From the IMG/VR virus record IMGVR_UViG_3300044911_001419, positions 1 to 33,189 of that record: a stretch of DNA of 33,189 nucleotides, one strand, 5' to 3'. Position 1 is the stretch's first letter. Each line of letters opens with the position of its first letter. The notes beneath the pieces are model-generated. The model was given only the letters and a program-made list of their open reading frames with translations, was not told the origin of the DNA and made no database searches. The DNA is from a virus. This document shows, piece by piece, positions 1-33,189 of the stretch. A program made the position numbers and the translations under genes.

Positions 1-332
1 CTATTGGGGAACACAGTAATGGCGGCGCCCGCGCCGTCTTTGATCTGCACCTGGGCCGTCGCTGCCGTGGCGACGACGATGATGAGTCGGTGCAGGAAAT
101 CACCTAGCGCGCCAGTCACGCCGAGAACTTGGTCTGTCTGGCTCGCCGCGACGGTTTCGTAGTCGAACTGCCCCTGCTCAACGACCGCCACACCGTTTGA
201 CGTATCGACATTGGGAGCGGTGGCATACACGTGCAATTCGCCGGAACTGCTCACCACAGCCCGCTCTAGCGTCTCGATGCCGTTATTCAGGGTAGTGCCA
301 GCCAGTCGGCCAGAAATCGCTACGTCGCCCAT
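1..332 (-). CDS. virion-type hypothetical protein, 3' end cut by window
   Basis: The frame opens with ATG at 332, which shares one base with the terminase stop (TGATG), and stays open to base 1. About 110 residues are visible and the C-terminus lies outside the window. The protein starts MGDVAISGRLAGTTLN and is rich in Ala, Thr, Val and Gly, with no catalytic motif, signal peptide or membrane segment. A small beta-rich protein directly downstream of the large terminase in a late operon is most likely a virion component, for example a decoration or fibre-associated protein. That role is inferred from position and composition only. Confidence 0.6.
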   Translation of the reverse strand, partial: MGDVAISGRLAGTTLNNGIETLERAVVSSSGELHVYATAPNVDTSNGVAVVEQGQFDYETVAASQTDQVLGVTGALGDFLHRLIIVVATAATAQVQIKDGAGAAITVFPN

Positions 333-1645
333 CAGGCTTCCTCCATCCGCTTGCGTGTTTGTCGGCGGATCAATTCGTTAATCGTCTGCTGTTGCGGCCA
401 GCGGGGTTCTGGTATTGGCGCTTTCTCGCGCTCCGACTTCCACACCAAGCACGCATATCGGAAAGAGTCCGCGAAATGACTCGTCCAATCATGCCGGGGC
501 TTATCCCGGAACATGCGCTTGTCCTCGTCGTACTCTCGCTGGTAAGCCTTCAGGGCTTCAAGGCCGGATTCGCACTGCTCATCTACCCACGCCGTTTTCA
601 GCGTGAGTCTCGCGGCCTGTATGCCGTCAATCAGGCCCAATTCGGGGACGATGCGCGGCTTCCAATTCAGCGCCCGAAATTGCTCTTCGATGCTTCGCCC
701 GGTTTGCAGGGACTTGGCCCGTGCGTCATGGGGAAGCCACAGCCATTCGGCGTACTTGTACGGCTTGGCCTTCAAGACTTCGTGATAGTGCGAAATGGGC
801 TGCCCGCTGCTGCTGTAGCAGTCGATGAGCCGCAATTCCTTGTGGACTTGGAACCACCAAATGGCGGTGTCGTCGGTGTACCCCAGGTCGAACACGGCGT
901 GTACGGGCAGGGCCGAATCGTACAAGCCCGCCTTCTTCCTGCCGGCCTGCTCAAGTTCCCACAGCTCATGCCCGAATATCGCGCCCGGAATCGCTGCGTC
1001 GAAGTCGCACAGCATTTCCTGCCGCCATTCGTCGTCCGTCAATTCAGAACGCAGGGCGTCCAATTCGGACTGCGGCAAAATGCCCGAGGTGTCAGCGGTG
1101 ATGACGCTGGCGTACCAGTTGTCGGTGTCAGCCTGCGCCCGTGCGTAAGTTTCCCAGAAGGAGTTTTTTCCTTTTGGCGTGCCGATGACGATGGCCCAGC
1201 CCTGCCTGTCGGCCAATGCAGGGCGAATGACGTAGCCCCAGACTGAGGGCTTCCAGTCGCCGAATTCGTCAGCCACCACGCCGTCGAAGCCAAGGCCACG
1301 CAGGGCATCAGCGTTGTCTGCGCCGAATAGCTGGATGCGAGCGCCAGTGGGAAAGTCCACCCGCAATTCCGCTTCGTTGACCTGAATGCCCGGTATGGGG
1401 CGGCTGAAGCGCTTCAGGTAGTCCCAGGCCACGGCCTTGGCCTGCCTCAAGAAAGGCGCAACGTAAGCAAACCGTGCGCCCTCATGGGCTAGGCAGGCGC
1501 AGCGGATTAGCTCGTTGATGCAGGCGACTGTTTTTCCCGCCCTTCGATGGGCCACCACCACCGCCCACCGCTGCTGACGGTTGTGCAGGGGAAGGAAAGC
1601 CCTGCGCGGTGCGTATTCCAGTTCTATCAGGTTGGTGCGCGCCAC
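332..1645 (-). CDS. terminase large subunit (TerL), packaging ATPase and nuclease
   Basis: 437 residues, a normal TerL length. The N-terminal ATPase has a Walker A at about residues 32-39 (AHRRAGKT) and a Walker B at 121-127 (DGVVADE), embedded in the typical LFGADNADALRGLGFDG context. The C-terminal nuclease half shows the acidic clusters expected of the RNase H-like fold: DLGYTDDTAIWW, LPHDARAK and HDWTSHFADSFRY. TerL pumps DNA into the procapsid through the portal and cuts the concatemer. The GTG start at 1645 lies inside the end of the small terminase gene (19-bp overlap), so the two are translationally coupled. Confidence 0.95.
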   Translation of the reverse strand: MARTNLIELEYAPRRAFLPLHNRQQRWAVVVAHRRAGKTVACINELIRCACLAHEGARFAYVAPFLRQAKAVAWDYLKRFSRPIPGIQVNEAELRVDFPTGARIQLFGADNADALRGLGFDGVVADEFGDWKPSVWGYVIRPALADRQGWAIVIGTPKGKNSFWETYARAQADTDNWYASVITADTSGILPQSELDALRSELTDDEWRQEMLCDFDAAIPGAIFGHELWELEQAGRKKAGLYDSALPVHAVFDLGYTDDTAIWWFQVHKELRLIDCYSSSGQPISHYHEVLKAKPYKYAEWLWLPHDARAKSLQTGRSIEEQFRALNWKPRIVPELGLIDGIQAARLTLKTAWVDEQCESGLEALKAYQREYDEDKRMFRDKPRHDWTSHFADSFRYACLVWKSEREKAPIPEPRWPQQQTINELIRRQTRKRMEEA

Positions 1646-1875
1646 GTGATCTGAAATGCAATCGGGCCGTCCTCACCGCTCACCTGTAACGGAAGGACTT
1701 TGCCTAGCAGGCCCATGAAGGCCGTGGGGTTTTCATCGGCTTGGCGGGCCAAGTAAGCCGCGCCGCCCTTTTCGTCCAGCGCTTGCAGAATCATGTCCCG
1801 CAATGCGGCTGTGTGCTTGTTTGGCACGCCCTTCGGGCGGCCTTTGCCCGCGTTTGCTGGAATCGCCCTCGGCAT
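1627..1875 (-). CDS. terminase small subunit-like DNA-binding protein
   Basis: 82 residues from ATG at 1875. The N-terminus is a basic GKGRPKGVPNK segment followed by a predicted helical region (TAALRDMILQALDEKGG) and NPTAFMGLLGKVLPLQV. This arrangement is common in small proteins encoded immediately before podophage TerL genes. It would recognise phage DNA and load TerL, whose start it overlaps by 19 bp. The shipping of a small terminase by this short family is established by synteny; I see no classical HTH that proves it here. It is the first gene after the leftward terminator at 1922-1946. Confidence 0.7.
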   Translation of the reverse strand: MPRAIPANAGKGRPKGVPNKHTAALRDMILQALDEKGGAAYLARQADENPTAFMGLLGKVLPLQVSGEDGPIAFQITWRAPT

Positions 1876-1921
1876 CAGTATTTCTCAGTAGTTTGCTGCC
1901 CGGGGTAACCCGTCCAGAAAC

Positions 1922-1946
1922 AAAAAAACCCGCACTCGGCGGGCTG
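1922..1946 (-). terminator. rho-independent terminator, leftward
   Basis: On the minus strand a GC stem (CCCGC 1929-1933 paired with GCGGG 1939-1943) with a 5-nt loop is followed by a run of seven T (complement of the A tract at 1922-1928). It closes the early-left operon just before the terminase genes. The gene-free stretch 1876-2024 otherwise contains only a short palindrome (GCCTAGGC, about 1969-1977). I could not identify a convincing late promoter there, so late transcription probably reads through this terminator or starts at an unrecognised site. A nearly identical hairpin lies at 30725-30748. Confidence 0.8.
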
Positions 1947-2024
1947 AATTTTGGGCGCAACTCGCCCACGCCTAGGCTACTCAAGCAAGCGGGCTGATTC
2001 CATTAGTGCCTATGCAACCCACAA

Positions 2025-2360
2025 CTAAATTCCTATCCGCATCAACGCTTGCTCAAGCCTGCCTTCGATGCTGCCTCGCGACACCAATTCGATTTTGGCT
2101 ATGCGCTCAATCGAAAGCCGGTACAGGTAACGGAATCGCACAGCTCGGTTTAGAAAAATAGGCAGCGTCCTGATGCGCTCGTCCGTCTCTAACGCAGCAC
2201 GCTCGTCGATGTCGTCGGGCTTGTCGTCCCAGATGTCGCCCGCCTCAGGCCTGTATTCCCTCGCCCAAGCGCAGGCTTTCGGGTATCCCAAGCCGGTGTC
2301 GTCAGTTAACGCCCACCGCTGCCAGTTTAAAACCCTCTCCCGGCCTAGCTCGTAGCTCAT
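2025..2360 (-). CDS. putative late regulator, HTH-like (Q-like position)
   Basis: 111 residues, ATG at 2360 overlapping the upstream stop as ATGA. The N-terminus (RVLNWQRWALTDDTGLGYPK) and the C-terminal helical segment RYLYRLSIERIAKIELVSRG, which looks like an HTH of the sigma-region-4 type, recall small phage regulators that act at the early/late boundary. It is the last gene of the early-left operon and sits 80 bp upstream of the terminator preceding terminase, where antitermination (Q-type) genes usually lie. The regulatory role is inferred from position and the possible HTH; I do not recognise a named family with certainty. Confidence 0.5.
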   Translation of the reverse strand: MSYELGRERVLNWQRWALTDDTGLGYPKACAWAREYRPEAGDIWDDKPDDIDERAALETDERIRTLPIFLNRAVRFRYLYRLSIERIAKIELVSRGSIEGRLEQALMRIGI

Positions 2361-2683
2361 GCCGCCCTCTTGGATTTATCTTCCCAACACTGCACGGTGC
2401 CCTTGCTCAGGGCCAGCTCCTTTGCGGCCTTGCGAATGGATAAGCCGGATTTACGCAATTCCCAATATCGCTCCCTGACTTCTGGCGAATGCTTGCTTCG
2501 CGGATTGGCAGGGGCGTCACTCGCGCACCATTGGCGAATGGTTTCCCGTGACACACCAAGCTCCTTGCCAATTTGCCGGATGCTGACGCCCTGCGCGCGT
2601 AGCTGGCGCGCTTCTTCGCGGGGTTCCGGCCTTTGTAGCAAGGCATCCAGAATCTGGATGTAACGGGCGAAGGCAAGGCTCAT
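2357..2683 (-). CDS. tandem helix-turn-helix protein
   Basis: 108 residues. I start it at ATG 2683 because this forms an ATGA overlap with the upstream stop. An upstream in-frame extension to 2905 is open but of poor composition and overlaps another gene. Two HTH units of the homeodomain/resolvase kind are visible: residues about 27-47 (AQGVSIRQIGKELGVSRETI) and about 82-101 (SGLSIRKAAKELALSKGTV). Proteins with such repeated HTH units bind DNA as regulators or recombinase accessory factors. It follows another HTH gene and precedes the putative late regulator, so three DNA-binding proteins are encoded in a row. Target unknown. Confidence 0.7.
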   Translation of the reverse strand: MSLAFARYIQILDALLQRPEPREEARQLRAQGVSIRQIGKELGVSRETIRQWCASDAPANPRSKHSPEVRERYWELRKSGLSIRKAAKELALSKGTVQCWEDKSKRAA

Positions 2684-2940
2684 CCCCACTTCTTCCCGGT
2701 TGCCGGCGAAATCCCCACGGCATACGCCGCCCGCGCAATTTCCATTCCCTCGGCGCGAAGTTTCGCGTACTGCTCGCGCACTTCCGGCTTGGGGCGAGCG
2801 CGCTTGCTGCCTAAATTCTTGCCCCGCGTCCAAAAGTAAAACGTGAATGGGGACAGGCCATGCTGCGCCGCGAATACGCCTGCGGGAATGGCGGTGCCTT
2901 TCCATTCTTCAACCAGTGCCAACTTCTGCTCGGTTGTCAT
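2680..2940 (-). CDS. helix-turn-helix DNA-binding protein
   Basis: 86 residues from ATG 2940, overlapping the upstream stop as ATGA. The N-terminal half (KLALVEEWKGTAIPAGVFAA then HGLSPFTFYFW) resembles the HTH of small transposase-associated or phage regulatory proteins. The C-terminal half repeats an HTH-like pattern (LRAEGMEIARAAYAVGISPA). Length and organisation match the next gene downstream, which suggests that the two are diverged duplicates. No catalytic domain is present, so this is a phage DNA-binding protein and not an active transposase subunit. Function unknown. Confidence 0.65.
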   Translation of the reverse strand: MTTEQKLALVEEWKGTAIPAGVFAAQHGLSPFTFYFWTRGKNLGSKRARPKPEVREQYAKLRAEGMEIARAAYAVGISPATGKKWG

Positions 2941-3152
2941 TTCTCACCAAACCCCGCGCTTTGCCATTCCTCGGCAATCGCCTTCCTGTGCCCCTCGCAG
3001 GCCGCACGGGCTTCCTGCTGCGTTTCGTATGTCCCTAGGTTTTCCGGCATGCCCTGCCCTCGGTTGCAGCGTGCCAGCCATCGGCCGCCGTTCAGCCAGC
3101 GGATTTGGTACGGATGGCTGTTCCACCCGCCCTGTGTTTTGTGCCAGGTCAT
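2937..3152 (-). CDS. hypothetical small phage protein
   Basis: 71 residues, started at ATG 3152 because that gives the ATGA overlap with the NinG-like gene; a GTG nine codons upstream is possible. The sequence MTWHKTQGGWNSHPYQIRWLNGGRW, then ENLGTYETQQEARAACEGHRKAI, looks like a small alpha/beta fold in which the second half is a domain often seen in short phage proteins (G-x-Y-x-T-x2-EA-x3-C). There is no signal peptide or membrane segment. Its place in the coupled early operon makes it a genuine gene; its role is unknown. Confidence 0.6.
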   Translation of the reverse strand: MTWHKTQGGWNSHPYQIRWLNGGRWLARCNRGQGMPENLGTYETQQEARAACEGHRKAIAEEWQSAGFGEK

Positions 3153-3622
3153 GCGTCGTCTCCCATGGCTGTTCGCCACGTCGGCGTGTCAATGTCCGGG
3201 CACTGCGGGGCCAACAAGAATTCCAGCCGCCCAACTATTCCGCCCTGCCTCAAGCCCTGCATGCGCTTTAACTCATCCCGATAATGTTTCGCTATCAACG
3301 AAACTTTTTTCCGCAAACCCGTTGCTGGCTTGTTCGCCAAAGCGCGTAACGCATCCACAACCACGACGCCCTGTATTCCCCATATCAAGTCGCTGTGTTC
3401 GTTTGGCCGACTGCCGACGTACTGATGGCAGCCGTAGCACAGGGCCAGAGCATTGGACGGGTGGAAACGGGTAGACCAGTTTCCACGGCCCATGTAGTGG
3501 CTACAGTGCAGCCCCTGAGGCTTGTGTTCGTAGTGAGTACCGCAGCGCTCGCAGTACCATTCGGCGCGTTCCCTGACGCACTTGGAAAAGGCCGAATCTG
3601 CGGGCGTTATGAGCAGCGCCAT
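3149..3622 (-). CDS. NinG-like HNH/zinc protein
   Basis: 157 residues, ATG at 3622 sharing a base with the upstream stop (TAATG). A CxxC knuckle (C24, C27) is followed by LHCSHYMGRGNWSTRFHPSN and then C62-x2-C65-H66. This is the arrangement of the lambda NinG (Rap) family and related HNH-type zinc proteins, with H, N and H positions retained. NinG-family proteins act in recombination, probably by cleaving branched DNA. The long C-terminal half is helical and basic. As in lambda, the gene lies between replication genes and the late regulator. Confidence 0.75.
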   Translation of the reverse strand: MALLITPADSAFSKCVRERAEWYCERCGTHYEHKPQGLHCSHYMGRGNWSTRFHPSNALALCYGCHQYVGSRPNEHSDLIWGIQGVVVVDALRALANKPATGLRKKVSLIAKHYRDELKRMQGLRQGGIVGRLEFLLAPQCPDIDTPTWRTAMGDDA

Positions 3623-3858
3623 TAATCGGGCCTCTCAAGGCGGCGCAAAAAATACTCGCGATTCTTCTGCTTGGTTTTTTCGCTTGCCGCTTTGTTGAGG
3701 CATGAGCGACATATGTTTGATAATCCGCCCCGCAAATCCCTTCGGGGCGAAAAATGCATCAAAGGCTTCTCCTCACCGCACCTTCTGCAAGCTTTCATTT
3801 CCGCCGAAAGCCCAGCGGCAATCGTCTGAGCGCGATTTCTAGGCCTGTAATTGGTCAT
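3622..3858 (-). CDS. four-cysteine zinc-finger protein
   Basis: 78 residues. ATG at 3858 overlaps the upstream stop as ATGA; a GTG two codons upstream is less likely. Two CxxC pairs, C24/C27 and C50/C53, frame KPLMHFSPRRDLRGGLSN, a zinc-binding unit seen alone in many phage proteins and at the front of some HNH endonucleases. No HNH residues follow, so this may be a stand-alone zinc finger that assists nucleic-acid binding. The C-terminus is basic and helical (KTKQKNREYFLRRLERPD). It directly precedes the NinG-like gene, with which it is coupled. Confidence 0.65.
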   Translation of the reverse strand: MTNYRPRNRAQTIAAGLSAEMKACRRCGEEKPLMHFSPRRDLRGGLSNICRSCLNKAASEKTKQKNREYFLRRLERPD

Positions 3859-4193
3859 GCCCACCCCTTCCTGCGCGAAGCCTCTAGCGTCCTGTACAAT
3901 TCCAGAGTCAGCGTCGCCCGCATTCTTTTGGCCTTGAGTAGCTCAAGATCAAAATATGCCGCTTCCAGCTTTTCCAGCGCCGCCCGGTAATCCAGCGAAG
4001 TACCAGCCAGTGCCTGTCGTTCCGCCACTGTCCCCTCCGAAGCCAGAAAGGCACTGTCCCGCGCGACTTTTGCACCAGCCTCTGCCGCCTCGCGGCTGGC
4101 CATTGCTCGCGCATACGCCTCCTCGCTTTCTTCCAGGTAACGCAGCGCACGGCCTGCATGGGACTCATCCGGCAGCCCGCCTATCGCCTTCAT
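3855..4193 (-). CDS. hypothetical helical protein
   Basis: 112 residues from ATG 4193 (ATGA overlap with the methyltransferase-like gene); a GTG seven codons earlier is possible but less likely. The sequence is rich in Ala, Glu, Arg and Leu and should be almost entirely helical, with heptad-like stretches (YLEESEEAYARAMASREAAE and LEKLEAAYFDLELLKAKRMR) that suggest a coiled coil. There is no motif for catalysis or metal binding. It lies in the coupled early-left operon between a methyltransferase-like and a zinc-finger gene. Function unknown. Confidence 0.6.
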   Translation of the reverse strand: MKAIGGLPDESHAGRALRYLEESEEAYARAMASREAAEAGAKVARDSAFLASEGTVAERQALAGTSLDYRAALEKLEAAYFDLELLKAKRMRATLTLELYRTLEASRRKGWA

Positions 4194-4774
4194 GCAATCA
4201 ACCTCGGCTGCCACGCGCTACTACCCCACTGTTCGGCCATCGCTTCCGCAATCCCCTGAAATGTGCGGCTGCGCTCTTTCCACCTGTCAGGGCCGGGCGG
4301 CATCATGTGAATTCTTTGCGCCCTGCCGGGGACTATGTTTGTCGGGACAAGCGGCGGCAGGCCTTGCAGCCAAAGGCACGTTGCTTTGCATTCGCCGTGG
4401 CCGAATTGCCATGGCTGAATCACCTGGTCGGCGGGGCGTATTGCGCTGCCAATCACGCTTACGGGGTTCTCAATGGCTATGCGCTCAATGGGCGACAGCA
4501 TCAGCGTGCGCACGAATTCCAGTGACTCGCGCTGTAGTTCGCGCTTTTCGGAAAACCACCGCGCGCCGGAAACGGCCAAGTGCTGGCAACTGGGGTGGGC
4601 GACCATCAAGTCCCATCCGCCAGCCAGAATGTCGCGCACGTCGCCCTGGTAATGCGGCCCCGGCTTTTCCGTGGGCTGCAAGTCGCAGGACATGGCGTCA
4701 TGTCCACGGCGAATGAACGCATCCCGCACGGCCCCGGAAAACTCACACGCCACCAGCACGCGCAGCGGCCTCAT
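4190..4774 (-). CDS. divergent cytosine-methyltransferase-like protein
   Basis: 194 residues; ATG 4774 gives ATGA overlap with the Dcm-type gene upstream. The N-terminus RVLVACEFSGAVRDAF resembles a SAM-binding motif I, followed by an acidic position after the second strand (SCDLQP, D31) and GDVRDIL. A motif at 59-70 (AHPSCQHLAVSG) places a cysteine (C63) where C5 methyltransferases have PCQ, and IAIENP at about 117-122 recalls the ENV motif. The protein is shorter than real C5 enzymes and has no clear target-recognition domain. It could be a reduced methyltransferase, a different nucleotide-modifying enzyme or an inactive relative. Confidence 0.6.
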   Translation of the reverse strand: MRPLRVLVACEFSGAVRDAFIRRGHDAMSCDLQPTEKPGPHYQGDVRDILAGGWDLMVAHPSCQHLAVSGARWFSEKRELQRESLEFVRTLMLSPIERIAIENPVSVIGSAIRPADQVIQPWQFGHGECKATCLWLQGLPPLVPTNIVPGRAQRIHMMPPGPDRWKERSRTFQGIAEAMAEQWGSSAWQPRLIA

Positions 4775-5550
4775 GCCGCGCTCACGATTGCTCGCCCGAG
4801 GATTTCCGCGATTTGCGGGACGATGGCATTGCCGAGGCATCTAAGGCGGTCCAGTCTCGCGGGAACCCCATCATCCACTCCCATTCCCACGGGTGAATCT
4901 TCTGCTTTCCAAACGCCGTCCCACGGTAAGGGTTGAGACTCCCGCCCAGCTCCCGCCATGTGAAACCACAATGCGACGACCCCGCGTTCGGCGTATACAG
5001 CATTGCCATTCGCCGGCATCCCGCATGCTTCATCATTGATGGCGACAGCTGGTTCGCCGCTCGGGTTGGAGTCGGCAACAATCCAAACCCTGTCCCGCTC
5101 ATGAGGCGCACCAACGGCTGAAGCCGGTATGCAGTGCCATTCCGCATCAAACCCGAGCGCGGCCAGGTCTCCGAGAACTGTTGAAAGCCCTCGAGAAAGC
5201 ATCTCTGAGGAGTTCTCCACGATGACGTAACGCGGTCGTACTTCGCCAATGACTCGCGCGTATTCGCGCCACAGTCCAGAGCGAGCGCCGGTAATGCCAA
5301 ACTTCCGTCCTGCGCTGCTGATGTCCTGGCAGGGAAATCCGCCGCAGAGAACATCGATAGCTGGCGGGTTTCGGATGTTTCGGATGTCCCCGAGGTTGGG
5401 AACGCCAGGCCAATGCTTTCGAAGCACCGCGCTTGCATAGGCGTCAATTTCGGACTGCCAAACGATTTCCATTCCTGCGCGCTCGAGTCCAAGGTCAAAC
5501 CCCCCTATTCCGCTGAACAAGCTGCCCACCGTTAATTTTTTCGCACTCAT
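4771..5550 (-). CDS. DNA (cytosine-5-)-methyltransferase
   Basis: 259 residues, ATG 5550. Motif I is SLFSGIGGFDLGLERAG (10-26), motif IV has the catalytic cysteine in GGFPCQDIS (C74), motif VI is VENS (111-114, normally ENV), motif VIII is HERDRVWIVA (150-159), and motif X is CLGNAIVPQIAEILGRAI near the C-terminus. The target-recognition region between VIII and X is short, as in other small phage enzymes. It transfers a methyl group from SAM to cytosine in double-stranded DNA, most likely protecting phage DNA from restriction or adjusting expression. The start overlaps a 121-aa ORF by ATGA. A long second frame overlaps almost the whole gene (see 4782-5498). Confidence 0.93.
   Translation of the reverse strand: MSAKKLTVGSLFSGIGGFDLGLERAGMEIVWQSEIDAYASAVLRKHWPGVPNLGDIRNIRNPPAIDVLCGGFPCQDISSAGRKFGITGARSGLWREYARVIGEVRPRYVIVENSSEMLSRGLSTVLGDLAALGFDAEWHCIPASAVGAPHERDRVWIVADSNPSGEPAVAINDEACGMPANGNAVYAERGVVALWFHMAGAGRESQPLPWDGVWKAEDSPVGMGVDDGVPARLDRLRCLGNAIVPQIAEILGRAIVSAA
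4782..5498 (-). CDS. candidate gene overprinted on the methyltransferase
   Basis: A 238-codon frame on the same strand runs inside the methyltransferase gene in another frame; the best in-frame start is TTG 5498. Unlike usual shadow frames, the product contains segments I recognise as recurring in annotated phage proteins: FSETWPRSGLMRNGTAY, GLLPTPTRA, and EWMMGFPRDWTALDASA near the end. I recall such proteins being listed as methyltransferase-associated phage proteins. Either the family truly is encoded in the second frame, or databases hold translations of the wrong frame. Expression is not shown by the sequence: the start is weak and there is no clear Shine-Dalgarno. Confidence 0.4.
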   Translation of the reverse strand: MTLDSSAQEWKSFGSPKLTPMQARCFESIGLAFPTSGTSETSETRQLSMFSAADFPARTSAAQDGSLALPALALDCGANTRESLAKYDRVTSSWRTPQRCFLEGFQQFSETWPRSGLMRNGTAYRLQPLVRLMSGTGFGLLPTPTRAANQLSPSMMKHAGCRRMAMLYTPNAGSSHCGFTWRELGGSLNPYRGTAFGKQKIHPWEWEWMMGFPRDWTALDASAMPSSRKSRKSSGEQS

Positions 5551-5749
5551 GTCGCGCCTCTTCCAGCGTTTGAAACGGCCCGACTAAGCCCGCCGGCTTT
5601 GTTCGCAAGTCCCACAGGATGTAAACCACCGGCCACACGTCGGCGCGCTTTGACTGGTTCGTGGCCTTCAGAATTCGCCAATTGCCGCACTTGCTGGTTA
5701 TCCACGTTTCCCCGGGTTTCGGTTTCGCCGGCCAAACAATGCTCGCCAT
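5495..5749 (-). CDS. hypothetical protein, overlaps two neighbours
   Basis: 84 residues from ATG 5749. Composition is that of a normal soluble protein: PKPGETWITSKCGNWRI, then VYILWDLRTKPAGLVGPF and TLEEARHECEKI, which look like a short beta sheet followed by a helix. It overlaps the methyltransferase start by 56 bp and lies over the last 203 bp of the 121-aa ORF 5547-5912 in another frame. Its sequence looks more protein-like than the C-terminal part of that ORF, so I keep it. There is only a weak GGAA upstream as ribosome-binding site. Function unknown. Confidence 0.55.
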   Translation of the reverse strand: MASIVWPAKPKPGETWITSKCGNWRILKATNQSKRADVWPVVYILWDLRTKPAGLVGPFQTLEEARHECEKINGGQLVQRNRGV

Positions 5750-5912
5750 ACAGTTCCACCAGTTTCATGCCGACATCGAAACGCGGTTGCTGCACTTCGC
5801 CCCGTGCTAGCCGGGTTAAGTGCCGGCCGCAGGAATCAATTTCCCTTGCTATGGCGTGCAGGCTTTTGTAGTTGCGGCGCAGTTGCAGGCAAACGTGTTG
5901 CCAATCAATCAC
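5547..5912 (-). CDS. small HTH-like protein with possibly spurious C-terminal tail
   Basis: 121 residues from GTG 5912 (GTGA overlap with the P-like gene); its stop overlaps the methyltransferase start (ATGA). Residues 1-60 (WQHVCLQLRRNYKSLHAIAREIDSCGRHL, then EVQQPRFDVGMKLVELYGEHC) match the pattern of small phage DNA-binding proteins with an HTH of about 60 residues. Residues beyond about 60 have odd composition and share DNA with the 84-aa gene in another frame. Either both frames are used or an ancestral stop near residue 60 was lost. Function probably regulatory; target unknown. Confidence 0.55.
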   Translation of the reverse strand: MIDWQHVCLQLRRNYKSLHAIAREIDSCGRHLTRLARGEVQQPRFDVGMKLVELYGEHCLAGETETRGNVDNQQVRQLANSEGHEPVKARRRVAGGLHPVGLANKAGGLSRAVSNAGRGAT

Positions 5913-6316
5913 GCGCGCACCAACTGGCGAATGGCTTTCAGGTTCGCGGCGGCCGTTTCCTTGTCGCTGACGGGCGCGGGAAGCTGCGGCACGTTCAGGT
6001 ACATGGCGGCGTTTTCGCGCTTCAGCGGCCGGCACATCGCGATGAATTCCGGCAGTGACGGCGGCCACGGTTCACCACCCTCAACGCACGCCATGACGCC
6101 GCGCTTGAGTTCATCCCGCGACAACGCGGAAAGGCGCTTCGACCACACGTCCGTCGGCTTCGTCCCGTAGCTGCTCGTCCACTTGTGGCCGTAAATTTCC
6201 GTCATCCGGCCCCAAAGGAAATCCATCATCGTCGAGCCCGCAGGCTTGGCGGACTCGCTCGACCGCTGAGAGTGGTTTTGCAGGGCTCGCCCCGCTATGT
6301 CGCCCGCTTTCTGCAT
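5909..6316 (-). CDS. replication protein P-like
   Basis: 135 residues if ATG 6316 is used; ATG 6229 or 6226 (MMDFLWGRM) would give about 105. The core MDFLWGRMTEIYGHKWTSSY, with WSKRLSALSRDELKRGVMAC and EPWPPSLPEFIAMCRP, matches the pattern of phage replication protein P homologues (W-x3-L, G-x4-C, WPPSLPEF). These load the host helicase at the phage origin. The gene follows the DUF1376 gene and overlaps its 3' end by 206 bp with the longer start, or about 119 bp with the shorter one. The pairing of O-like and P-like genes supports the assignment. Confidence 0.65.
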   Translation of the reverse strand: MQKAGDIAGRALQNHSQRSSESAKPAGSTMMDFLWGRMTEIYGHKWTSSYGTKPTDVWSKRLSALSRDELKRGVMACVEGGEPWPPSLPEFIAMCRPLKRENAAMYLNVPQLPAPVSDKETAAANLKAIRQLVRA

Positions 6317-6920
6317 ACTCGCCTGCCTTCCTAATCCAGTTTCGCCACGTCGCCTGCCAGTCCGCCTTAACGCCCTTTTGCCCGGGCTGTGCTGCCCAGT
6401 AGTCCCGGAACTTCGGAAGCTCCCGGGCTTGCAGCGCCGTCCATTGCCCCTGCTCAACCTCCGGCACCCAGTCAGTTGGAAGGCGCGTCCCACGCGCTAC
6501 ACCTGAACGTAGTGAAGGTGTATTGGTGTCTGGTGACTGGGGACGGGCGCGCGGTGCATTGCCTTCGCTATGCGTTCGCATACCGTCCGCATTGCGTTCG
6601 TATTGCGACCACCGTGCATCCGCAGATGCCTTTGCCTTGCGCTGCTTGTCCTGAAATCGTGCGATTTCCTTGTCAGCGCGCGCCTGGTGGTAGGTGTCGT
6701 CCTGCAACACGAAAAACTCGCGCAGCACATAAGCCACGGCGTCCCGCTCTTGCTTTGTCGATGCGCGTGCCAACTTGCAGCACTCGCGCACGTCGGCCGG
6801 CAGAGCGCGCTCGCGCGCGTAGTAGGCGTCCAGCAGTCGGCGATAGGCGCAGTCCTCAAGCATGCTGAGGTGCGCTGTATCGCGCAGATAATCGCCAAGG
6901 TGGTGTTCGTAATAGTTCAT
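6111..6920 (-). CDS. DUF1376 replication initiator-like protein
   Basis: 269 residues, ATG 6920. The N-terminus YYEHHLGDYLRDTAHLSMLE, then YRRLLDAYYARERALP, is diagnostic of DUF1376, a winged-helix-like domain found in phage replication initiators. The middle is basic and low-complexity (KQRKAKASADARWSQYE). The segment LPTDWVPEV, with KFRDYWAAQPG and KADWQATWRNWIRKA, is the C-terminal domain shared with lambda O-type proteins. It probably binds the phage origin and works with the P-like protein encoded just downstream. I did not find an iteron array inside the gene, so the origin is not located. Confidence 0.8.
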   Translation of the reverse strand: MNYYEHHLGDYLRDTAHLSMLEDCAYRRLLDAYYARERALPADVRECCKLARASTKQERDAVAYVLREFFVLQDDTYHQARADKEIARFQDKQRKAKASADARWSQYERNADGMRTHSEGNAPRARPQSPDTNTPSLRSGVARGTRLPTDWVPEVEQGQWTALQARELPKFRDYWAAQPGQKGVKADWQATWRNWIRKAGEYAESGRHSGASPAKPLSAVERVRQACGLDDDGFPLGPDDGNLRPQVDEQLRDEADGRVVEAPFRVVAG

Positions 6921-6934
6921 TGCCGAAGCGTCGC

Positions 6935-7123
6935 TTACAGTGCGTACTCGGCAACCCGCGAACGGCCCTTGCGGACCATCGTCGTCTTCACGTCGTAGCC
7001 GGCTCGCCGCAGGTCCAGAATCCTGGCGCCGAGGCGCAGGGTTCCGAACTCGTTCAGGGCCTGTAGCGGCGTCAGCTTCTTGCCGTCTTGCAGGTGCTTC
7101 AGAATCGCTTCGGTCTGGCTCAT
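6935..7123 (-). CDS. winged-helix HTH domain protein (HTH_39-like)
   Basis: 62 residues, ATG 7123 with GGAGG about 9 nt upstream. QTEAILKHLQDGKKLTPLQAL followed by FGTLRLGARILDLRRAGYDV and a short basic wing (VRKGRSRVAEYAL) is the pattern of a small phage winged-helix family (PF14090 type). Such proteins are common in early operons next to replication genes and are assumed to bind DNA. It lies 11 bp beyond the DUF1376 start and is transcribed with it. The precise target is unknown. Confidence 0.8.
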   Translation of the reverse strand: MSQTEAILKHLQDGKKLTPLQALNEFGTLRLGARILDLRRAGYDVKTTMVRKGRSRVAEYAL

Positions 7124-7126
7124 CCG

Positions 7127-7339
7127 TTATTCCCTCCGCTGTTCCGGCCCTGACATTTTCCCGCGCACATATGCCAGACTCCCGTGCACATGGACGCTCA
7201 AAACATCGCGGACGTACTCAGCAACTGGCTTGTTGCTCATGACAGCCAGCGCTGCCAGTGCGTTTTTCAAATCTTCATCAACGGCGACGCGAAGCTCGTC
7301 CGTCAGCTTCGCAGCGTTGCTGCTTCCGTTTCGGCTCAT
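7127..7339 (-). CDS. ribbon-helix-helix-like small regulator
   Basis: 70 residues. ATG 7339 is chosen because GGAG sits 6 nt before it; earlier in-frame starts at 7351 or 7402 are possible. A short strand-like segment (AAKLTDELRVAVDEDLKNAL) is followed by two helices (ALAVMSNKPVAEYVRDVLSVHV), the order of a ribbon-helix-helix (Arc/CopG) fold. Such proteins dimerise and bind operators through the strand. The C-terminal tail is polar. It is in the early-left operon behind the Cro-like gene, so it could be a second early regulator. Confidence 0.6.
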   Translation of the reverse strand: MSRNGSSNAAKLTDELRVAVDEDLKNALAALAVMSNKPVAEYVRDVLSVHVHGSLAYVRGKMSGPEQRRE

Positions 7340-7365
7340 GAAAAACTCCATTTTTCGTTTGGGCG

Positions 7366-7557
7366 TTATTTGAGAATCAGGACCGCGATCACTGCGGCCC
7401 ACACCAACAGCCCCGCTGGCACAGCAAGGCCGACACCGATAAAAAAGCCCGCAACATCCTCACGGGCAGGGTTCTCTAGGGGAGAACGGGGAGGATCAAA
7501 CTCAGGCGCAACGCTCATCACGTTGAGCGCCGCGATGTGGCTGCGGCAGCGGCTCAC
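7366..7557 (-). CDS. small single-pass membrane protein
   Basis: 63 residues from GTG 7557, whose GTGA overlaps the stop of the Cro-like gene; ATG 7518 would give 50 residues. A polar, proline-rich N-terminus (FDPPRSPLENPAREDV) precedes one hydrophobic C-terminal segment of about 26 residues (AGFFIGVGLAVPAGLLVWAA and on). It should insert in the inner membrane. Early-operon membrane peptides of temperate phages often affect superinfection or host physiology, but nothing here shows that directly. A terminator-like hairpin is embedded in its coding sequence. Confidence 0.55.
   Translation of the reverse strand: MSRCRSHIAALNVMSVAPEFDPPRSPLENPAREDVAGFFIGVGLAVPAGLLVWAAVIAVLILK
7441..7467 (-). terminator. 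intragenic terminator-like hairpin, leftward
   Basis: Read leftward, GCCCG (complement of 7463-7467), an 11-nt loop and CGGGC (complement of 7447-7451) are followed by six T (complement of 7441-7446). The stem is only 5 bp with a long loop, so it is weaker than the others. It lies about 300 bp downstream of the early-left promoter, where lambdoid phages have their first early terminator. It could attenuate replication-gene expression, or it may simply be coding sequence. Confidence 0.35.
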
Positions 7558-7763
7558 GCTGCGCGCTCGCCAAACACGTCAGGGCGAAGCTCGGCAGCGG
7601 TTACTGCGCCGCCTGTCGCCTTCTCAATGCGAATCGCGTTTTCGGCGCTGACTTTCGTGGCGCAACGCAGCCACTGGGAAACCGCGCCCTGCGTGCGCCC
7701 GATTCGCCGCGCAAATTCGGTTTGCGTCAGGCCCGAAGCCTGCAAGTAATCTGGTAGGTTCAT
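7554..7763 (-). CDS. Cro-like (YdaS-type) regulator
   Basis: 69 residues from ATG 7763. LPDYLQASGLTQTEFARRIG, then TQGAVSQWL, is a Cro-type HTH, and ENAIRIEKATGGAVTAAELRPDVF is the typical end of YdaS-family proteins. It is the first gene of the early-left transcript and is divergent from the repressor gene, the position of Cro. It would bind the TAGC-N5-GCTA operators and oppose or limit repressor. The start lies only 8 bp from the predicted -10, so its mRNA may be almost leaderless. Confidence 0.85.
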   Translation of the reverse strand: MNLPDYLQASGLTQTEFARRIGRTQGAVSQWLRCATKVSAENAIRIEKATGGAVTAAELRPDVFGERAA

Positions 7764-7771
7764 GGCCCCAA

Positions 7772-7799
7772 ATAGTAGCAGGCTGGTAACCGGAAGCAA
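7772..7799 (-). promoter_or_regulatory. early-left promoter
   Basis: Minus strand: -35 TTGCTT (7799-7794), 16-bp spacer, -10 TACTAT (7777-7772). One 13-bp operator (7776-7788) covers the -10 edge and spacer, and the other (7800-7812) abuts the -35. This matches the arrangement at the rightward promoter 8473-8501. Matches to sigma70 are modest (3/6 and 4/6), but the shared geometry makes the call stronger. Confidence 0.6.
7776..7788. promoter_or_regulatory. operator 1 (TAGC-N5-GCTA family)
   Basis: TAGCAGGCTGGTA: half-sites TAGC and GGTA separated by 5 bp, one mismatch from a perfect inverted repeat. It lies in the spacer and -10 of the early-left promoter, so binding there should block Cro-like gene transcription. 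Confidence 0.65.
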
Positions 7800-7812
7800 T
7801 AGCTGGCTGCTA
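7800..7812. promoter_or_regulatory. operator 2 (TAGC-N5-GCTA family)
   Basis: TAGCTGGCTGCTA: perfect TAGC/GCTA half-sites with a 5-bp spacer, 24 bp from operator 1 and immediately upstream of the leftward -35. It is also about 35-45 bp upstream of the repressor ATG, where it could control repressor expression. Confidence 0.7.
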
Positions 7813-7845
7813 GTCTTTGGGCGGATTTTTTCCTAGCGTTGCGCC

Positions 7846-8286
7846 ATGGATAGAAAGCCAAAGCGAACAATCACGGAGGCCGACGAACTGGCCGCCGAAG
7901 AATTAAAGAAAATCTGGGACAGGAAGCGCCAGGAACTGAGCCTGACTCAAGAAAAAGCGGCGCAGCAATTCGGCGGCACGCAGGGGTTAATCAGCCAGTA
8001 TCTGCTCGGCCGAATCGCCCTGGGCCGCATTGCGACCCTTAAATTCGCCCGAATTCTGCAAGTCGCCCCGGAGGAAATCCGTCCCGACTTTGAATATTCC
8101 GCAGTCCTGCCCGACGACATGCCCGCCGACGTGATCCGCATGGCGTACCAGCTGGCCGCCATGCCCGAAATCATGCGCCGTGACATCGAGCGCACGATTA
8201 ACCTTTATTCGGCCGCCAAAAATTACCCGGCATTTCTGCAAAAGCTGGAATTGGCAGAGCCACGAAAACCCGCCAAAAATACCTAA
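7846..8286 (+). CDS. CI-like repressor without cleavage domain
   Basis: 146 residues, ATG 7846, divergent from the Cro-like gene. An XRE-type HTH is at about residues 33-60 (LTQEKAAQQFGGTQGLISQYL). The C-terminal 80 residues are helical (MPADVIRMAYQLAAMPEIMR) with no S24/LexA peptidase serine-lysine dyad, and the protein is far shorter than lambda CI. It should maintain lysogeny by binding the operators on both sides of its gene. Without autocleavage it cannot be inactivated by the classical RecA route. No Shine-Dalgarno is visible, so the mRNA may be leaderless, as for lambda cI from PRM. Confidence 0.85.
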   Translation: MDRKPKRTITEADELAAEELKKIWDRKRQELSLTQEKAAQQFGGTQGLISQYLLGRIALGRIATLKFARILQVAPEEIRPDFEYSAVLPDDMPADVIRMAYQLAAMPEIMRRDIERTINLYSAAKNYPAFLQKLELAEPRKPAKNT

Positions 8287-8293
8287 TCAATTT

Positions 8294-8313
8294 CCGCGCA
8301 TTTTCGTGCGCGG
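8294..8313. terminator. hairpin after repressor gene
   Basis: CCGCGCA (8294-8300), a 6-nt loop, then TGCGCGG (8307-8313), starting 7 bp after the repressor stop. There is no T tract directly behind it. A second, AT-only inverted repeat (8322-8342, nine-base arms around CCG) follows. They may protect the 3' end or help termination. Confidence 0.45.
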
Positions 8314-8394
8314 AGTCACGGAAAATAAAACCGTTTTATTTTTCGCGCCGTTCATCTGCGCCGCGGTAGTGTCGCGTCACTTTTGCCAGCGCAA

Positions 8395-8420
8395 AAAAGG
8401 TACAGCCCCGCGTACCTTTT
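8395..8420. terminator. bidirectional terminator-like hairpin
   Basis: AAAAGGTAC (8395-8403) pairs with GTACCTTTT (8412-8420) around an 8-nt loop, giving A and T tracts on both flanks. It would end the repressor transcript and isolate it from the rightward promoter 50 bp further on. The 8287-8539 gap holds no gene: only this hairpin, those at 8294-8342, and the operator/promoter cluster. Confidence 0.6.
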
Positions 8421-8459
8421 AAACCCCGCTTTATTCCATTCCACTCACCTGAAAAGTTC

Positions 8460-8472
8460 TAACAGCCTGCTA
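8460..8472. promoter_or_regulatory. operator 3 (TAGC-N5-GCTA family)
   Basis: TAACAGCCTGCTA: 12 of 13 bases equal the reverse complement of operator 1. It ends at the base before the -35 of the rightward promoter, as operator 2 does at the leftward promoter. Confidence 0.65.
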
Positions 8473-8501
8473 TTGCTGCCGGATTAGCAGCACGCTATTA
8501 T
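8473..8501 (+). promoter_or_regulatory. early-right promoter
   Basis: -35 TTGCTG (8473-8478), 17-bp spacer, -10 TATTAT (8496-8501, 5 of 6 to consensus). The start point would be near 8508, about 30 nt before the ATG at 8540, which has GGGAGG 4 nt upstream. Operators 3 and 4 overlap or abut it. Confidence 0.75.
8485..8497. promoter_or_regulatory. operator 4 (TAGC-N5-GCTA family)
   Basis: TAGCAGCACGCTA: perfect TAGC/GCTA half-sites with a 5-bp spacer, 25 bp from operator 3. It overlaps the spacer and first bases of the -10, so bound repressor should exclude RNA polymerase. Confidence 0.7.
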
Positions 8502-8539
8502 GTCCCCACAAGCCGCACAACGCGGCAACGGGAGGCGAA

Positions 8540-8932
8540 ATGAACCACCTAGACCTAATCCGCGAACACTGCGCCGGCCAGCAATGGGATGAAGCCCCAT
8601 TCGCCACGCAGGACGAAATTCTGAGCCAGTACCTGCGCGACGAAGGCTTCGACGTCCTCGTGGCCGGCTGCCCTGAACACCGCATGCAGCACGTTTTCCG
8701 CGACCTGCTGGCCGACATGCTGGAAAAGCGCAGTGCGCCTGTCGCCGACTTCGCGGCCGCCGGTCGGGCGTTTGCCGCCGCCGCCTACAGCTTGGCCCGC
8801 GCTGAAGCCGAATTCGTGGTCGAGCAGTTGTGGGACGACGCCCGCGACGACTACTGGGCAGAACACGGCGATCCGGATGCGCACTACCTGCTTTCCGTTG
8901 ACGGGCGCGCCCGACTGGAAGGTGTGCAGTGA
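8540..8932 (+). CDS. hypothetical acidic protein, first gene of early-right operon
   Basis: 130 residues with a strong GGGAGG ribosome-binding site. The sequence is acidic and mostly helical: LRDEGFDVLVAGCPEHRMQ, then FRDLLADMLEKRSAPVADF and AEAEFVVEQLWDDARDDYW. I recognise no domain. Being the first gene transcribed when repression is lifted from the rightward promoter, it may act early in the lysis/lysogeny choice or against host functions. Those are guesses from position. There is no signal peptide or membrane segment. Confidence 0.75.
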   Translation: MNHLDLIREHCAGQQWDEAPFATQDEILSQYLRDEGFDVLVAGCPEHRMQHVFRDLLADMLEKRSAPVADFAAAGRAFAAAAYSLARAEAEFVVEQLWDDARDDYWAEHGDPDAHYLLSVDGRARLEGVQ

Positions 8933-9060
8933 GCCGCGAAGTCTTTGCCCGCGACTGGCGCGAACGTCGCCAGCGCAAGATTTCCGAACTCTGGTTCTCG
9001 CGAATCATGGAAGCCATCTGTGTCGCCGCGTGCGTCGTGATGATGGCGCTGAGTTGGTGA
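8929..9060 (+). CDS. small membrane protein
   Basis: 43 residues from GTG 8929, overlapping the preceding stop as GTGA. A very basic N-terminus (REVFARDWRERRQRKISELW) leads into a hydrophobic C-terminal segment (IMEAICVAACVVMMALSW) that can span the membrane once with the N-terminus inside. Its own stop overlaps the next start (GTGA). The coupling on both sides argues that it is a real gene despite its size. Function unknown. Confidence 0.6.
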   Translation: MSREVFARDWRERRQRKISELWFSRIMEAICVAACVVMMALSW

Positions 9061-9254
9061 GCGTCATGGACGACGTGAATGACTACTACCCGCGCGGGCT
9101 GACAAGGCAGCAGCAGGAACGCGACGAAATGCGCGGGCTGTCCCGCTGCCTGATGCACGAGATGTTCCCGGGTCGCGAATGGGACGACCTGGACGACGAC
9201 GAGCGCGAGGAATTCGAGCGCGAATTTGAGTGGAGGGCATACCGCCATGACTGA
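9057..9254 (+). CDS. hypothetical acidic protein
   Basis: 65 residues from GTG 9057 (GTGA overlap); ATG 9066 would shorten it by three. It contains TRQQQERDEMRGLSRCLMHEMF and a strongly acidic run (DDLDDDEREEFEREFEW). Such charge suggests a DNA mimic or an interaction partner of a basic protein, but there is no direct evidence. It is coupled to its neighbours on both sides. Confidence 0.6.
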   Translation: MSVMDDVNDYYPRGLTRQQQERDEMRGLSRCLMHEMFPGREWDDLDDDEREEFEREFEWRAYRHD

Positions 9255-9396
9255 GCCAGATGAACTGCCGCGCGGCGACGAACCCGAATATCGCGACTGG
9301 CTGGACGACTTGGACTTCGAAGTGCTGGATTGCGTCGAAGTCGAGGTGGAATACACAGAATTACTAGATGGAGGACGAGATGTTTTCGACTTCTGA
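9247..9396 (+). CDS. very small acidic protein
   Basis: 49 residues, ATG 9247, overlapping the previous gene by 8 bp and the ERF gene by 17 bp. Roughly a third of residues are Asp or Glu (DELPRGDEPEYRDWLDDLD, EVEVEYTELLDGG). There is no recognisable domain. Tight nesting between two coupled genes and a normal start support it being translated. Small acidic early proteins of phages sometimes inhibit DNA-binding host enzymes; that is only a possibility here. Confidence 0.5.
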   Translation: MTEPDELPRGDEPEYRDWLDDLDFEVLDCVEVEVEYTELLDGGRDVFDF

Positions 9397-10132
9397 ACAG
9401 ACTGAAAAGCTTGATGCCGCGCTGGCCAAAGCGCAGGGCGAAATCGAGCCGGCCGCGAAGGACAAGGTTAACCCTGCCTTTCGCTCCAAGTATGCCGACT
9501 TGTCGTCGGTGTGGAGCGCCTGCCGCGCAGCACTGGCAAAGCACAACATCACGCTGACGCAGTGGCCGCTGCACTCCGATGACGGTCGCTTGCACCTCAT
9601 CACCCGGCTGGCTCACGGCGGCCAGTGGATGCAGGCCGAAATGTCGATACCAGTCGGCAAGCCTGACGCGCACGGCTACGGCTCGGCCATGACATACGCC
9701 AAGCGTTATTCACTGGCCGCAGCCATTGGTGTCGTCGCTGACGACGACGACGACGGCAACGCTGCCAGTCAGCCGCGCAACGACATTCAGCCGACACGCG
9801 ACGTGTACGGCGAACTCATGAAGGCCGTAGACAGCAACGACGGCTGGCATGTCCTCGAGATTGCCGCAGACCAGCCGGCCTTTCGGCTGGCTTACGGGCG
9901 GCTTACGGGCAAGCAGAAAACGGCCTGCAAGGAATTGGAGCAGAAAGCCGCGTCGGCTCGCTTCGACTACTGCAACAACTTGGCTGACTACGCCGGCACT
10001 GGCGACGAACTGGGCACGCAGCAGTTGCTTGCGGAACTGGGCGAGAACGCCAGGGCAAAGCAAATGGTGTGGGAACAGTTGGGTTCCGCGACGAAGGCAT
10101 ACATCAAGAATCTGAAGAAAGAGGCGGCATAA
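9380..10132 (+). CDS. erf: ERF-family ssDNA-annealing protein
   Basis: 250 residues. ATG 9380 is chosen because GGAGG lies 5 nt upstream; an ATG four codons earlier overlaps that site. The N-terminal domain has the ERF pattern: KLDAALAKAQGEIEPAAKD, then NPAFRSKYADLSSVWSACR, and the signature GYGSAMTYAKRYSLAAAIGV at about 104-123. An Asp-rich linker follows, then a helical C-terminus (AYIKNLKKEAA). ERF proteins form rings that anneal complementary single strands in phage recombination and repair. The SSB-like gene directly downstream fits this role. Confidence 0.92.
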   Translation: MFSTSEQTEKLDAALAKAQGEIEPAAKDKVNPAFRSKYADLSSVWSACRAALAKHNITLTQWPLHSDDGRLHLITRLAHGGQWMQAEMSIPVGKPDAHGYGSAMTYAKRYSLAAAIGVVADDDDDGNAASQPRNDIQPTRDVYGELMKAVDSNDGWHVLEIAADQPAFRLAYGRLTGKQKTACKELEQKAASARFDYCNNLADYAGTGDELGTQQLLAELGENARAKQMVWEQLGSATKAYIKNLKKEAA

Positions 10133-10387
10133 ATGGCATACGAGCAACGCGACAACTCCGGCGCGCTTTTCCGGAACGACAGGAAGGAAAAGGAAAGCCA
10201 CCCGGACTACCAGGGCAATGCGCTTATCGGCGGCGTTGAGTACTACATCAGCGCGTGGCTGAAGGACGGCAAGAAAGGCAAATTCTTTTCGTTTTCGTTT
10301 AAGCGCAAGGACGACACCGGAAGGCAGGGAGTGCAGCAGGCCCGCGCCGCAGTTGAGGACGATTTCGGCGACGACATTCCGTTCTGA
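10133..10387 (+). CDS. SSB-like protein with DDIPF tail
   Basis: 84 residues; ATG follows the ERF stop directly (TAA-ATG). The N-terminal part (SGALFRNDRKEKESHPDY, then GGVEYYISAWLKDGKKGKFF) belongs to a small phage family with a DUF736-like, probably OB-like beta sheet. The end EDDFGDDIPF is the acidic tip found in bacterial SSB proteins, which recruits partner enzymes. Together with ERF upstream it probably coats single-stranded DNA for annealing. It is shorter than normal SSB, so it may be a partner-recruiting relative. Confidence 0.7.
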   Translation: MAYEQRDNSGALFRNDRKEKESHPDYQGNALIGGVEYYISAWLKDGKKGKFFSFSFKRKDDTGRQGVQQARAAVEDDFGDDIPF

Positions 10388-10391
10388 CGAC

Positions 10392-10499
10392 GAGCGGGAA
10401 GCATGTGAAGAGCGGGCCGCCATTATGGAATATGACGGCGGCCTGACACGGAAAGAAGCGGAGAAAATGGCATGGGATATTACGTCAAAAGGCCCGTAG
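10392..10499 (+). CDS. orphan reading frame after SSB-like gene, start unclear
   Basis: In the +1 frame relative to the SSB-like gene, a stretch without a normal start reads DDEREACEERAAIMEYDGG then LTRKEAEKMAWDITSKGP to TAG 10497-10499. The EERAAIMEYDGG element looks conserved: I know similar elements from phage and plasmid proteins. The only ATG in frame is 10425, which would remove half of it. It may be a gene remnant, a peptide with a rare start, or the product of +1 frameshifting at TTC-TGA-C. Confidence 0.35.
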   Translation, partial: EREACEERAAIMEYDGGLTRKEAEKMAWDITSKGP

Positions 10500-10753
10500 A
10501 AATTCAGGCGTGGCCGGTGTGGGAGCTTTTGAAAATGCACGCTAGCGGCGAGGTGCAGGATTTAGCCGCACTTGGCGCGCTTCAAAAAATGAACATTGCC
10601 GACAACGGCGTCGTTGTGATTGAAACGCTTGAAGGAACGATGAAAGCAGGTCAATCCGATTACATCATTTGTGGCGTTGCTGGCGAGTATTACCCGTGCA
10701 AAGCGGAGATCTTCGCGGCCACTTATGCGCCAGTCATTGCTGGAACGGTGTGA
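10472..10753 (+). CDS. small conserved phage protein
   Basis: 93 residues, ATG 10472 with GGAG 8 nt upstream. The C-terminal half (SDYIICGVAGEYYPCKAEIF, then ATYAPV) matches a short element frequent in phage proteins, where a DYII-x-GV-x-GE-x-YPCK pattern ends the domain. The N-terminal half is helical with VEIQAWPVWELLKMHASG. I know of no defined activity for the family. It lies in the early-right operon between recombination genes and a set of small proteins. Confidence 0.65.
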   Translation: MGYYVKRPVEIQAWPVWELLKMHASGEVQDLAALGALQKMNIADNGVVVIETLEGTMKAGQSDYIICGVAGEYYPCKAEIFAATYAPVIAGTV

Positions 10754-10944
10754 TGGGCTGGTGGTTTTTATTGTCATGGCTAGACGCCGGCATCCCGGCG
10801 TCCATCACCATGTACACGCACGACGAGCAGCGATGCCTCACGGTGGCGCAGGAACATCTTGAGGCCGAGCAAATGCGGCCCGATTCGTATGTTGAAGTGC
10901 TCTATGTTGGCTGCGTCCCTGGTGGCGCGCCGAGGGGGCTGTGA
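10753..10944 (+). CDS. hypothetical small protein
   Basis: 63 residues from ATG 10753, sharing one base with the preceding stop (TGATG). The N-terminus MGWWFLLSWLDAGIPAS is hydrophobic but too short and polar to be a clear membrane segment. The middle (THDEQRCLTVAQEHLEAEQM) is helical and the C-terminus is VEVLYVGCVPGGAPRGL. No family recognised. Translational coupling on both sides supports it. Confidence 0.5.
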   Translation: MGWWFLLSWLDAGIPASITMYTHDEQRCLTVAQEHLEAEQMRPDSYVEVLYVGCVPGGAPRGL

Positions 10945-11138
10945 TGACACATTGGGACGGCTGCTGGGACGCAGGGCCACGGCATTACGAGTGCGCGGTG
11001 ACGCACATAAAGGAACTTGAGCGCTGCACTTCGGAGCTTTTCAGCGTGACTGAATTGATGAGACGCGGGCGCGAAGAACTAGAAGCCGCAGTAATCAGGC
11101 TGAACGATGCTTTTAAACATTTTGAGGGCAAGCCGTGA
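10944..11138 (+). CDS. hypothetical helical protein
   Basis: 64 residues from ATG 10944 (TGATG overlap; GTG 10941 also possible). Two clusters can be seen: HWDGCWDAGPRHYECA, typical of short phage proteins in which CW-x-GP-x-H-x-C occurs, and a helix (SELFSVTELMRRGREELEAA). It ends in FEGKP at a junction that is repeated after the next two genes. Role unknown. Confidence 0.55.
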   Translation: MTHWDGCWDAGPRHYECAVTHIKELERCTSELFSVTELMRRGREELEAAVIRLNDAFKHFEGKP

Positions 11139-11458
11139 TAGACGACGAAACAATCAATCGTTGGCGGGCCAATTATGGATTGGTCGAGCGCAATCCGATT
11201 CAGGCCGCGCAATTCTGGGAGATGACTAACGGCGGCATGGCACCGGCCGGCGCAGTCGCGGCCCTTGGCATATGCCTGGACGAACTTGCGGAAATGCACG
11301 CCGAACTCGCCGAGGCGCGGCGGGAGCGGGACAGGCTGCGGGAGGCGATTGATAACGGGCCATGCTCGTGCTTGTGGACGCGCGAAGGCAGAGTTTGTGA
11401 CGAAAGCGAGCGGCCAAAAACTTGTTGGAAGCGCGCCGCATTGGAGGGTAAGCCGTGA
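11135..11458 (+). CDS. hypothetical coiled-coil protein
   Basis: 107 residues from GTG 11135 (GTGA overlap). After an N-terminal part (RWRANYGLVERNPIQAAQFW) comes a coiled-coil-like segment DELAEMHAELAEARRERDRL and a cysteine-containing end (CSCLWTREGRVC, then C at the following turn), with C-terminus ALEGKP. The coil shares sequence with genes at 11455 and 11859, including a 24-bp identical DNA stretch with the latter. It is one of a series of small proteins with the same C-terminal and junction sequence. Confidence 0.6.
   Translation: MIDDETINRWRANYGLVERNPIQAAQFWEMTNGGMAPAGAVAALGICLDELAEMHAELAEARRERDRLREAIDNGPCSCLWTREGRVCDESERPKTCWKRAALEGKP
11300..11323 (+). repeat. 24-bp direct repeat, copy 1
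   Basis: 24 bases beginning GCCGAACTCGCCGAG are identical to 12006-12029; both encode AELAEARR in the same frame. A shorter version (GCCGAACTCGCCGAGCAG) occurs near 11632. The repeats mark a shared coiled-coil module in three neighbouring genes. Confidence 0.85.
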
Positions 11459-11862
11459 GCAGGGAAATGGATGTAGTGCGCTTGGGCGGAGACGAGTACG
11501 ACGCCCTCGTCGACGAGCGCGACCGGTTGCGGGCCGAGGTTGCCGCACTGGCCGCGAAGGATGCGGAGATAGCCACGCTGGAATGCCAAGCAGGCTTTGC
11601 CCTTGTTCGCGCTGAGACTGCCGAAGCCCGCGCCGAACTCGCCGAGCAGGAAGCGATGGGGCTGCGGGAAATGGTGGACTCAACCAAGGTCGCAGCATGG
11701 GACAAGTGCGCCGAGATTATTCGTCGGGCACAGGCCGCAGAGGCCGAGCGTGATGCACTGCGGGATGTGTTAGAGGAAGTCTTGGCTGATGCAGAAGAAA
11801 GCATTTCCATTTGCCCGCTGACGAAAGCCAAAGCCCGTGCCGTATTGGAGGGTAAGTCGTGA
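11455..11862 (+). CDS. hypothetical coiled-coil protein
   Basis: 135 residues from GTG 11455 (GTGA overlap). Nearly the whole protein is helical: EYDALVDERDRLRAEVAALA, then ARAELAEQEAMGLREMVD and AAEAERDALRDVLEEVLADA. It ends AVLEGKS, like the AALEGKP end of the preceding gene. The ribosome-binding site of each gene is built into this LEGK codon run. It could serve as an assembly or scaffold-type early protein; no function can be assigned. Confidence 0.6.
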   Translation: MSREMDVVRLGGDEYDALVDERDRLRAEVAALAAKDAEIATLECQAGFALVRAETAEARAELAEQEAMGLREMVDSTKVAAWDKCAEIIRRAQAAEAERDALRDVLEEVLADAEESISICPLTKAKARAVLEGKS

Positions 11863-12116
11863 GCGATACAGAGATGACGCTTGAGGAAGCAGAGCGCTCG
11901 TCCGCGCTACTTGCTGCAAACACCCTGCTCCACGCTTTAGGCTGGAGTTACGGTGGACTGCATGCGATGGCCTGCGAAATCGTTTCGCAGCGCGACGCTC
12001 TCCGTGCCGAACTCGCCGAGGCGCGGCGGCAGTTGGAAGCGTTGAAGGCGCGTCAATTCAAGCCGTATCCGGACGGGCCAATGCCGGGTCCGTTTGGGTG
12101 GGAAATCAAATCATGA
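11859..12116 (+). CDS. hypothetical coiled-coil protein
   Basis: 85 residues from GTG 11859, preceded by the GGAGGGTAAG junction. The N-terminus (TLEEAERSSALLAANTLLHA) is helical. The middle coil QRDALRAELAEARRQLEALK shares 24 identical bases with the gene at 11135. The end is proline-rich (YPDGPMPGPFGWE). It is the last of three related small genes and probably arose by duplication and recombination among them. Confidence 0.6.
   Translation: MSDTEMTLEEAERSSALLAANTLLHALGWSYGGLHAMACEIVSQRDALRAELAEARRQLEALKARQFKPYPDGPMPGPFGWEIKS
12006..12029 (+). repeat. 24-bp direct repeat, copy 2
   Basis: Identical to 11300-11323. It lies in the coiled-coil part of a different gene and keeps the same reading frame. 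Confidence 0.85.
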
Positions 12117-12436
12117 CCCACGACGAACGAATCGAGGCGTGCCTCGACGCATTGACGAACTACGTCGATGACCCGGACGGCGGCTACCCGACGGATTATC
12201 TGCGGAAAGCCGTAATCGCCATACTCGCCGCCGCTGGCGTGGAGGAGATGGTGCGAGAGGCAATCGGCGCATATCGCGGCATGCTTAATGACGCACTTAG
12301 CGTTGATTTGGAAAACGGAGTGAAATGGCTGAGTCAGCGAGCCGCCGTATCGTTTTGGCGTGACTACCCGGAATTATGCAGGGCGCTGGAGGCAGATTCA
12401 GAGGACGACATCGTGCGCGAGGTGATGGGCAAATGA
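12113..12436 (+). CDS. hypothetical phage protein
   Basis: 107 residues from ATG 12113 (ATGA overlap; a GTG at 12098 is in frame upstream). HDERIEACLDALTNYVDDPD and YLRKAVIAILAAAGVEEMVR are helical. The end has AVSFWRDYPELCRALEAD and an acidic tail. It precedes the excisionase and overlaps its start by ATGA. No domain recognised. Confidence 0.6.
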   Translation: MTHDERIEACLDALTNYVDDPDGGYPTDYLRKAVIAILAAAGVEEMVREAIGAYRGMLNDALSVDLENGVKWLSQRAAVSFWRDYPELCRALEADSEDDIVREVMGK

Positions 12437-12798
12437 GCGCCCTGCTCACCGCCGCCCAGGTCGCGCAACAGTGGCAATGCAGCGTCCGCACCGTCCACCG
12501 CTTGGTGGATGCCGGCCAGCTTGCCGCAGTGCAGTTAGGACAGTCCGCCAAATCACGACGATTTGACCCCGTGGAAATTGCCCGCTACGTTGCGGCAGGG
12601 AGGGAAATATGCCAATACGGAAAAGAGGCGACGGCTGGCAGGTGGACGTACAGGCCCACGGGAAGCGCGCTCGATGCACTGTTAGCACCAAAGCGGCGGC
12701 CATCGAACTCGAAAGGAAAGTCCGCGACGACCTTGAGCGCGAAAAATACGGACTCAGGCCGAATCGTACCCTTGAAGATGCCCTTGAAGAGTATCTGA
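12433..12798 (+). CDS. xis: excisionase-like HTH protein (Xis)
   Basis: 121 residues from ATG 12433. Residues 1-58 form a MerR-type winged helix of the excisionase kind: LLTAAQVAQQWQCSVRTVHR, then LVDAGQLAAVQLGQ and RRFDPVEIARYVAAG. Such proteins bend attachment-site DNA and direct integrase toward excision. The reading frame continues for about 60 further residues inside the integrase gene (190-bp overlap), giving a basic, low-complexity tail. The tail may be spurious or a genuine second use of the DNA. Coupling to integrase is tight. Confidence 0.75.
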   Translation: MSALLTAAQVAQQWQCSVRTVHRLVDAGQLAAVQLGQSAKSRRFDPVEIARYVAAGREICQYGKEATAGRWTYRPTGSALDALLAPKRRPSNSKGKSATTLSAKNTDSGRIVPLKMPLKSI

Positions 12799-13565
12799 CG
12801 ACCACGGCGCGGGCGCTGAAATCCTATGAGTCGCTGCTATACGTCGCTCGGGTTATCCGGCCATTTCTCAGTCGTCCCTTGGATCGTATATCCGACGCAG
12901 CTTCGGACATCATCCGGGACGGGCAGGCTCAGAATCGAGCACCGGCCACAGTCAACCGGCACCTGGCCCTGCTCCGTCGTCTCGGCAAGCTGGCCTACCA
13001 GTGGGGGTGGACTGACAAGCAGTTGGGCGGGCGCGTCGTGCTGCTGACTGAGAACAACGAGCGCCACCTGTACCTTACCCCGGCCCAGGTTGCCCAAATA
13101 GCCTCCCACGCCGATTCTGAGGCCCTACGGGACGCGATATGGCTGGCCGCTACCACGGGCCTGCGTAGAGGCGAGCTGCTCGCCCTGCGGCCTGAGAATT
13201 ACCGCGACGGAGCCTTGTGGCTGTCGACGTCCAAGTCCGGCAGGCCGCGCCGCGTCCCTGTGCCTGTTGACGCCCGAGACGTCTGCGAGCGCCTGCCCTT
13301 GAAGATAACCGCCGTCGCTTTACGGAGGGGCTTCGAGCGGGCCAGAAAGAAAGCCGGCATGGAGGGCGTCCACTTCCACGACCTTCGGCATACGTTTGCG
13401 TCGTGGGCCATTGCGGCCGGCGTGGACCTTCGGTTGCTCAAGGATTTGATGGGCCATTCGACCATGCAGATGACCAGCCGGTATGCCCACCTCGAGGACC
13501 GCCAGTTGACGGCGGCGATTGGAAAGATGGCGCGAAAGCGCGCGACGCCTGCGAGACGCGGGTAG
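12609..13565 (+). CDS. int: tyrosine-family site-specific integrase
   Basis: 318 residues, ATG 12609, preceded by GGGAGGGAA. An N-terminal arm-binding part (PIRKRGDGWQVDVQAHGKR) and SAM-like core domain (YLTTTARALKSYESL) are followed by the catalytic domain with R186 (TGLRRGE), K209 (STSKSGRP), H257-x2-R260 (HDLRHTF), H283 (LMGHSTMQM) and nucleophile Y292 (RYAHL). It recombines attP with attB and, with Xis, reverses this. The att site is 77 bp downstream, the usual arrangement for tRNA-integrating phages. Confidence 0.95.
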   Translation: MPIRKRGDGWQVDVQAHGKRARCTVSTKAAAIELERKVRDDLEREKYGLRPNRTLEDALEEYLTTTARALKSYESLLYVARVIRPFLSRPLDRISDAASDIIRDGQAQNRAPATVNRHLALLRRLGKLAYQWGWTDKQLGGRVVLLTENNERHLYLTPAQVAQIASHADSEALRDAIWLAATTGLRRGELLALRPENYRDGALWLSTSKSGRPRRVPVPVDARDVCERLPLKITAVALRRGFERARKKAGMEGVHFHDLRHTFASWAIAAGVDLRLLKDLMGHSTMQMTSRYAHLEDRQLTAAIGKMARKRATPARRG

Positions 13566-13641
13566 CGGCAACATGGGCAATTTGAGCTGTTTGAGCCCTG
13601 AAAAACCCAAGAAAATCAAAGGCGGCAGATATGCCGCACTT

Positions 13642-13690
13642 CTTAAAATCCGGAGCCATTGGCGTCCGGGTTCGAGTCCCGGCCCGGGCA
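13642..13690 (+). other. attP core: 3' fragment of tRNA-Leu(TAA)
   Basis: The 49 bases read as anticodon loop CTTAAAA (anticodon TAA), 3' anticodon stem TCCGG, a long variable arm as in tRNA-Leu, T arm CCGGG-TTCGAGT-CCCGG (13666-13682), 3' acceptor strand CCCGGGC and discriminator A13690. The matching 5' half is missing: bases before 13642 do not pair as an anticodon stem. Integration here would restore the host tRNA gene. No CCA follows. A GCGGCA/TGCCGC inverted repeat (13622-13637) lies just upstream. The 13566-13768 gap holds nothing else I can identify. Confidence 0.85.
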
Positions 13691-13768
13691 TTCAAAGACT
13701 TACGCCATACTTGCTGAATCTTTCAATATGACTGTGACGCCATAGGGACACCCCAACAGAGGCGAAAT

Positions 13769-14152
13769 ATGGGAATGTTCGATTACGTGCGCTGTAAATA
13801 CCCCCTCCCGGACGGGGCGCCGACCGATGGGTATCAGAGCAAAGACACGCCGGCTCAGTATCTTGAGCATTACGAGATCCGCGAGGACGGCAGCCTGTGG
13901 GGGGAGGAATACGACATTGAGGATCGAAGCGATCCGACCAAAACGGGACTGGCTCGCGGGGGTCGCATGACCCGAGTCAATCGGCGAGCGGTGCCGTGCG
14001 ATTACTCAGGGCAAATCCATTTTTACCACGACGAGTGGGACTTCTTGGCGTTATTTGTCCGAGGGCGCATGCAGGCATTGCGGAACACGACCGACCCGGA
14101 CAACCCGGTCGAGATCGCCGTCACTGAGGCGGCGGGCAAGGTGGAGAGATGA
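13769..14152 (+). CDS. conserved phage hypothetical protein
   Basis: 127 residues, ATG 13769 with AGAGG 6 nt upstream. The N-terminus MGMFDYVRCKYPLPDGAP is a recurrent beginning in small phage and bacterial proteins of unknown function, with later segments YLEHYEIREDGSLW and CDYSGQIHFYHD that suggest a small beta-sheet fold. There is no catalytic motif. It sits between attP and the accessory operon, so it is likely an accessory gene. Function unknown. Confidence 0.7.
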   Translation: MGMFDYVRCKYPLPDGAPTDGYQSKDTPAQYLEHYEIREDGSLWGEEYDIEDRSDPTKTGLARGGRMTRVNRRAVPCDYSGQIHFYHDEWDFLALFVRGRMQALRNTTDPDNPVEIAVTEAAGKVER

Positions 14153-14168
14153 GCGAACTAGCCCCCTG

Positions 14169-14197
14169 TTGACTCCCTGCCGCCAATGTCCTACTAT
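14169..14197 (+). promoter_or_regulatory. promoter of the 14250-14737 operon
   Basis: -35 TTGACT (14169-14174, 5 of 6), exactly 17 bp spacer, -10 TACTAT (14192-14197). It is the best sigma70 match in the accessory region and serves only two genes. The -10 is inside a perfect palindrome. Confidence 0.75.
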
Positions 14198-14204
14198 TAG
14201 GACA
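14187..14204. promoter_or_regulatory. palindromic operator over the -10
   Basis: TGTCCTA (14187-14193), CTAT, TAGGACA (14198-14204): a perfect 7-bp inverted repeat. Placed on the -10, it should mediate repression, most simply by the HTH protein encoded as second gene of the operon. Confidence 0.7.
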
Positions 14205-14249
14205 CAGCGCAGGGCATATGGCCCGCGCCAAACGGGAGGAGCCCCGACC

Positions 14250-14525
14250 ATGTTCTACGAGCAATCCATCCAGATTTCCCCGGCCGGCTACGGCGAGTAC
14301 CAGGTCCAGCCCATCAACGGCGAGGGCTGGGCGAACATCGAAGACCTCATCGCCCAGATGGAGCAATCCATTGCCGATCAAGGTGGCGAACTCGCCGAGT
14401 TGAACGATGCCGGCCCGGACTGGGCAGACGATATTCGCGGCAGCATCCACAATGCGCCGTCGCGGATTTTTGCTATACGCTGGGCGGATGGCGAAGTCAG
14501 CTATGCCGGCATTTCGGCCTTTTGA
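14250..14525 (+). CDS. hypothetical acidic protein, first gene of autoregulated cassette
   Basis: 91 residues, ATG 14250, GGGAGGA 9 nt upstream. The protein is acidic and soluble: SIQISPAGYGEYQVQPINGE, then WANIEDLIAQMEQSIADQGG and IFAIRWADGEVSYAGISAF. No known domain. It has its own promoter and is coupled (TGATG) to a 70-aa HTH protein. The arrangement equals that of anti-CRISPR genes with an Aca regulator, and also of some toxin-antitoxin or moron genes. Which of these applies cannot be read from sequence. Confidence 0.7.
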   Translation: MFYEQSIQISPAGYGEYQVQPINGEGWANIEDLIAQMEQSIADQGGELAELNDAGPDWADDIRGSIHNAPSRIFAIRWADGEVSYAGISAF

Positions 14526-14737
14526 TGCACGCCCTCCTCGTAGCCTGCGGGCAAGCGCTGTACGGCCAGCAATGGCAGTCAGCGCTGGCCCGCGACCTGG
14601 GCGTTTCAGACCGCACCATGCGCCGCTGGATTGCCGGCGCGCAGCCGGTGCCGGACGGGCTGACAGTCGATTTGCTGCGCCTGTGCGTTGAGCGGGCGCA
14701 GGCGCTGGATGATTTGGCGGAAAGGTTGAAGCGGTAG
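14525..14737 (+). CDS. small HTH regulator (Aca-like position)
   Basis: 70 residues from ATG 14525 (TGATG overlap). WQSALARDLGVSDRTMRRWI is a clear HTH, with VPDGLTVDLLRLCVERAQAL as a dimerisation-type helix behind it. It is likely to repress the operon through the palindrome at 14187-14204. Size, HTH and position after a small unknown acidic gene fit the Aca (anti-CRISPR-associated) pattern; similar HTH proteins also occur in unrelated phage contexts. Its stop directly abuts the stop of the convergent gene at 14738 with no spacer. Confidence 0.75.
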   Translation: MHALLVACGQALYGQQWQSALARDLGVSDRTMRRWIAGAQPVPDGLTVDLLRLCVERAQALDDLAERLKR

Positions 14738-15679
14738 TTACTCCCGCTTCAGTATCTTCGGAAGTTTGTCGTCGAACACGACGTAGTTACTGGTGCCTTG
14801 CCCTGCGCCACGGCTGCCGCCGTCTAGGTAGCGGATGCCGGGGATGCCCTGCTTGAGTAAAGCCTCAGACGCGGCTTTTTTTGAGCCGTATTTTTTTACG
14901 GCATCCTCGTATATCTGCTTACCTCCGCTGTCCCAATCCAGCATTTTAGCGATGGCCTCGTCTGGAAGGTCTGCGGTGTAAAAATTGCTTGGCGCTTGCG
15001 GTTTAAAGTCCATGCGCGAAGCGACTTCGTACGCAAGGCTATCGGATGGGGCTTTTTTTCTTAGGTTATCCACGGACTCAAGCGCGCTATACCCAGAGCC
15101 GTCAGACTTTGCAACAATCGCCGACCCGTCTGCAAACACCCACGTATCGCGACCTTTAATCTGGGTTGTGTAATCCGCTAATTTCGCCGCCTCTTCTTGT
15201 ATCGTCGGCGCTTTGTGCGCCAAGGCTTCTTGATACCCCTTCGCCACTTTAGGCGCGTCCGCCAAATACACCCCATGCCCATAAGCCTGCGCGCCCTCGC
15301 CCGTGCCGATTTTCGACAGGTCGAAAGCGTCGAACTTATGCGGGCTGCCGTGAAACACCGTGGCGCTCACCATGCCGGGAAGTAAACCGGCCAGCGACAG
15401 GGCGTAATTGGAAGGCTTCCGGCTTGAGGGGTCCGTCGCGTACATATACGCATCCGCCAACGGCCCCAACACATCACCAGTCGGCCCCGGCAGCATCGCC
15501 CCGGCACCCAGAAGGCCGCCAAGGCCGACGCCTTCGGGCTTCTTTTCCTCGCCTGTGAGCAATCCTCCAGGCATGCCCACGGAGCCTACCGGGGCGTTAT
15601 CAAACAGGGCTTGGCGTTGGGTTGCCGGGTTTGGCATGTAGCTGTTACGCCGCAGAAAATCCGCCATCAAGTCATTCAT
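14738..15679 (-). CDS. ADP-ribosyltransferase-like (ART-PolyVal type) virion protein
   Basis: 313 residues, ATG 15679. Residues 1-100 are a low-complexity, Gly/Pro-rich leader. From 107 on, VFHGSPHKFDAFDLSKIGTG, then EGAQAYGHGVYLADAPKVAK, is the hallmark of the ART fold found in polyvalent phage proteins (H110-G111 and the GHGVYLAD strand). The C-terminus has IRYLDGGSRGAGQGTSNYVV, the matching closing element. Such enzymes transfer ADP-ribose from NAD+ to a target and are often injected with DNA. It is the last gene of the late operon. The substrate is unknown, and the third catalytic residue is not certain from inspection. Confidence 0.8.
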   Translation of the reverse strand: MNDLMADFLRRNSYMPNPATQRQALFDNAPVGSVGMPGGLLTGEEKKPEGVGLGGLLGAGAMLPGPTGDVLGPLADAYMYATDPSSRKPSNYALSLAGLLPGMVSATVFHGSPHKFDAFDLSKIGTGEGAQAYGHGVYLADAPKVAKGYQEALAHKAPTIQEEAAKLADYTTQIKGRDTWVFADGSAIVAKSDGSGYSALESVDNLRKKAPSDSLAYEVASRMDFKPQAPSNFYTADLPDEAIAKMLDWDSGGKQIYEDAVKKYGSKKAASEALLKQGIPGIRYLDGGSRGAGQGTSNYVVFDDKLPKILKRE

Positions 15680-15848
15680 GTTCTACCACCCATAAACCTT
15701 CAAGCATTGCCGCACAGTTTACGCATTCCACCAAACCATCCGACCAGCAGCGCAGCAGGCTGTTGCCGCATTCGCAGAAATAGACGCTGGCTTCGCGGGC
15801 CCGCCGTTTCCGGCGCTCTTCCTCGAGGTCGATAGGCTCGTCGCTCAC
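15672..15848 (-). CDS. zinc-ribbon-like small protein
   Basis: 58 residues from GTG 15848 (GTGA overlap with the phosphoesterase stop); its stop overlaps the start of the ART-like gene by 8 bp. The N-terminus is charged (DEPIDLEEERRKRRAREA). A CEC...C...C-x2-C arrangement (FCECGNSLLRCWSDGLVECV, then NC) looks like a zinc ribbon. It could bind nucleic acid or a partner protein. No specific role is known. Confidence 0.6.
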   Translation of the reverse strand: MSDEPIDLEEERRKRRAREASVYFCECGNSLLRCWSDGLVECVNCAAMLEGLWVVEHE

Positions 15849-16990
15849 GCCGCGCGCTTCCTGAGCGCCCTAAGAAACACCACGCCGTCCTCTGGATGCT
15901 CGAAGTCGTAATGCCTGCCCGTCGCGGGGTCGAACACGGTCAGCACTGACGCCCCGTGTTCTTGGGGGAAGTGGCCCAACTTCTCGGCGTGGCTGTCAAT
16001 GAACTTGTAGCCGCGGGTGCGAATCAGGCTGTAGCTGAAACCGCGCTCTGCTGATTCCTCGCGATACAGCGCCCAGTTGTGGCGGTGCCCACACACGTAC
16101 ACGTCGGCCGCTTCTTTCATAGCCGCCGCCTTCTTCGGCCCGTGCAGCGGGTTCCACATGCTGTTTCCGGGGAAGTCATGCGCCGCCCAGATACGGAATT
16201 CCTGCCCGTTGGGACAGGCAAGGACGAACTGCGCGCCCCATTCCTCAAAGGCAATGGCCTTGCCGCCCACTTCCCGCGTCCATTCGGCGGACGTGTGCCC
16301 TTCCCATGCGTCGTGGTTGCCGAACAGCCAGACGAGCCACCGGATGCCAGATGACTTGAGGAACCACCGCGCCAGCTTCCGCGCCGTTTCGACACTGGTG
16401 TCGGAATGGGCATACAGCCGTATGAGGCGGCTCGCATGCGGCCAGTTATCCAAGGTGTCGCCGATGTTGACGCTGTAAACCCCCGGCTCGCTGGCCAGCT
16501 CGGCGTGCGCCTTGAGCATGGGCCAGTTGGTGCCGGCGTTGTCCAGGTGCGGATCGCCCCACCACATGATTGCGAACGGATCACTCGACGGCATTTCGAT
16601 TCGAAACCATTTTTTCGCCTGTTTATGCTCCGCGCGCTTACTGTAGCGCCGGCACATCAGGTCGATGATTTCATCGTCCGGAATATCGTCGTCTGGGAGG
16701 TCTGGCAGGGTTGGCTCTTCGGGCCTTGTCTCGTTCCCTACCCGATGCTTCATCGCGTCGGTGACAAGTTTTTTCTTCGACCGCAGCGGGATGTGCCCGC
16801 CGATGCCATAACGCTGTTGCCCACTGATGATGCAATGCTCAACTCGCCGCCTGTCCACGCCTTCAACCCTTGCGACCTCGGCGATGGCGGAAGGCATTTG
16901 CCCGTTAAGCTTGAAGCCGCGCTTTATGGCGTCGTCAATCAGGGCGATGGTGCGCTCGATTTCCTGCCTGCTTAACGGCTTCTGCGGCAT
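15845..16990 (-). CDS. calcineurin-type metallophosphoesterase
   Basis: 381 residues, ATG 16990 (TAATG overlap). An N-terminal HTH-like part (about 1-60, with AEVARVEGVDRRRVEHCI) and acidic linker lead to the phosphoesterase domain with all metal ligands: D146-x-H148 (WGDPHLDN), D178 (GDTLDNW), N225-H226 (GNHDAWEG), H271 (AAHDFPG) and H302-x-H304 (CGHRHNW). Such enzymes cleave phosphodiester bonds in DNA, RNA or nucleotides with two metal ions. In phages they occur near late genes, possibly for host DNA turnover or as DNA-end processing factors. The HTH-like N-terminus favours a nucleic-acid substrate. Confidence 0.88.
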   Translation of the reverse strand: MPQKPLSRQEIERTIALIDDAIKRGFKLNGQMPSAIAEVARVEGVDRRRVEHCIISGQQRYGIGGHIPLRSKKKLVTDAMKHRVGNETRPEEPTLPDLPDDDIPDDEIIDLMCRRYSKRAEHKQAKKWFRIEMPSSDPFAIMWWGDPHLDNAGTNWPMLKAHAELASEPGVYSVNIGDTLDNWPHASRLIRLYAHSDTSVETARKLARWFLKSSGIRWLVWLFGNHDAWEGHTSAEWTREVGGKAIAFEEWGAQFVLACPNGQEFRIWAAHDFPGNSMWNPLHGPKKAAAMKEAADVYVCGHRHNWALYREESAERGFSYSLIRTRGYKFIDSHAEKLGHFPQEHGASVLTVFDPATGRHYDFEHPEDGVVFLRALRKRAA

Positions 16991-17406
16991 TACCGGGCCA
17001 CCCCCTTTAGTTTTTCGGCCGTCCTAAGCCCGCCCAAGCCCAACAAACCGCAAAGCAGCACCAACAGGTCGCCCAGTTCCACTTCAGGAATCGGCGTGTC
17101 GGCACCCGTCATCAGCAAAAGCCAACTGGCAAACGGCCTGCCGATGTAGTGCCAAGCTAAGGCACTCCCGCACACCCATCCGATGAAGGGTCGCCAGCGA
17201 CTGGTAAACGGGTCGCTCGAGGCCGCCTCAACCTTGTTGACCTCGGTCTGCATCCGCGCCTGCTCAATGTCAGCGTCCAGGCGCTTCCACTCGTCCTCGC
17301 GCTTGAGCTTCTCTATGGCCAGCAGGGCTTCCGCCTTTTGAGCGGGGTCAGGCCAACTTCTGTCAATCACCTTACCGATAAGCGTGGCGATTGCGTCGGC
17401 AATCAT
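16990..17406 (-). CDS. holin of the 3TM (GTA holin) type
   Basis: 138 residues; ATG 17406 gives ATGA overlap with the upstream gene. A short N-terminal helix (IADAIATLIGKVIDRSWPDP) precedes a charged helical part (KLKREDEWKRLDADIEQARM), then FTSRWRPFIGWVCGSALAWH and two further hydrophobic segments ending in LLVLLCGLLGLGGLRTAE. The S-RWRPF-x-GWVC signature is that of 3TM holins. It would form lesions in the inner membrane to release or activate the endolysin encoded upstream in the same operon. Confidence 0.85.
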   Translation of the reverse strand: MIADAIATLIGKVIDRSWPDPAQKAEALLAIEKLKREDEWKRLDADIEQARMQTEVNKVEAASSDPFTSRWRPFIGWVCGSALAWHYIGRPFASWLLLMTGADTPIPEVELGDLLVLLCGLLGLGGLRTAEKLKGVAR

Positions 17407-17711
17407 TTGAAGAAACCCACAAACCCGGCGATTTTGGCCATCAAAGCCCCCGCAGCACCGGCCGCGCCGCCCACCAGCATCAGCGTTTTCCAACCGCCCC
17501 TTGCTTCGGCTAACACGCGGCGTATTTCGGTTAGCTCACGGCGCATTTCACGCATTTCGTATTCGAGCGTGCCGATTTTCGCCCCGTGCTCACCGATCTG
17601 CTGGTAGATTTCATCGCTCACTGTCAGCGCCTCCCACATGCTGATGGGCGCGGTAAAAAACAACAGCGCCGGTTTGATGGCTTGTCCGAATGTCAGTTTT
17701 TCGGCGTCCAT
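17403..17711 (-). CDS. coiled-coil membrane protein, probable lysis accessory
   Basis: 102 residues, ATG 17711. It has an amphipathic N-terminus (FGQAIKPALLFFTAPISMWE), a heptad-rich centre (YEMREMRRELTEIRRVLAEA) and one C-terminal hydrophobic helix (LMLVGGAAGAAGALMAKIAG). This organisation recalls XhlA-like and spanin-like helpers, but no lipoprotein box or Rz signature is present. Its place between endolysin and holin makes a lysis role likely, for example as a second holin or an antiholin. Confidence 0.6.
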   Translation of the reverse strand: MDAEKLTFGQAIKPALLFFTAPISMWEALTVSDEIYQQIGEHGAKIGTLEYEMREMRRELTEIRRVLAEARGGWKTLMLVGGAAGAAGALMAKIAGFVGFFK

Positions 17712-17726
17712 GCCGGCTTATTGTCC

Positions 17727-18080
17727 TCATGCCCTGCCACCGTGGCGGATGCTGAAATGCCCGGGATCTACAGGCCGGGTAAACCGCCCGCCCCACGCGC
17801 AATCCGGGGCTAGGCTTTCCCAATACTCACCAAGCAGGCGGATTTCATCGGCGCTTTGCAGCCACTTGCCGTTTCTGAAAACGTTGAAATCCACCGCTAA
17901 CCTTTCGGTGTGCAGGCTGTTGGCAATGCCTAGTCCACGCTCCGCATTTAGCTTGGCCTGCTCAGGTGTCCGCCACAGCTCGCCGGAAGTGAGTTCAAAC
18001 CCGTGGGCGTATGCGTATTCGATGAGCAGGCCCATCAAGCGCACGAAGCGGCTTTGCTTCTGCCTAAGTGTTTCGGCCAT
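17727..18080 (-). CDS. endolysin, M15 family D-Ala/L-Ala endopeptidase
   Basis: 117 residues, ATG 18080. GELWRTPEQAKLNAERGLG, then SLHTERLAVDFNVFRNGKW, supplies zinc ligands H57 and D64; DPGHFSI near the end supplies H108, giving the VanY/M15 signature. The domain occupies the whole protein, with no wall-binding module, as usual for phages of Gram-negative hosts. It cuts peptide cross-links of peptidoglycan. There is no signal peptide, so export needs the holin encoded downstream. The start overlaps the end of the preceding gene by 17 bp. Confidence 0.88.
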   Translation of the reverse strand: MAETLRQKQSRFVRLMGLLIEYAYAHGFELTSGELWRTPEQAKLNAERGLGIANSLHTERLAVDFNVFRNGKWLQSADEIRLLGEYWESLAPDCAWGGRFTRPVDPGHFSIRHGGRA

Positions 18081-18762
18081 TGAGGCTTCCGATACCCATT
18101 GCGCCGACCTGGCGGGCCGCCGTCATCGGGTTTGCAAACTGCTTGGCTACATTCGCCGCAGCCTGCACAGGGGCTTTCAGGGCGTTGATGCCGGGAAGTC
18201 TCACAGAAGGAGCCACAGCGGAGCCAAGGCCGCCCAAGGCCGCGCCAACTGGGCCGCCCGTGATTCCACCAAGCGCCGTGCCGGTTGCGATTTTCGCCAG
18301 TCCTGCGCCGGGAATGGCCATCATTGCGAGGCCGGGAATCAAGGCGCCCAAACCACCGGAAAGCATGCCGGATGCGTTTGCGCGTTTCGTGTCGGCGTCT
18401 TTCCAGTTTCCGAAATTCCGTAAGGCGTCGGCGTACTGAGTACCGCTGGCCATGTTGCTGAGGGCCTGCTGGTATCCAGCATTCCCAGTCCCGGCCTGCC
18501 GCGCCATATACCCGGCAAATTCCTGCACCGGCTTTGCCTGCTGCTGTAGGGCTGCAAACTGCCGCGCATCTTGAGACTGCGGGGCCAGTCCACGCAGCGC
18601 GGTCTGTCGGGCGATATTCGGGTTTTGAGCCTGCATCTGCCGCATCTGTTGAAAGGCAGGCATGGCGGCGTTGACGTTGTTAGAGTAGCCCTGCGCCATG
18701 GTTCGAGCAGGGCCGAATTGGGACATGGGGCGCGACATGGCGTTGAGGTTGGGTATGTTCAT
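18064..18762 (-). CDS. putative ejection or structural protein
   Basis: 232 residues from ATG 18762 (ATGA overlap). The N-terminal half is Gln/Met/Ala-rich (AAMPAFQQMRQMQAQNPNIA). The middle has a Gly/Ala hydrophobic stretch (GGLGALIPGLAMMAIPGAG, GGITGGPVGAALGGLG) that could enter membranes. Such proteins are typical of podophage internal or ejection proteins. It is encoded between a secreted-type protein and the endolysin. The role is inferred only from composition and context. Confidence 0.6.
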   Translation of the reverse strand: MNIPNLNAMSRPMSQFGPARTMAQGYSNNVNAAMPAFQQMRQMQAQNPNIARQTALRGLAPQSQDARQFAALQQQAKPVQEFAGYMARQAGTGNAGYQQALSNMASGTQYADALRNFGNWKDADTKRANASGMLSGGLGALIPGLAMMAIPGAGLAKIATGTALGGITGGPVGAALGGLGSAVAPSVRLPGINALKAPVQAAANVAKQFANPMTAARQVGAMGIGSLNGRNT

Positions 18763-19226
18763 TTCGTGTCCCAAATGCACTCAAGGACTGAGTGGTAGAC
18801 CTTCGGCCCGCGCACGCTGTCGCCGACGGTTTGCATGCCTAGCAATGCCGGCACGCCCGCGCCCAAAAGCGCCTGCACCTTGCTTGTGACGTCCCGGCCG
18901 TCCGACGTCGGGGTTGCGCGGTTGGACATGAGGACAGTTTCCAGCGGCGTTATTTGGCCGTTGACAAGCGACACCAGTCGAATGCCCGTTGGGCTTGGCC
19001 CCGCGTCCGGCGCCCACGAAAACGCCCACCGGCAAGTTTCGATTTGCAGGTCCATGTGGCTATACAGTGGCGACATGCTGGCCGACATGGCGACCCCCGG
19101 CCAATGCCATGCGCCAGACGCGCCGCCTTGCAGCGGCACTTGGCCGTTGCGGTACAGCGTGATTTCCGTCTGCACTTTTGCCTCGGCCGCCAAAGGCAGC
19201 AGCAGAAACAGCGCGAGCAGTCTCAT
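18759..19226 (-). CDS. exported hypothetical protein
   Basis: 155 residues from ATG 19226 (ATGA overlap with the tail fibre gene). The start is a clear Sec signal peptide: MR, then LLALFLLLPLAAEA with a likely cut after AEA (residue 16). The rest is beta-rich with no catalytic motif (ITLYRNGQVPLQGGASGAWH, DLQIETCRWAFSWAPDAG). A periplasm-directed protein inside a tail/lysis block may modify entry or superinfection, or assist lysis. It lacks a lipobox. Confidence 0.65.
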   Translation of the reverse strand: MRLLALFLLLPLAAEAKVQTEITLYRNGQVPLQGGASGAWHWPGVAMSASMSPLYSHMDLQIETCRWAFSWAPDAGPSPTGIRLVSLVNGQITPLETVLMSNRATPTSDGRDVTSKVQALLGAGVPALLGMQTVGDSVRGPKVYHSVLECIWDTK

Positions 19227-20260
19227 ACCCGGAAACCGTACATGCGAGCGGAGCCGGCAGAAATGTTGCCGGTTGAGAACATCAGCCGAAAGTAAGTGGA
19301 CGCGGCGGCGGCGTATGCGCCCATGCCGTTAATCATGTAGTAACTGCTTGACGCGTTTTCGCCAGAGAGCCGCCACGACACGCGCACGCCCATGCCGCCG
19401 ACTGATGCTATTTCAATCGTGCCGCTGACCTGTTCGCCGTCCTGATTTCCCACCGCATTTGCCATCAGGAATTTGGCGTCGTTAGTGGAGCCTGCAAGGC
19501 CCTCAGTTGCCGCGTCGGTCAGGTTGTGCCGCGACCACCTGTAAGCCGTCGTCGCATAGGTCACGCCGTCGCTGGATACGCGGCCCCAGAACTCCGCGCC
19601 GTCCGTTACGGGCTTGAGGTTGTTGACGTGGATGACGTGGCGGGCGTAATTCGTGAGGTCGAGGGAGAAATCCAGCGTTGGTGAGTTGCTAGCCGTTTCG
19701 GTTTCCATTAGGGCGCACGCAGCGCCCCTTCTGGCCACCAGGGGCTGCGCGAGCAAGTGAAACCGCGTCCCGTCGTATGCCACGGACACCGGGGTTCCGG
19801 CCACCAATTCGCCGCCGACGCATGCCGCACCGAAAGCGAAAACGTCTTTAGGGCCAGCGATGCCGTTGATCTGAAGCGTCGTCGCGCCAGTATTCGTGGA
19901 CGCCGGGACAAAGTTGAAAACCTGTCCTGCGGCATAGGCCGGAATGGCGGGCGTCGCGGAAGCCTGAATAGCATTGGCGGTGCCAACGATGCTTGTCAGC
20001 CACGCCGCCGCGTTGTCCTGCACCTGCCCCAGATTCGCCGCGTCCGTCCTGGCGGTGCCGTTGGCCAGACTAGTGAGCCGGTTGCTGCCCATGCTCAGAT
20101 TGGCCGACGCCGCGCCCTTCCCGGAGCGGGAAAGGCTGTCGGTTAGCTCCGTGGCGATGTCGGATGTCAGGGCGTTAAACGTCGACGCGCTGATAACCGA
20201 GCCAGAAACTACCGGCTGGCCTGCGGGTAGGCTGTAATTGCCCGAGCCGTCTCGTGACAT
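19223..20260 (-). CDS. tail fibre or spike protein
   Basis: 345 residues, ATG 20260, AGGAA 6 nt upstream. The N-terminus (MSRDGSGNYSLPAGQPVVSG, then SVISASTFNALTSDIATELT, then DSLSRSGKGA) is a conserved virion-attachment domain of phage tail fibres. The rest is a Gly/Ser/Thr-rich beta-structure with NTGATTLQINGIAGPKDVF as a typical fibre element, and the C-terminus (MFSTGNISAGSARMYGFRV) should bind the host receptor. It sets adsorption specificity. There is no separate chaperone gene adjacent. Confidence 0.85.
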   Translation of the reverse strand: MSRDGSGNYSLPAGQPVVSGSVISASTFNALTSDIATELTDSLSRSGKGAASANLSMGSNRLTSLANGTARTDAANLGQVQDNAAAWLTSIVGTANAIQASATPAIPAYAAGQVFNFVPASTNTGATTLQINGIAGPKDVFAFGAACVGGELVAGTPVSVAYDGTRFHLLAQPLVARRGAACALMETETASNSPTLDFSLDLTNYARHVIHVNNLKPVTDGAEFWGRVSSDGVTYATTAYRWSRHNLTDAATEGLAGSTNDAKFLMANAVGNQDGEQVSGTIEIASVGGMGVRVSWRLSGENASSSYYMINGMGAYAAAASTYFRLMFSTGNISAGSARMYGFRV

Positions 20261-20281
20261 GATTTATTCCTGTGCTAGGAT
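20254..20281 (+). promoter_or_regulatory. promoter of plus-strand membrane gene
   Basis: -35 GTGACA (20254-20259, 5 of 6), 16-bp spacer, -10 TAGGAT (20276-20281) preceded by TGC, an extended -10. It overlaps the start codon of the tail fibre gene on the other strand and precedes the ATG at 20303 by 21 bp. Confidence 0.6.
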
Positions 20282-20302
20282 TGTGGAAACGCGAGGGATT
20301 GC

Positions 20303-20476
20303 ATGAGATACCGCATATACGCCGGACTGTGCGTCGTTTTCCTGCTGGTTTTGATGGCCGTCATCTACCGCACGCTGGACGAAATGGGCTGGCAATTCGC
20401 CCTTGGGGCACTGTTTGCCGCCGCCATCTACCAACTGGGTTACTACTGCAAAACCGGGACGCACTACGGCCCCTGA
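20303..20476 (+). CDS. two-helix membrane protein, moron candidate
   Basis: 57 residues, ATG 20303 with GAGGG 5 nt upstream. Two hydrophobic segments, YAGLCVVFLLVLMAVIY and WQFALGALFAAAIYQLGYY, are joined by a short acidic loop (RTLDEMG). It is the only plus-strand gene in the 18-kb minus-strand late operon, and it has its own promoter and ribosome-binding site. This is the profile of a moron expressed from the prophage, such as a superinfection-exclusion protein. It overlaps the 3' end of the convergent ejection-protein gene by 13 bp. No terminator is evident. Confidence 0.75.
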   Translation: MRYRIYAGLCVVFLLVLMAVIYRTLDEMGWQFALGALFAAAIYQLGYYCKTGTHYGP

Positions 20477-22500
20477 TTGCTGAACTGCCCGGCCAGCAGG
20501 GCCGAGGCCAAGGGCACATTCAGCGAAGCCGGGGCTTGCCGCCCGCCCAGCAGGGCGCGGGACTGCATCAGTTGCAATGCCCGCTGTTTCATCGCGGGGT
20601 CGGTGGAAAACAGGAAGTCCGCAGCCACGTCGCGGGTGGCTTCCGGCACCTGTAGCGCCCGCTGAGCGCCCCTCCCCACAAGTTTCGCAAGCAGCGGCCC
20701 AACCCTCTGGTTGGCAATGTCTGAAACGATTTGCGGGTCTACGCCCAAGCCTTCGTCCAAATTTTGCCGCAGCGCCGTCCGGCTGTTGCCGCTCACCGCG
20801 TTCAGAGTTTTGGCGAATTCCGCTTCTTGCTGCATTTGCTTTGCAAAGCGGTTGAAGGATTTGGAATCGGGAAAAACCGAGCGCAGTTTGTCGCGAATCA
20901 ACGGGTTTCCGAAAATGCGCTTGTACGCCGCCCCGGTATCCGGGGCGCTTAGCACCTTGTCTCGTGCCGCACGGGCTGCGCCTGCGCGAAACATAGCCTT
21001 TTCCGGGTCGCTCATTTCCGACAAAACGCGGACGGTGACTTCCGGGTCATTGCTTGCAAACTGACGCCCAAGCTTGAGCGCCGCTTTTAATGCAAACTGG
21101 TCGGCATACTGAGAGCGGACATTTTTGTATTCCGGCGCGGCCTCGTCCAATACGGAAAGCAGCGTTTGCTTCATCTTGTTGGCCCTGACGGCGTCGCTGG
21201 TAAGTCGCCCCTCCTTTACCCCGTCCGTCACGATTTCATCTAGGCCGCGCTTGACGTAGTCCCACACGCGAAGAGTCGGCGCAGAGGCAAAACCCAGGTC
21301 CACTTTGCCCGAGCCAACCAAGGGCACGTCCGAGCCAAAAGCGCGCACGGTGTCGTTAGGCTTAATGGTGATTGACTCAAGCTGCTTGAGCAGCACGTCA
21401 TCTGCTTCGCCTATCGAAACATCATCGCTTGCGATGCTCAAGGCGCGACGCAGCGCGCTTTTTATCGTGTCGCCTTCCATAAGCTTGGAAAGCCTTTCAT
21501 CAAGCGGAATCACGGCGGAATCCAGCACCGGCTTGTACTGCTTGCCAATTTCCCGCATTTCGCCGTGGATGCCTTCCACGATGCCGTCGAAATTCACGTC
21601 GTCCACGTTCAGAGCGTCCATCAGCCCGGTCGTGATGCGCTTACCTTGATCCCGCGCTCTGCCCTCGACCGCCGCAATACCCACGCGCCGCGCCTTACCC
21701 GGCATCTGAGTAAACGCTTCGCCTAGGCCACGCACGTTTTCGCCGACATCTACCAGCATCGCGTTAGGGCCAAGCTGCCGCAGGCGCTTTTCAACCTGCC
21801 GCGCCGACATCCCATCACGCCGCAGGGCTTCCGCCAGCTTGCGCGCCATCTGCGCCTCAGGGCCGCCCGCGATGTTGTCCGCCGCCCACCGCGCCCCGCG
21901 CATCGCGGAATCCGCGCCCTTCTTGGCAATCATGGCGGCAGGCTGCACAAGCCCGCCCGTAGCGCCGCCCACCACGCCGCCTGTAAGCGCGCCTGCGAGC
22001 CTTTCGCCCTCAGTCGCACTACCGGCTCCGGAAAGCGCGCCAGACGCCGCACCGAGGCCCACGTTGGCCCCAAAGCGCCCAAGCGCGCCAGTGCCCTGAT
22101 ACAGTGTTTTGGCCGCCTGCCCTGCGCCGGTTTTCAGTAGCGCCCCGCCACCGCCGATGCCAGTGGCAAGGCCGCCCGCCAGTCCCGCGACGGTCGAGGA
22201 CACCGGGTTTTCGTTTTCAAACTGCTGTTGACGGCTTCGCATGTCAGCGACGGCAGAATCGTAATCGCCACCGGTCAACTGGCTTGCGAGGCCGTACATT
22301 TCGTCAGAAAGGCCAAAGGACGCCGCCTGGGCAAAGGAATTGAGCAGGCCCTGCCCTTGGCCGTAGCCCAAGGGCTTTGCGGGTTCCGGGGCGGCGTTTT
22401 TCTGGCGGTAGATTTCGTCGGCCAAGATGCGAGCGTGTTCCGCGTTGCCCGCCTGATGCGCCTTGAGCAGCGCGCCCTCAAGTTCCGGAATCGTTGCCAT
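20464..22500 (-). CDS. large internal/ejection-type virion protein
   Basis: 678 residues from ATG 22500, with GGAG 6 nt upstream; a GTG at 22503 is also in frame. The N-terminus (IPELEGALLKAHQAGNAEHA) is helical. Residues about 100-200 are a Gly/Ala-rich membrane-active region (VAGLAGGLATGIGGGGALL, GANVGLGAASGALSGAG). The long C-terminal part is helical with EKRLRQLGPNAMLVDVGENV and DYVKRGLDEIVTDGVKEG. This layout is known from podophage ejection proteins that form a channel across the envelope. No transglycosylase motif was found. Confidence 0.7.
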   Translation of the reverse strand: MATIPELEGALLKAHQAGNAEHARILADEIYRQKNAAPEPAKPLGYGQGQGLLNSFAQAASFGLSDEMYGLASQLTGGDYDSAVADMRSRQQQFENENPVSSTVAGLAGGLATGIGGGGALLKTGAGQAAKTLYQGTGALGRFGANVGLGAASGALSGAGSATEGERLAGALTGGVVGGATGGLVQPAAMIAKKGADSAMRGARWAADNIAGGPEAQMARKLAEALRRDGMSARQVEKRLRQLGPNAMLVDVGENVRGLGEAFTQMPGKARRVGIAAVEGRARDQGKRITTGLMDALNVDDVNFDGIVEGIHGEMREIGKQYKPVLDSAVIPLDERLSKLMEGDTIKSALRRALSIASDDVSIGEADDVLLKQLESITIKPNDTVRAFGSDVPLVGSGKVDLGFASAPTLRVWDYVKRGLDEIVTDGVKEGRLTSDAVRANKMKQTLLSVLDEAAPEYKNVRSQYADQFALKAALKLGRQFASNDPEVTVRVLSEMSDPEKAMFRAGAARAARDKVLSAPDTGAAYKRIFGNPLIRDKLRSVFPDSKSFNRFAKQMQQEAEFAKTLNAVSGNSRTALRQNLDEGLGVDPQIVSDIANQRVGPLLAKLVGRGAQRALQVPEATRDVAADFLFSTDPAMKQRALQLMQSRALLGGRQAPASLNVPLASALLAGQFSNQGP

Positions 22501-23699
22501 CACTTGCTCCGGTACATGTTGACAAGGTCATCCGGTTTTTCAGTCGGCATGATCGCGCCAGTCGCGCTTACCGGGTTAGCAACTGATGCCGCAGCGTCAC
22601 GCCGCGCCTCCAGTTTCTTTACCCCGGATTTTACGGACTCGACAAAATCCTTCACCGCGGCGCGGAACTCTTCTTCAGTTTGAGCCGTAGACATGCGCGC
22701 ATAAGACTGCTCTGCCTTCATGCCTTCAATTTCAGTCACCGCCCCGCCGCCCTTCAGCATCTGGAAAGCCTCAAGGAATGCGCCGCCCTGTAACTGTTTG
22801 AGGCGCGCTTCAAAGCCAGCCGCATCAGTTCCGCCAATTGGCGCATCCTTTGCGCCGAACATGTATGGGGCGCCTTTAACGCCTACGGCATCAGATAGGC
22901 CGGGATGCGCGAGCAATTCGCTTGCGAGTTCATCAACCTGCTGCGCCTTAGAACTTGCTCCCGGCAGCGCAATCGCGGCCTCCGCAGTTTCTCGCCCACC
23001 AACCTTGCCCCCTTCTCTGGCGGCAGAAAGCTCGGCCTGCAAGGGGGGCGAAAGCGCGCCCGGCACCGCTGGACGGCCATTCACCATTGCAGGCTCAACT
23101 TCGCCTGTCCTTGAATTGCCAACGAGATAGCCATCCTGACCCGGCAAGAATTGGTAATAAGGCGAAGCGCCTGGGCCATTGGCCGCACGCAACCGCGCAG
23201 CCTCAACCTGTGCCGCTGCCGCCATCTTGGCGCGCTCAAACTCTGCCATGCGGTCCTGCATCGCGGCGTTTTCTTCCGCCCTGCGGTCCATTGCGGCTTG
23301 GTCTGCTTCAGCGCTCAGTTTCCTGTCGCCCATCATGGCCTCAAGGCCGAAAGCAGCCGTGTCGGGGTTGTTTAGCAACGCTTCCGCGTTACCGTCCTTG
23401 CCGAAGCCCTTCAGCGCATCGACAATCTGCTGCCGACGCTCGCGCATGTACTTGTCCTCATCCGCGTCAACGCGGCTTTGCGACCGGCTCGCGATGAGGG
23501 CCTGCCCCAAACGCTCAAACGGGGCTACGGGGCTATTGGGCACTGCCCACCCGCCCGCCATCTGCGTGCCGGTATCCACGGGCCTTGCGGCCTGCATCCG
23601 CAGCATTTCAGCGATGCGCTGGCGGCGCTCAAGGTCGCGCTGCTCAGGCGGGGTGAAGGGCGTCATGGCGGACTGTCCGCCGATAAAGGGGTTGCTCAT
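22500..23699 (-). CDS. internal virion protein
   Basis: 399 residues from ATG 23699 (ATGA overlap); an upstream in-frame extension is a shadow. After a Pro/Gln-rich start (SNPFIGGQSAMTPFTPPEQ) it has a coiled-coil segment (DRMAEFERAKMAAAAQVEAA), a central YYQFLPGQDGYLVGNSRTG beta part, and a helical end. It lies between two structural genes and is probably ejected with DNA or part of the tail hub. No enzymatic motif. Confidence 0.6.
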   Translation of the reverse strand: MSNPFIGGQSAMTPFTPPEQRDLERRQRIAEMLRMQAARPVDTGTQMAGGWAVPNSPVAPFERLGQALIASRSQSRVDADEDKYMRERRQQIVDALKGFGKDGNAEALLNNPDTAAFGLEAMMGDRKLSAEADQAAMDRRAEENAAMQDRMAEFERAKMAAAAQVEAARLRAANGPGASPYYQFLPGQDGYLVGNSRTGEVEPAMVNGRPAVPGALSPPLQAELSAAREGGKVGGRETAEAAIALPGASSKAQQVDELASELLAHPGLSDAVGVKGAPYMFGAKDAPIGGTDAAGFEARLKQLQGGAFLEAFQMLKGGGAVTEIEGMKAEQSYARMSTAQTEEEFRAAVKDFVESVKSGVKKLEARRDAAASVANPVSATGAIMPTEKPDDLVNMYRSK

Positions 23700-24574
23700 T
23701 TGTTCCACAGCCCCCCAGTCAGCGCGGACGAGGTAAGCCCAAGGCCAGCACTGCCGATCGGGCCAAGCCATCCGCCGTTAGCGTTGTATGCGCCCATGTT
23801 GGCGTTGAAGAGGCCCTGGTTGTAATTGCCCGCAAGGTTTGCTGCCCCGAGCATGTCGGGGCCTGAGGTTGTGGCCTGTTGGGCAAAGGCGTTAAACGCG
23901 GGATTGGTGACCTGTGAGCCAGTCCTCACCGCGTTGAGTACGTTGATGGGCCTGTCCTGCAAAGCGGAAAGCAGGCCGAGCTGCTGCGTCTGCGCCTGCT
24001 GGCCCGTGTTGATGCCGTACAGGGCCGCCTGCATCATCGCGTCGTTTTCGCGCTGCGACTGAAGCCGCATTTCGTTGTCGTAGGCTTCCGAGCCGAGCGG
24101 GATGCCCTGATTCGCCAGCCGGTTTTCGAGGGCTGCGCGGGAGCGGTCGAGGTCGGGCCTGAGTCGCGCCATGATGGCGTCCTGCCCGGTCTGGCCTGCG
24201 TTGACCATTGAGGCCGGGAGGTCGGCTGAGGTGATGTTTCGGCTAAGCGCCTGCCTGACGTAATCGAGGCCCTGATTCTGCAACCCGGCAAGGCCGAGAC
24301 TGGTCTGATTCTGCGCGTCCAGCAGGCGGCGCTGCTCCGGGGCAAGGCTTAAGGTCTGCGTCCACCCGGAATCCGGATCGCTGCCGGCTTTGGTGTACGT
24401 GAGGTTGCCGTAGGGCGTGACCTGATTGATGCGGTTTGCCGCCGCCGCCGCTCGCGTGGCTTCAAGGTTGCCCAAAGCGGTCTGCTGCGCCGCTGCGGCG
24501 TAGTTGGGCGCAGGCGGAGGGCTTGGCGCGTCCTTGAAGTAAACCCCGACACGTCGGGCGAAATAGTTACGCAT
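23696..24574 (-). CDS. structural/ejection protein
   Basis: 292 residues from ATG 24574. The sequence is Ala/Gln/Asn-rich and helical: NYAAAAQQTALGNLEATRAA, then NRLANQGIPLGSEAYDNEMR and MMQAALYGINTGQQAQTQQL. The central NRLANQGIPLGS-x-AY element is common in podophage proteins encoded just before internal virion proteins. It overlaps the GNAT gene by 8 bp. The role in ejection or tail assembly is inferred from synteny. Confidence 0.65.
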   Translation of the reverse strand: MRNYFARRVGVYFKDAPSPPPAPNYAAAAQQTALGNLEATRAAAAANRINQVTPYGNLTYTKAGSDPDSGWTQTLSLAPEQRRLLDAQNQTSLGLAGLQNQGLDYVRQALSRNITSADLPASMVNAGQTGQDAIMARLRPDLDRSRAALENRLANQGIPLGSEAYDNEMRLQSQRENDAMMQAALYGINTGQQAQTQQLGLLSALQDRPINVLNAVRTGSQVTNPAFNAFAQQATTSGPDMLGAANLAGNYNQGLFNANMGAYNANGGWLGPIGSAGLGLTSSALTGGLWNK

Positions 24575-24980
24575 GCTTATCCTCCAGCCATCGGCACATG
24601 TCGCGCCACATCACATAGACCATCATGTTTCCTGTTGGGTGCGCGCCCCATAAAACCGTCTCAAGCTTGAAGCCCAAGTGCTCGTCAAACTTGCGGGCTT
24701 CCTTGTTGCCCTCGCCTACCAATCCAGTAACCCGCCTGACCCCGGCCACGTTGAAGGGGTAGTCGAAACAGGCCCTCAAATACTCACGGCGCAGCCAGCG
24801 CTTCGTCCCGTCGCTGGCGACGTGCATGCACAGGTTCACGGAGTTGTAGTCGTTGTAGACGACGCCCGCCCTTAGCTTTCCGTTTTCTTCCCAACCAATC
24901 CCAACGGCCGCGCCGTAATTGCCATGCTCGCCTGTTCTTTCAGCCACCCACTGCACAACGGAGTCGCCGGTTACGATCAA
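24567..24980 (-). CDS. GNAT-like acetyltransferase
   Basis: 137 residues. I use TTG 24980, whose TTGA overlaps the upstream stop. A longer frame to 25022 adds a poor N-terminus. The strands and turns IGWEENGKLRAGVVYNDYN, then VNLCMHVASDGTKRWLRREY, and GVRRVTGLVGEGNKEARKFD with EHLGFKLETVL give the GNAT order, with the acetyl-CoA binding region replaced by a VGEGNKEARKF loop, as in known phage members. It may acetylate a host or virion protein. It lies in the middle of tail genes. Confidence 0.7.
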   Translation of the reverse strand: MIVTGDSVVQWVAERTGEHGNYGAAVGIGWEENGKLRAGVVYNDYNSVNLCMHVASDGTKRWLRREYLRACFDYPFNVAGVRRVTGLVGEGNKEARKFDEHLGFKLETVLWGAHPTGNMMVYVMWRDMCRWLEDKHA

Positions 24981-26512
24981 ACGACACCGCCGTCCTGAAT
25001 CAGGTAGTCGGTCGCAATCCACCTAAGTTGCTCAGTCCTGACGGCCCCAAGCATGTGGGCAGCAAACGAATAGCCCATGGCATACGCCGTTTGCCAGTCC
25101 CTGCGGATCGTCGGGTCGCCGCCCCACGTCCCCACATCCCACAGGCCCGAATCCCATACGGCAGCGCTTGAAGGCACGACGGCCAAAACGCCAGTCGGCG
25201 GCGACGTGTCGAAGTCGGCATTGACGCCAAGGTTGACTGCCGGAGCGCCGTCAGAAGCAAACACGGGACGCAGCAGTTTGACTTGCTTCATTTGCGTGTT
25301 AGCCCCGTGGGGGCTGAATGACTGCAAGCCCTGAAAGCGGATGTCCACGCCGTCATCCGCAAACGTGTCCCAGGCTTTTGCGACAAAGCCATTGCCGCCG
25401 AAATACATCCGGTCGTTATGCCGTTCCCAACAGGTCGCATTCCAGCCAACAAACCGGCACCACGACCCTGAAATGGTATTCATGGCAAATTGCACGGCCT
25501 GATTCGTCCCCGTGGGCACGTTCAGCAGCAACATGTTTTCCGCTGGATACAGGATGGCCTGCCAGCCGTAATTCCCCGAATACAGGCTTGCGTATTCATT
25601 GAGCGCGTTCTGGATTTTCGCCGTCACGCGCTGGTTGTTCATGTCCTGCTCAGTTTTAAGCGCACGACTGAGCGGCGTCAGCCCTTCCTTCAGGACGAGA
25701 AACAGGTCGCCGCCGTATTTCATGAAGCAGCGCCGGCCAATGGGGTTGCCGACTTGGTAGACGCCGATCAGCGCCCACGTAGCGGGGGCGGCGGGGTCCG
25801 TGCCTTCGTAAACGGCCACTTGGCCTTCGGAAGTGATGAAAACGGCGTAGTCGTCGATGCCGAAGCCAACGTCCAGCGTCCACGTCGCCATGGCTACAAG
25901 CGAGCCGCCGCGTGAAAAGATGCTGGAGAAATCAAACAGCGTCGCCGCGCCGGATTTGGCATTGGTGGCCAGATACCAAGCCTTGAGGCTGTTTTTCTCA
26001 ACAAACCACAGCCGGTTTTTGTGGCTGTTGACGTGAATCAAGTCAGCCGCCGTCGCGCCCGTGATGGTTTCCGTCGCCCAGGTGGTGCCGTTATAGCTTC
26101 TGACGCCATCGGCCCCGTTCACGGCAATCAGCCAATTCCCTGCGGAATTGACAAACATGGTGTGCTGCCAGCGGGCATTGTTGAGGCTTGAGACAGCGGC
26201 GGCACCAACGACGCCAGCCGTCGTCACGTCGTAGATGGCCGTGCCTGCCGCCGCGAAAAGCTTCTGGCTTCCAGAAGGCGGGCTGTAGTCCATCAGGGTT
26301 TCGACGGTGCCCGTAATGCCGGTCACGTGGTCTGAATAGCCTAAGCGCACGCGCACGTCGGTGACGGTCGGAAACATGTTGTCCAGAATCACCGCGTCGC
26401 GCTTGTCCATGTCGGCCAAGGAATCGCGGGAATTCCAACCTCCGACAGGCGCGGGGACGCTGACGGTGCGCGCTACCTGCCCGCGTGTCAGTCGTTGGGC
26501 GGGAAGCCTCAC
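24977..26512 (-). CDS. tail stabilisation/tubular protein
   Basis: 511 residues from GTG 26512 (GTGA overlap). VSVPAPVGGWNSRDSLADMD with MFPTVTDVRVRLGYSDHV at the start is typical of podophage proteins that close the portal-tail channel (stabilisation protein family). Repeated beta-propeller-like blades follow (GWQAILYPAENMLLLNVPTG, NAVQFAMNTISGSWCRF). It would join the adaptor protein encoded just upstream. About the right length for this class. Confidence 0.75.
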   Translation of the reverse strand: MRLPAQRLTRGQVARTVSVPAPVGGWNSRDSLADMDKRDAVILDNMFPTVTDVRVRLGYSDHVTGITGTVETLMDYSPPSGSQKLFAAAGTAIYDVTTAGVVGAAAVSSLNNARWQHTMFVNSAGNWLIAVNGADGVRSYNGTTWATETITGATAADLIHVNSHKNRLWFVEKNSLKAWYLATNAKSGAATLFDFSSIFSRGGSLVAMATWTLDVGFGIDDYAVFITSEGQVAVYEGTDPAAPATWALIGVYQVGNPIGRRCFMKYGGDLFLVLKEGLTPLSRALKTEQDMNNQRVTAKIQNALNEYASLYSGNYGWQAILYPAENMLLLNVPTGTNQAVQFAMNTISGSWCRFVGWNATCWERHNDRMYFGGNGFVAKAWDTFADDGVDIRFQGLQSFSPHGANTQMKQVKLLRPVFASDGAPAVNLGVNADFDTSPPTGVLAVVPSSAAVWDSGLWDVGTWGGDPTIRRDWQTAYAMGYSFAAHMLGAVRTEQLRWIATDYLIQDGGVV

Positions 26513-27207
26513 GGCTGATTCCAAGTCCCGGACGGCACGACAACCAACGGCACGACATCGTACATGGTGCCCGTCATGCTCAAGGTCGGCTTCACGGCGT
26601 CGCGCTGGAGCAATTCAGCAATGCGGCGCTCGTACTTGGCGAAGTCCTCCGCGTACGTCATGCCCTTGGCCTGCTTCCAGCGCCAGATGGTGCCCAGAAT
26701 CATCGTCGTGTCATCAAGCAGGGACGTGTCGGTGTCGGACTGGTATTCCGTCCCACCGGCAGCCGTCCACTGGTTGGTGATGTACTCGAAATAGCAGTCC
26801 TGTCCCGCAGCGGGGACGGGGTAGAAGCGGATGTTGTTGGCAATGATGCGGTAGCGGTTGAAAGGCCCCGCAATTTGGATTGCCTTCTGCTGCTGCCAGT
26901 CCTGCAAACTGTCCGGGCCATAAACAGGGCGGCGCAGGGTGCGATTCCAAATCGTCTGGTTGACGATCCAGCCGGCGCCGGTCGTGATGGCCGCAAGCGA
27001 AGTTTGCAATTCCGCCGCAACGGTCGTGAATGTGGCCTCGCGCTGTAGCGCCTGCCACTGATACCGCGACGCCTGCTCCTGCCCTTCTTCGTTGGCCAGT
27101 TCAACCAACTGCTGGACCTGAAGGTCGGAGGACGTATAGGCAGCATTCGGCACCGAAATGCCGATACGCTTACACACGCGCTGTATCAGTTGCAGGCAAT
27201 TCAGCAT
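26509..27207 (-). CDS. adaptor / head-tail connector-type protein
   Basis: 232 residues from ATG 27207. The N-terminal LQLIQRVCKRIGISVPNAAY, then LQVQQLVELANEEGQEQASR, with W at YQWQAL, and a later FYPVPAAGQDCYFEYITNQW element, match phage adaptor proteins that sit under the portal ring. It is encoded in the expected place between capsid genes and the tail stabilisation protein. The alternative is a tubular-A-like protein. Confidence 0.7.
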   Translation of the reverse strand: MLNCLQLIQRVCKRIGISVPNAAYTSSDLQVQQLVELANEEGQEQASRYQWQALQREATFTTVAAELQTSLAAITTGAGWIVNQTIWNRTLRRPVYGPDSLQDWQQQKAIQIAGPFNRYRIIANNIRFYPVPAAGQDCYFEYITNQWTAAGGTEYQSDTDTSLLDDTTMILGTIWRWKQAKGMTYAEDFAKYERRIAELLQRDAVKPTLSMTGTMYDVVPLVVVPSGTWNQP

Positions 27208-27797
27208 TACGCGGCTTCCTCAACCTGAGGCGGACGCCCCCGGCGCTTCTCAAGGGCCTCAAGGCGGCCTTCCAGGCGCTCCACCACTTCTTCAAGGCGG
27301 CGCTTGTCCTCGCGAAGGTCGGCGACTTCCTTCACCAGCGGCGACAGGTCGCGCTTCGCCTGAAGCTCGGCCACGGCCATGTCACGCAGCACGCGCCCGT
27401 CCATGCCGATTTCACCAAGGGCGGAATCGGGGACAGCGGCCAAGTCCTCAAGCGTCGGATATCGCGCAGCCAACTGCTCGCGGCGGGACTTCAGGATTCG
27501 CTCCCAGTGCATCAGCGGCGTACCTTCTCGCGGGATTTCCCGGCCTGCCTTGAATGCCGCCAAGCCTTCCTTGAATTCCGAAACCCATGAATGCTCATAG
27601 CGCCCTTCGCGGGCCTCGCGGCCTTTCCGCTCAATCCACTCCTCGGCGAAAAACTCCATCGGGTCGCCCTTGTGCCCGTGTGGCGTCACCTGAATAAACG
27701 TGACGATTTTCGGCACTTCGTAGCCCATTTCGGCGGTTTTCTCGGCATCGACACCGTGCTCACGGTCGATGAAGCGGAAGTAAGGAACTCGATTCAT
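27207..27797 (-). CDS. podophage hypothetical with coiled-coil end
   Basis: 196 residues, ATG 27797 with GGAGA 5 nt upstream. It starts MNRVPYFRFIDREHGVDAEK and ends in a clear coiled coil (LVKEVADLREDKRRLEEVVE, then LEGRLEALEKR) and a basic tail RRGRPPQVEEAA. The mid-part has FIQVTPHGHKGDPMEFFAEE. Similar proteins are encoded after the capsid in podophages. It may assist assembly. Its stop is one base from the adaptor start (shared base). Confidence 0.6.
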   Translation of the reverse strand: MNRVPYFRFIDREHGVDAEKTAEMGYEVPKIVTFIQVTPHGHKGDPMEFFAEEWIERKGREAREGRYEHSWVSEFKEGLAAFKAGREIPREGTPLMHWERILKSRREQLAARYPTLEDLAAVPDSALGEIGMDGRVLRDMAVAELQAKRDLSPLVKEVADLREDKRRLEEVVERLEGRLEALEKRRGRPPQVEEAA

Positions 27798-27843
27798 GCT
27801 GTCTCCAAGCGGTTGCGCTTTGTTTTGCCCACTGTATTGCGGG

Positions 27844-27873
27844 CAAAAGAAAGCGCCCCGGCGAACCGGGGCG
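27844..27873 (-). terminator. rho-independent terminator, leftward, after capsid genes
   Basis: Minus strand: CGCCCCGG, TTCG tetraloop, CCGGGGCG (27873-27854), followed by CTTTCTTTTG. This 8-bp GC stem and T tract are a strong terminator just after the structural protein gene 27887-28660. It would lower expression of downstream tail genes relative to capsid. Confidence 0.85.
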
Positions 27874-27886
27874 AGGGTGGTGGTGT

Positions 27887-28660
27887 TTAGGCCGCGCCAG
27901 CCAGCGTCGGACGGTTGCAAGTCACGATGTTGTAGAACGCCGTGCCGTCGTTGTACGTGCCGGTGACGGACACCGCGCCAGTCGTGTTGCCGTTGGCGGC
28001 AAGCGTGATGGTGCGGTTATCCGAGCTGATGTCGTTGATGATGGAAGCCGCTGCCGTCGCGCCCGTGGTGGACACGCCCTGGAACCAGCCGAACGAATCG
28101 GACACGGTAATGACGGGCGAGCCGCTGCGGACGTTGGCCACCTTGACCACGGTGCTGGTCGCGGCGCGGGTGACGCGGGCATTCAGAATCTGACGGTTGG
28201 TCAGCGTGCCGCTGCCCTGACCGGCTGTCGTGGACGACAGGCCGATACCGGCATCCGCCGCGACGCTCGCCGCAGACCACACCGGGGTCGAACCGCTGAT
28301 GACGGCCCACAGGAAGTAGGTGCCAGTGGCGGCAGCCGACGGGATGCCGACGCTGTTGAACGCCACGGAACGGCCGGTGCTGGCCGTGGTCGCGGCAAGG
28401 GCGGCGTTGAAGCCACCAGCCGAGCCGGGGACGTTGGTATCAACGGTAATGCCCTGGTCAAACGCCAGAATAGTGCCGGTACGCAGCGGGGTGCCCGTGG
28501 TGAAGGCGAAACGCAGGTACACGAGTTCCTGCGCGCCCCAGTACGGGTCCACAACAGAAACGACGGTGCCCAGCGCATGACGCTGGACGGTATCCCAGGT
28601 GGCAAAGTTGCCGACCGGGTTGGCTCCCGCAATGGGGAGCAGCGAAGAGGCGATGGTCAT
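27887..28660 (-). CDS. capsid-associated structural protein (decoration-type)
   Basis: 257 residues, ATG 28660 with GGAG 6 nt upstream. Beta-rich, Ala/Thr/Ser/Gly-rich sequence with TIASSLLPIAGANPVGNFAT at the start and FQGVSTTGATAAASIINDIS near the end. It directly follows the major capsid gene and shares its strong ribosome-binding site and terminator, so it should be made in similar amount. This is the usual place of a head decoration protein. No enzymatic motif. Confidence 0.7.
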   Translation of the reverse strand: MTIASSLLPIAGANPVGNFATWDTVQRHALGTVVSVVDPYWGAQELVYLRFAFTTGTPLRTGTILAFDQGITVDTNVPGSAGGFNAALAATTASTGRSVAFNSVGIPSAAATGTYFLWAVISGSTPVWSAASVAADAGIGLSSTTAGQGSGTLTNRQILNARVTRAATSTVVKVANVRSGSPVITVSDSFGWFQGVSTTGATAAASIINDISSDNRTITLAANGNTTGAVSVTGTYNDGTAFYNIVTCNRPTLAGAA

Positions 28661-28670
28661 ATGTTTCTCC

Positions 28671-29666
28671 TTACGCCTTCATCACGCCCTGCAGCGAGCG
28701 GTTGCTCACCGTGGCGTTGCCCATCCACACAATGGTGCGAACCATCGCGTCCTGATTGATGCTTTCCACCTCTTCCAGCATGGTCATGTTGGCGTCGCGG
28801 TGGACGACGAGATCCATGTAGTTGGTGTTGAGGAAGTAGGCATGCTGCGCCGGAATGCCGCCCGACGAATCGAAGAACACGTCGGCGGTCTTGTACTTCA
28901 TCGAAATCATGCCGGCGCGGCCATTCTCGTCAGCGGTGTAGCGCTTGAGGCTGGTCTGCGACTGCTCGAAGAACGAGAAGTAATCGTCCGACATCACGAT
29001 GAGGTCCGGGGTATCCGCGCCACGAGTGAGGCGAATCCACAGCGGCAGCATCAGCGACTCGATGGTGTTGGCCGACGGCGTAATCGCAGCGCCACCCTGA
29101 AGCGGGGCCGCCGCGCTCTGGACCACGTTCTGCCAGAAGGCGTAGGTCGACGAATTGATGCCGCCAACCGTGCCCGTGCCCGCGTCAGCCACCAGCGACT
29201 GGAGGCCGCCAATCTGGTTGGCAGCCGTGCCATCGCTGTACAGGTCGCTCGACAAGCCGTTCGCCATGCTGTTCTGCGCGTTCTTCACCTTCGCCTTGAC
29301 GAAGTTGATGATGCGATTCTCACCGCTGTTCACGCGCATTTCGTAGCCCGAAATGGCGATGCTCACCGCCACCTGACGCCACGGGTATTCCGCCGCGCTG
29401 ATGACGTCCACGGCGTTGATGGCCAGCACGTCGAACCCGCTGTAGCGCTGGTAGGTGCTGTTGCTGGCGTATTCCAGCGGCTCGACGACGGAAAGACCGC
29501 CGTCCTCGACGCGGGTCTTGCCCGCCTCTTTCAGTTTGCGATACAGCGCGTTGTGCTTCGTCACGTTGTCCGCAATATCCTTACGGTGGGCACGATAAGT
29601 CGTGCTCACCAGCTCGCTGAACACGTTAAACGCGCCAGCGGCAAAGCCCTGTCCCGGTGAAGGCAT
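28671..29666 (-). CDS. major capsid protein
   Basis: 331 residues, ATG 29666, AGGAG 7 nt upstream. The sequence has the features of an HK97-fold capsid protein: N-terminal helix (FNVFSELVSTTYRAHRKDIA), a G-YEMRVNSGENRIINFVKAKV spine helix region, and the end SDDYFSFFEQSQTSLKRYTA with VVHRDANMTMLEEVESINQD. It forms the icosahedral shell, assembling on the scaffold encoded immediately upstream. Length is normal for podophages. Confidence 0.9.
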   Translation of the reverse strand: MPSPGQGFAAGAFNVFSELVSTTYRAHRKDIADNVTKHNALYRKLKEAGKTRVEDGGLSVVEPLEYASNSTYQRYSGFDVLAINAVDVISAAEYPWRQVAVSIAISGYEMRVNSGENRIINFVKAKVKNAQNSMANGLSSDLYSDGTAANQIGGLQSLVADAGTGTVGGINSSTYAFWQNVVQSAAAPLQGGAAITPSANTIESLMLPLWIRLTRGADTPDLIVMSDDYFSFFEQSQTSLKRYTADENGRAGMISMKYKTADVFFDSSGGIPAQHAYFLNTNYMDLVVHRDANMTMLEEVESINQDAMVRTIVWMGNATVSNRSLQGVMKA

Positions 29667-29676
29667 GATGTAACTC

Positions 29677-30684
29677 CTATGCGCTCGTCAAACGACGCAG
29701 CGTCTCTCTGATGGTGTCGTCCATTGTTTGCCCTGCGGCAATGTCGGCCGGCAAAGCGGGCCGGGAGCGCACGTTGACGCTCGCCATTCGCTTTGCGGCT
29801 TCCGCCTTCTTCGCGGCCTCTCCTCGCTGCGCCTGCGCCTGCTGTTGAGTCAGGGCCTGCCGGGTCTGAGGATTCGCGTAGATGGCTTGCGCGTAGGCAT
29901 CGTCAAGGGACGTCGCGAGACCGGCTTGCAGTAATGCAGCCATGTGTTCGCGTACCGCCTCGAAATGCACGTGCGCGGGGTCGGCAGCGAAGCGGGATAT
30001 CTCGCTGTGTAGCGTTTCTTCCGCCTGCTGCCGGCCAAGGTTCTGTTGCTGTTCGATGTAGCCCTGCAACTGCCGCATCTGCTGCTGTAGGGCTGAAAGC
30101 GTCGGATCTACCGGCGCGGGTTTGTATTCCTGTACCTTTCCGATGTCCACGCCGTACTGCTGAGCCAGAAAGCCCAGAAACTGCACCTTTTCGTCAGGCG
30201 AGCCGAAGCGCAGCTTGGCGTCGGCCTGCAAAAGGTTTTGCACGGCGACATCAGGCGTGACGCCCAATGCCTGCATCGTTGGGATAAATGGCTCAAGGGC
30301 CTGCCGCATGGAGCCGCCGAACTGCGCCTCCTGCCGGTACTGCTCAATGCCCTTATGGAAATCCTGCTCGCGCCTCAGCACTTCCTGCTGGACTTCCGGA
30401 GGTACAGCGGCCCACTTTTCGGCCACTTCTTTGCGCCAGGTATTCGGAGGCGGAATGCTTGGGGCTTCCGGGACTTCCGGCTGCACCTCTTCCTGCGCTT
30501 CCTGTCGGGGCGCAAACCGCCCGCTGTCGTCCCGCGTGATAGCGGGCTTTTCGGCTTCAACAGGCTCTGCGGATTCGCCCGCAGTCAGCTTCGCCAGCGT
30601 TTCCCTGATGGTGTCGTCCATCGACTTTTCGTCGACTTCTTCCACCTCGATACCGTCGGGGGTTGCCCCTTCGTTTTCGAGCAT
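29677..30684 (-). CDS. scaffolding protein with the same motif at both ends
   Basis: 335 residues, ATG 30684, GGAGG 4 nt upstream. Acidic and Gln-rich, disordered at the N-terminus (EEVQPEVPEAPSIPPPNTW), with a long helical centre (LSALQQQMRQLQGYIEQQQN). The motif MDDTIRETL(AK)LT at residues 22-34 recurs as MDDTIRETL(RR)LT at the C-terminus. C-terminal helices of scaffolds bind capsid protein; the N-terminal copy is unusual. It guides capsid assembly and leaves before maturation. It is 10 bp upstream of the capsid gene. Confidence 0.85.
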   Translation of the reverse strand: MLENEGATPDGIEVEEVDEKSMDDTIRETLAKLTAGESAEPVEAEKPAITRDDSGRFAPRQEAQEEVQPEVPEAPSIPPPNTWRKEVAEKWAAVPPEVQQEVLRREQDFHKGIEQYRQEAQFGGSMRQALEPFIPTMQALGVTPDVAVQNLLQADAKLRFGSPDEKVQFLGFLAQQYGVDIGKVQEYKPAPVDPTLSALQQQMRQLQGYIEQQQNLGRQQAEETLHSEISRFAADPAHVHFEAVREHMAALLQAGLATSLDDAYAQAIYANPQTRQALTQQQAQAQRGEAAKKAEAAKRMASVNVRSRPALPADIAAGQTMDDTIRETLRRLTSA

Positions 30685-30700
30685 TCGGCCTCCAGAAATG

Positions 30701-30722
30701 AAAAAACCCGCCGAAGCGGGTT
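30701..30722 (-). terminator. rho-independent terminator, leftward, copy 1
   Basis: Minus strand: AACCCGC, TTCG, GCGGGTT and then TTTT (complement of the A run from 30701). It lies only 17 bp before the scaffold start, so a separate scaffold promoter cannot fit between them. Confidence 0.8.
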
Positions 30723-30724
30723 AC

Positions 30725-30748
30725 AAAAAAGCCCGCACTAGGCGGGCT
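30725..30748 (-). terminator. rho-independent terminator, leftward, copy 2
   Basis: Minus strand: AGCCCGCC, TAGT, GCGGGC, then TTTTTT (complement of 30725-30730). It directly precedes copy 1 in the direction of transcription. Only one base differs in the stem-loop core from the terminator at 1922-1946. Confidence 0.8.
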
Positions 30749-30750
30749 GG

Positions 30751-31080
30751 TTACATGCGTTCTAAGCGCCGCCTCATGTCAGGCGGCAGTTGGTGGTAGG
30801 CCCGCCGTGCGGCGGCGTCCAAGCGGGCGTCGGCCTTCGCCTCGTCATAGGCCCGCGCCCGAGCGGCTTCCTTCTTTTCGGTGTCCATGCCTTCCCACGG
30901 GCGGCTGCCGGTGCGCTTCAAGTCCTCGCGTCGACCTTTCCGTCCATGCACGATTCGCCCGTCAACGGGGCTTTCGTAGTCGGGAAGGTCGCCCACCACG
31001 AAGTGCGTTTTCGCTTGCGTGTACTGGTTGGCCGGGATGAGTTCGCCGGTTTCCCTGTCCTGAATGAATCGCTGTCTCAT
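30751..31080 (-). CDS. hypothetical phage protein
   Basis: 109 residues, ATG 31080 (ATGA overlap). MRQRFIQDRETGELIPANQY is a familiar start for small phage proteins encoded just before the scaffold. The rest is basic and helical (ARARAYDEAKADARLDAAAR, RAYHQLPPDMRRRLERM). It may help assemble heads or bind DNA. Two leftward terminators follow the stop within 3 bp. No catalytic residues. Confidence 0.65.
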   Translation of the reverse strand: MRQRFIQDRETGELIPANQYTQAKTHFVVGDLPDYESPVDGRIVHGRKGRREDLKRTGSRPWEGMDTEKKEAARARAYDEAKADARLDAAARRAYHQLPPDMRRRLERM

Positions 31081-31583
31081 AGCAGCAGCAACACTTCCTC
31101 GTCGTCTTGTTCCAATAATTCCTGATATTCCCGCAGCCTGATTTCGATGGCGTGCAGGGCCATCGCGTAAGCCTGCCAGTCAGGCTCCGCTTTCGGCGTT
31201 TTCGGGATTTCGACGGCTTCAACAAGTGCCGGGGCTTCCTCCCGGACTTCAGCCAGCAGCTTCTCAACCCGCGCCTTCGCCCGCTTGGCCTTGCGGTAAG
31301 ACCAGATTTCGGTGCGCGGCGCGTCGTCGCCGCCGACCTTGGTAGCCGTGCCGCCCGGAGCCTCACCGCCACCGGACAAGCCGCCAAGGCCAGATACTTC
31401 GCCCGAGCCTTGGGCAGTCGTTGCGCCCTGCCCGACAAGACCGCCAACGCCGTCAACCGTGCCCGAGCCTGACGCTGCTGCGCTTGGCGCTTGGCCTTCG
31501 CCAACAAGTCCGCCTACACCGTCAACGGTGCCCGCGCCATTCCCCGCGCCCGCTGCCGCGTTTTGGAGCAGGGTCAGCAGCAT
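31077..31583 (-). CDS. glycine-rich repeat protein
   Basis: 168 residues, ATG 31583. Residues 18-30, 41-53 and 61-73 are repeats of G-TVDGVGGLVG-x-G (last copy GEVSGLGGLSGGG), spaced 20-23 residues. The C-terminal half is helical and charged (RKAKRAKARVEKLLAEVREE, then MALHAIEIRLREYQELLEQD). It ends LLLL. The Gly-rich part may form an extended sheet or act as a flexible spacer. Its location before scaffold suggests a head component. Confidence 0.65.
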   Translation of the reverse strand: MLLTLLQNAAAGAGNGAGTVDGVGGLVGEGQAPSAAASGSGTVDGVGGLVGQGATTAQGSGEVSGLGGLSGGGEAPGGTATKVGGDDAPRTEIWSYRKAKRAKARVEKLLAEVREEAPALVEAVEIPKTPKAEPDWQAYAMALHAIEIRLREYQELLEQDDEEVLLLL

Positions 31584-31589
31584 TGTGGA

Positions 31590-31754
31590 TTAGCCGATTG
31601 CGCGCAGGGTGCTTAGGGTGTTTTCGGTTTCCGCGATTTCGGCGTCAAGCGAGTCAATGCGGGCAATGTCACCCAGGTCCGCCGCTGATGTCCTTGCCTG
31701 CGAAAGATTCACCAGCCGACGCGATAGCAAATCAATCAGGTCGGCGATGCTCAT
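31590..31754 (-). CDS. small helical protein
   Basis: 54 residues, ATG 31754, sharing a base with the stop of the propeller protein (TGATG). The sequence SIADLIDLLSRRLVNLSQAR, then LGDIARIDSLDAEIAETENT, is a two-helix, coiled-coil-like hairpin. Similar mini proteins with L-x2-L-x6-RL patterns occur next to phage structural genes and help assembly. No function known. It is 6 bp from the next gene. Confidence 0.65.
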   Translation of the reverse strand: MSIADLIDLLSRRLVNLSQARTSAADLGDIARIDSLDAEIAETENTLSTLRAIG

Positions 31755-33189
31755 CAGATCACCATCGCCCGCAGCAGCACGGTGGACGTGTTGAGCAGCA
31801 TGTACACGTAATCAATTTCAGTGCCGCCGTCCATGTAATGCACATCGAACGCCGTGTCGCCAAGCAGGGCCGCGCCTTGGGTGTAGGTCATCGTCGACCA
31901 GCCGTCTTGCTCCGAGGTCGTCAGGTTCAGGCGGAACCAACGGCCCGTGGCGTCCTTCTGGCTGTACAGGTTGTTATTGAGATAGACGTGCTTCGTCCCG
32001 GTCGTCAGCGTTTCCGTCGCGGGCGAATAGGTGATGGCATTCACCCAGGTATTCGCGGCGATGTCGTAGTAATCCATGACGGCACCCGCCGCGCCTCGGT
32101 AGCTGTAGATGCGGCGACCGGCGATGATGCTGTTCTCATCATTCCATGCTGTGTCGCTGGTTTCCCACGCCCAGTGCCCCGACATGCCGGTTCCCGGCGC
32201 TGCGCCTCGGGCCAGCGTGGGACTCAAAGTCGTCCACGTGCCCGCCGAGATGGAATAGCGGAACAGGGTGACGGCGTTTGACCCCATGTAGTAGATGAAG
32301 TCGTCGTTGCCCTCGATGCTGTATGCCGAGGTCGCGTCAGGCTGCGTCGTCCACGCGGCGCTGGTCGTGATGACGGTGGCCGTGTTGGAAGCGATGGTTC
32401 GAATCTGGCCCGCGCCGGTGCCGCCAGTGATGCGAATCTGGTAATTCGCCCACTGATTGACGGCCCAAGTTTTTGCGCTGTTCGTCAGCGTCGATGCGCC
32501 GCCTGCCGTGGCCGTGCCGGTAGCGAATGACTTGTACCCTTCGCCTTGCCACGACGGGGTGGAAATCAGCTTTGAGTCGGTGCCGATGACGGCGGCGGGG
32601 GCGATGCCGTCCGTCGCGCCGGTTTCGGCAGCGGCCCAGGTGTTGGTTGCGAAGTCGTAGAACCGGAAAACGTTAGCCGTCGTCGTGCCCGCCGCTGTGA
32701 TCGCATTTAGGACGTACCAGCGGGGCGTTAACAGCCGGAAAGTCGTCGATGCCGTGAACGCTGAAGCCTGCACGGGAACCCTGATGGTCGCAGTGGCGCC
32801 GATGGTGTTTGACTCAATCGCCAGCGTCACGCCAGCGTTCGGGCCGCCGGTAATGTGGATGCTGTAACCCCGAAGGTCGCGAGCCAGTGTCAGGCCGGTG
32901 ATGATGGTAGATGTCGTGCCGCCCGTGGCGGTGCCCGATGGCCCGACCGCTGTTGCCGTCCCGCACGCACCCGGCGCAAATGTACCCGCCAGCGCGCCGG
33001 ACGGGATTTGCACCCAAGCGTCCTCGAGCGGGTTGTACAGGTAATGCACTGTTGCGCTGACGACATACAACTGCTGCTGCCGGTAATGACGCGATGACGC
33101 GATAAACGACCCGGTAACGCTTGCTGTGGGCGCAGGCGTGCAGAACTCCCATCGTTTTAGGTCCAGCAGTTTGCGGTTGCCGTTGGTGG
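31754..33189 (-). CDS. propeller-like virion protein, 5' end cut by window
   Basis: At least 478 residues: the frame stays open from TGA 31756-31754 to the window end, so the TTG at 33070 is not the start. Kelch-type lines such as VFRFYDFATNTWAAAETGA, TLFRYSISAGTWTTLSPTL and MDYYDIAANTWVNAITYS indicate a beta-propeller. Two related modules, YSIHITGGPNAGVTLAIESN (about 32870-32730) and YQIRITGGTGAGQIRTIASN (about 32445-32310), are internal repeats. It probably forms part of the virion surface or tail. It is the first visible gene of the late operon on this side. Confidence 0.75.
   Translation of the reverse strand, partial: TNGNRKLLDLKRWEFCTPAPTASVTGSFIASSRHYRQQQLYVVSATVHYLYNPLEDAWVQIPSGALAGTFAPGACGTATAVGPSGTATGGTTSTIITGLTLARDLRGYSIHITGGPNAGVTLAIESNTIGATATIRVPVQASAFTASTTFRLLTPRWYVLNAITAAGTTTANVFRFYDFATNTWAAAETGATDGIAPAAVIGTDSKLISTPSWQGEGYKSFATGTATAGGASTLTNSAKTWAVNQWANYQIRITGGTGAGQIRTIASNTATVITTSAAWTTQPDATSAYSIEGNDDFIYYMGSNAVTLFRYSISAGTWTTLSPTLARGAAPGTGMSGHWAWETSDTAWNDENSIIAGRRIYSYRGAAGAVMDYYDIAANTWVNAITYSPATETLTTGTKHVYLNNNLYSQKDATGRWFRLNLTTSEQDGWSTMTYTQGAALLGDTAFDVHYMDGGTEIDYVYMLLNTSTVLLRAMVI

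Follow-up and report, generated by a model that had tools for sequence, protein, structure and literature searches.

In this virus, a CI-like repressor gene and the two gaps beside it very probably make up a lambda-style switch region through which a temperate phage decides between lysis and lysogeny; repressor and Cro would act on shared operators at both early promoters (probability about 0.92). The window, that is, the whole stretch of DNA analyzed, covers one virus record, 33,189 bases long, with 61% G+C. A sequence-only reading had proposed a genetic switch here, with the repressor and a Cro-like protein as predicted binders at early-left and early-right promoters, and the anatomy of the region, the homologies of its proteins and the comparison with relatives give this prediction strong support. 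Computation established the sites and how they are arranged, the order of the genes, the protein homologies and the fact that other phages conserve the layout.

Anatomy of the proposed immunity region

The cro-like and cI-like genes diverge from a gap that holds the sites at 7776 and 7800. Beyond cI lies a second operator/promoter (8460, 8485), which reads into ERF, SSB and integrase. The order is Cro (leftward), PR/OR, CI (rightward), a candidate terminator, OL/PL and a rightward recombination/integration operon (erf, ssb, int). In lambda terms, this layout points to the left gap as OR/PR and the right gap as OL/PL. Left of cro are a DUF1376 replication-type gene, a C5 methylase and a terminase. 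The genes and hairpins are as follows:

7554-7763, minus strand: Cro-like protein, 69 aa, with an HTH of YdaS / P22-Cro / Xfaso1-Cro type (Pfam, PHROG and PDB matches)
7846-8286, plus strand: CI-like repressor, 146 aa, with a lambda-CI-type N-terminal DNA-binding domain and a short C-terminal part
8319-8345, no strand: inverted repeat CGGAAAATAAAAC/GTTTTATTTTTCG, candidate terminator past the repressor (RNA fold -9.3 kcal/mol)
8395-8420, no strand: hairpin AAAAGGTAC...GTACCTTTT, resembling a bidirectional terminator (RNA fold -10.9 kcal/mol)
8540-8932, plus strand: first open reading frame of the predicted PL operon, 130 aa, no family
9368-10132: ERF, downstream of the 130-aa frame
10133-10387: SSB, downstream of the same frame
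12609-13565: integrase, also downstream of it

Both hairpins are located where HK620 has its annotated tIMM, and the one at 8395-8420 is a candidate for insulating repressor transcription from PL. Two further observations concern the flanking operons. The C5 cytosine DNA methylase gene of the cro-side operon is at 4771-5550 (Pfam, 4e-44), and positions 11299-12030 contain several 21-30 nt near-identical stretches in common with two related loci (L085/L112), which suggests that this part of the early operon is repetitive.

The operator sites and predicted promoter elements are given below; the latter were read from the sequence, and the -10 elements were assigned by consensus.

7772-7777, minus strand: predicted -10 of PR, TACTAT (7777-7772)
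7776-7788, no strand: OR1-like site TAGCAGGCTGGTA, one mismatch to TAGC-N5-GCTA, over the spacer and -10 edge
7794-7799, minus strand: predicted -35 of PR, TTGCTT (7799-7794), directly adjoining the site at 7800
7800-7812, no strand: OR2-like site TAGCTGGCTGCTA, exact TAGC-N5-GCTA, adjoining the PR -35
7834-7846, no strand: weak candidate for a third site, TAGCGTTGCGCCA, where the repressor gene starts, over a possible PRM -10
8460-8472, no strand: OL2-like site TAACAGCCTGCTA, one mismatch to TAGC-N5-GCTA, adjoining the PL -35
8473-8478, plus strand: predicted -35 of PL, TTGCTG
8485-8497, no strand: OL1-like site TAGCAGCACGCTA, exact TAGC-N5-GCTA, over the spacer and -10 edge
8496-8501, plus strand: predicted -10 of PL, TATTAT, with a predicted start at ~8508

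All four sites were found where the sequence-only reading had placed them, and its 24-25 bp between sites corresponds to 24 bp in the left gap (7776/7800) and 25 bp in the right (8460/8485). The reading had described four TAGC-N5-GCTA sites; those at 7800 and 8485 are exact, but those at 7776 and 8460 each deviate by one mismatch. Read on the minus strand, the left-gap sites are TACCAGCCTGCTA and TAGCAGCCAGCTA, and the right-gap sites are TAACAGCCTGCTA and TAGCAGCACGCTA. A fuller, near-complete palindrome, TAGCAG-C-CTGCTA, is a better consensus than TAGC-N5-GCTA. Allowing up to 2 of 12 mismatches to TAGCAGNCTGCTA, we found four matches in the 33,189 bp, which were the four sites and no others. 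With TAGC-N5-GCTA at up to one mismatch, the window had 13 matches versus ~7 expected from shuffles, and nine of these were outside the four sites. Thus, confinement of the sites to the two gaps is true of exact sites and of TAGCAGNCTGCTA at this stringency, but not of the looser pattern.

The mirror geometry of the two gaps is beyond chance, as had been argued. When the left gap was reverse-complemented, it aligned with the right gap along 43 columns at a score of 25, whereas no score above 16 was seen in 5,000 dinucleotide shuffles. Shuffled windows contained 0.04 close pairs (≤40 bp) each, and none of 300 contained two or more. Chance is therefore excluded as the source of the arrangement.

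Each pair appears to be built into an outward-facing, sigma-70-like promoter with a spacer of 16 bp (left) or 17 bp (right). At each of them, one site adjoins the -35 and the other spans the spacer and the first two bases of the -10, exactly as described earlier for both gaps. Neither PR nor PL was listed by a generic promoter scanner in the window; the -35 hexamers are weak, and both promoters were omitted because TTGCTT and TTGCTG fall below the scanner threshold. The cro ATG (7763) is 12 nt past the second site and only ~2 nt from the predicted PR start, and the cro mRNA is therefore probably leaderless. At the extreme 5' end of the predicted PL transcript there is a hairpin, GCCGC-ACAAC-GCGGC (8512-8526; leader -9.8 kcal/mol), and a hairpin-like repeat just past PL was also seen in other loci with paired TAGC-type sites.

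On the repressor side of the left gap, a possible PRM -10 (TAGCGT, 7834-7839) is followed by six bases and the repressor ATG. There are two clear sites per gap in the window, with no clear third (OR3) site and no strong PRM. A perfect third site occurs in the related locus L038 (at 4877, equivalent to 7834 in the window), and several more distant relatives have one over the repressor promoter, which lines up with OR1-OR3 of HK620. However, the nearest relative (L085/L317) lacks a third site, and for this reason 7834 was not taken as a firm OR3. The repressor gene has no obvious Shine-Dalgarno sequence. The lambda cI mRNA is leaderless, and by analogy with it, PaaR2 and PY54 cI/cro, the repressor mRNA could also be leaderless.

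Repressor, Cro and the proposed mechanism

The Cro-like protein matched Pfam YdaS_toxin (2e-17) and P22_Cro (2e-6) as well as PHROG 35 transcriptional repressor (3e-20). Its best solved relative is Xylella Xfaso1 Cro (PDB 3bd1, 1.4e-8), and it is homologous both to this protein and to YdaS of CP-933P. In the repressor, the first ~80 residues align with lambda CI (phmmer; 3kz3, E=2.4e-6; 1lmb, E=7e-6), and HTH_31 was the sole Pfam family found. Searches of the 146-aa protein against Pfam and PHROGs gave no match to an S24 peptidase domain, only the HTH being recognized, and an AlphaFold single-sequence model of the repressor (pLDDT 49) was too poor for reading the fold of the C-terminal domain. 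The protein fits a class of short CI-like repressors of PaaR2/RacR type, with a CI-like N-terminal domain, a short non-peptidase C-terminal domain and a YdaS-type Cro partner.

The recognition-helix residues TQG..SQ are common to the HTHs of Cro and the repressor. In the alignment with lambda CI, Gln33 and Gln44 are conserved and Ser45 and Asn55 are substituted; the operator contacts of these residues in lambda CI are known. This pattern would fit an operator with A at position 2 and divergence further in, although it is only suggestive. We also observed that the HTH regions of cro (7687-7732) and the repressor (7940-7985) are 72% complementary over 46 nt, that is, alike in sense orientation, which suggests common descent or gene conversion holding both proteins to one operator.

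From these features we infer that both promoters are active, that both proteins bind, that binding is cooperative, that the repressor activates its own gene and that Cro antagonizes it. In a lysogen, dimers of the 146-aa repressor would occupy two sites spaced by ~25 bp at each of two outward early promoters, of which PR would read to cro and the replication genes and PL to erf, ssb and int. Because the sites adjoin the -35 and cover the spacer and -10, bound repressor is proposed to block RNA polymerase directly. When bound to 7800-7812, the protein would be centered ~40 bp upstream of the repressor ATG, at which a leaderless transcript may start, and so placed to activate its own weak promoter. 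Once the phage infects or is induced, Cro (69 aa), translated from a near-leaderless mRNA, would compete for the same sites and stop repressor synthesis. Since the repressor has no recognized peptidase domain, RecA-driven self-cleavage is not expected as inducer, and induction may follow another route.

Paired TAGC-type sites in other phages

We defined a TAGC-Nk-GCTA pair class as a TAGC-N3/5-GCTA site beside a -35 TTG, with a second site starting ~25 bp on. The window belongs to this class with one mismatch in one site of each pair. Scans of IMG/VR with the pattern TAGC-N3/5-GCTATTG-N~10-TAGC-N3/5-GCTA detected at least 120 stretches for the 11-bp (N3) form and at least 120 for the 13-bp (N5) form, versus one for a composition-matched control; these matches are not all independent, as a cluster with one 252-aa repressor recurs. 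Among the matches listed, the two sites started 25 bp apart in 103 of 149 (N3) and 104 of 128 (N5) cases, there were 116 (N3) and 109 (N5) distinct cores, and in many loci the first start codon was 10-12 nt past the second site. When a locus among these matches had two separate pairs, they faced outward (32/32) and never inward, mostly around a CI-like gene; two seeming same-strand cases were one palindromic pair matching both strands. Half-site and geometry were shared by many phage contigs, among them relatives of Pseudomonas phages and of enterobacterial lambdoid phages.

Although the loci were fetched by DNA pattern alone, a homologue of the window repressor was present in 37 of the 120 N3 loci among the matches listed, and 33 of 38 such homologue matches were within 1 kb of a pair (39% under random placement). 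In contrast, none of the 120 N5 loci among these matches had a repressor of the window type, and N5 sites often occurred with other repressors. The pairing of the window repressor with 13-bp sites is therefore one of position alone, and the phage may be a spacing variant. An IMG/VR protein search with the single repressor as query gave no match; the operator pattern, which did recover homologues, is for that reason the better probe. A genome-contig search with two Cro proteins yielded four loci only, and a seven-member Cro alignment was too heterogeneous as a query.

Paired TAGC-type repeats were found at the promoters of Cro relatives, and two outward-facing pairs ~25 bp apart surround a CI-like gene in L317/L085, reached via the operator pattern, and in L002 and L038, reached via Cro. 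With many more loci from the IMG/VR scans, this bears out the sequence-only reading, which had pointed to relatives as the place to look for such sites. The best repressor match was the group L085/L112/L317 (integrase region 71% identical in DNA, repressor 44%), in which the repressor is flanked by exact sites, 2420/2445 and 3082/3107, in the same places as in the window. L002, whose Cro is ~55% identical, has exactly four perfect TAGC-N2/3-GCTA sites in 10 kb, at 4454/4479 and 4954/4978 on either side of the CI gene, and in L038 sites of TAGCAATGCTA type occur at 4091/4116 and 4877/4912/4937. A close-pair search (combined mismatches ≤1) across the loci then collected returned essentially immunity regions only.

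These comparisons bear on two alternatives. The inverted likeness of the gaps over 43 columns would be expected if one promoter region had simply been duplicated, with the palindromes as by-products of no regulatory use. We regard this as very improbable, since these half-sites recur at 25-bp spacing in other phages around many different cores (116 and 109 among the matches listed), and the four sites of L317 differ among themselves in sequence yet keep perfect half-sites, as selection for binding predicts. Even less credible is that the palindromes are RNA hairpins or host-factor sites, to which inverted repeats close to transcription starts might have pointed: the sites lie upstream of the predicted starts, arms of only 4 bp are too short to form a useful RNA stem, and such palindromes adjoin phage repressors in many unrelated contigs. 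Pure duplication and RNA hairpins were rejected on upstream position, short arms and recurrence with varied cores, and operators for the phage's own regulators remain our preferred reading.

Some loci showed additional features. L004 has a three-site operator before cro (TAGCGATGCTA / AAGCATGGCTT / TAGCAGTGCTA at 4933, 4958 and 4981, in steps of 23-25 bp) and a further pair at 1169/1194. In L209, L224, L227 and similar N5 loci, a lambda-like motif, ATCAGCAGGACGC, directly follows the 13-bp-type OL sites; it is also present just past pL in HK620. These N5 loci are thus mosaics that join a PL leader of lambda type to operators of another class.

Known switches and the place of this operator

With lambda and HK620, the window shares gene order, promoter directions, operators within both early promoters, a CI-type N-terminal domain, a site spacing of ~24-25 bp and a terminator after cI; on the annotated HK620 map the order is the same, successive OR sites begin at intervals of 24-25 bp, and a terminator separates cI from OL. 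However, these phages have three 17-bp sites per operator and the window two clear 13-bp TAGC-type sites, and, unlike theirs, the window repressor has no self-cleaving peptidase domain and its Cro is of YdaS type.

By analogy, PaaR2/YdaS of CP-933P, a prophage of E. coli O157:H7, is the nearest experimental precedent (PMC8630535). It shares a short CI-like repressor without peptidase, a YdaS-type Cro, OR between the two genes and a second operator copy at PL past the repressor locus. Binding of PaaR2, which lacks a peptidase domain, and YdaS to shared or overlapping OR sites was measured; both repress PR and PL, the PL promoter has the same hexamers and operators, low PaaR2 activates PRM and YdaS represses it (PMC8630535). 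The systems differ in that the CP-933P cI-like gene heads a toxin-antitoxin operon, whereas the window repressor stands alone, and in that its 18-bp sites (half-site GTTTAGTAA) form four repeats instead of two 13-bp sites per promoter.

RacR/YdaS of Rac (PMC5700373, PMC11014345) and Rac-SA53 (KU052037) also have their genes side by side. Their repressor and that of the window are homologous at the N-terminus (49% across the HTH region), Cro is 41% identical, and the Rac repeats TTAGGC/GCCTAA have a TTAG-type half-site in common with the window, but operator sequence and repeat number differ and the prophage is defective in K-12. RacR has an octamer-forming C-terminal domain, unlike that of CI (PMC11014345). 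N15 and phiKO2 have three OR and two OL sites in their CB(CI)-Cro regions, and leaderless cI and cro mRNAs were mapped in PY54 (PMC4488713); N15, phiKO2 and PY54 differ from the window in their 16-bp operators and in an OL that serves a replication gene.

PY54 Cro binds a single operator (PMC4488713), and by this example the operators of the window might be real but bound at all four sites by one protein only, repressor or Cro, or Cro might bind at one site. The slight differences among the four sites, the 11-bp sites of the repressor relatives and the frequent occurrence of N5 sites with other repressors are consistent with such an arrangement. Nevertheless, we consider it unlikely, in view of the recognition-helix residues shared by Cro and the repressor and of the related PaaR2/YdaS pair, which binds overlapping sites and of which both members repress PL. 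Binding of both proteins to shared operators is the reading we prefer.

The earlier description of the operator as apparently new has to be revised. It is not new as a kind: at least hundreds of contigs share a TAGC half-site that is fused to the -35 (GCTATTG) and sites spaced by ~25 bp, and studied switches (CP-933P, Rac, N15) have the same design. Given this widespread geometry and a relative with four exact sites, the window operator is best seen as a spacing variant of a common class, which is widespread but apparently little-described. What distinguishes it is the precise 13-bp sequence, as the nearest repressor relatives use 11-bp (N3) sites. This sequence had no match in the literature searched for TAGC/GCTA operators; the LfsT motif NAACN(5,8)GTTN is unrelated. 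A broader and tentative idea, which we hold to be somewhat doubtful, is that of a large unnamed class of lambda-like switches with a TAGC half-site fused to the -35 and 11- and 13-bp forms alternating among close relatives, within which a CI-type repressor of the 11-bp class would have moved to 13-bp sites in this phage, with non-RecA induction.

The analysis provides a testable map of the immunity region of an uncultivated temperate phage, and the pair pattern is a DNA-only detector of lysis-lysogeny switches in other phages, judging from its at least 120 stretches per form against one in the control. The difference in half-site spacing between close relatives, whose repressors are 44% identical, may offer a handle on how operator specificity and superinfection immunity diverge.
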